A program made the position numbers and the translations under genes. Below, piece by piece: positions 1-49,333 of a stretch of DNA of 49,333 nt. Where the stretch lies: the IMG/VR virus record IMGVR_UViG_3300046530_000200, positions 1 through 49,333 of that record; one strand, given 5' to 3'. The stretch comes from a virus. Numbering within the stretch: position 1 is the stretch's first letter; the number at the start of each line of letters is the position of its first letter. Below the pieces are notes generated by a model. The model did no database searches, was not told the DNA's origin, and worked only from the letters and a program-made list of their open reading frames with translations.

Positions 1-465
1 CCATTGATCCCGATCCGATGCTACCGTCACCGGAATCGACACCGCATCACGCATCGCCTTCACACAATCGGCCACCAACTGCGGATGCCCCATCAGGCAC
101 GCACCGATCATATTGTTCTGCACTCGATCACTCGGGCAGCCGACGTTCAGGTTTACCTCGTCGTAGCCGTGGTCCTGGGCCATGCGGGCACAGGCGGCCA
201 GGTCCAGTGGGACACTGCCGCCGAGTTGCAGGGCGAGCGGATGCTCGGCTTCGTTGTGACGCAAGAAACGGTCGTGGTCGCCGTTGAGCAGCGCGCCGGT
301 GGTGACCATTTCGGTGTAGAGCAGTGCGTGCTTGGAGAGCAGTCGCAGGAAGAAACGGCAGTGGCGGTCGGTCCAGTCCATCATCGGCGCCACGCTAAAG
401 CGGCGAGACGGCTCGGAACGGGTATGGCTAGAGTTTACGGGCGCTTCAGCTTTTTCGAAGTTCAT
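1..465 (-). CDS. dusA: tRNA-dihydrouridine(20/20a) synthase DusA, 5' part, runs off the left edge
   Basis: DusA reduces uridine to dihydrouridine in the D-loop of tRNAs, using FMN and NADPH. Reading leftward from the ATG at 465-463, the protein shows the DusA-type N-terminus: [17 protein letters not shown] near residues 25-41, then [16 protein letters not shown], and [12 protein letters not shown], which carries the catalytic cysteine. The first 20 or so residues ([13 protein letters not shown]...) lie outside the attachment core and are therefore supplied by the prophage. Near positions 22-24 two bases seem to be missing: the expected VKHRIGI motif reads VASDRD in frame but returns in the next frame. 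This is either a real frameshift that kills the gene or a sequence error at the edge. The family assignment is secure; functionality is not. Confidence 0.93.
377..408. other. attL, prophage left attachment site inside dusA
   Basis: This stretch encodes the conserved [11 protein letters not shown] segment of dusA and matches 47136-47167 at 26 of 32 bases. The longest identical run is TCCATCATCGG (377-387). The integrase lies about 190 bases away. Integration at the 5' end of dusA by dedicated tyrosine recombinases is a known pattern. I infer that crossover took place within this imperfect core. Confidence 0.85.
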
Positions 466-522
466 TGATACTGATCTTTTATACAGCGGTTTTTACCCAT
501 TTTTCCTTGTCTTTCGAAGTCG

Positions 523-562
523 GTTGCTACAATGTAGCAAGCGAATTCGGCAATGTAGCAAC
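523..562. promoter_or_regulatory. Repeated TGTAGCAA sites upstream of the integrase (possible Int arm or Xis sites)
   Basis: Three copies of the octamer TGTAGCAA lie just before the integrase start: inverted at 524-531 and direct at 533-540 and 554-561. The outer pair forms a perfect 9-base inverted repeat (GTTGCTACA and TGTAGCAAC). Sites like this between att and int usually bind the integrase arm domain or an excisionase, and could also autoregulate int. No xis gene was recognised nearby. Confidence 0.5.
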
Positions 563-567
563 TGGAA

Positions 568-1671
568 ATGGGCACGATTACATCACGCAAGCGCAAGGAC
601 AACTCGACGGCCTACACGGCGCAGATACGGATCAATCGGGACGGGCGCACAGTTTATCAGGAAAGCCAAACCTTCGACCGAAAGCAGGTAGCCCAGGCTT
701 GGATCAAACGGCGTGAGACGGAGCTGGCTGAGCCTGGTGCGATTGAGCGCGCAAACCGTAAGGGTGTGACGATCAGGAAGATGATCGAGCAGTATCTGGA
801 CGAGTACGAGAAGATCCGGCCGCTGGGCAAGACCAAGAACGCGACGTTGAAGGCTATCAAGGATACCTGGTTGGGCGACCTCGACGACTCGGCTCTGACC
901 AGTCAGAAGCTCGTGGAGTTCGCACAGTGGCGGATGAGTAAAGAGGGTGGCGGTGTTCAGGCGCAGACGGTCGGTAATGATCTCTCGCACCTGGGTGCGG
1001 TCCTGTCCGTGGCGCGACCGGCGTGGGGCTACGAGGTAGATCCACTGGCCATGCCTGACGCACGCAAGGTGTTGCGAAAACTGGGCATGGTGAGCAAGAG
1101 CAAGGAGCGTAACCGTCGTCCGACGCTCGAGGAGCTAGACAAGTTGATGAAGCACTTTTTCGAAATGCAGCTGCGTCGCCCCGAGTCTATCAACATGCCG
1201 AAAATGATAGCGTTTGCTCTCTTCTCGACGCGCCGACAGGAGGAGATCACGCGGATTCGCTGGGATGATCTCGACGAGTCCCGGCAGGCCGTCCTGGTGC
1301 GTGACATGAAGAACCCCGGACAGAAGATCGGCAACGATGTGTGGTGCCATTTGCCGGATGAGGCCTGGGCGATCCTGCAGAGCATGCCCAGGACCGAGCG
1401 GGAGATCTTCCCGTACAACTCCAGGTCGGTGTCGGCCTCCTTCACGCGGGCGTGTCCGTTGCTTGGGATCGATGATCTACATTTCCACGATCTACGACAT
1501 GAGGGCGTTAGCTGGCTCTTTGAGATGGGCTGGGACATCCCTCTGGTATCCAGTGTCTCTGGTCATAGAGACTGGAACTCGTTACGTCGCTACACTCATC
1601 TCCGTGGACGGGGTAATAGGTACAAAAAGTGGGTCTGGTTGGATAGGGTATTAACCATGAGCACTGAATAA
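568..1671 (+). CDS. int: Tyrosine recombinase (dusA-targeting phage integrase)
   Basis: This is a 367-residue site-specific recombinase that would integrate and excise the element at the dusA att site. The N-terminus has an arm-binding-like region (RKRKDNSTAYTAQIR), followed by a SAM-like core-binding domain (about 65-175) and the catalytic domain (about 185-350). The catalytic residues are visible: R222 in STRRQEEI, H307 and R310 in HDLRHEG, H333 in SGHRDW, and nucleophile Y342 in RRYTHL. The ATG at 568 gives a normal family length. Its position directly beside attL and its orientation away from dusA match the dusA-specific integrase class. Expression is probably tied to the TGTAGCAA repeats just upstream. 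Confidence 0.96.
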   Translation: MGTITSRKRKDNSTAYTAQIRINRDGRTVYQESQTFDRKQVAQAWIKRRETELAEPGAIERANRKGVTIRKMIEQYLDEYEKIRPLGKTKNATLKAIKDTWLGDLDDSALTSQKLVEFAQWRMSKEGGGVQAQTVGNDLSHLGAVLSVARPAWGYEVDPLAMPDARKVLRKLGMVSKSKERNRRPTLEELDKLMKHFFEMQLRRPESINMPKMIAFALFSTRRQEEITRIRWDDLDESRQAVLVRDMKNPGQKIGNDVWCHLPDEAWAILQSMPRTEREIFPYNSRSVSASFTRACPLLGIDDLHFHDLRHEGVSWLFEMGWDIPLVSSVSGHRDWNSLRRYTHLRGRGNRYKKWVWLDRVLTMSTE

Positions 1672-1737
1672 AAAAGTTGTTATGTTTTGTCAATGTCCCT
1701 TTGTTCGATGAATAAAAAGTAGCGTCATGGGTGATAA

Positions 1738-2649
1738 ATGGAATTGAAAATTGTATGGTGGAATACTGGGATGTCTCCGCCGACGACGAGAAAAATAAAG
1801 GATAAGAGAGGTTCTGAAGGGCTCACAACTGTATTGCGGCACCTACTGATTGATGATGGGGTTGATTTGTTAGGGCTGTGTGAGGTCGCGCCTTTGGAAA
1901 TATCAGTTATTGATGCTTTGTTGGGGGATTGTGGGCTAGAAGATTATAAAGTTCAGTCTCTGTATAATTCTGTTGGTAATAGCGTTAATGATTTTTGTAT
2001 TGTGTTTAATGATAAAAAGTTGAAGTATTTGGATCATCAGTTTGTAAATCGACGCGACGAAAATCGAGTGTTCTATAAAGCCGGGGTTAAAGTAAGGCTT
2101 GTTGCCTGCGAGGGAACGGTTTTTAATGTTTATCTTTCTCACTGGCAGAGCAGACGCTCGATGCATGATAAACCCCATAGGGCTGGATTGGGTAGCACTT
2201 TAAGAGATTCTATAAATTCGGTGTTTCAGGCTACGGGGGAAAATTCCCATGTCATTTTAATGGGCGATTTTAACGATGATCCATATGAAGACTCGATGAC
2301 TCACCACCTGAAGGCAACGCGTGATAAAAATTTTGTTCTGGCGAATAAGCGTGTCCTGTATAACCCCTTTTGGAGAGAGATGGGAGCTTTGATTCCATAT
2401 GTGCATACTGATAGGTCCGTATGGGATTACCCTTACGGTACCTGTTATTACAAGAATCATAGCGAGATGACCTTCTGGAAAACTTTCGATCAAATATTGT
2501 TTTCCTCATCGTTCTTTGGTAAGAATAATTGGCATCTGTCGGAAGGAGCGACTAAAATATATTCTCTAGTTGAGTTTGGTCGCTACTTTGAGGATTGGAG
2601 CAAGGTGTCTGATCATTTGCCGGTTTCAACAAAGGTTATGAGGGTCTGA
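1738..2649 (+). CDS. Endonuclease/exonuclease/phosphatase (EEP) superfamily protein
   Basis: This 303-residue protein has the complete EEP catalytic signature: N9 in WWNTG, E49 in LLGLCEV, H135 in LSHWQSRR, D177 and N179 in MGDFNDD, and D292-H293 in SDHLPV. The fold covers Mg-dependent DNases such as DNase I and ExoIII as well as phosphodiesterases. I can call metal-dependent phosphoesterase or nuclease activity, but not the substrate. There is no signal peptide, so it is probably cytoplasmic. The gene is AT-rich compared with the phage backbone, which suggests cargo picked up by transfer. It is followed after one base by 2651-3538, so the two genes are almost certainly co-transcribed and probably act together. 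A role in phage exclusion is possible but is inference. Confidence 0.85.
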   Translation: MELKIVWWNTGMSPPTTRKIKDKRGSEGLTTVLRHLLIDDGVDLLGLCEVAPLEISVIDALLGDCGLEDYKVQSLYNSVGNSVNDFCIVFNDKKLKYLDHQFVNRRDENRVFYKAGVKVRLVACEGTVFNVYLSHWQSRRSMHDKPHRAGLGSTLRDSINSVFQATGENSHVILMGDFNDDPYEDSMTHHLKATRDKNFVLANKRVLYNPFWREMGALIPYVHTDRSVWDYPYGTCYYKNHSEMTFWKTFDQILFSSSFFGKNNWHLSEGATKIYSLVEFGRYFEDWSKVSDHLPVSTKVMRV

Positions 2650-2650
2650 T

Positions 2651-3538
2651 ATGTTCGATTTTGTTGGGGCATTCAAGCGAGGCGTTAAGGCGGCAAAGGA
2701 TCTTAATAAGCACCAACTTGAAGTTGAAGAGGTTTTTCATGAGTTGTCAAGAAAGTTTCTGATTGCGACGGATGGTGAATTTGAAATAGTGCGTTCTAGT
2801 TCATTTGCATCAGGGGTTTCGGCAGCGTTAGAAGTTTTGAGTGGTGCTCCTCTAAACTCGCAGACTCAAACTGGTGGGTCAATACTCATACGGTCCAGAA
2901 GCAATGCTAATTTAAGTGCGAAAATTGCCAATTGGATTAAACATCCAAAAGGTTTTACTTTTGTACTCCACTTTGAGCAGCGAGAGATTATTTCGAAGAG
3001 TCAGGCGGAGTTGGGCGCTGCATTAGAAGAGCTTTTGAGCGCTCCAGTTGTAGGAAAGGCTTATTTGAATCTTCTGAGTTCACTTAAAAATAGTCGTAAA
3101 GAAAAAGAAGAAGTTGTCCAAAACCGTCCATTGAGAGTGACAAAAGAGGCGGCTACTTTGGCCGTAGCGAAACCTGTTGTTGTCAAGGTAGCGGCGAAGC
3201 ATGCAGCGAAACCTGCTGCGGCCAAGGCAGCTGCGAAGTCGGCAGCGGCCAGGGCTGCGGCAAAGCCTGCAGCGAAATCTGCTGCGGCCAAGGCAGCTGC
3301 GAAGCCGGCAGCGGCCAGGACTGCGGCAAAGCCTGTAGCGAAACCTGCAGCGGCAAAGCCCGCGGCGAAACCTGCATCAGTCAAGGCGCCTAAGCCAGCG
3401 GCGGCACATGTAGCGAAACCTGCGGTGCCCAAGCAATCCGATGCTCCAAATGCTGATGCGTTGGGTGACGGTGTGAATGAAATGACGCCCGGAACCTCTC
3501 AACGTGTGCTCAGTCCAGGTGCGAGTCCCACAAACTAA
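2651..3538 (+). CDS. Partner of the EEP protein, with a Lys/Ala/Pro-rich histone-H1-like tail
   Basis: This 295-residue protein is not recognised. Residues 1 to about 160 form a compact, mostly helical N-domain (MFDFVGAFKRGVKAAKDL...) with no motif I know. Residues about 165-265 are a low-complexity basic tail of repeated AAKPAAAK and AAKSAAAR units, like histone H1 or the Pseudomonas AlgP tail, and are expected to bind DNA non-specifically. The last 30 residues lose the repeat. The tail region is GC-rich while the N-domain is AT-rich, so the gene may be a domain fusion. With the EEP gene one base upstream, a plausible but unproven idea is that this protein brings the nuclease to DNA or restrains it. 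Confidence 0.7.
   Translation: MFDFVGAFKRGVKAAKDLNKHQLEVEEVFHELSRKFLIATDGEFEIVRSSSFASGVSAALEVLSGAPLNSQTQTGGSILIRSRSNANLSAKIANWIKHPKGFTFVLHFEQREIISKSQAELGAALEELLSAPVVGKAYLNLLSSLKNSRKEKEEVVQNRPLRVTKEAATLAVAKPVVVKVAAKHAAKPAAAKAAAKSAAARAAAKPAAKSAAAKAAAKPAAARTAAKPVAKPAAAKPAAKPASVKAPKPAAAHVAKPAVPKQSDAPNADALGDGVNEMTPGTSQRVLSPGASPTN
3203..3334 (+). repeat. Two tandem 66-bp repeat units in the basic-tail coding region
   Basis: The unit starting at 3203 (GCAGCGAAACCTGCTGCGG...) recurs at 3269 with only a few substitutions, and a degenerate third part follows. Each unit is 22 codons, so gain or loss of a unit would change tail length without shifting the frame. Confidence 0.85.
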
Positions 3539-3562
3539 GGCTTAGCATATGTAATGCTAGAT

Positions 3563-3594
3563 ATAAATAATGGGGCCAAAGCCCCATTATTTAT
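3563..3594. terminator. Bidirectional intrinsic terminator between convergent genes
   Basis: A perfect 14-bp stem (ATAAATAATGGGGC with its complement) closes a CAAA loop. The A/T-rich ends of the stem give U-runs in both directions. It lies between the end of the plus-strand cargo pair (3538) and the stop codon of the leftward early operon (3591), and so can end both transcripts. Confidence 0.85.
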
Positions 3595-3860
3595 GCAGCT
3601 CGTCCCATAAGCTTGTTTTGTTCCTTCGCAGCCTTTTCCCTTTGTCGGTCGATGTAGTCTGCTAAATCTTTGATATGAATCCCCAATGCCGCTTTCTGAG
3701 TGTCGGCCCCTAATCTAATTATTGGGACGTCAATCTCGCCATCAAGACGCTTTCGTTTGAATTTTTCTACAGTTAAGTTCATGTAGTCTTCACAGACGCG
3801 ATTCAGCGGAATAACGGCTTGCCCATCGTATTGGGCCATCAGCAGAAAAAGAGTATTCAT
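3591..3860 (-). CDS. prtN: Pyocin activator protein, PrtN family
   Basis: This 89-residue protein closely matches PrtN: it starts MNTLFLLMAQYDGQAVIPL and continues with KFKRKRLDGEIDVPIIRL and IHIKDLADYIDRQR. In P. aeruginosa, PrtN binds P-box sequences and switches on pyocin genes after RecA-driven cleavage of the repressor PrtR. Here it is the last gene of the leftward early operon; its ATG overlaps the stop of the previous gene (TAATG). I infer that it turns on late genes once the prophage repressor is cleaved. A second, more diverged PrtN-like gene lies upstream at 4702-5019. Confidence 0.9.
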   Translation of the reverse strand: MNTLFLLMAQYDGQAVIPLNRVCEDYMNLTVEKFKRKRLDGEIDVPIIRLGADTQKAALGIHIKDLADYIDRQREKAAKEQNKLMGRAA

Positions 3861-4216
3861 TAGGGCTCCAAAAAAAGATGCACATACCCCTGGGCAAGCT
3901 GCGCGGGCGGGCGATTCTGAGCGATTAGCGTTGCATTGGGTGTGGCTGCCTCGCGCAGCTTTTCGTGGGGTATGAGCGCCTCGGTGGTGCTGCTGGCAGA
4001 AGCAATAATGCCTGCTGCTGCGCAGCAGAGGCTGTTTGTTTCTGGTGTGTCGACGCTTGTTCTCTCGCAGAGCAAAGCGGTCGTGGATTGGGTGTCGTGC
4101 TGTTCCTGTTGCATGCCGCTTTCCTCCGAGGTTCGAGTGCGCGTTGGTTCATCAGCCGCTGGTGGGGCATGAGCCGGGGTGCGGTGGGTGTTGGATTGGG
4201 TGCAGATCTGGCTCAT
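3860..4216 (-). CDS. Hypothetical phage protein, 118 residues
   Basis: Not recognised. The protein is polar, rich in Thr, Ala, Pro and Glu in its first 60 residues, probably disordered, and has a cysteine pair in LCCAAAG near residue 85. It has no membrane segment. Support comes from context: its start overlaps the upstream stop (ATGA at 4216-4213) and its stop overlaps the prtN start (TAATG), the tight coupling expected inside a phage early operon. The opposite strand is also open over much of this span, but the overlaps favour the minus strand. Confidence 0.6.
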   Translation of the reverse strand: MSQICTQSNTHRTPAHAPPAADEPTRTRTSEESGMQQEQHDTQSTTALLCERTSVDTPETNSLCCAAAGIIASASSTTEALIPHEKLREAATPNATLIAQNRPPAQLAQGYVHLFLEP

Positions 4217-4644
4217 GCGGCGTTCTCCTGATCTGCTGGCTTTAATAGCGCTGCGATGGCGAGCGCCTCATCGCGCAAGGCGTGGGTTTCGCGTTCGAGT
4301 TTTTTCCCCGTGGGGAAGGCGGCGAACGTCTCGGCCGCGATCCGAAGTTTCTCGGCAATCTCCAGCAGAGTGATCCGTGCAGGTTCTCCAAGTTGCGAGG
4401 CCTCTACGGCGCGTTTGTAAAAGTCGTAGAGTTGTTCGTGTTTGTTTTGAGCCTGCTTGAGCGATAGCCTGAGGTTGCGGATCTCTTCAGATTTGTCAGC
4501 GCTCTGAACGGCTATGCCTTCGCTGTAGCCTTCTGAATAGCCCTCAGTCAGGCCGTTGCTGAATCCGTTCCGATAGGCGAGCCAGTAACCGCCGGCGATC
4601 ATTAGGACGATTGCTATCAGCGCGTAGATCTGAACTGCAGTCAT
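4213..4644 (-). CDS. Single-pass membrane protein with a coiled coil
   Basis: This 143-residue protein starts MTAVQIYALIAIVLMIAGGYWLAY, an N-terminal transmembrane anchor (about 4-22). A glycine-rich linker with YSEGYSEG repeats follows, and then a long helical, probably coiled-coil region in the cytoplasm or periplasm. I chose the ATG at 4644 because AGGAG lies 7 bases upstream; an ATG at 4668 lacks a ribosome binding site. It sits in the leftward early operon, coupled by ATGA to the next gene. Function is unknown; similar anchored helical proteins are common among phage early genes. Confidence 0.7.
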   Translation of the reverse strand: MTAVQIYALIAIVLMIAGGYWLAYRNGFSNGLTEGYSEGYSEGIAVQSADKSEEIRNLRLSLKQAQNKHEQLYDFYKRAVEASQLGEPARITLLEIAEKLRIAAETFAAFPTGKKLERETHALRDEALAIAALLKPADQENAA

Positions 4645-4701
4645 GTGGTGTGCTCCTGGTGATGTCATTGGCTGGTGGTGGCAGCCGTTCAGTTTTGGGT
4701 G

Positions 4702-5019
4702 TTACTCGGTGGATTCTTCCTGCTGTCGCTGCATATCTTCGTCAGCCTTGTAGGCGCGGATGTCGATCAGTGAGGCGACGTGCCGGATGTGGGCGTACTT
4801 CGGTGCCTTTCGACTGGTGTCCAGCGTGGTGATGGGGAGCTGGATGCGGCCGCTGCTGATCTCGGCCACGAACGACTGTTCGTTGAGGTTGCGAAAGTAC
4901 TGCTCGCGCACTTTGTCCAGCGGGATCAGCACGTCGCCGAAGATGCGATAGAGCAGTTCGACGGTGGCTGATTCCGGTGCTGGGTGCAGGCGAAGCGGGT
5001 TTTGTGCTGTGTTACTCAT
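4702..5019 (-). CDS. Second PrtN-like regulator
   Basis: This 105-residue protein aligns with the PrtN plan: VELLYRIFGDVLIPLDKVREQYF corresponds to the PrtN start, then SSGRIQLPITTLD, then YAHIRHVASLIDIRAYKA for the C-terminal helix. Compared with the 3591-3860 copy it has about 20 extra N-terminal residues and a charged C-terminus. AGGAGG precedes the ATG at 5019. Two PrtN-family genes in one early operon suggest either two target promoter sets or heteromer formation. The family call is by eye and less certain than for the shorter copy. Confidence 0.75.
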   Translation of the reverse strand: MSNTAQNPLRLHPAPESATVELLYRIFGDVLIPLDKVREQYFRNLNEQSFVAEISSGRIQLPITTLDTSRKAPKYAHIRHVASLIDIRAYKADEDMQRQQEESTE

Positions 5020-5191
5020 GGCTTTGTTGGGCCTCCTTGCGTTGTGTTCTTGCCGGGTGGTTCCAGGCGTTCAGGCAGTGGCGTTTGGTCAGCTCCCGCA
5101 GATGCTCCGGCACTTCGAGGAGCGCGGCGTTGCGCTCCTCGCGTGTACGCATGGCGACGATCTGGCGGGCGTACTCTCTAGGCCACGTCAC
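5012..5191 (-). CDS. Small phage protein, 59 residues (GTG start)
   Basis: This short frame contains WPREYARQIVAMRTREERNA and then EVPEHLRELTKRHCLNAW, a charged helical protein of a type often seen beside prophage early genes in Pseudomonas. The GTG at 5191 overlaps the end of the upstream gene, and the TAA at 5012 overlaps the start of the PrtN-like gene by 8 bases, so it fills the gap exactly in the operon. A shorter 46-residue version from the ATG at 5152 is possible. No function can be assigned. Confidence 0.65.
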   Translation of the reverse strand: MTWPREYARQIVAMRTREERNAALLEVPEHLRELTKRHCLNAWNHPARTQRKEAQQSHE

Positions 5192-5462
5192 GGCTGTCTA
5201 CCGGGATGGCGGGTAGATCCAATCCCAGTTGCTCGGCCAGCCAGCGGATGCCGGGTTGTTTGACCCGGGTTGATTGGCTGTACTGCATGCCGAGCTGCTC
5301 GTGATACCAATGGCCGTCCTTGACCTTCAGGTAATCGCGGTCGCGGTCGGGGTAAGCCGGTAGGTTGCGTTCGTTGAGCAGACCCTTTTCCCGCATCTGG
5401 CTGATGAGTTTGGGTCGGGTTAGGCCGAGGTGGTTTGCGGCTTGGGCGAGTGTGCGATCCAT
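5178..5462 (-). CDS. Phage antirepressor-type protein (KilAC-like domain)
   Basis: This 94-residue protein reads as a stand-alone KilAC-like DNA-binding module: DRTLAQAANHLGLTRPKLISQMREKGLLN is a helix-turn-helix of the KilAC pattern, followed by the typical YPDRDRDYLKVKDG and the late TRVKQPGIRWLAEQLGL. KilAC domains are found at the C-terminus of phage antirepressors such as P1 Ant. I start it at the ATG at 5462 because GAGGGGGAT lies just upstream. The N-terminal Bro/Ant domain of larger antirepressors is absent. It sits in the repressor-controlled leftward operon, fitting a role in induction. Confidence 0.7.
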   Translation of the reverse strand: MDRTLAQAANHLGLTRPKLISQMREKGLLNERNLPAYPDRDRDYLKVKDGHWYHEQLGMQYSQSTRVKQPGIRWLAEQLGLDLPAIPVDSRDVA

Positions 5463-5472
5463 GACATCCCCC

Positions 5473-6063
5473 TCAAACGGCGTGCGCAGCAGGCGTTGCT
5501 GCAACAGCTAAGTGGTTGATGGACTCGGTGACCTTGCCGTAGATCTCGACATCGGTGCCGCACACGGTGAAGCACTTGGTGTGTGGGCTCTTTACGCCGA
5601 TGCTGAGAATGGTGGTGACGCCTGGGCGTGTGTGGGTGCGGTGCACCGCGACGTGCAGGGGGACGTCGAAGCCCATATCGAGACTCAGTACGCCGCCGGT
5701 GCGCACCAACTCGAGCACGCGTTGTTTGTCCTGGACTTCAAACCGACCGTATTCGCGACTTGCGTGAGAAAGTTGCACCTGGTCGCTGGTGTTGCTCGGG
5801 TCGAACGGACCGTTGGCAATTTCTTCGATGAAGTCGGCCAGCTTGAGATGCATCTTCTTGCCGTTTTTCAAGGTCAGCGTGTGGCGTTCACTGCCCAGTT
5901 CGACGACGAAAATGGTCTCCGATGTGCCACGTTCAACCTTGAGACGGAACGCCAAGGATTCACGTTTGGGGGTCGACCTCAAGACGTGATTGAAGGTCTC
6001 GGTCAGGTTGGCCTGGGCATTGAGCAACTGCAGGGTGCGGTTGTCGAGTTTGAACTTTCTCAT
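5473..6063 (-). CDS. Hypothetical phage early protein, 196 residues
   Basis: Not recognised as a named family. The protein (MRKFKLDNRTLQLLNAQ...) is mixed alpha/beta with many Thr, Val and His residues, including VPLHVAVHRTHTRPG in the C-terminal half, and has no membrane segment. The start at 6063 is preceded by GGAGGG, and its ATG overlaps the TGA of the upstream small gene. It is the largest gene of the leftward early operon, and expression should depend on the operator-covered promoter near 6273-6301. Confidence 0.65.
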   Translation of the reverse strand: MRKFKLDNRTLQLLNAQANLTETFNHVLRSTPKRESLAFRLKVERGTSETIFVVELGSERHTLTLKNGKKMHLKLADFIEEIANGPFDPSNTSDQVQLSHASREYGRFEVQDKQRVLELVRTGGVLSLDMGFDVPLHVAVHRTHTRPGVTTILSIGVKSPHTKCFTVCGTDVEIYGKVTESINHLAVAATPAAHAV

Positions 6064-6236
6064 GCTGCGTGCCCTCCGCCGTTCGGGTCGAAAGGGGCGG
6101 GGGCTGTACGGGCTTTCTGCTTCGGTTTGGTGGTGACAAACGAGCAGCCGCATTCGCGGGCCAAGCGGCGTATTTCGAAGATGCGGAACGGGTCAGCAGC
6201 GGCCGGATGGACGTGCAGGGTGGCTGTGGCGTGCAT
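6060..6236 (-). CDS. Small phage early protein, 58 residues, first gene of the leftward operon
   Basis: The frame starts MHATATLHVHPAAADPFRIF and continues EIRRLARECGCSFVTTKPK, ending at a TGA that overlaps the next ATG (ATGA at 6063-6060). It is a soluble protein with a short helix and two adjacent cysteines separated by one residue. No function can be given. It is the first gene after the operator-controlled leftward promoter, with its start about 37 bases from the -10 element, so it heads the transcript that includes the KilAC-like and PrtN-like genes. Confidence 0.65.
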   Translation of the reverse strand: MHATATLHVHPAAADPFRIFEIRRLARECGCSFVTTKPKQKARTAPAPFDPNGGGHAA

Positions 6237-6272
6237 GGTATTGCCTCGCTCTGTGGTGGAAGAGTGAGGTCA

Positions 6273-6337
6273 AATATCAATCATTGGTTGCGATAAATCA
6301 ACTATTGGTTGATATATGAGGCTGACCTGAAAATATT
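6273..6337. promoter_or_regulatory. Left operator region with divergent promoters and two repressor operators
   Basis: Two 17-bp operators fit ATCAAC-N5-GTTGAT: a perfect one at 6297-6313 (centre TATTG) and a weaker one at 6276-6292. Their starts are 21 bp apart, so they lie on one DNA face. A leftward promoter reads TTGATT (-35, 6301-6296) and GATATT (-10, 6278-6273) with 17-bp spacing; both boxes overlap operators. A rightward promoter for the gene at 6406 may use TTGATA (6309-6314) and AATATT (6332-6337). The same half-sites occur beside the repressor gene, so repressor control of both directions is a strong inference. Confidence 0.75.
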
Positions 6338-6405
6338 TTTCCCGTTGGGCGGTCAAAAGCTATCCTTCAGGAACCCGTTTGTAGATATCCACCGGAGCGT
6401 TCTGT

Positions 6406-7440
6406 ATGGGATGGCCAGGCGAGCAGTTGCTCGGGAAAATGTGGGACACGCTTGCTGATAGAGGGATCGGAGGATGGCTTAAGCCTGGTCAGATCAGACG
6501 GGAAGCCTTAGCCAATATCGAGATGGAAAGGGCGAAGATATTAGCCAATGCTCAAGCCCAACGAGATGCTGAAGATATAAAGGAAGGGCGGAAGTCAATT
6601 TCCGACTTTTCAACAACTATCGACTTCAAAAAGGCCGTATTGTCCAATGACAGATCATTGCGCATAGAGCCGTCGTTGGATTACCAGTTGGCTTATGACG
6701 TGGGTCGCGATCGATTAATTCATGATTCTGTTCGTCAAGAGGTGAACGTTGCCAAGGCAATAATTCATGCGGAAGAAACTCTTCGGAATGATGCGGATCC
6801 CGCCCCGGAAGAAATTATTGATGAGGATTGGCTGTACAGGTGGCGAGACTACACCGGTGAAGTCTCAAATGATGATCTGCAGAAAATTTGGGGAAGGCTT
6901 CTGGCTGGTGAGGTCAAGGCACCAGGTTCTTACTCGTTAAGGTGTCTCGATTTTTTAAGAAATTTATCTCAGGCTGAAGCAAAGTTGATAGAGCAGCTGT
7001 CAAGTTTGGTATTCATGTCTGCGGTTTGGCGTCCGGATGACACAGCTTACAAGTTGCCAGTGTCATTTAAGGAGATTCTCGAGTTACAGGAAATCGGAAT
7101 TGTTTCAGGTGCTGAGGCGATGGGACTTACTATTCAGTTTTTTGACGACAGTCCAGATCACTCGCAGTTTTGGAAGGCCTTGATTTGCCACGATAAGTGT
7201 CTAATAGTCAATCATGTCAATAAAGCTTCAAGGCTGTCTCTGAAAGTCTATGCTGTAACCAAGTTAGGGCTTCAACTCATGACTTTGGGTCAGTTTAAGG
7301 CTGATAATTCGTATTTGGAGGCTCTGGGGAAACACATCATTTCGCAAGGTTATGAGGTGTCTGTAGCTGATGTTGTTGAAGATGGTGAAGGTTATATTAA
7401 GTGGGCAAATGAGCGAAAGTTGGCTGTTACTCAGGAGTGA
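6406..7440 (+). CDS. DUF2806 domain-containing protein
   Basis: This 344-residue protein has the DUF2806 pattern: an N-terminal helical part rich in Ala, Glu and Arg (about 25-65), then DEDWLYRWRDYTGEVSNDDLQ and IWGRLLAGEVKAPGSYS (about 135-170) and a C-terminal domain from about 190. There is no signal peptide or membrane segment. The biochemical role of the family is unknown. GGAG lies 9 bases before the ATG. It is transcribed divergently from the leftward early operon, with a promoter that overlaps a repressor operator, and its end overlaps the end of the repressor gene. That position suits a lysogeny-associated gene, possibly exclusion. Its codon use is more AT-rich than the late genes. 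Confidence 0.75.
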   Translation: MGWPGEQLLGKMWDTLADRGIGGWLKPGQIRREALANIEMERAKILANAQAQRDAEDIKEGRKSISDFSTTIDFKKAVLSNDRSLRIEPSLDYQLAYDVGRDRLIHDSVRQEVNVAKAIIHAEETLRNDADPAPEEIIDEDWLYRWRDYTGEVSNDDLQKIWGRLLAGEVKAPGSYSLRCLDFLRNLSQAEAKLIEQLSSLVFMSAVWRPDDTAYKLPVSFKEILELQEIGIVSGAEAMGLTIQFFDDSPDHSQFWKALICHDKCLIVNHVNKASRLSLKVYAVTKLGLQLMTLGQFKADNSYLEALGKHIISQGYEVSVADVVEDGEGYIKWANERKLAVTQE

Positions 7441-8155
7441 AGGCGCCTACAACCTTTCCACAGATGTGCGTTTCCTCAGTTATATCGATAATAGGATACT
7501 GTGGATTGATAGGTCGAAGAAACTGACGGCCAGCATCTTCAACTAGCACTTTAAAAGTTACTTCGTTTGTCCGAGGTACTCTTGCTATCACTCTATCTCC
7601 AGTATTAGCTTCAACTTCTGGGTCGATAAAAATGATACAACCTGCAGGGTAGCTTCTGCCTGGCCCTGGGTTAGTCATAGAGTCCCCCCTTACCTTCAAT
7701 GCAAAACCGCTTTGACTGATGGATACCGGACAGGAAATCCAAGTGTCCACCTCGTACGGTTCAAAATTTACTACCTCACACCAAGCACCCGCCTGTACCC
7801 AAGAAATTAGTGGCACCTTGCCGAAATGTCCCGATACCTCAACGACATTGCTTATCTCGTCATGGGCAGGGTTCGTTGCGACGATTCGAGAGCCTTCGGC
7901 TTTAGGCTGCACGCCGTATTCAAGCCACTCCCGGCGTATCTTCAGCCATGAACAAAGCGCAACCATGCTGTCTGCTTCGGCTATGGCCTCGCCGTTCAGC
8001 CATTTGCTGATGGCTTGTGTGGTCTTATCAACACCCACAGTCTTCAACTGGCGATGGATGTCCACGCCACGACCCCGGCTGCGTACGCCGGCATCGTCGA
8101 GGGCTTCGTGTAAACGCGCGCTGAAGGCGGCGCGTAATGCATTTTTATCAACCAT
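7427..8155 (-). CDS. Phage repressor, S24/LexA-type, self-cleaving (CI/PrtR-like)
   Basis: This 242-residue protein has an N-terminal helix-turn-helix domain (about 1-80, including VDKTTQAISKWLNG) and a C-terminal S24 peptidase domain. The autocleavage site is A122-G123 in WVQAGAW, with S159 in VRGDSM and K202 in VTFKVL as catalytic residues. Like LexA, CI and PrtR, it should cleave itself when stimulated by RecA filaments, linking induction to DNA damage. I start it at the ATG at 8155; longer frames would run through the operators. An operator copy (8147-8163) covers this start codon, consistent with self-repression. It probably also controls the left operator at 6276-6313. Confidence 0.92.
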   Translation of the reverse strand: MVDKNALRAAFSARLHEALDDAGVRSRGRGVDIHRQLKTVGVDKTTQAISKWLNGEAIAEADSMVALCSWLKIRREWLEYGVQPKAEGSRIVATNPAHDEISNVVEVSGHFGKVPLISWVQAGAWCEVVNFEPYEVDTWISCPVSISQSGFALKVRGDSMTNPGPGRSYPAGCIIFIDPEVEANTGDRVIARVPRTNEVTFKVLVEDAGRQFLRPINPQYPIIDITEETHICGKVVGAFTPE

Positions 8156-8220
8156 AGGTTGAGAGTGCCATGGAGCTTGCGCAATAGTCAGTTGATGTTT
8201 AATATCAACCGCTAGTTGAT
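8147..8220. promoter_or_regulatory. Right operator region with three repressor operators and a rightward promoter
   Basis: Three 17-bp sites match ATCAAC-N5-GTTGAT: 8147-8163 (one mismatch, over the repressor start codon), 8180-8196 (weak left half) and 8204-8220 (perfect, centre CGCTA). A rightward promoter reads TTGCGC (8177-8182), a 17-bp spacer, then TAATAT (8200-8205), so the last two operators would block it. A leftward promoter with TTGATA near 8218-8213 is possible but has a poor -10 box. Three operators between a repressor and a Cro-like gene copy the lambda OR layout. Confidence 0.75.
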
Positions 8221-8234
8221 AAATGGAGGTTGCC

Positions 8235-8495
8235 ATGTTGGACCCCGCAGATTTTCCGAACGCTATTGCGTTTGCTTTTGAAGCAGTAGGCGGTATTGGG
8301 GCCGCCGCTAAGGTTTGCAACAGGAGTTATCAGGCGCTCAACAAGTGGCGTCAGGCGGCTATTCTGCCGCGAACCGACTACACCGGCGAAACCAAATACG
8401 CTGTGCTTTTGGCGACAGCTGCAAAGCAGAAGGGCAACTCGTTTGAGTCAGCCTGGTTACTCAATGCATCTGCACCACAGAAAGCTGCTGCATAG
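8235..8495 (+). CDS. Cro/YdaS-like transcriptional regulator
   Basis: This 86-residue protein (MLDPADFPNAIAFAFEAVGG...) has a helix-turn-helix in IGAAAKVCNRSYQALNKWRQ, as in YdaS-type and Cro-like phage regulators. Such proteins bind the repressor operators and push the phage toward lytic growth. I chose the ATG at 8235 because GGAGG sits just before it; the in-frame ATG at 8223 falls on that ribosome binding site. It is the first gene rightward from the operator-controlled promoter and diverges from the repressor gene, the classic cro position. Confidence 0.8.
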   Translation: MLDPADFPNAIAFAFEAVGGIGAAAKVCNRSYQALNKWRQAAILPRTDYTGETKYAVLLATAAKQKGNSFESAWLLNASAPQKAAA

Positions 8496-8504
8496 CATAG
8501 TCAG

Positions 8505-8528
8505 AAAAAAGGCGACCCAAGGGCCGCC
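8505..8528 (-). terminator. Intrinsic terminator for leftward transcription
   Basis: On the minus strand, GGCGGCCC, a TT loop and GGGTCGCC form an 8-bp stem (one G-T pair) followed by six T. It faces leftward, and no protein gene on that strand ends here: the repressor begins 350 bases further on. It therefore implies a short leftward transcript from upstream of about 8530, discussed as a possible antisense RNA. Confidence 0.75.
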
Positions 8529-8831
8529 CAGTTCCTCCCGGCACGCACCACCACAGCGCTGTCGGGTCGCGATGAAGATAGGCGGGCACACCACATGCTA
8601 ACCACCTCTCTTTACCGTGCTTTCCAAGGCTCGGAAGCCTTGGTGTTGCTGCCTTTTCCACCACAGATTGGGCAGCTGTTGCGCCAGAGGTGAACGATGG
8701 ATCGTTTGCCTCGGCACGGTGCCGGTATCGATCTTGAGGATCTAGCCGGCGTTTGGGCCCTTTCAAGCCACGCGGCAAATGTATCACCACTACATGTCGC
8801 GCGGCACTGGCAACTTACAAGGATTAATGCC
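8529..8831. other. About 300 bases without a recognised gene; possible small antisense RNA
   Basis: No convincing protein gene is visible on either strand between the Cro-like gene and the CII-like gene. A plus-strand frame begins at 8697 in phase with the CII-like gene but has no ribosome binding site. On the minus strand, short frames with low-complexity ends lead to the terminator at 8528-8505. The region may encode a leftward RNA complementary to the leader of the CII-like gene. I see no clear promoter. Confidence 0.35.
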
Positions 8832-9350
8832 ATGAGCCGAATCGCTCTGAGTTCTGTTGAACGGGCGCAGCGGGAAATCCTGCCGCTCGATCTAGCGCTT
8901 TACCATGCTGCTCGGGACTATCCCGGCGGCGCCGCTGCAATAGCCGCCACCACCGGCAGAAACGCCACCACGCTGCAGCACAAGCTGTCTCCCACGCACC
9001 CCAGCCATACGGTCAATATTCAGGAGTTTGGCGAGATCCTAGAGCTGACCAAGGACCGACGCATTCTGGATGCGGTGCACGCGTTGGTCGGGGATACGAC
9101 TTGGCAGGAATTGGCCGAGGCGTACACCAACGACATGCCCGAAACCTTGACCACTGGCATTGCTGAGTACTTTCGGCAAGTAGCTGATTTGGCTGATACA
9201 TGGGCCAAGAGCATCGGCGACGGCGTGGTTAGCGATCACGAACTGGCCGCGATCCGCCTGCAAGTGTTTCGTGGGATTCAAGGGTTGTTGGGAATGTTCA
9301 ACCGCGCCACGTACGTCAACCAGACGACGCGGGGTGTTGATCGTGGCTGA
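8832..9350 (+). CDS. Phage regulatory protein, CII family (CP76-like)
   Basis: This 172-residue protein (MSRIALSSVERAQREILPLD...) fits the phage regulatory CII family found in Pseudomonas and related hosts. It has a helix-turn-helix in GGAAAIAATTGRNATTLQHKL, the typical SHTVNIQEFGEILELT segment, and a helical C-terminal half that would give oligomerisation. Such proteins activate promoters that set up lysogeny. I start it at the ATG at 8832 (AAGGAT upstream); the longer frame from 8697 has no ribosome binding site. Its 3' end overlaps the DksA/TraR-like gene, so the two are translated together. Confidence 0.82.
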   Translation: MSRIALSSVERAQREILPLDLALYHAARDYPGGAAAIAATTGRNATTLQHKLSPTHPSHTVNIQEFGEILELTKDRRILDAVHALVGDTTWQELAEAYTNDMPETLTTGIAEYFRQVADLADTWAKSIGDGVVSDHELAAIRLQVFRGIQGLLGMFNRATYVNQTTRGVDRG

Positions 9351-9573
9351 TATTGCTGACTTCGCTAATGACCTGGTGCAGGAGCGTGTTGACCAAGCAC
9401 TGGCTGCACGTCTTGTCGCCGCCAAGTCTGCCTTGGCGGCGCATTCGTTTCTTTTTTGCGAAACGTGCGATGAGCCGATCCCGGAGGCCCGCCGTTTGGC
9501 GCAGCCCGGCTGTACGGAATGCGTGGGATGCCTTGCCATCGCGGAATTGATGGAGGCCCGCCATGCTCGATGA
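9343..9573 (+). CDS. TraR/DksA family zinc-finger protein
   Basis: This 76-residue protein begins at a GTG (9343) that overlaps the end of the CII-like gene. A helical N-part (VADIADFANDLVQERVDQAL) is followed by a C4 zinc finger, CETCDEPI and then CTECVGC, the DksA/TraR signature. TraR-type proteins bind the RNA polymerase secondary channel and mimic DksA with ppGpp, so phage copies can reprogram host transcription. Its stop lies inside the start of the primase gene (11-base overlap), indicating coupled translation. Confidence 0.88.
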   Translation: MADIADFANDLVQERVDQALAARLVAAKSALAAHSFLFCETCDEPIPEARRLAQPGCTECVGCLAIAELMEARHAR

Positions 9574-11782
9574 GGTGTTGGAGCAATTCGCGGATTACGG
9601 TTTGGAGCCGGCGCAGCCGCTGGTATTTGGCAAGCTGACCCGGTGCAAGACGTCGCAGGACAAGGGCAAGGAAAAGAACGGCTGGTACATCGCCCATGAA
9701 CATCGCACCGAGAAGGGCGAGACGCTGATTTTCGGCGCGTTCGGTGACTGGCGTTCGGGTGAGTCGCAGAAGATCAAGGTCAAGGCCGGGCGGATGTCAC
9801 CGGAAGAGCGTGAGGTCATGCGCGCTCGGCAGGAGGAGGCAAAGCGCCGGGCTGCGGAGATCGCGGCCAGTGCGGCACGTCGTGCCGCGAAGCGGGCAGC
9901 GGGCATGTTCAAACGCATGCCGGAGAAGGGGCGTAGCGACTATTTGGATCGTAAGCAGATCGTCGGTATCGGTGTTCGGTACGCGCCCCGTACTGGCGCG
10001 TTCCTGGTGCCAATGTGCAACGTGCGCGACGAGATTGTCGGGCTGCAGGTGGTGTATCCAACCAAACAGGAAGACACCGGGCGGGACAAGACGTATTGGC
10101 CCTACGGGATGGCGAAGGAGGGCGCCTTTCACTTGATCGGGCCGCATCCGGATCCGGGTGAGCCAGTGCTGGTGTGTGAGGGCTACGCCACCGGCGCCAG
10201 CCTGCACATGGCGACTTCGCTGACGGTGGCCATCGCGTTTGATGCGGGCAACCTGTTGGTGGTGTGTAAGGCGATGCGCGAGCGTTTCGCCGGCTGCCCG
10301 CTGATCATCTGCCGGGACGATGACTGGAAGACCACAAAACCGAACGGCGATGCCTGGAACCCCGGTGAAGAGAAGGCCAACAACGCGGCGCTGATCGTCG
10401 GTGGGCAGGTTGTCACGCCGATCTTTTCCGGTGAACGGGAGATCAAGTGGACTGACTTCAATGACCTGCATGTTGCCGAAGGTTTGGAAGCGGTCCGGCG
10501 CCAGGTGCTGGCAGTGGTCAAACCGCCGGCTGCTGGTGGCTGGAAGGACATGCTGGCTCGGAGCGAAAGCGGTGCGTTGATTGCGCACATGCAGAACGTC
10601 GAGCTGATCCTGGCCAACGATGAACGCTGGGCCGGGGTGATCAGTTACAGCGCTTTCAGTTCGAAGATCGTGAAGTTGCGTGCGGCGCCGTATGGCGGCG
10701 GCATGGGCGATTGGGCGGACATTGATGACGTGAGGGTGATGAAGTGGCTCGCGCAGCAGTACAACTTGCGGGTCAAGGCCTCGCATGTGATCGAGGCGGT
10801 GAGTGTGGTTGCACATGATCATGCGTTCCATCCAGTGCGACAGTACCTGCGCAAGCTGGAATGGGATCGCGTACCGCGTCTGGAGAGCTGGCTCACAGAA
10901 GTCATGGGCGTCAAGGCCACTGATTACTCGTCCAAGGTGGGTAAGCGCTGGATGTTGTCGGCGGTGGCGCGGGTGATGAAGCCCGGCTGTAAGGCTGACT
11001 CGGTGATGATCCTTGAGGGCGCGCAGGGGGCCGGTAAGTCGACGGCGATGAGCATTCTCGGCGGCGAGTGGTTTATGGATACGCCGTTCGCCCTAGGCGA
11101 CAAGGATGGGTTTCAGGCGATCCGGGGCAAGTGGATCGTCGAGCTTGGCGAGCTGGACAGCTTCAACAAGGCCGAGAGCACCAAGGCCAAGCAGTTTTTC
11201 TCGGCGTCCACTGACACCTACCGCGAGAGCTACGGCCGCCGCACCATGGACGTGCCGCGTCAGTGCGTGTTCGTGGGGACGACGAACCAAGACGAATACC
11301 TCAAGGACGCGACCGGTAACCGGCGGTATTGGCCAGTGGCGTGTACCAAGGTGGATCTGGAGTTGTTGCGCTCGATCCGCGATCAGCTGTGGGCTGAGGC
11401 GGTGTTCTGCTACAACGCGGGCGATCTCTGGTGGGTGACGCTGGACGAAGCGGCGATGTTCGGCGAGGAGCAGGACGAGCGTTTTGTGGTGGACGAGTGG
11501 GAAGGGCCAATTCTGACTTGGCTGGAAGAGTCGCAGATTGGCGAGACCACCACCGGCAGCGATGTGCTGACCAGTGCGTTGAAACTGGACTTTGGGCATT
11601 GGGGCAAGCCTGAGCAGATGCGGGTCGGGGCGATCATGCATCGGTTGGGATGGCGGCGTGTTCGGTTGCCGCCGTTGGTGAAGAGTGGTCAGCGGCCTTG
11701 GGCTTACAAAAAGCCGGCAGGGTGGGGTGGGGCTTCGGCGTTGAAGCGCGAAGTGTTTGAGGAGCCTTGCTTCGATGATTAA
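9563..11782 (+). CDS. Phage primase/helicase with VapE-type (VirE) ATPase domain
   Basis: This 739-residue replication protein has three parts. The N-terminus (about 1-180) contains a long charged helix. A Toprim-like primase core (about 195-300) shows VLVCEGYATGASLH, AIAFDAGNL and IICRDDD. The C-terminal two-fifths is a VapE-type P-loop ATPase with Walker A in EGAQGAGKST near residue 490, the conserved KWIVELGELDSF, and FVGTTNQDEYLKD, then GNRRYWPV. By family, it primes and unwinds DNA at the phage origin, like P4 alpha in general plan. GGAGG precedes the ATG. The repeat-rich region just downstream (12160-12436) is the likely origin. Confidence 0.9.
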   Translation: MLDEVLEQFADYGLEPAQPLVFGKLTRCKTSQDKGKEKNGWYIAHEHRTEKGETLIFGAFGDWRSGESQKIKVKAGRMSPEEREVMRARQEEAKRRAAEIAASAARRAAKRAAGMFKRMPEKGRSDYLDRKQIVGIGVRYAPRTGAFLVPMCNVRDEIVGLQVVYPTKQEDTGRDKTYWPYGMAKEGAFHLIGPHPDPGEPVLVCEGYATGASLHMATSLTVAIAFDAGNLLVVCKAMRERFAGCPLIICRDDDWKTTKPNGDAWNPGEEKANNAALIVGGQVVTPIFSGEREIKWTDFNDLHVAEGLEAVRRQVLAVVKPPAAGGWKDMLARSESGALIAHMQNVELILANDERWAGVISYSAFSSKIVKLRAAPYGGGMGDWADIDDVRVMKWLAQQYNLRVKASHVIEAVSVVAHDHAFHPVRQYLRKLEWDRVPRLESWLTEVMGVKATDYSSKVGKRWMLSAVARVMKPGCKADSVMILEGAQGAGKSTAMSILGGEWFMDTPFALGDKDGFQAIRGKWIVELGELDSFNKAESTKAKQFFSASTDTYRESYGRRTMDVPRQCVFVGTTNQDEYLKDATGNRRYWPVACTKVDLELLRSIRDQLWAEAVFCYNAGDLWWVTLDEAAMFGEEQDERFVVDEWEGPILTWLEESQIGETTTGSDVLTSALKLDFGHWGKPEQMRVGAIMHRLGWRRVRLPPLVKSGQRPWAYKKPAGWGGASALKREVFEEPCFDD

Positions 11783-12134
11783 GGAGATTGATTCGTTGCT
11801 GAGGCTATGGGCTCAGGAGCTGCATTCCGAACATTCGAAGGGTGGGCTTGCTGGGGGGAATATGGTTGCCATGATGATGGAGAGTAATGGGCAACTGATC
11901 CGTGGGCGGCGTGCCTTCCGGGCGCCGCTGGAGAGTTCTCTCGACATCGAGCTGATCGTGAACAAGCATCTTGCGCCCGACCTGGTAACGGTTGTGCGGG
12001 AGCATTACTGCACGCTCGACGTTGATATGCGCTTGCGGTATGCCCATTGCGGTTGCGGCCGCGATACGTACTACCAGCGCCTGCATGACGCACATCTGCA
12101 GATCCTTGGCGTGATGATGGGGATGGCTGCGTGA
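11775..12134 (+). CDS. Hypothetical phage protein, possible late regulator
   Basis: This 119-residue protein starts MIKEIDSLLRLWAQELH and overlaps the end of the primase gene, with GAGGAG about 10 bases upstream of the ATG at 11775. The C-terminal part, RYAHCGCGRDTYYQRLHDAH, resembles the DNA-binding end of phage Q-like antiterminators and DUF1133-type proteins, where a helix-turn-helix carries the TYYxRL pattern. That suggests, without proving, a role in late transcription. Its position, last in the rightward early operon and before the late genes, supports the idea. Confidence 0.55.
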   Translation: MIKEIDSLLRLWAQELHSEHSKGGLAGGNMVAMMMESNGQLIRGRRAFRAPLESSLDIELIVNKHLAPDLVTVVREHYCTLDVDMRLRYAHCGCGRDTYYQRLHDAHLQILGVMMGMAA

Positions 12135-12618
12135 CCCCAGGCATTCGTCCGGCTGTTGTTGTCCCACTGGCCCGTCTTGTCCTGCTGCGTTTTGTTGCGG
12201 TGGGACAGGTGCGGGCCTTGTCGTTGTTGGGTTGTCCCACCGTCCCGCTACAAAGTGCATCCCGCCCGTGTGAGCGTAGCGGGCAGCAGCACGCGCGTTT
12301 CACGCGCACGCGTGTTCTTCAAATTCTTCCTTTACACGAGAAAGGGAATAGATAAGTAGGACAGTGGGGCGAAGCCCCGAATTTAGGCGCTCTGAGGCGT
12401 CCCACTTCGATTCCGAATGGTGGGACAGATGGGACGCCGCCGAAACAACAGAATGCCGGGGTGGGATATTCGCCGACATTCGCTAGGCGTTCACCCGGTG
12501 TTACCCACTTATTCGCCGGGTGGCATTAAACCGGGGTTGCTGCCACCGGAATCGACCTGTAAAAAGTAGTCATCTTCGATAGGTGCGACCGCAGAGAGCG
12601 GCAGGCACCACACCACCA
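12135..12618. other. Gene-free repeat region, candidate replication origin
   Basis: I see no credible gene here. Copies of the octamer GTGGGACA occur in both orientations: 12160-12167 (inverted), 12200-12207, 12233-12240 (inverted) and 12420-12427. Near copies lie at 12398-12405 and 12430-12436. A small GGGGC/GCCCC hairpin lies near 12366. Phage P4 alpha, which also has a VirE-type helicase, binds GGTGAACAG-type iterons, and GGTGGGACAG here is similar. Origin function is inferred. Confidence 0.5.
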
Positions 12619-12645
12619 AACCCGGCCATTGCGCCGGGTTTTTTA
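12619..12645 (+). terminator. Intrinsic terminator after the early/replication region
   Basis: An 8-bp stem AACCCGGC/GCCGGGTT is followed by TTTTTTA. It closes rightward early transcription and touches the end of the minus-strand gene at 12643, for which it can also act. Confidence 0.85.
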
Positions 12646-12939
12646 TTGGCTTGGTTTTTTGTACTCGAGCGAATAGCGCAGGTACTTCTTCAAGAACACT
12701 GCAGTACCAAGCAATACCAGCACACCGAGAGCGGCAATGTTCAGAGTCAGAACGCGCGTAAGGCTGATGGGGGCATTACTCGTTACCAAGAGGTAGAGGC
12801 TATGGGCATGGCTGAATGCGAGTACAGCAAGGCAACACCACACTGCGAAAATTTTGAATTCGATGAGGCGTTTTTCGCTGATGGAAAAGTAAGTGAAAAC
12901 GGCAGAAAGGAGCGCTAAAACGAATGTCGCTTTTTCCAT
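12643..12939 (-). CDS. Small membrane protein (about three transmembrane segments)
   Basis: This 98-residue protein is strongly hydrophobic: MEKATFVLALLSAVFTYFSI, FAVWCCLAVLAFSHAHSLYLL and TLNIAALGVLVLLGTAVFL are three likely membrane helices, and the C-terminus is basic. It lies alone on the strand opposite to its neighbours, between two rightward blocks, which is typical of a moron expressed from the prophage. The ribosome binding site is weak. A role in superinfection exclusion is possible; nothing in the sequence proves it. Confidence 0.6.
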   Translation of the reverse strand: MEKATFVLALLSAVFTYFSISEKRLIEFKIFAVWCCLAVLAFSHAHSLYLLVTSNAPISLTRVLTLNIAALGVLVLLGTAVFLKKYLRYSLEYKKPSQ

Positions 12940-13041
12940 TGGAGAGTCCCGTCAAACATGAGTTGAAAGGCTTGAGCCTAAGCCTTCTCGGTGACCACCG
13001 ACAAGTGACTTGCTCTTACGTGTTTTGAACCTGGAGATGTG

Positions 13042-13386
13042 ATGACAAACGAACAACAAGCGCTGGCAGAGATGCCGATTTGGTTAGTGATCGTCCTGGC
13101 TCTGGTCGGTGGCGTATCGGGAGAGATGTGGCGCGCCGACAAGGATGGGGCGCGAGGATGGGCATTGTTGCGACGCCTCGCGCTTCGATCCGGTGCCTGC
13201 ATTGTCTGCGGGGTGTCGGCGATGATGCTGATGATCGCCGCTGGCATGTCGATCTGGACGGCGGGCGCCCTGGGTTGCCTCACTGCGATGGCCGGTGCCG
13301 ATGTGGCCATCGGGTTGTACGAACGCTGGGCCGCTAAGCGGCTGGGCGTCTGCGAAGTCCCGCCAGCCGGGGGCGAGCAGGGGTGA
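13042..13386 (+). CDS. Phage holin family protein
   Basis: This 114-residue inner-membrane protein has three predicted membrane helices (PIWLVIVLALVGGVSGEM, GACIVCGVSAMMLMIAAGM, IWTAGALGCLTAMAGADVAIG) and ends LYERWAAKRLGV, as in holins of Pseudomonas P2-like phages. Holins time lysis by forming membrane lesions that let endolysin reach the cell wall. GGAG sits before the ATG at 13042. It lies before the packaging genes, far from the endolysin at 33.5 kb, an arrangement seen in other lambda/P2 mosaic phages. Confidence 0.82.
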   Translation: MTNEQQALAEMPIWLVIVLALVGGVSGEMWRADKDGARGWALLRRLALRSGACIVCGVSAMMLMIAAGMSIWTAGALGCLTAMAGADVAIGLYERWAAKRLGVCEVPPAGGEQG

Positions 13387-13546
13387 TGCACCGATCTGGG
13401 GCGCCGAAAACCGGCGGGGACCCTAGGGGTATTTGAAGGACACGGGGTCGGAAACCCGCGGCTTTTCGTTAGTGGCTGGATTTCAAAGTTAGTTGACCTC
13501 AGTTGACTGGTTGACCAGTTGACCGGGCTTGGAGACAGGAGGCTAC
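13387..13546. other. Candidate cos and terminase-binding region
   Basis: This gap before the small terminase gene has an interrupted palindrome (ACCCTAGGGGT near 13420) in a run of GGGGACC and GGGGTCGG motifs, followed by four GTTGAC repeats at 13492, 13502, 13510 and 13518, partly within the palindrome ACTGGTTGACCAGT. A cut site followed by direct repeats bound by the small terminase is the lambda cos layout. The exact cut position cannot be read from sequence. Confidence 0.5.
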
Positions 13547-14113
13547 ATGGCTTTTTTGACACGTAAGGAATACGGCGAGCTGAAGGGTTGGTCCAAGCAG
13601 CACATCAGCAAACTGATACTCAATAATCGGCTGGTGTTGAACGAAGCCGAGCTGATTGATGTGGATGCAAGCGAGCAATTTTTAGCAATGACACGTGACC
13701 CAAGCAAGGTCGGAGTGACTGCTCGGCATACTCAGGACAAGCAGCGCACGGCTGTTGTGCCACCTGTGACTGTGCAGCAATCCGCTCCTGTTGCACAGCC
13801 GGCAATTCCCGACTATCAGCGCTCTCGCGCGCGCCGCGAACATGCCCAGGCGGAGCAGATTGAAAGCCAGGTACGCAAAGAAAACGGTTCTTTAGTTGAG
13901 GCTGACGTCGTCGATAAAGCCGCCTTCGAGGCTGGGCGCATGCTGCGTGATCTTCTCCTCGGCATGCCGCCGCAGATCGCACCGGAATTGGTAGCGATGA
14001 CAGATCCCTGGGACATTGAAAAACATCTGACGGCGGCGATTCGTAGAACCCTCGAAGATGCTGAGCGCATGTCCGCCAGTGATCTTTCCCGAGCACTAAC
14101 CACCAAGAGCTGA
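13547..14113 (+). CDS. Terminase small subunit (Nu1-like)
   Basis: This 188-residue protein starts MAFLTRKEYGELKGWSKQHISK, a winged helix-turn-helix as in lambda gpNu1, which recognises cosB. A flexible linker (about 60-95) and a helical C-terminal part (about 95-188) for binding the large subunit follow. AGGAGG precedes the ATG at 13547. It lies five bases before the large terminase gene. The GTTGAC repeats directly upstream are the likely binding sites. Confidence 0.85.
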   Translation: MAFLTRKEYGELKGWSKQHISKLILNNRLVLNEAELIDVDASEQFLAMTRDPSKVGVTARHTQDKQRTAVVPPVTVQQSAPVAQPAIPDYQRSRARREHAQAEQIESQVRKENGSLVEADVVDKAAFEAGRMLRDLLLGMPPQIAPELVAMTDPWDIEKHLTAAIRRTLEDAERMSASDLSRALTTKS

Positions 14114-14118
14114 CCCCT

Positions 14119-16128
14119 ATGCATTTCCCATACGCAGACGGAGCAGAGGTCTACCGTGCGGCGTACCTGCGTGGCTTGCGCCCTGATCCAGATCTTTGGG
14201 TCGATGAATGGGCGGATGAATACATGCGAATCCCGCGCAGCGTAGGTGCCGCTGAGCCAGGCCAATATCGAACATCCCGCACGCCCTATGCCCGTGAGCC
14301 CATGCGCTGTTTGTCTCCGGCTCACCCGTGCAAACGCGTGGTCACCATGGTGGCTTCGCAACTGATGAAAACCCAGATCGCCCTGAACTGGATCGGCGCC
14401 TTGATTCACATGTCGCCATCGAACATTTTGACGCTGCTACCCACGCTCAAGCTCGCTTCACGGGTTTCGTCGCGGATCAGCAAAACGATCGATGCGACGC
14501 CCGTACTGCGTGAAAGAGTGGCTGCGCCACGCTCACGTGATGCGAAAAACACCCAGGACACTAAAGAGTTTGAAGGCGGAACGCTGTACGCGGTGACTGC
14601 GGGTTCAGCGGCCAACCTGGCGGAGCTAGCCGCACGTTTTATTTATGGTGATGAGATCGACCGCTGGGAAGTCGATGTGGGCAACGAAGGTGACCCGGTC
14701 AAGCTGGCCGAGATCCGGGGCAGTACATTTGGCAGGAAGGCCAAGTTTTACTTTTCCAGCTCACCGACCCTCAAGGGTGCGTCGCGTATTGCCGATCTTT
14801 TCGCCATGAGCGACCAACGTTATTACTACGTTCCATGTCCTCATTGTCAGCACATGCAAGTGCTGGAGTGGGAGAACCTCAAGTACACCGAGGACTACAG
14901 CCGGATTGAATACCTTTGCAGTGGCCCTGATTGTGGTGCACTGATTGAAGAGCATCACAAGGGTGAAATGTTGGCTCGCGGAGAGTGGCGTTCCCATGCT
15001 GAAGGGGATGGTGAAACCGTAGGTTTTCATCTCAATGCGCTTTACGCGCCGCTGGGTTGGACGAGTTGGCTGTCGATGGCAAAGGATTACGATGAAGCCG
15101 TTATCAAACAGGCCAGTGGTGACCTCGAAGCGATGCAGGTGTTTTTTAACACGCGCCTGGCAAAGGTTTGGGACAGTACTCAGGAACAGACTAAGGCCAG
15201 CGTGCTACAGGCTCGTGCATTGCAGGAAGACTACGTGCTGGGCTCCGTTCCGAACGGTGCTCTGATGCTCACAGCATCCGTTGACGTTCAAGCCAATCGG
15301 CTCGAGTTCATGGTCATGGGTTGGGGCGTCGGGATGGAGCGTTGGGTCATCGACCATCAGGTGATCATGGGCAACCCTTCGGATGAACAGACCTGGTCTG
15401 CGCTGGATGAGAAGTTGAAGGCGCGCTATTGGCATCCCTGCGGCGTCGGGTTGACGATTCTGGCGACCGCGATCGATACGGGTGGTCACCACACCAATGA
15501 TGTTTATCAGTTTTGTCGCGTCCGCCGGTGGCGCAATGTGTTCGCCATTAAGGGGGCAAGCAAACCCGGGAAACCCCCGATTGCCCAACGGCCCTCGATG
15601 GTCGATGTGACGTGGCGAGGCCAAACCGAACGTAACGGCGCCGAGCTGTGGTTCGTCGGTACCGACACCGCAAAGGACTGGATCTACAACCGTTATTCAT
15701 TCGAATCAGGGCCGGGTGCGTTGCACTTTGCCAAAGATCTGCCGGACGATTTTTTTGCGCAATGCGTGGCCGAGCGCCGAATTACGCGCTACGTAAAAAA
15801 CAAGCCGGTTACCGAATGGATTAAGGGTAAGGCCGAGCGCAACGAAGCGTTAGACCTCATGGTGTATTGCCTCGCGATGGCGCACTACCTGGGGCTGGAT
15901 CGATACAAGGAACGTGATTGGGATCGTGTCGCTCAGGCGCTCGCTCAATCTGAGTTGTTTGCCGAAAAGCCGGCCTCCAGTACCCCAGACGAAGTTCAGG
16001 AAACCACTGATAGGTTTCCTGTGCACGAGTCAGCTCCGCCACCGGTTGCCCCAGTCGTACAACCGCAACCCGTCGCACCGCCACCTCAACGCCGCAGCTC
16101 CACCAGCGGTTACCTGAAGAGACGCTGA
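14119..16128 (+). CDS. Terminase large subunit (lambda GpA family)
   Basis: This 669-residue packaging motor and cos nuclease matches the GpA family along its length: YMRIPRSVGAAEPGQYRTSRTPY near residue 36, a P-loop-like segment MVASQLMKTQIALNW near 77, and Walker B FIYGDEIDRW near 178. The C-terminal nuclease domain includes SVDVQANRLE near 391 and AIDTGGHH near 453. It cuts concatemeric DNA at cos and pumps it into the prohead. The C-terminus has a proline-rich tail. It sits in the usual order between Nu1 and gpW. Confidence 0.95.
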   Translation: MHFPYADGAEVYRAAYLRGLRPDPDLWVDEWADEYMRIPRSVGAAEPGQYRTSRTPYAREPMRCLSPAHPCKRVVTMVASQLMKTQIALNWIGALIHMSPSNILTLLPTLKLASRVSSRISKTIDATPVLRERVAAPRSRDAKNTQDTKEFEGGTLYAVTAGSAANLAELAARFIYGDEIDRWEVDVGNEGDPVKLAEIRGSTFGRKAKFYFSSSPTLKGASRIADLFAMSDQRYYYVPCPHCQHMQVLEWENLKYTEDYSRIEYLCSGPDCGALIEEHHKGEMLARGEWRSHAEGDGETVGFHLNALYAPLGWTSWLSMAKDYDEAVIKQASGDLEAMQVFFNTRLAKVWDSTQEQTKASVLQARALQEDYVLGSVPNGALMLTASVDVQANRLEFMVMGWGVGMERWVIDHQVIMGNPSDEQTWSALDEKLKARYWHPCGVGLTILATAIDTGGHHTNDVYQFCRVRRWRNVFAIKGASKPGKPPIAQRPSMVDVTWRGQTERNGAELWFVGTDTAKDWIYNRYSFESGPGALHFAKDLPDDFFAQCVAERRITRYVKNKPVTEWIKGKAERNEALDLMVYCLAMAHYLGLDRYKERDWDRVAQALAQSELFAEKPASSTPDEVQETTDRFPVHESAPPPVAPVVQPQPVAPPPQRRSSTSGYLKRR

Positions 16129-16129
16129 T

Positions 16130-16336
16130 ATGTCATTTACCCAGAAGCACCTCGACGCGGTTGAGGCGGCCATCGCTCGCGGTGAGAAAACCGTGCGCTA
16201 TGGCGATCGCACCGTGGAGTACCGATCCATCGACGAGTTGCTCACGGCTCGCGACCAGATCCGCACATCTCTGGTCAATTCGGCCGGGCCGCGTTCGCGC
16301 GTGGTTCGGCTGTACCACGGAGGCAAAGGAGTCTAA
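16130..16336 (+). CDS. Head-tail joining protein, gpW family
   Basis: This 68-residue protein (MSFTQKHLDAVEAAIARGEK...) matches the lambda gpW family, with helix-hairpin-helix pattern TVRYGDRTVEYRSIDELLTARDQI and a basic end. gpW sits at the portal vertex and is needed for head completion. Its stop overlaps the portal start at 16336 and it follows the large terminase by one base, the standard lambda order A-W-B. Confidence 0.88.
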   Translation: MSFTQKHLDAVEAAIARGEKTVRYGDRTVEYRSIDELLTARDQIRTSLVNSAGPRSRVVRLYHGGKGV

Positions 16337-17817
16337 TGGCCCGACACTTTCCGACGTTGACCCGTAACGGATTTGTCCTGCCGTCGAATATCAAGGCCAG
16401 TTACGAAGGCGCCGGGGAGGGCCGCCGATCCACTGGCTGGGATGCTCCCGACAACGGGATCAACAGCATCAACACCCCGGCACTGCGTAACCTGCGTTCG
16501 CGTTCGCGAGCGGCGGTTCGCAACGACCCGTATGCCTACAACGTGATCGACAAGCGGGTCAGCAATCTGATCGGCACCGGTATCACACCACGACCAAAGA
16601 CCGACGACGAAGCCCTGCGCAAGTTGCTGCAGGAGCTGTGGGAGGACTGGGTCGATGAGTCGGACGCCGATGAGCGCACCGACTTCTATGGCCAGCAGGC
16701 ACTGATCGCTCGCACGGTGGAGACCTCCGGCGAGTGCTTTGTTCGCTTGCGACCGCGCAATCTGGACGAGGGGCTGGCGGTGCCGTTGCAGATTCAGGCG
16801 CTGGCACCGGAGTTTGTCCCGCACGACAAGTACGAGACTACCAAGAACGGCAACATCATCCGTGCCGGGATCGAGTTCACCCCCGGCGGTAAACGGGCGG
16901 CGTACTGGATGTACCTGTCGCATCCGCGTGATGCCTCGTCGCTGAATGCCGGCTACAACCAGTTGGTGCGCGTGCCAGCGTCACAGGTGCTGCACATTTT
17001 CGAACCGGTCGAGCCGGGCCAACTGCGCGGCGTGCCGCGACTGTCGCCGGTGCTGAAACGCCTGCGCAGCCTCGACAACTACGACGACGCAGTGCTGTTC
17101 CGGCAGGAAGTGGCCAACTTGTTTGCCGGTTTCATCAGTCGCCCGCCGCAGGACTCTGGACCGGTGCCGAGAGATCCCGTCACCGGCCAACCGTTGAGCC
17201 TGGACCGTGACGGCTTCACGCCGATGGTGGCGCTGGAGCCCGGCACGATGCAGGAGCTGGGGCCGGGTGAAGAGGTCGAGTTCTCCAAACCGCCAGACGC
17301 CGGTAACAACTACCCGGACTTTATGCGGCAACAACTAATGGCCGCTGCTGCGGGAACGGGCACGCCCTACGAGATCCTCACGGGTGACATGCGCGAGGTC
17401 AACGACCGGGCGCTGCGTGTGGTGCTCAACGAGTTTCGGCGTCGCCTGGAGCAACTGCAATTCAGCGTTTACGTCCACCAGCTCTGCCGACCCGTTCGGG
17501 CCGCGTGGATGGACATGGCGGTGTTGTCGGGAGTTCTGGTGCTGGAGGACTACGCGCAGCGTCGCCGCGAATACCTGCGTACACGGTGGGTGCCGCAAGG
17601 TTGGGCCTACATCCAGCCGGTGCAGGACGTACAAGCCCGGCGGATGGAAGTGCAGGCGGGCTTTGCCTCGCGTAGCGAGATGGTCCTGCGCACCGGCTAC
17701 GACGCGGAAACGGTCGACGCGGAAAACGCCGCCGACCTGGCCCGGGCCACGAAGCTGGGCCTCAACTACACAACCCTTGAAGCCGTCGAGCAGCTCGATG
17801 ACAAGGAGCAACCATGA
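16336..17817 (+). CDS. Phage portal protein (lambda gpB family)
   Basis: This 493-residue protein is the dodecameric portal through which DNA enters and leaves the head. Family features are clear: STGWDAPDNGINSINTPALRNLR near residue 34, YAYNVIDKRVSNLIGTGI near 66, HIFEPVEPGQLRGVPRLSPV near 220, and GTPYEILTGDMREVNDRALRV near 345. The length is normal. Its end overlaps the protease start by four bases. Confidence 0.95.
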   Translation: MARHFPTLTRNGFVLPSNIKASYEGAGEGRRSTGWDAPDNGINSINTPALRNLRSRSRAAVRNDPYAYNVIDKRVSNLIGTGITPRPKTDDEALRKLLQELWEDWVDESDADERTDFYGQQALIARTVETSGECFVRLRPRNLDEGLAVPLQIQALAPEFVPHDKYETTKNGNIIRAGIEFTPGGKRAAYWMYLSHPRDASSLNAGYNQLVRVPASQVLHIFEPVEPGQLRGVPRLSPVLKRLRSLDNYDDAVLFRQEVANLFAGFISRPPQDSGPVPRDPVTGQPLSLDRDGFTPMVALEPGTMQELGPGEEVEFSKPPDAGNNYPDFMRQQLMAAAAGTGTPYEILTGDMREVNDRALRVVLNEFRRRLEQLQFSVYVHQLCRPVRAAWMDMAVLSGVLVLEDYAQRRREYLRTRWVPQGWAYIQPVQDVQARRMEVQAGFASRSEMVLRTGYDAETVDAENAADLARATKLGLNYTTLEAVEQLDDKEQP

Positions 17818-18968
17818 GCAAGAAGGCGCGACCGCGCATTTACAACCGGGCCGGCCAGCAGGTCCAGGTGCAGGACAAAACCTGGTACGCCCTGCAATCC
17901 AGCGGCGAGGCCGCCGAGCGAGTGATCGAGGTGTTCGTCTACGGCGAGATCGGTGCCTGGGGCATTACTGCCAATCAGTTCGTTCAGGACCTGCGCGCCA
18001 TGGACGATGGCGTCTCGCAGGTGATCGCGGCGTTCAACAGCATCGGCGGCGACTTGTTTGACGGGTTGGCCATGCACAACGCGCTGTCACGTCTGGGCGA
18101 ACGCTGCACTGGGCGGATTGATGCACTGGCCGCCAGTGCGGCCAGCGTCGCGGTGTGCGGCGCGCACAAAGTTGTCATCGCAGCCAATGCCATGCTGATG
18201 ATTCACAACCCATGGACCTATGCGGCCGGAGACGCCGAAGACTTCCGCAAGGTGGCGGACGTGCTTGACCAGACCATGGAGGCGATCATCGCGGCCTACA
18301 AGGCGAAGGCGCCGGACATCGATGAGGTCGAGTTGCGGCGGCTGGTTGCTGCTGAGACTTGGCTCACGGCCAACGAAGCCGTGGCCTTGGGCCTGGCCGA
18401 TGAAGTCGGCGACGGGATCAAGGTCAAGGCCTGCCTCGGCCAGGGTGGTGTGCTCCAGCGTTACCAGCATGCACCGGCCGAACTGCTGGCCCAGCTCGGT
18501 GAACCACCCGAGCCGGATCCGGAATTAGTACCTGACGATCCGCCTCTGACGCCGTCGGTGGTCGATGCGGCCAAATTGGCGCTGATGATCACCCAGCGAT
18601 GCGCCGAGGCAGGCATCAGCAACCTGGTTGCACCGCTGCTCAGCTCGACCAAACTCGAAAGCGAGGAGATTGTTCAGACGGGGCTGACACGCGCCAAGAC
18701 GGTGAATGACCTGTGTGTGGCCGCTCGCTTGCCGGAGTTCAGTGCCGAGTTCGTCGCGGCCGGTCTGGATGCGGCGGCGGTTCGGGCGCGTCTGTTCGAC
18801 AAGATCGTCGGCAGTGGCAAGGGCTTTGAAATCGACAACAGCCTGCCGCTGGCCGAAGACCCACCGCCAAAGGTGCAGGCCAAGCAAATCGATCAACCCT
18901 CTATCTGGTCGGCACGCCAAGCCGCGCGCACCACTAAACCCCAATCTGCTACAGGAGCAAGACGATGA
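17814..18968 (+). CDS. Prohead protease (ClpP/S49-like, lambda gpC type) with C-terminal extension
   Basis: This 384-residue protein has a ClpP-like serine protease domain in residues 1 to about 215. The likely nucleophile is S108 in ALAASAASVAV and the histidine is H131 in LMIHNPW. LTANEAVALGLADEVG near 184 is typical of the family. The remaining 170 residues are helical and would act as a scaffold, as in lambda C and Nu3. It processes head proteins during capsid assembly. It overlaps the portal and decoration genes by four bases each, indicating coupled translation. Confidence 0.92.
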   Translation: MSKKARPRIYNRAGQQVQVQDKTWYALQSSGEAAERVIEVFVYGEIGAWGITANQFVQDLRAMDDGVSQVIAAFNSIGGDLFDGLAMHNALSRLGERCTGRIDALAASAASVAVCGAHKVVIAANAMLMIHNPWTYAAGDAEDFRKVADVLDQTMEAIIAAYKAKAPDIDEVELRRLVAAETWLTANEAVALGLADEVGDGIKVKACLGQGGVLQRYQHAPAELLAQLGEPPEPDPELVPDDPPLTPSVVDAAKLALMITQRCAEAGISNLVAPLLSSTKLESEEIVQTGLTRAKTVNDLCVAARLPEFSAEFVAAGLDAAAVRARLFDKIVGSGKGFEIDNSLPLAEDPPPKVQAKQIDQPSIWSARQAARTTKPQSATGARR

Positions 18969-19309
18969 CGATTCAACGAGAGCCGATGCACGCAGGCGAG
19001 TTCCTCCTGTCCGAGGCCGCCGGCACCATTTCCCGCGAAGCCATTAACGTCGCGGCAGGGCCGGCGCTGGAGCCGGGTCAGATCCTCGGCCTGGTGAGTA
19101 CGACCGGTGAGTTCGCCCCGTACAACCCGACCGCCGAAGACGGCAGCGAAAACGCTATCGCCATTCTCTACGGCCCATTGGGCGAATCCGATGTGGTCCG
19201 TCGTGGCCGTGCCGTGGTGCGCTTGGCCGAAGTCAGCGAAGTCCATCTCACCGGTCTGGATCCTGCTGCTGAAAAGGCACTGGCCACTCATTTTCTGATC
19301 GTCCGCTAA
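18965..19309 (+). CDS. Head decoration protein (lambda gpD family)
   Basis: This 114-residue protein reads as a gpD homologue: EPMHAGEFLLSEAAGTISRE, then ALEPGQILGLV, and near the end DPAAEKALATHFLIVR. Trimers of gpD bind the expanded capsid lattice and stabilise it after packaging. It is followed by a terminator and then by the major capsid gene, matching the lambda order D-E. Confidence 0.93.
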   Translation: MTIQREPMHAGEFLLSEAAGTISREAINVAAGPALEPGQILGLVSTTGEFAPYNPTAEDGSENAIAILYGPLGESDVVRRGRAVVRLAEVSEVHLTGLDPAAEKALATHFLIVR

Positions 19310-19329
19310 GACGACCACCTTGATTACCG

Positions 19330-19352
19330 AACCCGCCGAGTGCGGGTTTTTT
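19330..19352 (+). terminator. Intrinsic terminator between decoration and capsid genes
   Basis: Stem AACCCGC/GCGGGTT with loop CGAGT is followed by a T-run. It is the first of several related terminators placed directly before a late gene's ribosome binding site. Confidence 0.8.
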
Positions 19353-19371
19353 GCTTTCTGGAGATAGCTTC

Positions 19372-20367
19372 ATGGCTGACATTGAAATCTTTAACGATGA
19401 CGCGTTTTCGGTCTCTTCACTGACCGCCGCCATCAACGAACAGGAATACCTGCCGGGCCGCATCAGCAGCCTCGGTTTGTTCCAGGAAGAGGGCATCACC
19501 ACCCTGACGGTACAAATCGAAAAGGATGGCGACACCCTGGCACTGGTGCCAGCGGGCGAGCGCGGCACGTCCGGACTGGTGGTCAGCGGCACCAAGCGCA
19601 ACCTGATCCCGTTCAACACCGTGCACCTGCCGCAGCGCTTCGCGATCAAGGCTGATGAGATTCAAGGCATCCGCGCTTTTGGTACCCGTTCCGAGTTGCA
19701 GGCGGTGCAGGACGTCGTCAACAAACGCCTGGCCAAAGCGCGTCGACAGCTCGATGCGACGCACGAGTTTCAACGCATGGGAGCGCTGAATGGGCAGATC
19801 CTTGATGCCGACGGGTCGACGGTTCTGCTGGACATCTACAAAACCTTCGGCGTGACGCGCAAGAAAATGTCCATGGGCCTCAACAGTCCCGATACTGAGT
19901 TGCGCGTCAAATGTGGCGAAGCATTGGACCTGCAGGAGGATGCACTGGGCAGTGTCACCAGCAGCGGTTCCCGTGCGCTCTGTGGCAAGAACTTCTGGAA
20001 CAAGTTGATCGTCCACAAGTCGGTCAAGGAGACGTTCCTCAACAGCCAGCAAGCGGCCGCACTGCGTGGCGATGCCCGTGAAAGCTTCGAGTTTGGCGGC
20101 ATCGTTTGGGAACGCTATCGTGGCAAGATTGCGGGCGTCACCTTCATCCATGACGACAAGGCGCTGTTGATTCCCGAAGGCGTGCCGGACCTCTACATCT
20201 CGGTGTTTGCCCCGGCTGACTACATGGAAACGGTCAACACTGAAGGCGTGCCGTACTACAGCAAGCTCGAACCAATGCCGTTCAACAAGGGCATGTCCGG
20301 CGAGGCTCAATCGAACCCGTTGCACCTGTGCACCCGGCCGCTCGCGCAGATCCTGCTGGAGCTCTGA
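19372..20367 (+). CDS. Major capsid protein (lambda gpE family)
   Basis: This 331-residue coat protein begins MADIEIFNDDAFSVSSLTAAI and contains the family's PGRISSLGLFQEEGI, TVQIEKDGDTLALVP, and RNLIPFNTVHLPQRFAI. The C-terminal part PMPFNKGMSGEAQSNPLHLCTRP is also typical of the lambda E fold. It forms the icosahedral HK97-fold shell. CTGGAG precedes the ATG at 19372. Confidence 0.95.
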   Translation: MADIEIFNDDAFSVSSLTAAINEQEYLPGRISSLGLFQEEGITTLTVQIEKDGDTLALVPAGERGTSGLVVSGTKRNLIPFNTVHLPQRFAIKADEIQGIRAFGTRSELQAVQDVVNKRLAKARRQLDATHEFQRMGALNGQILDADGSTVLLDIYKTFGVTRKKMSMGLNSPDTELRVKCGEALDLQEDALGSVTSSGSRALCGKNFWNKLIVHKSVKETFLNSQQAAALRGDARESFEFGGIVWERYRGKIAGVTFIHDDKALLIPEGVPDLYISVFAPADYMETVNTEGVPYYSKLEPMPFNKGMSGEAQSNPLHLCTRPLAQILLEL

Positions 20368-20369
20368 CC

Positions 20370-20690
20370 ATGGGCTTTCGCGATCTGATCGCCGAAGTCG
20401 ACGCGGTGGTGTTCGAGACCCTGGGCGACACTGCGCGGATCGAAGGCCGGGAAGAACCTGTGTTGGGCATGTTCTCGGCGCCCTGGCTGCAGCCGAAGAT
20501 CGGCAAGCTCAACACCGGCCTGCGTGAACCTCGGTTCGAGATTCGCGTCAGCGATTCGCAGGGCTTGGAGCAGGGCCTGCTCGTCACCATCGAACTGCCT
20601 GAATTGGATGGTGGCGGCGAGTATGACCTGCTGCAGCTGGAGCCCAGTGGCGACGGTCTGGTCGCCCTGATCCTGAGGATGCGCGCATGA
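20370..20690 (+). CDS. Head-tail connector protein (gpFII-like)
   Basis: This 106-residue protein (MGFRDLIAEVDAVVFETLGD...) is a small mostly beta protein in the position of the lambda FII/attachment family, with EDTARIEG-like and VTIELPELDGGGEYDLLQL segments. Such proteins close the head and form the docking surface for the tail. I start it at the ATG at 20370, two bases after the capsid stop. It overlaps the next gene by four bases. Confidence 0.72.
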   Translation: MGFRDLIAEVDAVVFETLGDTARIEGREEPVLGMFSAPWLQPKIGKLNTGLREPRFEIRVSDSQGLEQGLLVTIELPELDGGGEYDLLQLEPSGDGLVALILRMRA

Positions 20691-21352
20691 GCGTCGGCAG
20701 CTACTTCAAGCCGTCAGCCGGTGGCGGGATGCTCTCTATCCAGTCCTCGGCTACGGATCTGAAAGCGTTTCAGGACTTCGCCAAGCTGGTACCGAAAGCA
20801 GCCGCTGCGGCGCACCGTCGAGCGATCAACAAGACATTGGGTTGGCTGCGCACTCACATTGCCCGGGCCGTTAGCCGGCAAGAGCGCATCGCCGTCGCGG
20901 CGGTCCGTCAGCGTTTGCGCAGTTACCCGGTATCCGGTGGAGCCACGAGTGGCAAGTTGTGGTTTGGTCTGAATGCGATTGAGTCCAGTCGAATCGGGCG
21001 AGCGCGGCAGTCCAGCAGTGGGGTATCGGTGGCCGGCCGGCGGTATCAAGGGGCCTTCCTCAAGAAGGTCTATGGCAATAAGCCCGACATCTGGATCCGC
21101 ACTGCGAGCAAGCACTTCAACGCAGCCGACTATCCCGATAGCACGGTGTCGTCGGCCGCCGGTGCCAGCTCGGGATGGGTCGCGGAAAACGGCGATCGCT
21201 TTCCACTGGCCAAAGCCAAGGTGTCGCTGGAGCAAGCCCGTCCGCACTTCGACACCTGGGTCAAACGGGCCGACGCGCGTCTGCTGGAGATCCTTCAACA
21301 AGAGCTCAACTTTGAGCTGCAGAAATACCTCAAGGGGACGGCCCATGTCTGA
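20687..21352 (+). CDS. Minor tail protein Z-like protein
   Basis: This 221-residue protein matches the prophage minor tail protein Z family: FAKLVPKAAAAAHRRAINKT near residue 25, LRTHIARAVSRQERI, KLWFGLNAIESSRIG near 88, and VAGRRYQGAFLKKVYG near 112. These proteins act at the tail terminus or head-tail joint. It overlaps both flanking genes, which indicates translational coupling in the connector block. Confidence 0.82.
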   Translation: MSVGSYFKPSAGGGMLSIQSSATDLKAFQDFAKLVPKAAAAAHRRAINKTLGWLRTHIARAVSRQERIAVAAVRQRLRSYPVSGGATSGKLWFGLNAIESSRIGRARQSSSGVSVAGRRYQGAFLKKVYGNKPDIWIRTASKHFNAADYPDSTVSSAAGASSGWVAENGDRFPLAKAKVSLEQARPHFDTWVKRADARLLEILQQELNFELQKYLKGTAHV

Positions 21353-21854
21353 CGAGCCTTTTATCCTGGACCAGCTGTATCGGGCGATCGAGCAGCACCT
21401 GGTGAGCAATCTGTCCGGCATCAAGGCGGTAACGGCGTGGCCCAACATCAAGGACCGCATCGCATTGCCGGTGGTGTTCATTGAGATGGCGGAGATGGAA
21501 CCGGGGGTTGATATCGGTACCGGCGCGACCAGCCTGATTTGTCGGTTCGAGGCGCGGATCATCGTTGATCCGATCCGCCCGAAGCACTGCCAGCAGGCTG
21601 CGCACCTGGCAGCGCAGTTGGCCGTATTGTTGCGCCTGCAAACCTGGGGCTTGGCGGTAGAGCCCGCTGAGTTCGTTCAGGCCACACAAGATTGGACCAA
21701 GCCGGAGCTCGACGGTTACGTGGTCTGGCTCGTTGAGTGGACTCACCAGATTTACTTGGGGGCTGAGGAATGGCCGTGGCCGGATGAGCTACCGGGCTCG
21801 CTGGTGATCAATGTCGAGCCAGGTGATGGCCCGGTTCATCCGGAGGATCTGTGA
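21345..21854 (+). CDS. Tail completion/terminator-type protein
   Basis: This 169-residue protein (MSDEPFILDQLYRAIEQHL...) lies between the Z-like protein and baseplate protein V, where a tail terminator (gpU-like or P2 R/S function) is expected. The plan, an N-terminal helix followed by strands with RIALPVVFIEMAEMEPG and FEARIIVDP, fits small tail-completion proteins. I start it at the ATG at 21345, overlapping the previous gene by eight bases. The assignment rests mainly on position. Confidence 0.6.
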   Translation: MSDEPFILDQLYRAIEQHLVSNLSGIKAVTAWPNIKDRIALPVVFIEMAEMEPGVDIGTGATSLICRFEARIIVDPIRPKHCQQAAHLAAQLAVLLRLQTWGLAVEPAEFVQATQDWTKPELDGYVVWLVEWTHQIYLGAEEWPWPDELPGSLVINVEPGDGPVHPEDL

Positions 21855-22456
21855 GTTACGCCAGTGCGGAACACGACCGCATGATTGCCGCCATGCTGAT
21901 GCCGTGCGTGGTGGTCGGCGTGGATCTGGCGGCGGCGATGGTCCGGGTATCCAATGGCGAATGGACCAGCGCCTGGGTGCGCTGGCACAGCCTCGCAGCC
22001 GGTAAGGCGCGGCATTGGCGGGCGCCGAGCCTGGGCGAGCAAGGGGTGTTGTTCAATCCCAGCGGACAGGCCGGCATGGGCACCTTTATCCCGGGGCTGT
22101 ACGGCAATGCCGGTGCCCAGCCGGACAACCGCGATCATGTCGAAGTCTGGCGCTTTGACGATGGGGGCTCGCTGATCTACGACTGGCAGGCCAAGACCTA
22201 CACGATCTCGCTGCCCACCGGAACGGTAACGGTGAAGGTCGGTAGTGCCGAGGTCACCGTTACGGATAACGCCGTGACGGTGAAGGTCGGCGGCACCGAG
22301 GCCGCACTGACGTCCGATTCTATGACGGTCACATCGACCGCGATCAAGTTGGTCGCGGCGGTGGAAATCGACGGCCCGTTACACGTCGCGCAGGACATCA
22401 CCGGCGGCGCCTCGATCCTCGCTGCAGGATCCAGCGACAACCATCACACACACTAA
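21851..22456 (+). CDS. Baseplate assembly protein V (central spike)
   Basis: This 201-residue protein is the P2 gpV-type tail spike. An N-terminal OB-like domain (residues 15-95, with GVDLAAAMVRVSNG and RAPSLGEQGVLFNPSG) is followed by beta-helix repeats rich in TVTVKVG and EVTVTDN. The tip ends SSDNHHTH, with the HxH motif that binds an iron ion in known gpV tips. Trimers pierce the outer membrane on sheath contraction. It is the first gene of the contractile-tail block and overlaps the preceding gene by four bases. Confidence 0.9.
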   Translation: MSYASAEHDRMIAAMLMPCVVVGVDLAAAMVRVSNGEWTSAWVRWHSLAAGKARHWRAPSLGEQGVLFNPSGQAGMGTFIPGLYGNAGAQPDNRDHVEVWRFDDGGSLIYDWQAKTYTISLPTGTVTVKVGSAEVTVTDNAVTVKVGGTEAALTSDSMTVTSTAIKLVAAVEIDGPLHVAQDITGGASILAAGSSDNHHTH

Positions 22457-22473
22457 CCAATAACCCTATTCAT

Positions 22474-22495
22474 CCCGCCGAGTGCGGGCCTTTTT
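22474..22495 (+). terminator. Intrinsic terminator after gene V
   Basis: Stem CCCGC/GCGGG with loop CGAGT is followed by CCTTTTT. The arrangement repeats that at 19330 and 33507, with a ribosome binding site starting within 10 bases after the T-run. Confidence 0.75.
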
Positions 22496-22510
22496 ATGCC
22501 TGGAGAAAAC

Positions 22511-22726
22511 ATGGCCAAGACCACCGAGCAGCCGGCCACCGATCAGTCGCCGGCGGATCTGCTGCTGACCTTTCGCGACAAGGTGTACATGTCGCGCACC
22601 CTGATCATTCCTGACGGCGGTCGCACGCTGTCGGTGGCCAAGGGGCTTGTTGAGGTGTCGGTGTCCGATGAGCAGGCCGTCGCGTACCTGAAGAGCCACC
22701 CCGAGCTTGCGCCGCTGAAGGAGTGA
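22511..22726 (+). CDS. Small phage protein between tail genes V and W
   Basis: This 71-residue protein starts MAKTTEQPATDQSPADLLL and contains DKVYMSRTLIIPDGGRTL. CTGGAG precedes the ATG at 22511. It is small, soluble and predicted mixed alpha/beta. Proteins of this kind are found in the same position in Pseudomonas P2-like prophages and R-type pyocin-like clusters. Function is unknown; being between V and W suggests a baseplate role. Confidence 0.65.
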   Translation: MAKTTEQPATDQSPADLLLTFRDKVYMSRTLIIPDGGRTLSVAKGLVEVSVSDEQAVAYLKSHPELAPLKE

Positions 22727-22731
22727 TTTAG

Positions 22732-23058
22732 ATGATCGGAATGGATCGCCACACCGGCCAACCCATTTCCGGCATTGAGCATCTGCGTCAGTCCATGGGG
22801 GATGTCCTGGGCACGCCACTGGGCAGCCGCCGGCACCGGCCGGAGTACGGCAGCAAGGTCCGCTCCTACGTGGACTTGCCCGTCAATGAGGGCTGGAAAA
22901 GCTCCGTGCAAGCGGAAGCCATCCGTGCCTTGGAACGCTGGGAACCGCGGTTGAAGCTGGAGCGCGTGCGCGTGCTGTCGGTGCTGGGCGGGCAAATCAA
23001 TCTGAGCATTGCCGGTGCCTACCTCGGCGATGACTTTCTTGTGGAGGTCAGCGTATGA
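22732..23058 (+). CDS. Baseplate assembly protein W (GPW/gp25 family)
   Basis: This 108-residue protein has the gp25/GPW signature: GMDRHTGQPISGIEHLRQSM, then LGTPLGSRRHRPEYGS, where the EYG stretch is the conserved active-looking motif of the family, and EAIRALERWEPRLKLERV. In P2 and T4 this protein starts the sheath-to-baseplate connection. It is followed by J with a four-base overlap. Confidence 0.93.
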   Translation: MIGMDRHTGQPISGIEHLRQSMGDVLGTPLGSRRHRPEYGSKVRSYVDLPVNEGWKSSVQAEAIRALERWEPRLKLERVRVLSVLGGQINLSIAGAYLGDDFLVEVSV

Positions 23059-23942
23059 GCCTGCTAGATCTGTCGGCCCTGCCGGCGCCGGATGTGCTGG
23101 AGCCTCTGGACTTTGAGGTGACCTATGAGGAAGGCCTGGGCGTTTTTCGCGGCTACATGGGTGACAATTGGACCGCGATGTTGGAAAGCGACCCAGTCAC
23201 CAAAGTGATCGAGGTCGGGGCTTACTTTAAGGTCGGGAACCGCGCCCGGGTCAACGATGGCGCCAAGGCGCTGTTACTGGCCCATGCCATCGGCAGCGAC
23301 CTCGATCAGTTGGGGGCTAATTACAATCTGAAGCGCCTGGTGATTCAGGCCGAGGATCTGACAGCGGTGCCGCCGGTACCGGAAATCAAGGAAAAGGACG
23401 ATCCGTTTCGCGAACGCATCCAGTTGGCCTTTGAGGGGCTGACCACGGCCGGCCCGCGTAACAGCTACATCCTGCATGCGCGCAATGCCTCCGGGTTGGT
23501 AGCAGACGCCACGGCGGAAAGCCCAGCGCCGTGCTGCGTTACGGTAACGGTGCTGAGTTCGGAGGGGGAGGGCGAGGCGAGCCCTGAGCTGTTGGCCATT
23601 GTGGCAGCGGACTTGGATGATGAGGATGTGCGGCCGCTGACGGACTGGGTGACGGTGCAGAGTGCGGAGATTATCCGCTACCGCATTGACGCCATTTTGC
23701 ATATGAGCAGTGCCGGGCCTGAGGGGGATGTCAGTTTGGCCGAGGCCACCAAGCGACTGGCCGCATGGATCAATCCCCGCAAGCGGTTGGGGGTTGAGGT
23801 GGCGCGGTCGGCGATTGACGCTCAGTTGCACGTTGCCGGCGTTTCCCGGGTTGAGTTGCCCGGCTGGGTCGACCTGGCTCCGACCAAGGCGCAGGCGGCC
23901 TACTGCTTCGACTATGACGTGAAGATGGCGGGGGCGACATGA
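23055..23942 (+). CDS. Baseplate protein J (gp47/JayE family)
   Basis: This 295-residue baseplate wedge protein contains the J-family segments TYEEGLGVFRGYM near residue 24, GAKALLLAHAIGSDLDQLGA near 68, and KEKDDPFRERIQLAFEGLTTAGP near 113. The C-terminal part has the usual SAEIIRYRIDAIL. It assembles with W and I into the baseplate periphery. Overlaps of four bases on both sides show an operon. Confidence 0.93.
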   Translation: MSLLDLSALPAPDVLEPLDFEVTYEEGLGVFRGYMGDNWTAMLESDPVTKVIEVGAYFKVGNRARVNDGAKALLLAHAIGSDLDQLGANYNLKRLVIQAEDLTAVPPVPEIKEKDDPFRERIQLAFEGLTTAGPRNSYILHARNASGLVADATAESPAPCCVTVTVLSSEGEGEASPELLAIVAADLDDEDVRPLTDWVTVQSAEIIRYRIDAILHMSSAGPEGDVSLAEATKRLAAWINPRKRLGVEVARSAIDAQLHVAGVSRVELPGWVDLAPTKAQAAYCFDYDVKMAGAT

Positions 23943-24547
23943 GAAGTCTGCTGCCCAGCAATAGCACGCAACTGGAGCGCGCCCTGGAGGCGACGCTTTA
24001 CGAGCGCACAATTGTCCCGCTGCGCACGCTCTACAACGCTGATACCTGCCCGGTGCATCTGCTGCCCCATCTGGCATGGGCGTGGTCAGTCGATCGCTGG
24101 GATTACCGGTGGCCCGAAGCGACCAAGCGCGCCGCGATCAAGGCCTCGTTCTACATCCATGCCCACAAGGGGACCATTGGCGCCTTGCGCCGTGTGGTCG
24201 AGCCCTTGGGCTACCTGATCGAAATCGTCGAATGGTTCAAGACGGTGCCCAAAGGCGAGCCGGGCACCTTCTCGCTGAAGGTCGGCGTTCTGGATACCGG
24301 GATCACCGAAGAAATGTATCAGGAGCTGGAGCGCCTGATCGACGACGCCAAGCCAGTCACCCGGCACCTGACCGGGCTAGCGATCAGCCTCGAAACCCAA
24401 GGCAATCTGAACATCAGGGTCGCCCTCTTCGAAGGCGACGAAATCGACGTTTACCCACCGGTGATGCGTGACATTGAGGTCACGGGCCGCTTCGGCGTGG
24501 TGGGGCGCGAACACTCCATAGACACCCTGGACGTTTACCATGATTGA
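23939..24547 (+). CDS. Phage tail protein I
   Basis: This 202-residue protein matches P2 gpI: LPSNSTQLERALEATLYER, VHLLPHLAWAWSVDRWD near residue 40, and KRAAIKASFYIHAHKGTIGALR near 62. It links the baseplate to the tail fibre. It overlaps J by four bases and the fibre gene by eight. Confidence 0.93.
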   Translation: MRSLLPSNSTQLERALEATLYERTIVPLRTLYNADTCPVHLLPHLAWAWSVDRWDYRWPEATKRAAIKASFYIHAHKGTIGALRRVVEPLGYLIEIVEWFKTVPKGEPGTFSLKVGVLDTGITEEMYQELERLIDDAKPVTRHLTGLAISLETQGNLNIRVALFEGDEIDVYPPVMRDIEVTGRFGVVGREHSIDTLDVYHD

Positions 24548-26108
24548 TGCGAACTCGCAGTTTTTCGCCATCCTCACGAACGTGGGAATGGCAAAGCAGG
24601 CGAACGCCGACGCGCTCGGCATTCCCTGGAAGATCACCGAAATGGGCGTGGGCGATGCCAACAACACCGACCCGATCCCCAATGCCGCACAAGCCACGCT
24701 GATCAACGAATGGCGGCGTCGGCCGCTGAATCAGCTCAAGGTCGACCCAATCAATCCGGCGGTGCTGATCGCCGAGCAGATTATCCCGGCGGATGAGGGC
24801 GGGAAGTGGATTCGCGAAATCGGTCTGTACGACGTCGACGGCGATCTGGTGGCGGTGGCCAACTGCGCGCCGAGTTTCAAGCCGATCCTGTCGCAAGGCT
24901 CGGGTCGCACGCAAATCGTGCGCATGAACTTCATCGTCACCAGTACCGGCAACATCACGCTTAAGATCGATCCGGCGATCGTGCTGGCCTCGCGGGCCTA
25001 CGTCGACGCGGCCATTCTGGAAGTGCTGCCGAAGAACAAGACACCCGGCGAATGGACACGGGTCAAGACCAACGATCGGGGGATTGTGGTATCGGGTGAT
25101 AACCCGAGCACGTTGGCCGGGATGGGCATCACGGACGCGTTCACCAAGGCCCAAATCGAGGCGATGATTGCGCAGGCCTCGGCGTTACCGGTGGGGGCCA
25201 CGGTGGCGTTTCCATTGGACAAGGTCGCTCCCGGGTTTCTGGAGCTGGACGGCAGTGTCAAAAGCATTGCGGCCTATCCGGATCTGGCGACGTTCCTCGG
25301 TACGGCCTTCAACAAGGGGGACGAAGGCGCTGGTAACTTCCGGCTGCCGGAGTCACGCGGCGAGTTCCTGCGTGGCTGGGACCATGGGCGCGGCGTGGAT
25401 GCTGGACGTGGCATCGGCACGTATCAGGCCGATGAGTTCAAGTCTCACAACCATCCACCAACTGGGAATGTTGGACAGACCGCGTTTATGACCAACACCT
25501 ACCCTTCCACTGTGGGGCTGGGAGGTTCAGGGGCTGGATACACCGCGACTCAATATTCGATGGCTACAACGGGAGACAGAGGCGGCATTGAAACCCGTCC
25601 ACGCAACTTGGCGGTTATGTGGTGCATCAAGGCCTGGAACGCACCGATCAATCAGGGAAATACTGATATCGCTGCCCTGGCTGCTTTGGCGGCGCAGGCC
25701 ACTGAAACCAATCAGGGTACGGCCAAGGTCGCCAAACAGGAACAGGTGGATGCTGGCACTGATGACTCCACCATCGTCACCCCGAAAAAAATGCGCTGGG
25801 GTTTCGCGATCAGCCGCGCAGCCAATGGCTACATCATTCTCCCGACCTGGTTGGGCGGCCTGATTATTCAATGGGCAACAATCGCTACAGCGGCTAATGG
25901 ACTCGCAACAATAACCCACCCTATTGCATTCCCTACTGCAAAGTTGAAAGTCATAGTTTCGGTGGCCGGCAGCGGGGGCACTTATGCCGTTACATGGGAT
26001 GACGTCAATGATGATGCTGGAACCCCGCGGACAGCAACGAGAGTTAGATCAACTTTGGCCGGTGCTGTCGCGACGGCAAACGTGCAAGCACTTATTATTG
26101 GTTACTAG
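24540..26108 (+). CDS. Tail fibre protein (DUF3751 N-domain, collar-type C-part)
   Basis: This 522-residue fibre begins with the baseplate-attachment domain DUF3751 (residues 1 to about 155: FFAILTNVGMAKQANADA, GEWxx-type segment WIREIGLYD). Residues about 218-370 form a phage tail-collar-like domain (GATVAFPLDKVAPGFLELDGS, GAGNFRLPESRGEFLRGWDHGRG, NLAVMWCIKAW). The last 120 residues are the probable receptor-binding tip. The gene's 3' third and its chaperone downstream are where host-range variation is expected. Confidence 0.88.
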   Translation: MIDANSQFFAILTNVGMAKQANADALGIPWKITEMGVGDANNTDPIPNAAQATLINEWRRRPLNQLKVDPINPAVLIAEQIIPADEGGKWIREIGLYDVDGDLVAVANCAPSFKPILSQGSGRTQIVRMNFIVTSTGNITLKIDPAIVLASRAYVDAAILEVLPKNKTPGEWTRVKTNDRGIVVSGDNPSTLAGMGITDAFTKAQIEAMIAQASALPVGATVAFPLDKVAPGFLELDGSVKSIAAYPDLATFLGTAFNKGDEGAGNFRLPESRGEFLRGWDHGRGVDAGRGIGTYQADEFKSHNHPPTGNVGQTAFMTNTYPSTVGLGGSGAGYTATQYSMATTGDRGGIETRPRNLAVMWCIKAWNAPINQGNTDIAALAALAAQATETNQGTAKVAKQEQVDAGTDDSTIVTPKKMRWGFAISRAANGYIILPTWLGGLIIQWATIATAANGLATITHPIAFPTAKLKVIVSVAGSGGTYAVTWDDVNDDAGTPRTATRVRSTLAGAVATANVQALIIGY

Positions 26109-26121
26109 TTAGGGGGGCTCT

Positions 26122-26547
26122 ATGTTCACTTCAAAATCCACTCGCGGTTTTTACGACGAGTCGATTCACGCCTCGATGCCGGATGACGTGGTGGAAATCT
26201 CTGCTGAGAATCATGCAGAGCTGCTGGCGGGCCAGGCGGAAGGCAAGGTTATTGCCTGGGGTGATAATGGCTTTCCAGTGCTGGTTGATCCGCCGTCGCC
26301 CAGTGATGAAGAGCTGGCTGCTATCGAACGGGTTTGGCGAGATCAGCGCCTGTCTGAAACAGATGGTGTAGTGACGCGCCATCGCGACGAACTGGAGGAG
26401 GGTGTTGAGCCTACATTGACTCCCACGCAGTACGCCGAGCTTCAGGCGTACCGCCGAGCCCTTCGCAGCTGGCCGGAAGCGGGAGAGTTTCCGTTGATTG
26501 AGCACCGACCGCCGACGCCTCTTTGGCTGGCTGGTCAGCTCCAATAA
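26122..26547 (+). CDS. Tail fibre assembly chaperone
   Basis: This 141-residue protein follows the fibre gene at once and has the tail-fibre chaperone plan: an N-terminal part beginning MFTSKSTRGFYDESIHASMPDD, a linker VLVDPPSPSDEELAAIE, and a C-terminal helical domain with LTPTQYAELQAYRRALRSWP and FPLIEHRPPTP. Such proteins bind the fibre tip until trimers form. The terminator immediately after it ends the fibre block. Confidence 0.85.
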   Translation: MFTSKSTRGFYDESIHASMPDDVVEISAENHAELLAGQAEGKVIAWGDNGFPVLVDPPSPSDEELAAIERVWRDQRLSETDGVVTRHRDELEEGVEPTLTPTQYAELQAYRRALRSWPEAGEFPLIEHRPPTPLWLAGQLQ

Positions 26548-26576
26548 ACGCCCCGCCCTGACGGGGCGTTTTCTTT
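26547..26576 (+). terminator. Intrinsic terminator after the fibre block
   Basis: Stem AACGCCCCG/CGGGGCGTT is followed by TTCTTTT. A second weak hairpin (CCTCGC/GCGGGG, 26608-26623) follows, just before the sheath gene's CTGGAG. Confidence 0.85.
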
Positions 26577-26649
26577 TCCGTTACGCGTAACACGAACACC
26601 CTCACAGCCTCGCTTATGCGGGGCTTTGTCGTTTCTGGAGATTGCCTTT

Positions 26650-27816
26650 ATGAGTTTCTTTCACGGCGTTACGACCACGCTGCTCGACACCGGCACGCGG
26701 ACCATTTCGCTGCCCTCGTCGTCGATCATTGGTCTGTGCGACACCTTCACCCCGGGCATCCTCGGCGGCGGTACGGCCAAGGCCGGCGAGCTGAAGTTGA
26801 TCACCTCCGAGCGCGAAGCCATCGCGGCGTTCGGCGCGGGTTCGGCCATCGCCAAAGCGGCGGCTGCGATCTACGTGCGGGCCAAGGCGGTGATCGTTGC
26901 TGTCGGCGTGCCCAAGCTCGAAGACGCCGCGCTGCAAACGTCCGCCATCATTGGTGGCGTTCTTGCCGATGGCCAGCGTACCGGCCTGCAGGCGCTGCTG
27001 GACGGCAAGAGCAAGCACAACGCCCAGCCCAAACTGCTGATCGCCCCGGGGCATTCATCGACGCAGGCCGTGGCCACCGCCATGGATGCCCTTGCCGGCA
27101 AGTTGCGCGCGATCGCCATCATCGACGGGCCGAATACCACCGATGAGGCCGCCATGGCCTACGCCTTGAACTTCGGCAGTAAGCGGCTGTTTCTGGTCGA
27201 TCCGGGTGTGCAGTTCTGGGACACGGTCGAGAGCGCGACGGTCGATGCGCCGGGCTCGGCGTGGACAGCTGGCCTGTTCGCCTGGACCGATGCCGAGTAC
27301 GGCTACTGGGCGTCGCCATCGAACAAGGAGTTTGTCGGCATCACCGGCACGAGCCGTCCGGTCGAGTACCTGGACGGCGACGCTACCTGCCGGGCCAACC
27401 TGCTGAACAACGCGAATATCACCACGATTATTCGGGACGGCGGTTTCCGTCTGTGGGGCAACCGCACGCTGTCCAGCGATCCGAAATGGGCGTTCATCAC
27501 CCGGGTGCGGACTTGCGACATCCTCATGGATGCGGTCCAGGCCGGACACAAGTGGGCGGTCGACCGCTCGATCACCAAGACCTATGTCAAGGACGTGACC
27601 GAAGGCCTTCAGGCCTTCATGCGCGACGAGAAAAACCGGGGCGCAGTGATCAATTTCGAAGTCTACGCAGACGATGAAATGAGCACGGCCAGCCAAATCA
27701 TGCAGGGCAAAGTCTACTGGCGCATCCGTTTCACCGACGTGCCGCCGGCGGAAAACCCGAATTTCCTCTTCGAAGTCACCGATCAATGGGCGACCGAAGT
27801 TCTTGAAGCAGCCTAA
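26650..27816 (+). CDS. Tail sheath protein (FI)
   Basis: This 388-residue contractile sheath protein starts MSFFHGVTTTLLDTGTRTISLPSSS and includes VIGLCDTFTP-like and FGAGSAIAKAAAAIY segments, LIAPGHSS near residue 135, and FFWGNRTLSSDPKWAFI-like conserved text (LWGNRTLSSDPKW near 272). CTGGAG precedes the ATG at 26650. Contraction of this sheath drives the tube through the envelope, so the virion is a myovirus. Confidence 0.95.
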   Translation: MSFFHGVTTTLLDTGTRTISLPSSSIIGLCDTFTPGILGGGTAKAGELKLITSEREAIAAFGAGSAIAKAAAAIYVRAKAVIVAVGVPKLEDAALQTSAIIGGVLADGQRTGLQALLDGKSKHNAQPKLLIAPGHSSTQAVATAMDALAGKLRAIAIIDGPNTTDEAAMAYALNFGSKRLFLVDPGVQFWDTVESATVDAPGSAWTAGLFAWTDAEYGYWASPSNKEFVGITGTSRPVEYLDGDATCRANLLNNANITTIIRDGGFRLWGNRTLSSDPKWAFITRVRTCDILMDAVQAGHKWAVDRSITKTYVKDVTEGLQAFMRDEKNRGAVINFEVYADDEMSTASQIMQGKVYWRIRFTDVPPAENPNFLFEVTDQWATEVLEAA

Positions 27817-27828
27817 GGGGGCCGTTCG

Positions 27829-28332
27829 ATGATTCCTCAAGTTCTCTCTAACTGTAACGCGTTCGTCGACGGCATCAGCTTCGCCGGCGACGTGCCGACC
27901 CTGTCGCTGCCCAAGCTGACCCAAAAGACCGACGACTATCAGGGCGGCGGCATGTTGTCGCCGGTCGAAATCGCCACGGGCCTGGAAAAGCTGGAAGCGG
28001 CGTTTACCACCAACGGCGTGCGTCGCGAGGCGCTGAAGTACTTCGGCCTGGCCGATCAGACCGCCTGCAATATCGTGTTTCGCGGCGCCTTCAAGGGGCT
28101 GAAGGGTGCGGTCACGCCGGTGATTGTGACCATGCGCGGCGGCATCAAAGAGGTCGACATGGGCGACTGGAAACCGGCCGACAAGGCTGAAATTAAGCAC
28201 GCGATCAAGCTGGTCTACTACAAGCTGGAGATCGACGGCCGGGTCATGTACGAGATCGACCCGCTCAACATGGTGATGGTGGTCGACGGCGTCGACCAAG
28301 CTGCCGCCGAACGCTCGGCCCTCGGCCTCTAA
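27829..28332 (+). CDS. Major tail tube protein (FII)
   Basis: This 167-residue tube protein starts MIPQVLSNCNAFVDGISFAG and contains LPKLTQKTDDYQGGGM and VEIATGLEKLEAAFTTNG, typical of P2 FII. The C-terminal half, KAEIKHAIKLVYYKLEIDGR and VYEIDxxN-type text, also fits. It polymerises into the inner tube through which DNA passes. It follows the sheath gene closely, the invariable order in P2-like phages. Confidence 0.95.
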   Translation: MIPQVLSNCNAFVDGISFAGDVPTLSLPKLTQKTDDYQGGGMLSPVEIATGLEKLEAAFTTNGVRREALKYFGLADQTACNIVFRGAFKGLKGAVTPVIVTMRGGIKEVDMGDWKPADKAEIKHAIKLVYYKLEIDGRVMYEIDPLNMVMVVDGVDQAAAERSALGL

Positions 28333-28344
28333 GGACAAAAGCAC

Positions 28345-28656
28345 ATGACTCAAGTAACCCAAGACCAAGAACTGCCGAGCTGGCTGAAGCTGAGCGATGA
28401 GGGCGTTACCGTAACGCTCAAATACAAGACCCTGATCAGCGGTATCCTGACGGACAAGCTGATGATGCGTGCGCCCAGCGTCATGGATTGGCGCGCCTCC
28501 AAGGTGGCAGGCAATGGCGACTATGAAAAACAGGAGTTGTCGCTGTTTAGCAGCTTGCTGGGGCTCACCGAGGCGGAATTGTTGAGCTTGAAATACAAGG
28601 ACTATCAGCGCCTATCGGCGGGCTATTTTCGCCTGGTCGAAGAAGACGACGTTTAA
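28345..28656 (+). CDS. Tail assembly chaperone E
   Basis: This 103-residue protein (MTQVTQDQELPSWLKLSDEG...) is in the position of P2 gpE, between tube and tape measure, and has the helical C-part AELLSLKYKDYQRLSAGYFRL. gpE and its frameshifted form E-E' bind the tape measure and direct tube assembly. A second frame (E') begins downstream at 28673. Because the E' frame is open upstream through the E stop, a frameshifted fusion is possible. Confidence 0.85.
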   Translation: MTQVTQDQELPSWLKLSDEGVTVTLKYKTLISGILTDKLMMRAPSVMDWRASKVAGNGDYEKQELSLFSSLLGLTEAELLSLKYKDYQRLSAGYFRLVEEDDV

Positions 28657-28672
28657 CGCAACCACCCTCAAA

Positions 28673-28768
28673 ATGGCGGCCCAACGCTTGGCGAAAGAGA
28701 CCGGTTTCTCTGCCGCCGAGATTACGGCCATGCCCTTTGATCAGATGGTTTGGTGGCTCACGGATTGA
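28673..28768 (+). CDS. Tail assembly protein E' (GpE-type, 31 residues or frameshift product)
   Basis: The short frame MAAQRLAKETGFSAAEITAM ending FDQMVWWLTD has the conserved C-terminus of P2 GpE/E' proteins. The frame is open upstream over the E stop codon (KKTTFNATTLK before the ATG), so E' may be made as an extension of E by a +1 (or -2) shift rather than from its own ATG. P2 uses -1; other shifts are known in tailed phages. No strong ribosome binding site precedes the ATG, which favours frameshifting. Confidence 0.72.
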   Translation: MAAQRLAKETGFSAAEITAMPFDQMVWWLTD

Positions 28769-28804
28769 GCCGCCCTTGATTTACCCGACGTATAGGGCAA
28801 GTAC

Positions 28805-31318
28805 ATGGCGAATAAACTCGCGCTCGGCCTGGTCATTGGTGGGGCGGTCAGCTCTACCGTGGGTTCAGCGTTCAAGGATGTCAGCAGTCGCATCAAGCGC
28901 CTGGAGGCCGAAGGTAAAAAAGCCCGGGTGCTGGAAAAGACCATTGGCGACACCATGCGGTTGCGCGATGAATGGCGCAAGGCACACATGGCGGGCGAGA
29001 AGGGCGCCGGTGCGCTGCTGAAGCAGTTGGAAAGCAATCTCAGCAGCCTGAAGAAGCAAGGCGTTGAAGTCCGCAATCTGGCCAAGGCTTACAGCACCAT
29101 GGGGCAGGCGGCCGCCAAGGCCGAGCTGAAAGCCAAAGGTCACCATCAGATCGATGAGGGCAAGCAGCGCCTGAGAAGCAGTGTCGGCCAAGCGGTCGCC
29201 GGCACGGCGGCGCTGGCGATCCCGGCCAAGATCAGCGCGGACTACGGCGCAATCATTCGTGATATTGCGATCAAGTCGAACATTGCCAACAAGCCTGAAG
29301 AAGCGAAGCTGTCCCAGACGGTGATCGATACGTCTCGCGACACCGGCATGGCGCGCAATCAGGTGGCCGAGGTGGTCAACGCGCTGGTGGGGGCTGGCAT
29401 GGAGCTGGACAAGGCCCTGCAATATGCCCCCACGGCGGCCAAGTTCGCCGTGGGCCAAGGCTCGGATGGCGGCGAAACCGCACGCATGATCAACGCCCTG
29501 GGGCAGAATGCCAAAATCACTGATCCGGCCATGATGCAAAAGGCGCTGGAGGCGATCGCCTACCAAGGGCAAGCGGGCAGCTTCGAGGCGGCCGACATGG
29601 CGCGCTGGTTCCCTGAGCTGTTGGCCGGCATGGGCAAGCTGGGTATCACCGGTATGGATTCGGTCACGCAACTGGGCGCGATGCTTCAGGTGCAAATGAA
29701 GACTGCCGGCGGTTCGGATGAGGCGGCGAACAACCTCAAGAACTGGATGGAAAAAATCGGTTCGGGTGACACGGTCGAGGCCTACAAAAAGGCCGGGATC
29801 GACTATCAGGGCTCGATGAACACCGGCCTACAGAATGGCAAATCGACGCTGGAATCCAGCTTTGAGCTGGCCCAGAAGTACATTGCGGCGACCGATCCGA
29901 AAAAGGCCGCCGCCATGGCGGAAGCCACGGCCAAGATCAGCAAGGAGACCGATCCGGAAAAAGCCAAGGCCATGATTGCCTCCCTGGAGCAGGCCTTGCG
30001 CACCGGCGACCTGTTCGCCGACATGCAGGTCAAGGGCGCCTTGACCGCGTACATGCAGAACAAGGATCTGTATGCGAAGTTGAAAAGTGAGTCGGCCAGC
30101 GCCACAGGGATTCTGGACAAGAACCTTGAGGAGCGCCGGCAATCCTCCGCGCAGAAACAGGCGGAAATGGTCCAGGGTATCGACGACGCCCTGCGTGGCA
30201 TTGGTGATGCCTTTCGGCCAGTGACTGACGCAGTGGTCGATGGGGTGACCTCCGTCACGCAAGGCCTCGCCAAACTGTCCGATGAGTCGCCGCGCCTGGT
30301 GACGGGCATCGGTGCGGCCGTCGCGGCCGTGATCGGCTTTCAGACCGCCATGAGCGGCTTCAAGATTGCCAAGGGGCTGATGAACATCGGGCGCGGCTCG
30401 CTGATGGGCAATCCCAACATCCCGCAAAAGGTGATCGTCACCAACATGCCGGCCGGTGGTGCCGGCGGGTTGGATGGCGGTGACCTCGATGTCGGTGGTG
30501 AAGAGGGCAAGAAGGGCGGCAAGGGTCGTGGCGGTCGTGGAGGCGGCGGGAGTGGTGTCGGTTCTGTTGTCAAAGGTACGGCGGTGGTCGCGGTGGCTGA
30601 AGCCGGTTTTAAGGCGTTGGATACCTACCAGAATGCCGAGACGCAGGACGAGAAGGCCGAAGGCTATGGCGCGGCGGCGGGTGGTTTGGCCGGTACGCTC
30701 GCTGGTGCCGCCGCCGGTGCGGCGATTGGTTCGGCCGTGCCGATCATTGGCAATCTGGTGGGTGCCGTGATCGGTGGCTACCTGGGCAGCATGGGCGGCG
30801 ACGCCTTGGGCGGTGTTCTCGGCAAGTCGGTGTTTGGCGCCGATGAGACGCTGAAGACCATGCCCACGACCGGGCCGCTGATGATGGCTAACGCCGGCAA
30901 GAGCATCCCGCCGGTGATGGGCGACATTGTCAAATCGTTCGCCGCGCCAGTACCAGGGTCGCTGGTGATGGCCAACGCCGGCAAGGTGGTACCGGGCGGG
31001 CGAGCCCCCGCTGCACGTACGTCTAACGCTGCCGAAACGCAGCCCGGGGATGTCGCACGCGCCATGATGTTGCCGCCGGCTAGTGCTGACGCCAGTGTGG
31101 GGCCGTTGGTCAACGTCCTGGCGCCGGCTGCGAAGCCGGAGCCCGCCAAGATCGAATCCAAGGTGGACATTCAGGCGCCGTTTTCGATGGTGGTCAACGG
31201 TGACGTGAAAGACGGCGCGGCGCTGTATGCGCAACTCAAGCCGTTCCTCGATCAGCATCAGCGCGACCTTGCCAAGCAACTGGAGAGCCGCAAGCTCTAC
31301 GACGAACCGCATGTTTAA
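28805..31318 (+). CDS. Tail tape measure protein
   Basis: This 837-residue protein is the length ruler of the tail. The first 300 residues hold helices and the TMP core (FKDVSSRIKRLEAEGKKARVL, DTSRDTGMARNQVAEVVNALVGAG, ITGMDSVTQLGAMLQVQMKTAGG). Alanine/glycine-rich hydrophobic segments follow near residues 495-520 and 610-665 (GGLAGTLAGAAAGAAIGSA), which may enter the inner membrane during DNA delivery. A glycine- and lysine-rich patch near 560-585 is a flexible hinge. It follows E and E', as required. Confidence 0.95.
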   Translation: MANKLALGLVIGGAVSSTVGSAFKDVSSRIKRLEAEGKKARVLEKTIGDTMRLRDEWRKAHMAGEKGAGALLKQLESNLSSLKKQGVEVRNLAKAYSTMGQAAAKAELKAKGHHQIDEGKQRLRSSVGQAVAGTAALAIPAKISADYGAIIRDIAIKSNIANKPEEAKLSQTVIDTSRDTGMARNQVAEVVNALVGAGMELDKALQYAPTAAKFAVGQGSDGGETARMINALGQNAKITDPAMMQKALEAIAYQGQAGSFEAADMARWFPELLAGMGKLGITGMDSVTQLGAMLQVQMKTAGGSDEAANNLKNWMEKIGSGDTVEAYKKAGIDYQGSMNTGLQNGKSTLESSFELAQKYIAATDPKKAAAMAEATAKISKETDPEKAKAMIASLEQALRTGDLFADMQVKGALTAYMQNKDLYAKLKSESASATGILDKNLEERRQSSAQKQAEMVQGIDDALRGIGDAFRPVTDAVVDGVTSVTQGLAKLSDESPRLVTGIGAAVAAVIGFQTAMSGFKIAKGLMNIGRGSLMGNPNIPQKVIVTNMPAGGAGGLDGGDLDVGGEEGKKGGKGRGGRGGGGSGVGSVVKGTAVVAVAEAGFKALDTYQNAETQDEKAEGYGAAAGGLAGTLAGAAAGAAIGSAVPIIGNLVGAVIGGYLGSMGGDALGGVLGKSVFGADETLKTMPTTGPLMMANAGKSIPPVMGDIVKSFAAPVPGSLVMANAGKVVPGGRAPAARTSNAAETQPGDVARAMMLPPASADASVGPLVNVLAPAAKPEPAKIESKVDIQAPFSMVVNGDVKDGAALYAQLKPFLDQHQRDLAKQLESRKLYDEPHV

Positions 31319-31330
31319 TAAGGAGGACTC

Positions 31331-32176
31331 ATGGAAGCATTGGGTCAATTACAGTCGGGGCTGAAGTATCTGGCCTCGGCCGGGGAAACGGGCCGGCGCA
31401 GCCTCGACGGCATGCTGGGCCCGGTGAACGGCGCGATCGGGGAAATCACCGGCGCGGCGTCCGAGCTGGAGGGGCTGCCCTTTGTCGGTCCCGCGATGGG
31501 GGCGAAGCTGCAGCGGGTCATGCGCGGGGTGAATGCGGCTCAGGCCAAGGTCGGGCAGGTGGTGGCCACGTACAACACGGCCACCCGGGCGCTGTCGCAG
31601 ATCGACGAGCGCATGGCGGTGCTGAAGGAGCAGACGGGCAAGGCGGCGACGGCGATCAACAAGATCGCCGGCAAGGTCAGTCCGGCGCTGGCCAACATCG
31701 TGCCCACCGGGGCCTTTGCCACGGATTCGACGCCGGCGCCGGAGGCAGTGAAGCCGTTCCCGCATTTGCTGATCATCCAGCCCCAAGACCCCAAGGCGCA
31801 GCCGTATTTCTTCAACCTCGACACGGCGGCCTTTGACGAGCTGCGACGCTCGACCGAATTCCGCTGGGCTTCGCAGGAACGCCTGTCGCGCCGACCGGCG
31901 CAGCAAGCCGTGGGCATGGGCGACGAGAAGATCACGCTCAAGGGCGCGATCTTTCCGGGGTTCAAAGGCGGTCTGAAGCAGCTCGACACGCTGCGTGCGA
32001 TCGGCGCCAGGCTTGAGCCGTTGAGTCTGGTCACGGGCTATGGCGACGTGCTGGGGAACTGGTGCCTCAAGAGCATTGAGGAAGAACAGAGCGCGTTGAT
32101 GCAGGGCGGCATCCCGCGCAAACAAGGGTTCACACTGGAGTTTGTGCGCTATGGCGACGACATGCAGAACGTCTGA
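31331..32176 (+). CDS. Tail protein U with an N-terminal extension
   Basis: The C-terminal half of this 281-residue protein (from about 140) is P2 gpU: PKAQPYFFNLDTAAFDELRR, FRWASQERLSRRPAQQAVG, ALxxQGG-type end FTLEFVRYGDD. gpU is normally about 150 residues; here some 130 extra N-terminal residues are rich in Ala and Gly and form amphipathic helices (SGLKYLASAGETGRRSLDGM). GGAGGA precedes the ATG at 31331, so the long form is real. The extension may interact with the tape measure. Confidence 0.88.
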   Translation: MEALGQLQSGLKYLASAGETGRRSLDGMLGPVNGAIGEITGAASELEGLPFVGPAMGAKLQRVMRGVNAAQAKVGQVVATYNTATRALSQIDERMAVLKEQTGKAATAINKIAGKVSPALANIVPTGAFATDSTPAPEAVKPFPHLLIIQPQDPKAQPYFFNLDTAAFDELRRSTEFRWASQERLSRRPAQQAVGMGDEKITLKGAIFPGFKGGLKQLDTLRAIGARLEPLSLVTGYGDVLGNWCLKSIEEEQSALMQGGIPRKQGFTLEFVRYGDDMQNV

Positions 32177-32357
32177 CGGGGATCTGTTGGATACCATCTG
32201 TCACAACTACTACGGCCATCTGGTCGGCAGTGTCGAGGCGGTCCTTGATGCCAATCAGGGTTTGGCTGACGAGCCTCAACCCTATCGCGCCGGGGTAGTT
32301 ATCACGCTGCCAGATCTGCTGGCCCCCGCTACGGAGCAGGTAACGCTATGGGACTGA
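32151..32357 (+). CDS. Tail protein X
   Basis: This 68-residue protein (MATTCRTSDGDLLDTICHNY...) has the gpX signature RTSDGDLLDTICHNYYG and VVITLPDL, a LysM-like fold expected to bind peptidoglycan or the baseplate. It overlaps the end of gene U, with the start codon inside U. I chose the second methionine because the family starts right before the RTxDGD motif. Confidence 0.9.
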   Translation: MATTCRTSDGDLLDTICHNYYGHLVGSVEAVLDANQGLADEPQPYRAGVVITLPDLLAPATEQVTLWD

Positions 32358-32403
32358 TGGTCTACACTCGCGTCGTTCATCGTTTCAAACTCCTTACTTT
32401 CTT

Positions 32404-32428
32404 GCCCGCCTTGTGCGGGTATTTTTTT
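32404..32428 (+). terminator. Intrinsic terminator between genes X and D
   Basis: Stem CCCGC/GCGGG with loop CTTGT is followed by TATTTTTTT. The start of gene D lies 12 bases downstream. Confidence 0.8.
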
Positions 32429-32439
32429 GGAACAAATTC

Positions 32440-33489
32440 ATGACGCCCATCTTTCGTATCGTGGCGGATGGTGCCGATATCACGAGCCTCATCAACGATC
32501 GGCTGTTGCAGCTCAGCACCACGGACAAGCCCGGCATGGAGTCGGATGAGTTCGAACTGCGCATTGACGACCGCGACGGGCTGGTGACGCTGCCCCGTAA
32601 GGGCATCGGCATCGAGATCTACCTGGGCTATGCCGAGACGACCCTGACGCGCCTGGGGCGTTATGTGGTGGACGAGGTCACGGTGTCCGGTCCGCCGGAT
32701 GTGATCGTGATCAAGGGTAAGGCCAGCGACATGCGCGGCAGCGGCAAGACCATCCACAGCGGTAGTTGGGAGAACGTGCCGCTGTCCAAGATCGTCAGCG
32801 ATGTCGCCACGCGTAATGGCTGGCAGCCGGTATGCCCGGTCACGACGAAGGTCGCCCGGGCGGACCAGCTCAGCGAGTCCGATTTCAATTTCATCACGCG
32901 CCTGGCCAAGCAATACGACTGTACCGCCAAGGTGGCCGACGGGAAGCTGTTGGTAATGCCCCGTCAAGGCGGGCAGACGGCCAGCGGCAAGGCGTTCGGG
33001 GCGGTCACTCTGACCCGCAGTGACGTCAGTCGCTGGCAGTTTCGCTTTGGCGATCGCAGCGCGCACAAGGCCGTGGCCACCAAGCACCAGGACAAGAAGA
33101 CCGGAAAGCTCGCGGTCGTCTCCCTGGACAATGACGACGTGCCGGACGGCCTGCCAGCGGTGCATACCGATCGACATATTCACCCGAACAAGACCGCCGC
33201 GGAATCGGCGGCCAAGGCGCGCTTGGCGGCGTTCAACCGCTCGAGCGCGGGCGTTCGCTTTGAAATGCCCGGGCGCACGGATCTGTTTGCCGAGCGGACC
33301 ATCAACGCCCAGGGCTTCAAGGTCGGGCTCGATGGTGAGTATCTGACCGACTCGGTCGAGCAGGTCTACACCCAAGCCGGCTGGTCGACCACCGTCGAGT
33401 GCAACGGCGGTAATAAAGGCAAAGCCAAGGCCAAAGGCAGGAAAAAGAAGAAGGAGGCGAAGCCAGTCAAAGTCGTGTCCCTGAAGTAA
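32440..33489 (+). CDS. Baseplate hub protein D (P2 gpD, late control D)
   Basis: This 349-residue hub protein has the gpD features: PIFRIVADGADITSLINDRLL at the start, MESDEFELRIDDRDG near residue 30, GVxIEIYLGY-type text (GIGIEIYLGYAET), IVSDVATRNGW near 117, and QLSESDFNFITRLAKQYD near 146. The C-terminus is a lysine-rich tail (KGKAKAKGRKKKKEAK), which is unusual and may be disordered. The protein is the trimeric hub that holds the V spike. The start is taken at the ATG at 32440, 12 bases after the terminator. Confidence 0.93.
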   Translation: MTPIFRIVADGADITSLINDRLLQLSTTDKPGMESDEFELRIDDRDGLVTLPRKGIGIEIYLGYAETTLTRLGRYVVDEVTVSGPPDVIVIKGKASDMRGSGKTIHSGSWENVPLSKIVSDVATRNGWQPVCPVTTKVARADQLSESDFNFITRLAKQYDCTAKVADGKLLVMPRQGGQTASGKAFGAVTLTRSDVSRWQFRFGDRSAHKAVATKHQDKKTGKLAVVSLDNDDVPDGLPAVHTDRHIHPNKTAAESAAKARLAAFNRSSAGVRFEMPGRTDLFAERTINAQGFKVGLDGEYLTDSVEQVYTQAGWSTTVECNGGNKGKAKAKGRKKKKEAKPVKVVSLK

Positions 33490-33506
33490 CGCGAAAACGA
33501 ACCCAT

Positions 33507-33528
33507 AGCCGCCGAGTGCGGTTTTTTT
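33507..33528 (+). terminator. Intrinsic terminator after gene D
   Basis: Stem CCGC/GCGG, flanked by A/T pairing, with loop CGAGT and a TTTTTTT run. It is followed within 15 bases by the CTGGAG of the endolysin gene. Confidence 0.7.
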
Positions 33529-33543
33529 ATGCCTGGAGTTTGT

Positions 33544-34107
33544 ATGTCATTAACCGAGCAACAGCTGCAACTCATCATGCCCAACGCCCGCCGCCAAACG
33601 GGCGTTTTTGTATCCGCCCTAAACACAGCGATGGCCCATCGACAAATCAATACGCCGAAGCGACAGGCCGCGTTCCTGGCCCAAGTCGGCCACGAATCCG
33701 GCCAGTTGCAGTATGTCCGTGAACTGGGCGGCGATCAGTATCTGAGCAAATACGACACCGGCAACCTGGCCGCGAAGCTGGGCAACACCCCTGAACCCGA
33801 CGGCGATGGCCAGCGCTATCGCGGTCGCGGCCTGATCCAAGTGACCGGTCGAAACAACTACCTGCGCTGCAGCCTGGCGCTGTTCGGCGATGAGCGATTG
33901 CTGCGCACCCCAGAGTTGCTCGAGCTGCCGCACTGGGCTGTTGAGTCGGCCGCCTGGTTCTGGTGGGTACGTGAGCTGAATGCCCTGGCGGATCGGGATG
34001 AGTTCGAGGCGATTACCCGCAAGATCAACGGTGGCCTCAATGGCCTGGCGGATCGATTGCGCTTGTGGGAGCGGGCGAGGGCGGTGCTATGCGTCTCTTC
34101 GACATGA
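33544..34107 (+). CDS. Endolysin, glycoside hydrolase family 19
   Basis: This 187-residue cell-wall hydrolase belongs to the chitinase-class I/GH19 family common in phages. The predicted catalytic glutamate is E51 in QVGHESGQL, with a second acid E60. YRGRGLIQVTGRNNYL near residue 92 and WAVESAAWFWW near 138 are family signatures. It has no signal peptide, so it depends on the holin (13042-13386) for release. CTGGAG precedes the ATG at 33544. It overlaps Rz. Confidence 0.93.
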   Translation: MSLTEQQLQLIMPNARRQTGVFVSALNTAMAHRQINTPKRQAAFLAQVGHESGQLQYVRELGGDQYLSKYDTGNLAAKLGNTPEPDGDGQRYRGRGLIQVTGRNNYLRCSLALFGDERLLRTPELLELPHWAVESAAWFWWVRELNALADRDEFEAITRKINGGLNGLADRLRLWERARAVLCVSST

Positions 34108-34637
34108 TCCCGGCGCCGTATCGGCTGTTCGCCATCGGTGTGCTGCTGGCGGCATTGGCCGGTGGTTCTGCCGCCTTGGCTTGGCAGGTACAGGACTGGC
34201 GCTACGGTAGCCAACTGGCAGGCCAGGCCAAGTTGCACACCGACACCCTCAATCAACTGACCCTGGCTGCGACCGCGCAGCAACAAGCCGAGCAGGCCAA
34301 ACGTCTGGCCCTGGAGCAGCGGCTTTCAGCCAGTGAACAAACCCATTACCGAGCCCTGAGCGATGCCCAACGTGATCAAGGTCGCCTTCGCGACCGTCTT
34401 GCCACTGCTGATCTGCGCCTGTCAGTCTTACTCGACGTCACCGCTGCCGGCGGCAGCGTCTCGGTGCCAGCCACCATCGCCACCGGCGGCGTGGTTCATG
34501 GCGCCACAAGAGCCCAACTTGACCCAGCGCATGCTCAACGAATTATCGGCATCACCGATGCCGGCGACCAAGGACTGATCGCCCTGTCTGCGTGCCAAAA
34601 TTACATAAAGTTAGTAATCGAGGAGAAATCATTTTAA
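34089..34637 (+). CDS. Rz-like inner-membrane spanin subunit
   Basis: This 182-residue protein has an N-terminal anchor (PYRLFAIGVLLAALAGGSAALAW, about 9-31) and a long helical periplasmic domain rich in Gln and Ala with coiled-coil character (about 40-120), as in Rz. Together with Rz1 it fuses inner and outer membranes at the end of lysis. It overlaps the endolysin end. The last 20 residues enter AT-rich DNA near 34,600, so the C-terminus may have been modified where cargo DNA joined. Confidence 0.85.
   Translation: MRLFDMIPAPYRLFAIGVLLAALAGGSAALAWQVQDWRYGSQLAGQAKLHTDTLNQLTLAATAQQQAEQAKRLALEQRLSASEQTHYRALSDAQRDQGRLRDRLATADLRLSVLLDVTAAGGSVSVPATIATGGVVHGATRAQLDPAHAQRIIGITDAGDQGLIALSACQNYIKLVIEEKSF
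34363..34578 (+). CDS. Rz1-like outer-membrane spanin lipoprotein, nested in Rz
   Basis: This 71-residue frame inside the Rz gene, shifted by +1, starts MPNVIKVAFATVLPLLICAC, a signal sequence with lipobox ICA-C20. After the lipidated cysteine, the mature 52 residues are rich in proline and serine (SPLPAAASRCQPPSPPAAW). Nested Rz1 genes of this type are standard in phages. The spanin pair thus lies wholly within one gene footprint. Confidence 0.88.
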   Translation: MPNVIKVAFATVLPLLICACQSYSTSPLPAAASRCQPPSPPAAWFMAPQEPNLTQRMLNELSASPMPATKD

Positions 34638-35402
34638 GTTGTCGGAAGATGCAGTGCTTCTTTTGGGGGTATCTTCTATATTTGCGATGCTCACAATGTG
34701 ATTGTCTCTGTTCGCGATTTTATACAGCTCGCGCCGTTGCAATATATAGGTATATTGTGGCGAAGCAAGAATAGTTTCTCCCGAGACAGAGGCTCCTTCT
34801 TTGGTTTTTATGGAGTGACTAACTTTAAGCTTTTGTGTTGGGTTGGTGTTATTTTGTTTGTCGAAGAGTTTGTTTGCTCTTTCTTCACCTCTGTGGAGTC
34901 CCACTAAAGGGATGATCAGTACTATAAAAGCGAGGTAACCAATCATCATGGCTGCTACAGTTTTATCAACGCGATCTCGATTCTTAAAAAAAATTGATAC
35001 CGGAAACAAAAAAATGCAGGTCATTACGATCAATATCGCTAGGGCGCCTAGAAGAAAGTGATCTGCCGCTGCACTGAAAGAGGCAACTACAATTTCTATG
35101 TAACCTTGGAAAAGTAATGTGGATAGGCTCAGGTCTAACTCATTTGTGCTTATTCCAAATGCCTGCAAATACCCCGTAAAATCTACATAGCCCATAATAG
35201 CGAGGCAGCTGTTGAGTAATACCGCTGTGAGCGCTAGTATTTTCAATGAAAGATCAAAATTTAATTCTTTTCTAGGCGGCTTTTGCGGAGTGTCGAATGA
35301 TGAGGTTTGAGCGTTATCTTTCTCTTTGCAAGATAGTTGCGGATTTACAATCTCAACTTTTAAAATTCTTTCACTTCGTTGCCAAAATCGCTTCATGCTC
35401 AT
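34629..35402 (-). CDS. Membrane protein of unknown function (moron)
   Basis: This 257-residue protein lies opposite to the late genes in AT-rich DNA. A basic N-terminal region precedes membrane helices near 52-75 (ILALTAVLLNSCLAIMGYV), 115-140 (LGALAILIVMTCIFLFPVSIFF) and 147-168 (VAAMMIGYLAFIVLIIPLVGL). A hydrophilic C-terminal part of about 90 residues follows. The stop overlaps the end of Rz, with convergent genes. GGGAG lies before ATGAGCATG, so the start may be 35402 or 35396. Expression from the prophage and a role in exclusion are plausible but unproven. Confidence 0.65.
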   Translation of the reverse strand: MSMKRFWQRSERILKVEIVNPQLSCKEKDNAQTSSFDTPQKPPRKELNFDLSLKILALTAVLLNSCLAIMGYVDFTGYLQAFGISTNELDLSLSTLLFQGYIEIVVASFSAAADHFLLGALAILIVMTCIFLFPVSIFFKNRDRVDKTVAAMMIGYLAFIVLIIPLVGLHRGEERANKLFDKQNNTNPTQKLKVSHSIKTKEGASVSGETILASPQYTYILQRRELYKIANRDNHIVSIANIEDTPKRSTASSDNLK

Positions 35403-35448
35403 TAACTCCCTGATTGGTTGCCCGAATAACCCGTTCTAAAAAGGAGCA

Positions 35449-35478
35449 ACGGGTTGGATGCGTCAACATCCAACCCGT
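35449..35478. terminator. Strong 12-bp inverted repeat between divergent genes
   Basis: ACGGGTTGGATG and its exact complement flank a six-base loop (CGTCAA). There is no directly adjacent T-run on the plus strand; on the minus strand the run CTCCTTTTTA follows after a few bases. It may be a terminator, a regulatory site or a small palindromic repeat. Confidence 0.45.
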
Positions 35479-35587
35479 CGCCTCACCTGCAGATTGCCCC
35501 TGCAAGTCCAGCCAAGGCTCCTACTTCGTGCACAAAGCGCGACGAGCCTAGCACCTGTTTATCCATACAGTAAAGGTCTTGCATTTC

Positions 35588-36382
35588 ATGTCTACACCCA
35601 TAATCCCTTGGATGGGCGGAAAACGCCGCCTAGCCGACCGCCTCATTCCGCTTTTTCCGCCTCACGAATGCTACGTCGAAGTCTTTGCCGGCGGTGCCGC
35701 GCTCTACTTCATGCGGCCCCAGGCCGCGCCCGTGGAAGTCCTCAACGACATCAATGGCGACCTGGTGACGCTGTACCGCGTCGTGCAGAACCACCTCGAA
35801 GAGTTCGTGCGCCAATTCAAATGGGCGCTGAGCTCACGCCAAGTGTTCGAGTGGCAGAAGATGACCCGTCCCGAAACCCTCACCGACATCCAGCGCGCCG
35901 CCCGATTCTTCTACCTGCAGCACCATGCCTTTGCCGGCAAGGTCACCGGGCAGACGTTCGGTACCGCCACCACCGGCCCTGCCATTAACCTGTTGCGAAT
36001 AGAGGAAAACCTCTCGGCCGCCTGGCAGCGCCTGTCCGGCACCTACGTCGAAAATCTCCCTTGGCTTGAATGCGCCGAACGCTACGACCGTGCCCATACC
36101 TTCCATTACATGGATCCGCCTTACTGGCAGACCGCCGGCTACGGTGTGGATTTTCCGTTCGAGAACTATGAGCGGATGGCTGACTTCATGCGCCGTTGCA
36201 AAGGCAAGGTGATGGTCAGCATCAATGACCACCCGGACATCCGTCAGGTGTTTGAGGGTTTTCATTTCGAGACGCTGGACATCCGCTACAGCAACACCAA
36301 CCAGCGGCAAGGCAAGGCCGAAGTCAGCGGTGAGTTGGTAATCATGAATTGGGAGCCTGCATCATTGGGTGGGCTGTTTTAG
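35588..36382 (+). CDS. DNA adenine methylase (Dam/D12 class)
   Basis: This 264-residue protein is an N6-adenine methyltransferase of the D12 class. The S-adenosylmethionine motif PWMGGKRRL is at residues 7-15, VEVFAGGAALYF at 30-41, and the catalytic DPPY at 176-179. The length is close to E. coli Dam. The target sequence cannot be read from the protein. Phage-borne copies can protect phage DNA against restriction or alter host gene expression. It has no restriction partner next to it. I start it at the ATG at 35588. Confidence 0.92.
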   Translation: MSTPIIPWMGGKRRLADRLIPLFPPHECYVEVFAGGAALYFMRPQAAPVEVLNDINGDLVTLYRVVQNHLEEFVRQFKWALSSRQVFEWQKMTRPETLTDIQRAARFFYLQHHAFAGKVTGQTFGTATTGPAINLLRIEENLSAAWQRLSGTYVENLPWLECAERYDRAHTFHYMDPPYWQTAGYGVDFPFENYERMADFMRRCKGKVMVSINDHPDIRQVFEGFHFETLDIRYSNTNQRQGKAEVSGELVIMNWEPASLGGLF

Positions 36383-36423
36383 TTACCCAAGTTGTCCACC
36401 CGCGCATAGGGTCAGCCGGAAAG

Positions 36424-37116
36424 TCAGACAAATGAATCGCTGATAGGGTTGATCAGGCCGCTTTGCTGATTGCGGACATTGCCCACCGCGCGGTCGACCT
36501 TGAACCACTCGAAAGCCTCGGCGGGCTCGCCCTGTAGCAGCACCATCTGCTCGGCGCGCTCGTTTGGAGTGGCCGGATCCAGCCATTCCCGGACCAGCTC
36601 GGGGCTGAGCGTCACCGGCTGACGATCGTGAATATCTACCATGCCGCCTTTGCTGTCGGCGGTGATGATCACGAAGCCGTCATATTCACTCGGACCAAGT
36701 TCGGCGCTCGGGTATTGGCCGATCGCGGCACACAGGATCGCTGCTCGGTCTTTCCGGCGGATCAGGTAGGGCTGTTTTTTTGGTCCGCCTTCATCGACCC
36801 ACTCAAACCAGTTATTGATCGCTATGATTGCCCGGTGCGGCCAGATTGCTTTGAAGAACGCTCCATGGGCGACTTTCTCTACCCGGGCATTGATAGGCGC
36901 GGCGCGGTCCTTGGCCCAATGCGGCCGCCATCCCCAGCGCACCATGTCGGCTCGCAGAAACTGACCTTCCTGATGGAAGAGGGCGAGCTGGGTGGTGGGC
37001 GCAGCGTTGTAACGCTCGAAAGGCTCGTCGCCTGCATAGTTGATCAGGGCGTTGGGCATGCTCAGCGCTGCGACAAAGTCGTGAATACCACTGTATTGGG
37101 AAAGGCGCCCGCACAT
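36424..37116 (-). CDS. SRAP domain protein (YedK/HMCES family)
   Basis: This 230-residue protein starts MCGRLSQYSG, so that after removal of Met the catalytic Cys2 becomes N-terminal and forms a covalent bond with abasic sites in single-stranded DNA. Other family residues are N76 in PINARVE, E105 in NNWFEW and H163 in DIHDRQP. GGAGGA precedes the ATG at 37116; longer frames put Cys2 inside the protein and are wrong. It shields abasic sites during replication. Prophages often carry copies near their ends. Confidence 0.93.
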   Translation of the reverse strand: MCGRLSQYSGIHDFVAALSMPNALINYAGDEPFERYNAAPTTQLALFHQEGQFLRADMVRWGWRPHWAKDRAAPINARVEKVAHGAFFKAIWPHRAIIAINNWFEWVDEGGPKKQPYLIRRKDRAAILCAAIGQYPSAELGPSEYDGFVIITADSKGGMVDIHDRQPVTLSPELVREWLDPATPNERAEQMVLLQGEPAEAFEWFKVDRAVGNVRNQQSGLINPISDSFV

Positions 37117-37139
37117 TGGAAAGTCCTCCGTCCGTGCTT

Positions 37140-37343
37140 TCAGCGTAGACCAGCCCCTGGATGCTTCATGATGAAACCTTGTCCGGAGCAGGTGGCGCAC
37201 TCGTCTCTTCGGTCAAAGCAGTCGAGGCAAGCGGGACAAGTTCTGAACCTGGCCAGATCAATAAACGGTCGGATCTTTTCGTAGGCATAAAGGTCGCGTT
37301 CTTCCAGCGCGACCTGCGCCGCGTCGATCAGGGCGCGATACAT
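37140..37343 (-). CDS. Small CxxC protein, 67 residues
   Basis: This protein (MYRALIDAAQVALEERDLYA...) has a helical N-part and a C-terminal pair of CxxC motifs, CPACLDC and CATCSG, that could bind one zinc ion, as in DnaJ-like or rubredoxin-like knuckles. It lies just upstream of the SRAP gene on the same strand, so the two may form an operon. Function is unknown. Confidence 0.65.
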   Translation of the reverse strand: MYRALIDAAQVALEERDLYAYEKIRPFIDLARFRTCPACLDCFDRRDECATCSGQGFIMKHPGAGLR

Positions 37344-37429
37344 ACCACATCCACCGCATTTCCATTCTAACTGGCTAGGTGCGATAGTCTGCGTGTGCCT
37401 TTGGGAAGAAAGCAGCCCACGGGCATAGG

Positions 37430-39220
37430 ATGAATTTACCGCCTTTCAATAGGATGATTTCGATGACCTCAAGCGCCCGCTCCTTCCGAGACCTCGTTAC
37501 AGATGCACATGACGGAAAATTAAAGCTTCCTGCATTTCAGAGAGGCTGGCGTTGGAGGACCGACAAAGTAATCAAACTGTTCGATTCCCTTCGGCAGGGA
37601 TACCCTATTGGTGCCCTATTATTTCTGAAAGGAGAAAATGAGTTGCTCGCGCCGAGAACCTTTGAAGGTGCCTGCGTTCAAGCCCCGGATAAGGCTGCCG
37701 ATTTTCTTGTATTAGATGGCCAGCAGCGGCTTACTGCTGGCATTCATCTTTTGTACGCCACTGGACCGAGACAATATTATCTTCGACTGGATCGCCTCTT
37801 TGAGCTTTGCTGTTCAAAAAAAATTAATTTCGAAATAAAAGAAGAAGTAATTCAATTTGTTCATGATCTTGATGAAACTGATAGTTATATCTCTGCTAGA
37901 CCACGCACAGTCGACCCACGCTCGCAATTAGTAAAGAAACACTTACTATGCACGTCCTTGCTAGCAGACTCCACGGAATTAAATTTGGCAATCCTTGATT
38001 ATGTTGCAGAATATTCTGATCGAAGGGACTTTGCCTATCGCCTAATCGTGCCATTTTTCAGCCTGGCTAAAACTGACACAGTTCCAGTAATTGAGATCGA
38101 AGCCACTACCCAAATTGAATCTATTAGCCGAATATTTACAACCTTAAACACCACGGGGCAAATGCTTACACCTTTCGAGCTTGTAGTGTCGATCCTATTT
38201 CCTAAAGATATTGATCTTACTCAGGAGATCAAGGACTTTCGAGAGAAAGGCAAATACTATGAAAGCATGGATGGGACTGGAGAAATCCTTCTGCAAACAA
38301 TTGCCATGCTCGGCGGAAAGGAGCCTAAAAAGGCAAACTTGCCAAAAACAATAAACGCAGAACTCTACACAGCTTATAAAGAGTCAGCATTTCAGTCGCT
38401 TGAGACATTAGGAAAGTTTCTAACTGATAATCTCGGCGCAGCACTAGATTCCAAAGGTGTAGATATGGTTCCCTATGACGCCATCTACGCACCAATGGCG
38501 CTAGCCTTAAAAGAAATTAACGGCCGAAACCTCAAGGGTTTAGATAAGTTAAATGCAGAAAAGAAGCTAGCACGATGGTATGTTGGTTCTGCGCTATCTC
38601 AAAGATATCAAGAGGGCGTCCATAACAAGCAAGTTCGCGACTACGAAGATTTCAAACTTTGGCTTGATAATGACTCATCTGTTCCTTCCTGGGTGACCGA
38701 AGTTACGATACCGCGACTTTTACGTCACTCACCTAACGGAGCTATTGGAAAACTGATCCGAGGGCTGATCAACTATCGAAACCCTAAAGATCCAGTTTCA
38801 TCCAACGGCATCGGTTTTCGCCCAGGCGCTTTCCCCACGGAAAAGCATCATATTTTCCCCAAAAAATACCTTCCGACAATATCTGGTTGGAATAAGGGAG
38901 ATCAGGGTGACGTCATACTAAACCTTATGTTTTTAGAGTCTGAAACAAATAGGCGATGGATCAATGGAAATCCTGCGGATCATGTACAAGAAGCATCAAA
39001 TAATCATGGAGATGCAATAGTCGCTGAAAATTATAGACTTCAATTTATCGAAAGCACCGCTTTCGAAGTCCTCAAAAAGCCTTCAAAATCGAAAGAGGAT
39101 TTTGAAGAGTTCGTCCTACTTCGTGAAAAATCAATGCAAGACCATATAGCAGCGTCCTTCAACTTCACGATGGCTGGAGTTGAAGAGATAGATGATGAGG
39201 AAGACGAGCCAGAGGACTGA
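37430..39220 (+). CDS. DUF262 and HNH nuclease protein, GmrSD-like
   Basis: This 596-residue protein has an N-terminal DUF262 (ParB-like) domain with LPAFQRGWRW (34-42) and the NTP-binding signature VLDGQQRLTA (94-103). A C-terminal DUF1524-like His-Me finger has HHIFPKKYL (about 473-481), the GmrD active-site pattern. Fused DUF262-DUF1524 proteins include the type IV restriction enzyme GmrSD, which cuts modified phage DNA. The gene is AT-rich and stands alone on the plus strand. The start is uncertain: ATGs at 37430, 37454 and 37463 are all possible. An anti-phage function is likely by family; the target is unknown. Confidence 0.85.
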   Translation: MNLPPFNRMISMTSSARSFRDLVTDAHDGKLKLPAFQRGWRWRTDKVIKLFDSLRQGYPIGALLFLKGENELLAPRTFEGACVQAPDKAADFLVLDGQQRLTAGIHLLYATGPRQYYLRLDRLFELCCSKKINFEIKEEVIQFVHDLDETDSYISARPRTVDPRSQLVKKHLLCTSLLADSTELNLAILDYVAEYSDRRDFAYRLIVPFFSLAKTDTVPVIEIEATTQIESISRIFTTLNTTGQMLTPFELVVSILFPKDIDLTQEIKDFREKGKYYESMDGTGEILLQTIAMLGGKEPKKANLPKTINAELYTAYKESAFQSLETLGKFLTDNLGAALDSKGVDMVPYDAIYAPMALALKEINGRNLKGLDKLNAEKKLARWYVGSALSQRYQEGVHNKQVRDYEDFKLWLDNDSSVPSWVTEVTIPRLLRHSPNGAIGKLIRGLINYRNPKDPVSSNGIGFRPGAFPTEKHHIFPKKYLPTISGWNKGDQGDVILNLMFLESETNRRWINGNPADHVQEASNNHGDAIVAENYRLQFIESTAFEVLKKPSKSKEDFEEFVLLREKSMQDHIAASFNFTMAGVEEIDDEEDEPED

Positions 39221-39440
39221 ACCATTTACTTGCTCGCTAGTGTCTGCTATTAGCTGAGTATGGCCTCGTGCTTTTGCTCAGGATTATTGGATGCTAAATA
39301 CTGACATACGGCGAATGTTGACTCGCTGCCTGTTTCATACGACAGGCAGCTACGGGGCGATAGTGGACGTCCCAAGCGCTTAAAAATTAATGGTTTATTG
39401 GTAAGAGCCAGATTGGCTTAAATAAGATTAGGGGCTTTTT
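39221..39440. other. AT-rich spacer with an inverted repeat
   Basis: No gene is seen. A 9-bp inverted repeat GCTGCCTGT/ACAGGCAGC (39325-39350) could be a terminator-like hairpin or an REP-type element, but has no T-run. Confidence 0.4.
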
Positions 39441-40157
39441 TTGGATAACGAAAGCGGAGTTATGGCGGCCTTCACTCGCAGCCTGAAAGTTATGGCAAAA
39501 ATGCATGGAGCTTTTTTTGAGTACTACCCTACTGGCGGGCAGGATAGGAGTCTGCTGGGGGATACAGTTTTCACCAACTCGACCAAGTACAGCTTGGTGG
39601 AATTTAAAGACACAACCGAAAAATTCATTTCCGAGAGGCTGAAAAAGCAACGAGTTCTAGCAGTTTGCAAGGCTGTTTTTAACAAAAATGCAATGCGAAA
39701 TTTGCACGACAGTTGCCATTTCATTGCTGGAGATGATCCGAAAACGTCTGAGCAGGTTATGTATGTTTATCGTCACGCGATTTGTAACAGGCAGGTTTTC
39801 TCTAAAGATACCGAGAAAAACTTACCTTTTCTCGCGGCACAAGCGAATGCAGCGAGCAAATTATTCCTTGATGAGTATGCCGCAGATGTTTTCTCTACCA
39901 AGCCAAGATTTGCTTTGAGTGTGGATGAATTTACAACTTACTTGGAGATGTTAGTGGAAGCTACAACTAATGGCCGGAAAAACTTGGCGGTCTGCTTAGT
40001 AGCCTCGAGCATGAATGATCAAAATCGCTGTGTGTCAACTCGATTTGACAATATCACCGAGCTGCACAAATGGGCTGTTGATCATATTTACACATCGCCT
40101 CCGGATACAGTTAGCAAATCAAAAGGGCATAATGATCAGGATGATCTTGCCTTGTAG
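39441..40157 (+). CDS. Possible PD-(D/E)XK nuclease-like protein
   Basis: This 238-residue protein is not recognised with certainty. D41 in LLGDTVF and E54-F-K56 in YSLVEFKDT fit the PD-(D/E)XK nuclease core (D, then ExK at a strand end, about 13 residues apart). The rest is mostly helical, with HSCHFIAGDDPKT-like text near 90 and a hydrophilic end. A TTG at 39441 follows an AGGGG ribosome binding site; the ATG at 39462 is the alternative start. It follows the GmrSD-like gene on the same strand, with 220 bases between. Nuclease activity and a defence role are hypotheses. Confidence 0.55.
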   Translation: MDNESGVMAAFTRSLKVMAKMHGAFFEYYPTGGQDRSLLGDTVFTNSTKYSLVEFKDTTEKFISERLKKQRVLAVCKAVFNKNAMRNLHDSCHFIAGDDPKTSEQVMYVYRHAICNRQVFSKDTEKNLPFLAAQANAASKLFLDEYAADVFSTKPRFALSVDEFTTYLEMLVEATTNGRKNLAVCLVASSMNDQNRCVSTRFDNITELHKWAVDHIYTSPPDTVSKSKGHNDQDDLAL

Positions 40158-40302
40158 CGCGAGGGATAGGAAAGCGGACCTAGGCTTAATTTTCGCTATC
40201 CGCCGATAGACTCCTTCGAGGACAGGCAGCATTCGACCATTTGCAGTCGTTAGCGAATGTCTGCAATGGGTCGGAAACGCCCCTTGATCATAGACAGCAA
40301 TC

Positions 40303-40469
40303 GACCCAGGCTGTGTAAAAACGCAGGCCCCGTTTTGAAGTCTGCGTCGCTACGTAAAATCTGACCGTGATTGGCAGATCAGTGGTCCTGAAATTTGCGT
40401 AGGAACGCGGTTTTCGTTCCGATTCGAACCTTCAAACCTGCTCTAAAACGTTTTTACACAGCCTGGACC
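40303..40469. mobile_element. MITE-like element with 17-bp terminal inverted repeats
   Basis: CAGGCTGTGTAAAAACG at 40307-40323 and its exact complement at 40449-40465 enclose a 159-bp element. The 4-base target duplication GACC flanks it (40303-40306 and 40466-40469). There is no transposase gene, so it is non-autonomous and was probably moved by an IS with similar ends. Confidence 0.8.
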
Positions 40470-40900
40470 CTTAGCTGCCCTCCGCAGACGGCAGATACAA
40501 GCCAATAGCTGGCGTTGAACCGCTAGGTTGATTCGAAGAAACCCTGATCGAATAGCTCTAAGCGAATTTTGCAGAGCCTGCTCGAACAGCTAAAAAATAT
40601 CGTTCCATTGTGCAAAACTCACTTATCACGATGTTCGTCACAAACTTGGGAAGCTCGTTCAGATTACGAATCAGAAACATTCCAAGGTGCCGGTTCAGAA
40701 GCGCCGGCGTGAGACCAATTTGGCGTGGCAATGCGGTTCATCAGCAGTCTTTCCTAGGACGGGAGACTGATGTGCAAAATGGTCTAAGCACATTCATTCC
40801 TCCTTCTCCTCTTCGCAATGGCTCCTGATGCCGCCAACGCTGCTGGCTGGCATAACACTCCATTCAGTGTCAGTCGAACCAGATCGCCATTGCGAGCGCC

Positions 40901-40955
40901 GACATACCCAATTTGAGATGCTCAACTATTATTGAGTCTGGGTATGTCATTTTTC
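40901..40955 (+). promoter_or_regulatory. Terminator-like leader hairpin before the orphan operon
   Basis: GACATACCCA and its exact complement (40939-40948) form a 10-bp outer stem followed by ATTTTT. Inside are TTGAG (40913-40917), CTCAA (40921-40925) and TTGAG (40932-40936), so CTCAA could pair with either copy. It lies 47 bases upstream of the gene at 41002 and could be an upstream terminator or an attenuator. Confidence 0.45.
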
Positions 40956-41001
40956 CATTGTTCTTTTCGGTTAATGGTTCTTCTATACGCTGGAGGTTCA
41001 A

Positions 41002-42657
41002 ATGAAGCACAGTACTGGAAATAAAAAAAACGAGCATATTCCCGAAAAAAAACGAAGCGTTTATAACTTGTTTGATACAGGCGCGAAAGACTGGGGGGAA
41101 GTAAAAGCCCAGGTAAAAACAGAGCTTGAAAAAATCGGAGAGGGCCGAGTTGCAGATTGGTTGGCAACCTTTGACCAATCATTTGGCGACTTTTCTAAAA
41201 GCGTAGTGCTGGATTCATCACGTAAAGTCTTGCAAGGATTTCGTAGTGGTAATTCGCGCCCTCCTTATGAACCGCACCTATTTGAATCGTTGTTGAAGGG
41301 GTGTGGCTCTCTATTGGACAGATGTCTTGCAAATAAAAGAGATCTTGCTGAGATGGAAGTGGCGGGTATTAAAGTAGCGCTGGACTACCTAAGCTATCGA
41401 AAGCTTCGTCCGATCTCTGACGAATTGGAAAGTTGCGTGTTACAAGATGAACGTGCGCACAAAATGCGGGAATCGATGGAGGAGGCGGCACGTGTATTTG
41501 CTGGCGGCGCAGCAGCATCTGATCATGTTGCGTTGGGATTACGCGAACAGGCGTTGGGAAGTGCGGAAGATTACCAGAAATTAAATGTTCTTGAAGCCCG
41601 TCGAAGAGTTTTATTGAAATACAAAAGTGATATTTCTGACGACGCCCAAACTGCCATGTTTACACGCTACCTGGCTCCAGGTGGAGTGCAGAACTTTGCC
41701 GAGCGTCATATCAGAATACGTAAGTTGTTTAAAGAGGATCTCGATGAAGCATTTCGAAAAATATACTCAGTGTGCGTTGGAATCAGGCAGTGCTTTAAAG
41801 TTGTGAAACTCGATGGATACCCCCTTGATGTGCCGCTATTCGAAAGCCATGCGGATATCGGCGGTTGGTGTCAACAGCAGGCAAGTTGGATTGATTTAGT
41901 AGCTCCTGATATATTGGATGCACTCGTATTGTGGACGAGAAGAGCAATGCGTGAGCTGGAGCGGATCATTCAGTATGAAACTGAAGATACGATCGTCTTG
42001 CCACTTAATCAGTACTGGTTGCTTGGTTTGGATGCTGCTACCCCCAATCAACCACTAACGACCGACTTCATTCGTCACTCAATGAATAAAGATGGGATTT
42101 TGGAGTTCTATCTTAATTCTGGTCTTATGCCTTTTTATGATAGCTACAGAACAGTTCGGGTGCTTGGGGTAGGTATTTCGGTATCCGGATACGAACACAT
42201 ACTAACCCCATTTGCCTATCACCAAGACTTGGCAGGGGAGTGGCCGATCGAGCCAAAAACAGAGGTAGACTTTAATGCTAGAAAGGTTAATGTCGAAAAA
42301 GCGGCAAAACTCAGCGCAATGGAAATCAACAAGAAGTTCAATGCCATGATTTGGTTCCCAAATCTGATGATCGGAGAACTGTTTACATACGAAAGGCTGC
42401 CAATGGCGTGTAGTAGTGTTGGTTATGAGCAAGGTGATAATGAAGTAAATATAAAATGTGATCCTATGTGTCGCAACGTCAATCCGTTTGAGGGTATGTG
42501 GAAAATTCAAATCGATAGCAGAGCGCTTCTATATTTTGGGTGGGATCACGGTGACGCTCACAGCCCTCCTTCCGAATTGTCGCTGACGAGAAATAGCATC
42601 AATGGATTATTTCTGCATCTACGACTCAGAATGCTTCCAAAGGGGATATCCCTTTGA
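41002..42657 (+). CDS. Unrecognised 551-residue protein, first gene of an orphan operon
   Basis: Not recognised. The protein is soluble, with a basic N-terminus (MKHSTGNKKNEHIPEKKRS), a long helical region (about 30-320) rich in charged residues, and a C-terminal part (about 340-551) that is more beta-like, with FYDSYRTVRVLGVGISVSGYE near 375 and PFEGMWKIQIDSRALLYFGW near 497. I see no catalytic motif. GGAGG precedes the ATG. Its stop overlaps the TTG start of the next gene. The gene is AT-rich compared with the phage backbone. The large size, tight pairing with a hydrophobic partner and position in a defence-like island suggest toxin, exclusion or defence roles; nothing proves this. Confidence 0.6.
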   Translation: MKHSTGNKKNEHIPEKKRSVYNLFDTGAKDWGEVKAQVKTELEKIGEGRVADWLATFDQSFGDFSKSVVLDSSRKVLQGFRSGNSRPPYEPHLFESLLKGCGSLLDRCLANKRDLAEMEVAGIKVALDYLSYRKLRPISDELESCVLQDERAHKMRESMEEAARVFAGGAAASDHVALGLREQALGSAEDYQKLNVLEARRRVLLKYKSDISDDAQTAMFTRYLAPGGVQNFAERHIRIRKLFKEDLDEAFRKIYSVCVGIRQCFKVVKLDGYPLDVPLFESHADIGGWCQQQASWIDLVAPDILDALVLWTRRAMRELERIIQYETEDTIVLPLNQYWLLGLDAATPNQPLTTDFIRHSMNKDGILEFYLNSGLMPFYDSYRTVRVLGVGISVSGYEHILTPFAYHQDLAGEWPIEPKTEVDFNARKVNVEKAAKLSAMEINKKFNAMIWFPNLMIGELFTYERLPMACSSVGYEQGDNEVNIKCDPMCRNVNPFEGMWKIQIDSRALLYFGWDHGDAHSPPSELSLTRNSINGLFLHLRLRMLPKGISL

Positions 42658-43415
42658 GTGCCCGGACTGCTAAGCCTGGCCAGAAAGGAAACAGGCTTTC
42701 TTCTGAAGAGGCCGCGCAATGCGGAATATCGACAGTTTCAGACCCGTTGTCTGCCAGAGGTTATTTTGAAAGTGGAGGAATTGCCCTGGCGGGTTCATAC
42801 ATGTCATATGTTGCCACCGCACCTATTTTGGCTGCCGAAGCAACCGCTATGGGGGCCGCGGGCGCTGCTATAGGCGCAACTGCACTCATGATTGGCGGTG
42901 CTGCAGCTTTGTCAATGATAGTAATGGGAGGGGTTGTTCTGACTACAGGCAAGAGCCCGCTGACTAATGATCAAAAAGCACAGTTTGAAGCGATAACAAA
43001 TCTCTACGGACAATTAGCTTTTACGATTTCTGCTTTTATTACGTCGAAGTATGACAATGCAATTTTTGCTGCTAAAACAACTAAAGCTGTCACGGATATT
43101 TTCAAGTTTTCAAGTTCGGGGGGCGCACTAATTGACAAAGGTATGGCTACTAATGCGCTGGACTTCTTATTGAACTTAAAAGACGCTCAAGAAGGAGTAG
43201 GTTATCTCGGTACAGACTTCAGAAAGGATTTTGATAAGCTTTTAGCTGAATCTGATTTTATGTCACTTTTTGAGAGTTCCAGACCGACATCGACAGAAGG
43301 TTCATTTCCTGATAGGTCAGATCTTGGAGGCCGAATAAGGGATGCAGGTGTGGGGGACGCTGAAGGAGACGATGGAGGAGAAAGTAGCGGGGAAACCGAT
43401 GATGGATGGTTTTGA
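42654..43415 (+). CDS. Unrecognised 253-residue protein with hydrophobic segments (TTG start)
   Basis: Not recognised. After a basic, polar start, residues about 50-100 are a long Ala/Gly-rich hydrophobic stretch (MSYVATAPILAAEATAMGAA and LMIGGAAALSMIVMGGVVLTT) that could form two membrane helices or a hairpin, as in pore-forming proteins. The C-terminus (about 215-253) is acidic and Gly-rich (GDAEGDDGGESSGETDD). AGGGG lies 9 bases before the TTG at 42654, which overlaps the TGA of the 551-residue gene (TTGA), so translation is coupled. A membrane-acting effector with a cytoplasmic partner is one reading. Confidence 0.6.
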   Translation: MSARTAKPGQKGNRLSSEEAAQCGISTVSDPLSARGYFESGGIALAGSYMSYVATAPILAAEATAMGAAGAAIGATALMIGGAAALSMIVMGGVVLTTGKSPLTNDQKAQFEAITNLYGQLAFTISAFITSKYDNAIFAAKTTKAVTDIFKFSSSGGALIDKGMATNALDFLLNLKDAQEGVGYLGTDFRKDFDKLLAESDFMSLFESSRPTSTEGSFPDRSDLGGRIRDAGVGDAEGDDGGESSGETDDGWF

Positions 43416-43438
43416 AAGAAAACTTTTTCAACAGAATC

Positions 43439-43770
43439 GGCCGATAGCTGCCTGTGAGGTGAACCAGACTCGTTCCCCGAATCTACCTCGACATGACTGG
43501 CGACGGGCCTTGGGTATCGATTAATCGATGTCCAGTTTTTTCAATCGAGCCAGGCCTTGTTTGATATGGCCAGCGTTTTCAGCCATGGTCCACAGTGCGC
43601 CACGGACATTTTCACCCACTTCCCGTGCCCCTTGCTCCTCAACCAGCAGTGTCAATTCCATAATGGCCGCCTCCAGGGCTTGCTGGTTTTCGTACAGCCT
43701 CTCCAGTACATCTGGCAATGAATAATCGCTTGGCATTGTGTCGATTCCTTTCGAGAAAGCCCAGCATAGC
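43439..43770. repeat. Direct repeat copy A (partner 46681-47012)
   Basis: About 330 bases here match 46681-47012 at clearly more than 80 percent by eye, starting at GGCCGATAGCT and covering the 71-residue gene and its leader. Together the two copies flank the segment that carries two HEPN-type genes. Confidence 0.85.
43521..43736 (-). CDS. Small conserved helical protein, copy A
   Basis: This 71-residue protein (MPSDYSLPDVLERLYENQQA...) is fully helical with heptad-like leucines, ALEAAIMELTLLVEEQG and HIKQGLARLKKLDID. A paralogue lies at 46768-46983 with about ten differences. The stop codon sits in the centre of a perfect palindrome (ATCGATTAATCGAT). The gene lies inside a direct repeat of about 330 bases. 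Function is unknown; the fact that two copies are maintained with mostly conservative changes suggests that it is translated. Confidence 0.72.
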   Translation of the reverse strand: MPSDYSLPDVLERLYENQQALEAAIMELTLLVEEQGAREVGENVRGALWTMAENAGHIKQGLARLKKLDID

Positions 43771-44020
43771 AATGACAGTGACCTCAGTTTTGGAGTCTGG
43801 AAGAAGTTGTCGAGGCGAGAGAGTGATGTGACTGAGTCCAGCAGATTTGGGAATGGGGCAATGGTAAAGGCAAAAATGGGGCAAACTGTACGCCAAACCA
43901 TGCCATTCAATGCCCGCTATGCATTTGTGCAAGCAAGCAAGAATGCGCGTTAGGGCCAACAAACACGGGCCTCTCCCGCCAAAACCGCCACATACCCAAG
44001 CGCAATTGGCGTATGACAGA

Positions 44021-44674
44021 CTAAGTCTTTCTTCGGTCACCAATTTCCTTGGCTGTAGGTATCGTAACGTGGGGGGTAGGCCTTGATATAATTTGTTCGT
44101 AAGTTTCCGCCTCCAAAATCTCTGTTAGTTTTTTGCAGGAGGTATCAAATTCCGATGTTACCCATTCGAGTGCTCGGTCGATTAGAGCTTTCAAGCTGGA
44201 CCAGTGAGAAGCATCTAGTGTTGAACTCGTTGCAGAGAGGCAAACTATTTTTTCTATATTGTAATATTTGCTTCCATCGTTAATGGCTGCACAAGACAAA
44301 CACTGGTTGTAAGAGTTTTCATCGTGGGCAATATGTTTATTTCTAAGTAGTTTGAAGTATTTAAATGACTGGTCTGCTTCCTTTGGTAGGCCCTTATATA
44401 TCTGATCGGACATGAGGAGGAAGCGGACGCCATCACCAAAACATTTAAAGAAATGGATAATTGCTGATCTCCATAAAGCTTCCCGTATGAATTGGTCCTC
44501 AGTACGATTAATTGCATCAAGACAAGAGCTGGAGAATTCAATATCTTTTTTGTGCAAGTAAATATCGGCTATGCGCTTGGCCAGTGGATGATCAATTTCA
44601 ACGAGTTTTACTGCATCGGCAACTCCGAAAATGCTCAATCCATTTTCAGTCATGACTAAATCTAGATTTTCCAA
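44021..44674 (-). CDS. HEPN-motif protein, 217 residues
   Basis: The protein (MENLDLVMTENGLSIFGVAD...) is alpha-helical and has R111-NKHIA-H117 in LLRNKHIAHDENSY, the Rx4-6H signature of HEPN RNases and of AbiU2/AbiV-like proteins. HEPN proteins are frequent toxins and abortive-infection effectors that cut RNA. The gene lies with a second HEPN-motif gene (45245-46477, same strand) between two direct repeats. The family cannot be fixed without a profile search. Confidence 0.6.
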   Translation of the reverse strand: MENLDLVMTENGLSIFGVADAVKLVEIDHPLAKRIADIYLHKKDIEFSSSCLDAINRTEDQFIREALWRSAIIHFFKCFGDGVRFLLMSDQIYKGLPKEADQSFKYFKLLRNKHIAHDENSYNQCLSCAAINDGSKYYNIEKIVCLSATSSTLDASHWSSLKALIDRALEWVTSEFDTSCKKLTEILEAETYEQIISRPTPHVTIPTAKEIGDRRKT

Positions 44675-45244
44675 TCGTACTCTCCGTTCTTAAGTTCTGT
44701 ACGATGACTCGGTTGAGCGCATCAGGTATGAAAGGTGGTGCACATTCAACTGCGCTATCCTGGGGGATTTGACTCTGCTGGCTTGAGTGGCCAGTTCTGA
44801 TAAATTGCAGTCACCGTCTTCACCTTGAGCATGGCAGCTAGCTTTTCAGCGAGTGTTTTTACCAGCAGAGCAAGCAGGTTCAGTTTTGTTAGGTCACCCG
44901 CATAGCTACTTTTATAGATCGAGATTGCTACATACAAGTTAATACAAGCCTCTTTCGATTTTTGATTCTGCTAGCGTAGCCGATAGTGGGCGTGGAAATT
45001 TATTTAGGGCAAATTTAGGGCAAACCCAGGGCCGGCATAGACCGCATTGCGATAGGTGAAAAGGGAGAAATAATCGAATTTGCTGGCCTTAAGCGGTCTC
45101 CAGGGATGTTGGTGGGGGTTCGAATTTGTTACTCGAAGACCATGCCCATCGACCGGTTGAATCCACAACCCAAAGCGGTCTTTCGCGTTTTCCTGCCTGA
45201 GAAAGTTATGTAACCTAGCGATAGCGCAGTAAGGGGGCGTGGTG
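44675..45244. other. About 570 bases with no convincing gene
   Basis: Minus-strand frames at 44755-44937 and 45004-45273 lack clear ribosome binding sites and show no family pattern. The stretch contains the repeated words AGGGCAAATTTAGGGCAAAC near 45006 that look like remnant junction sequence. I can say no more. Confidence 0.4.
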
Positions 45245-46477
45245 CTACTTCCTGCCGCCCAACAACAACTCATCCCAAAAACTGGACGTCAACTCTCCGC
45301 CTCGAAAAATTACTTCCTTAATTGCACGCGCACATAATGGCAAACCTTCCTTGAGGGCAGTTTCCGCTCGCGCAGCATCCTTTGCTTTTTTTGATAGTTT
45401 CCCCGAGTGTGCAGCAGAAGATCGGCAGCTATATAAATCGCGCAGCAGAGAGTAAATATACTTGCGCTCAGTAAAATCCCGCCCTAATAGCCAAGCACCG
45501 CGGAGCCGAAGCGTTAACGAAATCTGGGCCGTATCATCAAGCTCTGCAAGTAACAATGACTCCATCGCTACGCCAAGGTCAATTGCTCGATCCACCAAGC
45601 TGTCGTGACGGACAGCTTCATTGAGGCGATGAATCGGTACCTCAAGTTTTTCTCGCTGTGCCTTAGGCAATGCGAAGTAGGTGGTGAGCGTTCGTTTAAA
45701 ATCTTCCAACTCATCTAAAGTGGCGTCATACACTTGACCAATACCAGCTTCTTGGTATTTAGATTCCCAATTGCGAGCAGTGACTCCATAAAGAAAGGCG
45801 CCTTCTTGTAGTTCCGAATAGCTGCGGCGATTAATGACGATAGACGGTGAGATTATCGTCAGTAATTCCGAGATGTGCTTTAGATAATTAACCTCATCAG
45901 TATCAAAAGTTTGCCATGCTGCATCACCAGGGTGAAAAAATTTTGGCCGCACGTTTGTAAGACGGAACAACACCGAATCAGGGCTTCCTACCGAAGGCGT
46001 GTAATCCACCGGCAGCGTCGGCGACATGAAATCAAAAGCCGCCTGCCTTTCCGCATACTCTTTCAAAAAAAGCTTTAAAGTTGTTGATGGAACTGAATCT
46101 GGGCTTGCAATGAAAACATCATCTAGCAGCTTAAATGTACAAGGAACTTTTAAGCCGCGCAACAAAACAACTTCGATACAAGGGTTGTAGTCTTGCTCGA
46201 TATATTCAAATAAGGCATCAACTGATCTCTCGACTCCTTCATCTAATGCCCTGCGAACCAGTGCCTCCCCGACACTAGATAAACTCAGCGTGGATCGCAT
46301 ATTCCCAAGATTCAAAATTTTTCCGTCACCTTCCTTTAGATTAGGGAGGTCCGACAACATTGCTTTATACGTGTCCGGTACAATAAATCGCTCACTTTCA
46401 CCCGGGAAGCTAAATCTAAGATCCTCATTCAGCCCCGCTCTGACCACTTCTACAATTAGATCACGTAACGTAGACAT
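45245..46477 (-). CDS. ApeA-like HEPN domain protein, 410 residues
   Basis: The C-terminal third has SLLRDLYSCRSSAAHSGKL, with R352-x4-H357 as the HEPN catalytic motif in the context typical of ApeA-like HEPN domains (R-S-x-x-x-H-x-G). The large N-terminal part (about 1-280) has no motif I know, but includes SYSELQEGAFLYGVTARNWE near 222. ApeA-type proteins act in abortive infection, cutting RNA when phage is sensed. The gene is AT-rich, transcribed leftward from 46477, and flanked by the direct repeats. A defence role is likely but inferred. Confidence 0.72.
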   Translation of the reverse strand: MSTLRDLIVEVVRAGLNEDLRFSFPGESERFIVPDTYKAMLSDLPNLKEGDGKILNLGNMRSTLSLSSVGEALVRRALDEGVERSVDALFEYIEQDYNPCIEVVLLRGLKVPCTFKLLDDVFIASPDSVPSTTLKLFLKEYAERQAAFDFMSPTLPVDYTPSVGSPDSVLFRLTNVRPKFFHPGDAAWQTFDTDEVNYLKHISELLTIISPSIVINRRSYSELQEGAFLYGVTARNWESKYQEAGIGQVYDATLDELEDFKRTLTTYFALPKAQREKLEVPIHRLNEAVRHDSLVDRAIDLGVAMESLLLAELDDTAQISLTLRLRGAWLLGRDFTERKYIYSLLRDLYSCRSSAAHSGKLSKKAKDAARAETALKEGLPLCARAIKEVIFRGGELTSSFWDELLLGGRK

Positions 46478-46680
46478 TCACTCTCCTTGTTCAAGGCAAC
46501 ACCATCAGACTTTGGGTAAAGACAGCCCTCTGCATATTAAATCCCGCTTATAACGAATCGTTGGTCTTCATCCGGGATGATTGAAACACATCAAGTAACG
46601 GCGGCAAAAGGGTGATGGCCGCCAATCATCAGCGTTTCATTTTTGACCAGACGCAGATCTAGCCCGAAACGTTTGCTGTT

Positions 46681-47012
46681 GGCCGATAGCTCCCCGTGAG
46701 GTGAACCGGACTCGTTCCCCGAATCTACCTCGATATCACTGTTGACTGGCCTTTTGTGTGCGATCGGTTAACCGATGTCCAATTTCTTCAATCGCGCCAG
46801 GCCTTGTTTGATATGGCCGGCGTTTTCACCCATGGTCCACAGTGCGCCACGGACATTTCCGCCCACTTCCTGCGCCCCTTGCTCCTCAACGAGGAGGGTC
46901 AGCTCCATAATGGCTGCCTGCAGAGCCTGCTGGTTTTCGTACAGCCTTTCCAGTACATCCGATAACGAATAATCACTCGGCATGACCTCGACTCCTTTCA
47001 AGAAAAAACACA
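46681..47012. repeat. Direct repeat copy B (partner 43439-43770)
   Basis: This copy carries the second 71-residue gene and lies about 120 bases from the right attachment site. It differs from copy A by scattered substitutions and a few small gaps, so the duplication is not recent. Its palindrome at the gene's stop codon is ATCGGTTAACCGAT, changed relative to copy A at two symmetric positions. Confidence 0.85.
46768..46983 (-). CDS. Small conserved helical protein, copy B
   Basis: This 71-residue paralogue (MPSDYSLSDVLERLYENQQA...) matches copy A at about 63 positions and ends KLDIG rather than KLDID. Both copies keep length, start and the Leu/Ile pattern. It lies near the right attachment site, so one copy probably belonged to the original prophage end and the other arrived with, or was duplicated around, the HEPN segment. 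Confidence 0.72.
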   Translation of the reverse strand: MPSDYSLSDVLERLYENQQALQAAIMELTLLVEEQGAQEVGGNVRGALWTMGENAGHIKQGLARLKKLDIG

Positions 47013-47125
47013 AGCATAGTACCGGCAGTGCTCCTGTCAGGCAGTTATTACGGCTTGCTTAGAAATTGCTACAAAGCGAAGAGGTTGCGGCGGTCTAGCC
47101 AGTCTGGCTGGGGCGTTGGGGAGGG

Positions 47126-47200
47126 CTAGACCCAATCCATCATCGGGGCGACGGAGAAGCGGCGGGAGAGCGGAGCGGGTGTGGCGGTGATTGGGGGCAT
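47126..47200 (-). pseudogene. dusA: Displaced native 5' end of dusA (24 codons)
   Basis: Reading leftward from the ATG at 47200-47198, the frame gives [20 protein letters not shown] and then MDWV before a TAG at 47128-47126. [12 protein letters not shown] is the conserved DusA N-terminus, so this is the original start of the host gene, cut off when the prophage inserted. It still has its own start codon and would make only a 24-residue peptide. It defines the right end of the element. Confidence 0.93.
47136..47167. other. attR, prophage right attachment site
   Basis: It matches attL (377-408) at 26 of 32 bases with the identical run TCCATCATCGG at 47136-47146. The element between the two identical runs is about 46.76 kb. 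Confidence 0.85.
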
Positions 47201-47666
47201 TGGCGTTTCTGGAATGGGTGAGGCTGGGAGGTGGGGAGTTTATCAGGATTGGGCTTGGGGGGCTCAGGCGAGTCTTGCTGCGGTAGTTGAGAACGAGTGA
47301 GCACAGGAACGGGAGGGATTCCGCGAGATAGCGTGAGTAAATAAATCAGTCCACCTTTTTTGGTGCTCGATCTGCTGGAGCAGATGAATATACAACTAAC
47401 AGGGCACAAGCATGGGCCAGCGCCACCACCGGACAATGCGGGGGAATTCGCCGCGAATGCGGGTATGGCTGTGGTACTAGCAGCAAAACTCAGACCAATT
47501 ACTGGTTGAGGTGATACGCCTCTATCGATTCAAAACTGGTAATTGCAGTCACGCTCATGATAGCCAAATGCAATCGCTCTTTGGCGGGCAGCTCGCTGTT
47601 TGTTGAACTAGCTTCAATCGTACAGCCACACAAATAGTGTGCAATACTCCAGTGGACGGAAATCCT
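47201..47666. other. Host spacer: upstream region of native dusA and of the darT-like gene
   Basis: No convincing gene is seen. The left end should contain the original dusA promoter (leftward), and the right end the promoter of the ADP-ribosyltransferase pair (rightward). An open minus-strand frame ends near 47,505 without a clear start. I can identify no further feature. Confidence 0.4.
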
Positions 47667-48296
47667 ATGCCTAGGCGAGCTATTCAGGTTTATTCAACAC
47701 ATCTGGGAATTCCTAAGCTTGTTCACTTCACTAAGGCTGAAAATCTTCCGATGATCCTGAGGTATGGTCTATATCCTCTATCTCGCCTTCACGAGATTGG
47801 TGCTCGCCCGGTTGTCAATGATCAGCTCCGACTTGACGGGCACCCCGACAGTTCATCAACCTCTATTGCTTTTCCAAACTGCCAGATGTTTTATAGGTAT
47901 CGCCAAGAAAATTTAGCAACCGAATGGGTAGTCATGAGTTTCGCCCCTGAAGTTCTTTGGGATAAGAATGTCGGTTTCTGTAAGCACAATGCTGCTGACG
48001 GTCGCATTAGTGCAATCCCACAAGCTACATTGCAGGAGCCTCAATCTTTTTATGATATGTACAGCGAGATACCGGGCTTGCAAACTCGCGCACAACAAAG
48101 ACTTAGAGCTTACGATCCGACAGATGTGCAGGCAGAAGTATTGGTTTTCGATATCATCGAGCCTCGATATATCATCGCTGTAGATTTTAATAATTTGAAC
48201 ACTAGGAATACATACATTGGACAGTTAGGGGGCATCCCTGGAAGACTGTTCGGCACTAATGCAGGCTGCTTCGGTACACGTGGCTTTAATCGATAG
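47667..48296 (+). CDS. darT: DarT-family ADP-ribosyltransferase toxin (DUF4433)
   Basis: This 209-residue protein has the DarT plan: H20 in KLVHFTKAENLPMIL for NAD binding, NDQLRLDG at 51-58 with R55, SIAFPNCQMFYRYR at 66-79, and the likely catalytic E157 in DVQAEVLVFD. DarT enzymes ADP-ribosylate bases in single-stranded DNA (thymidine for the best known), and related enzymes modify guanosine. Unchecked, they block replication, and DarTG pairs defend against phage. I prefer the ATG at 47667 to the GTG at 47637. It is followed after 14 bases by a NADAR-type gene instead of a macrodomain DarG, which hints at guanosine as target. Confidence 0.88.
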   Translation: MPRRAIQVYSTHLGIPKLVHFTKAENLPMILRYGLYPLSRLHEIGARPVVNDQLRLDGHPDSSSTSIAFPNCQMFYRYRQENLATEWVVMSFAPEVLWDKNVGFCKHNAADGRISAIPQATLQEPQSFYDMYSEIPGLQTRAQQRLRAYDPTDVQAEVLVFDIIEPRYIIAVDFNNLNTRNTYIGQLGGIPGRLFGTNAGCFGTRGFNR

Positions 48297-48310
48297 GAAA
48301 AGGCATTTTT

Positions 48311-49015
48311 ATGGCTTCTCGACCTGTATTCATTCCGTCAATGGATGGTCCCTTGTTAGTAAAGACGCAACACATTGACTTTCAATGGTTTCCCGGAATG
48401 GCCGTTTCTCAAAAACAGAAGTCAGTCTCTTCGCTTCATTCAATGGCGATGCAAAAACTTAATATAGACAGCATACTTGAAGTTTCAAGCAAGTCCCAAG
48501 AAAGTCTTGGTGTAGAGTTGAGTGCCTTTAACTTGCTATTCACTACATTAAAACAAGCCAGAACACTTAGTGTTGAATGTGCATTCCAGGGCAGTAAAGT
48601 TTTCGAGAGTGGAGGGCCCTACCTAGACCTGTTTGAAAAGACATCTAAGGAAGCAAAAAGGGACGAGCGTCTAAAAAATTCCGGACGCATCACAGGCTTC
48701 CGGTTTTTCGGAACCCAATGGGAGACAGAACCCCGCACTGCATTTTATGACTGGCTATATTTAAACGCCCTTAATAAAAACCCGGAACTTGCAGATAGGC
48801 TATCTGATTACTCGGCATTTACTGATATCGAGTTCAATCCTGAAAAGTCAATAAACTGCCAAGCCTACTCTATTGCTCTGTTCGCCTCTCTAAAGAAAAG
48901 AAATCTTCTCAATGAAGCACTTTCTAGTAAGGAGAGTTTTCTATTTATAATGTCAAACTACAGCATTAGTAACGCGCACCGAGATGACGCCGTTAGAAAA
49001 GGTCTTGATTTTTAA
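48311..49015 (+). CDS. NADAR-type antitoxin partner of the DarT protein
   Basis: This 234-residue protein has LSVECAFQGSKVFESGGPYL followed by EKTSKEAKRDERLK, the NADAR pattern E-x-x-x-Q-x-x-K-F and x-A-K-R that binds ADP-ribose. NADAR proteins are known to remove ADP-ribose from guanosine in nucleic acid and are found beside DarT1-like toxins. AGGAAAAGG precedes the ATG, 14 bases after the toxin stop, so both are co-expressed. It lacks the macrodomain of DarG. The C-terminal part (WLYLNALNKNPELADRLSDY) is helical. A terminator follows at 49041. Confidence 0.78.
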   Translation: MASRPVFIPSMDGPLLVKTQHIDFQWFPGMAVSQKQKSVSSLHSMAMQKLNIDSILEVSSKSQESLGVELSAFNLLFTTLKQARTLSVECAFQGSKVFESGGPYLDLFEKTSKEAKRDERLKNSGRITGFRFFGTQWETEPRTAFYDWLYLNALNKNPELADRLSDYSAFTDIEFNPEKSINCQAYSIALFASLKKRNLLNEALSSKESFLFIMSNYSISNAHRDDAVRKGLDF

Positions 49016-49333
49016 TATTTCACGGTAATTAATAGCCAAAGTCCGCCATTTGGCGGGCTTTTAGCGCACATGAGTTCGACCAGGTCAGTGAAAGCTTTAC
49101 TGTTCGCCCATGTATGGCACAAAACGTGCCGCTGCCTGTACTCTTATCTATAGCCCCTTCGGCTCCGATTTAAGAGAAAAGGGGACAGAATTTTTTTGTA
49201 CGTGACAGCATGGGGAAATATATCTGTCCCGAATGGCACTTACTTAGCAGCTAACTGGCTGATGTGACTGCAAAAAAATGAAAAAAGGCTGGCCTTGGTC
49301 TACGGTGATAGTTGCGAACACACACCCACAGAG
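49016..49333. other. Terminator and gene-free end of the window
   Basis: A hairpin (CCGCCATTTGGCGG, 49045-49058) followed by GCTTTT ends the toxin-antitoxin operon. The rest shows Pseudomonas-type intergenic words such as AGGGGACAGAATTTTTTT near 49180 and no gene. Confidence 0.6.

What the first reader, a model, noticed from the sequence alone, without database searches (positions are those of the whole stretch)
1738..3538. EEP nuclease paired with a histone-H1-like tail protein: possible new exclusion or defence pair
All EEP catalytic residues are intact and the second gene begins one base after the first. Its unknown N-domain is joined to a basic AAKPAAAK tail that should bind DNA. The pair is AT-rich and sits beside the integrase, a common cargo position. 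A nuclease plus a DNA-binding partner in this setting is not a system I recognise.
Basis: partly seen in the sequence, partly recalled or inferred. Interest (0 to 1): 0.7.

Follow-up and report, generated by a model that had tools for sequence, protein, structure and literature searches.

The report
Phage-borne EEP enzyme with obligate partner
Many prophages and small plasmids carry a pair of genes, a DNase-I-like enzyme and a small partner protein, and because the enzyme was never found without its partner while lytic phages that infect Acinetobacter carry the partner alone, the pair looks like an unrecognised toxin-and-antidote weapon against phages.

Summary
The two genes are real (1738-2649, 2651-3538) and form an undescribed, obligate two-gene module of mobile elements. 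The EEP has an AlphaFold model of the TDP2/DNase I/nocturnin fold, and its catalytic residues are invariant in 74 dereplicated relatives. About 90 loci with a family-level EEP all carry the partner gene next to it; about 50 generic EEPs carry none. Starting from the partner in about 1,190 genomes gave mostly pairs, plus one intact orphan and a few remnants.

The module sits beside integrases, in the P2 gpA-gpQ locus (a known anti-phage hotspot, reached about six times on the tree), in a filamentous Vibrio phage and on 3-kb plasmids. The histone-H1-like tail is a single late addition in a Pseudomonas clade; the ancestral partner is a ~150-aa acidic protein with no significant structural match.

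The most telling result: 58 records of virulent Acinetobacter Obolenskvirus-type phages encode a stand-alone partner homologue that lacks most of the variable middle. It groups with the partners of Acinetobacter pairs (99% support) and is under purifying selection. I propose a toxic EEP effector held in check by its partner, and a phage-borne partner mimic as counter-defence. The toxin-inhibitor wiring is inferred and untested.

The parts
1..465 (-). 5' part of host-type dusA (tRNA-dihydrouridine synthase), the insertion site of the prophage
   Evidence: 90% identity over 148 aa to the Dus protein of L068
568..1671 (+). tyrosine integrase
   Evidence: PF00589 2.7e-18; phrog_1 8.6e-46
1738..2649 (+). 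EEP-fold phosphodiesterase, proposed effector; catalytic residues N9, E49, H135, D177, N179, D251, H293
   Evidence: Pfam PF19580/PF03372; AF2 model pLDDT 86, pTM 0.89; nocturnin/TDP2/DNase I fold; invariant residues; dN/dS about 0.08-0.10
2651..3130 (+). partner core domain (res 1-160): long N helix, 5 strands, C-terminal helices; proposed inhibitor of the EEP
   Evidence: homologous gene beside every family EEP; AF2 model pLDDT 88; dN/dS 0.17-0.41
3131..3538 (+). AAKPAAAK histone-H1/PhaF-like basic tail and C-terminus (net charge +18), clade-specific addition
   Evidence: only in the window clade (L009, L010, L011, L012, L068); one origin on the tree; repeats at 3160-3434
3565..3592 (.). GC-rich hairpin at the end of the unit, terminator-like, between the pair and the convergent PrtN-like gene
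   Evidence: part of a fold of -24.1 kcal/mol, z -4.5; the general terminator scan did not list it; different terminator-like hairpins at the same place in L010 and L012
3591..3860 (-). PrtN/PyocinActivator-like excisionase, convergent neighbour, not part of the module
   Evidence: PF11112 8.9e-26; phrog_1300 excisionase

Best explanation
A mobile-element-borne two-gene conflict module. The first gene makes an EEP-fold metal-dependent phosphodiesterase, most likely a nuclease, that is harmful when free (inferred). The translationally coupled second gene makes a dedicated partner that binds it and keeps it inactive (inferred). Infection by a competing phage would disturb the complex and release the enzyme, probably through the hypervariable middle of the partner (inferred). 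Virulent Acinetobacter phages carry a minimal stand-alone copy of the partner with most of that middle deleted, which I read as an antitoxin-mimic counter-defence (homology and distribution shown, function inferred). In the window's Pseudomonas clade the partner gained a histone-like basic tail, which probably tethers the complex to DNA or RNA (inferred).
For: (1) Obligate pairing: all loci with an EEP score of 130 bits or more have the partner next door, and those below 112 bits have none (L066/L067 marginal). Median gap -1 nt, 58 of 69 within 20 nt; co-divergence, Mantel r 0.73. (2) Asymmetry: EEP never found alone; partner alone as an intact orphan (L172/L176), and as a free-standing gene in 58 virulent Acinetobacter phage records. 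Homology by HMM 52.8 bits, reciprocal HMM whose hits are partner ORFs only, hhalign prob 97, E 1.5e-11, and a structure match to an IME-AB2 protein of the same 115-aa length. Solos group with Acinetobacter partners, 99%; dN/dS 0.06-0.40. (3) Location: P2 gpA-gpQ locus in about 12 loci, six changes on the tree; that locus is a demonstrated anti-phage hotspot (PMC9122126). Also integrase-adjacent, filamentous phage, 3-kb plasmids. (4) Catalytic residues invariant. (5) Precedent: a phage-encoded antitoxin mimic against DarTG (PMC11481870).
Against: No activity, toxicity or phage-protection assay exists. The partner fold has no known relative, so inhibition is not shown by structure. Orphan partners in bacterial genomes are few and most are broken. 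Obolensk-type phages descend from temperate ancestors (PMC10888812), so the solo could be a domesticated relic of a lost pair. Neighbouring defence-gene hits have no background control.
Confidence: 0.45

Rival explanations
1. Defence nuclease with an activating or targeting subunit: the partner is needed for EEP activity or delivers it to invading DNA, and is no antitoxin. The phage solo would act as a dominant-negative decoy.
For: Same pairing and location evidence; the basic tail in the Pseudomonas clade fits DNA targeting; EEP never without partner.
Against: The ancestral partner is acidic and tail-less; an intact orphan partner exists; the solo is maintained in virulent phages.
Confidence: 0.22
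2. Addiction or stabilisation module of mobile elements: an ordinary toxin-antitoxin pair that keeps plasmids and prophages in the cell, without a role against phages.
For: Main cargo of 3-kb ColE1-type plasmids; obligate pairing.
Against: Repeated entry into the P2 anti-phage hotspot and solo copies in virulent phages are not expected of pure addiction.
Confidence: 0.13
3. Accessory DNA or RNA processing enzyme that helps the element's own replication, such as a TDP2-like removal of covalently bound replication protein. The partner is a cofactor.
For: TDP2 is among the closest folds; several carriers use HUH-type replication (P2 gpA, filamentous phage).
Against: Also present in lambda-type prophages, Mu-like elements, ColE1 plasmids and fixed chromosomal sites, and absent from most relatives of each element.
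Confidence: 0.1
4. One reading: a nuclease with a histone-like DNA-binding partner acting in exclusion through DNA binding.
For: The window protein and five relatives do carry a +18 to +43 tail.
Against: One late origin in one clade; core acidic elsewhere; about 70 relatives lack the tail.
Confidence: 0.05

Closest known systems
EEP superfamily (TDP2, nocturnin, DNase I, CCR4; Pfam PF19580/PF03372)
   Same: Fold (VIA Z about 23 over about 240 residues) and all catalytic motifs
   Different: Own 100%-supported clade with family-specific invariants (W8, W136, N209-P210, W212, Q252) and an obligate partner gene; substrate unknown
DarTG and its phage antitoxin mimic AdfB (PMC11481870)
   Same: Logic: toxic nucleic-acid enzyme, dedicated inhibitor, lytic phage carrying an inhibitor mimic
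   Different: Different protein families (ADP-ribosyltransferase and its antitoxin); here nothing is tested experimentally
P2 tin/old and other cargo of the gpA-gpQ hotspot (PMC9122126)
   Same: Same genomic position in P2-like prophages
   Different: Different protein families; the pEC904 pair has no match in the E. coli genomes searched and no EEP system is named in that paper's main text
PHROG families phrog_24714 (EEP), phrog_10179 and phrog_24185 (partner)
   Same: These already cluster the proteins
   Different: Listed as unknown function and not linked to each other

Membership tests
EEP (endonuclease/exonuclease/phosphatase) superfamily | EEP domain by profile | tested here: met
   PF19580 2.1e-16, PF03372 3.5e-8, above gathering scores
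EEP (endonuclease/exonuclease/phosphatase) superfamily | catalytic Asn, Glu, His, Asp-x-Asn, Asp, His | tested here: met
   N9, E49, H135, D177, N179, D251, H293 invariant in 74 sequences bar truncated or broken ones
EEP (endonuclease/exonuclease/phosphatase) superfamily | two-layer EEP fold | tested here: met
   AF2 model pTM 0.89; Z 23.4 to TDP2, rmsd 2.9 over 239 aa
Type II toxin-antitoxin system | adjacent co-directional genes, both proteins | tested here: met
Type II toxin-antitoxin system | first protein toxic, second neutralises it by binding | not testable with these tools
   only indirect: EEP never alone, partner sometimes alone
Type II toxin-antitoxin system | belongs to a known toxin or antitoxin family | tested here: not met
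   no Pfam family for the partner; NCBIfam hits only low-complexity or sub-threshold
Known anti-phage defence system (PADLOC-DB 2.0.0) | match to a listed defence protein model | tested here: not met
   no hit at E<=1 for either protein
Anti-phage defence system (as a function) | protects cells against phage | not testable with these tools
   location in P2 hotspot and phage-borne solo partner are indirect
Histone-H1-like DNA-binding protein | lysine/alanine/proline basic tail | tested here: met
   window clade only, +18 to +43
Histone-H1-like DNA-binding protein | basic character of the family as a whole | tested here: not met
   median partner charge -3, pI 5.3 in 70 members

The most novel reading that the evidence does not exclude
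An undescribed EEP-effector immune module of prophages and small plasmids. A two-ended partner fold clamps the enzyme and carries a hypervariable middle as sensor. Virulent Acinetobacter phages have captured a minimal partner with most of the sensor deleted as a ready-made antidote.
Probability: 0.38. Interest if true: 0.78.

Novelty: new variant of a known kind. Interest (0 to 1): 0.6.

Why it matters
It would add an EEP effector and a partner with no known fold relative to the toxin-antidote arsenal of mobile elements, across Pseudomonas, Acinetobacter, Klebsiella, Vibrio, Burkholderia and others. It would also explain an accessory gene of unknown function shared by many virulent Acinetobacter phages, some of which are studied for therapy. 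Both predictions are directly testable in laboratory strains.

Tried and rejected
Sequence search of the PDB for the partner gave chance-level hits only. Foldseek for the partner found nothing below E 0.29 in the PDB, and VIA best Z 9.3 to a Mediator subunit, a level reached by unrelated models; I do not read function from it. Partner alignments were too divergent for collection scans. Single-partner scans of viral contigs found no further solos beyond the Obolensk group, but they only reach close relatives. tblastn of L020, L058, L071 and window partners against phages gave no further solo; a weak Microcystis phage hit (E 0.2) was ignored. E. coli genomes: no match to the pEC904 pair. The upstream mini-ORF ATGGGTGATAAATGG over the EEP start is not conserved in the more distant relatives and was dropped. 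PADLOC scans of neighbours found CBASS, methyltransferase, AbiLi and other hits, but without a control set I give them little weight. Literature: none of the papers returned by my searches describes the pair as far as read; subscription journals and most bioRxiv preprints are not held, so an existing description cannot be excluded.

Full report
What is there. The window is a prophage record whose left end interrupts dusA (90% identity to a Dus protein over its first 148 aa). It continues with a tyrosine integrase (568-1671), the EEP gene (1738-2649), the second gene (2651-3538), a terminator-like hairpin (3565-3592, within a fold of -24.1 kcal/mol, z -4.5) and a convergent PrtN-like excisionase. 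The general terminator scan did not list that hairpin. One qualification: EEP and partner core are AT-rich (41-42% G+C), the tail is not (63%).

The EEP. Profile, predicted structure and catalytic residues agree. PF19580 scores 2e-16. The AF2 model (pLDDT 86, pTM 0.89) matches TDP2, neutral sphingomyelinase, DNase I and nocturnin at near-tied Z of about 22-23, so the fold does not reveal the substrate. In 74 dereplicated family members N9, E49, H135, D177, N179, D251 and H293 are invariant except in truncated or broken copies. Selection is strongly purifying (dN/dS about 0.08-0.10). Activity is therefore required for whatever the module does.

The pair is a module. Scans of IMG/VR and GTDB with the family alignment fetched 139 loci; others came from phages and plasmids. 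A six-frame HMM search split them cleanly. Every locus with an EEP score of at least 130 bits has a partner-family ORF next to it. Loci below 112 bits, mostly generic bacterial EEPs, have none, apart from two marginal cases (L066, L067). The gap is typically -1 nt, with 58 of 69 within 20 nt. The family is one side of a 100%-supported branch against partnerless EEPs, and EEP and partner distances co-vary (Mantel r 0.73, none of 2000 permutations as high). Starting instead from the partner in about 1,190 genomes drawn from the genus of G001 (Pseudomonas), the family of G002 (Pandoraea) and the order of G004 (Serratia) again mostly found an EEP beside it. The exceptions are one intact orphan partner (L172/L176), a few fragments (L163, L167, L169) and one doubtful weak hit (L170). 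No family EEP was found without a partner.

The partner. Its ancestral form is a ~150-aa protein: a 36-residue N-terminal helix, five strands and two C-terminal helices (pLDDT 88). There are conserved ends (L..G..AA.....EI..VF and GYPC.I...C.DK..LE.AL..LL..P.VG) and a middle whose length varies from 9 to 89 residues, while the N part is fixed at 39-41. No Pfam family matches and no solved fold matches significantly. It is acidic in most members (median charge -3). A DNA-binding partner is thus a local elaboration and not the principle of the system.

Where it lives. In 76 dereplicated loci the pair directly follows an integrase in 11. In about 12 it lies between P2-like gpA and the portal gene gpQ, or next to that portal and terminase. 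That cos-proximal locus holds tin and old in P2 and was shown to be a hotspot of anti-phage systems (PMC9122126). The tree needs six changes for this context, so the module entered it repeatedly. Other carriers are a filamentous Vibrio phage, 3-kb Klebsiella and E. coli plasmids, a conjugative Photobacterium plasmid and a fixed chromosomal site in Proteus (L006, L087, L089). The window prophage carries further conflict genes at its right end: a GmrSD-type protein and a DarT/NADAR pair.

The phage-borne solo partner. A structure search of viral proteins pointed to a 115-aa protein of the virulent Acinetobacter phage IME-AB2 (E 0.04, so a lead only). The matching gene is AB2_37 (18290-18637), the only annotated ORF of that length there. 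It scores 52.8 bits with the partner HMM. A profile of such phage proteins, run against 12,801 ORFs of all loci, hits partner ORFs only. hhalign gives probability 97 and E 1.5e-11 over its whole length with much of the variable middle deleted. tblastn finds it in 58 GenBank records, all of Acinetobacter phages, and none of these is among the phage records that match an EEP query (direct HMM search of IME-AB2 and of the neighbourhoods of other copies). It is an accessory gene: phages AB1 and Scipio are not among the 58, while RM_A1 and Brutus are. It is under purifying selection (dN/dS 0.06-0.40) and groups with the partners of Acinetobacter pairs with 99% support. Obolenskvirus phages are described as strictly virulent but with temperate ancestors (PMC10888812).

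Interpretation. Shown: obligate pair, conserved catalytic site, repeated insertion in cargo loci, conserved ends with a hypervariable middle, partner-alone occurrences but no EEP-alone, and maintenance of a trimmed partner in virulent phages of the same host genus. Inferred: the EEP is toxic when free, the partner restrains it, the middle of the partner senses infection, and the phage copy is an antidote. The closest logic is DarTG and its phage-encoded antitoxin mimic (PMC11481870). The main rivals are an activating or targeting partner, a pure addiction module, and a replication-helper enzyme. A relic explanation for the phage gene remains open but must account for its long maintenance without an EEP.

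Novelty. Neither protein matches PADLOC; the PHROGs that hold them are of unknown function and not linked; my literature searches found no description. The general kind, a two-gene enzyme-plus-partner module of mobile elements, is known. The families, and the combination with a phage-borne trimmed partner, appear to be new.

Noticed in passing
window 47637-48293 (+) and 48311-49012 (+): DarT-like ADP-ribosyltransferase (PF14487 1.2e-13) followed by a NADAR-DarT1 antitoxin (PF22397 3.3e-95): a DarT1-NADAR pair at the right end of the record.
   Followed up: partly
window 37430-39220 (+): AT-rich 596-aa protein with GmrSD_N/DUF262 domain (PF03235 3.2e-28; PADLOC PDC-M55C and HEC-05 matches), a likely type IV restriction-type gene.
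   Followed up: partly
window 41002-42657 and 42654-43415 (+): Two overlapping AT-rich ORFs (551 and 253 aa) without Pfam or PADLOC match, placed like a cargo operon between the GmrSD-type gene and the DarT pair.
   Followed up: no
window 43439-43758 and 46681-47005: Two copies of a ~320-nt direct repeat (86-89% identical, 3.2 kb apart) flanking a minus-strand 410-aa ORF (45245-46477).
   Followed up: no
window 6406-7440 (+): DUF2806/TIGR03899 protein (PF10987 4.8e-26) between the early genes, function unknown.
   Followed up: no
L006, L087, L089 (about 6000-7300): Proteus mirabilis and P. columbae carry the EEP pair at one fixed chromosomal site between a DUF3748 gene and the glycyl-tRNA synthetase genes.
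   Followed up: partly
L052 and L063: Two very different EEP pairs come from one IMG genome (2908021063), so one Acinetobacter cell can hold two types.
   Followed up: no
L066 5971-7416, L067 5578-7023: A more distant EEP (103-112 bits) followed 9 nt later by a 141-aa protein with only marginal similarity to the partner family: a possible sister system.
   Followed up: no
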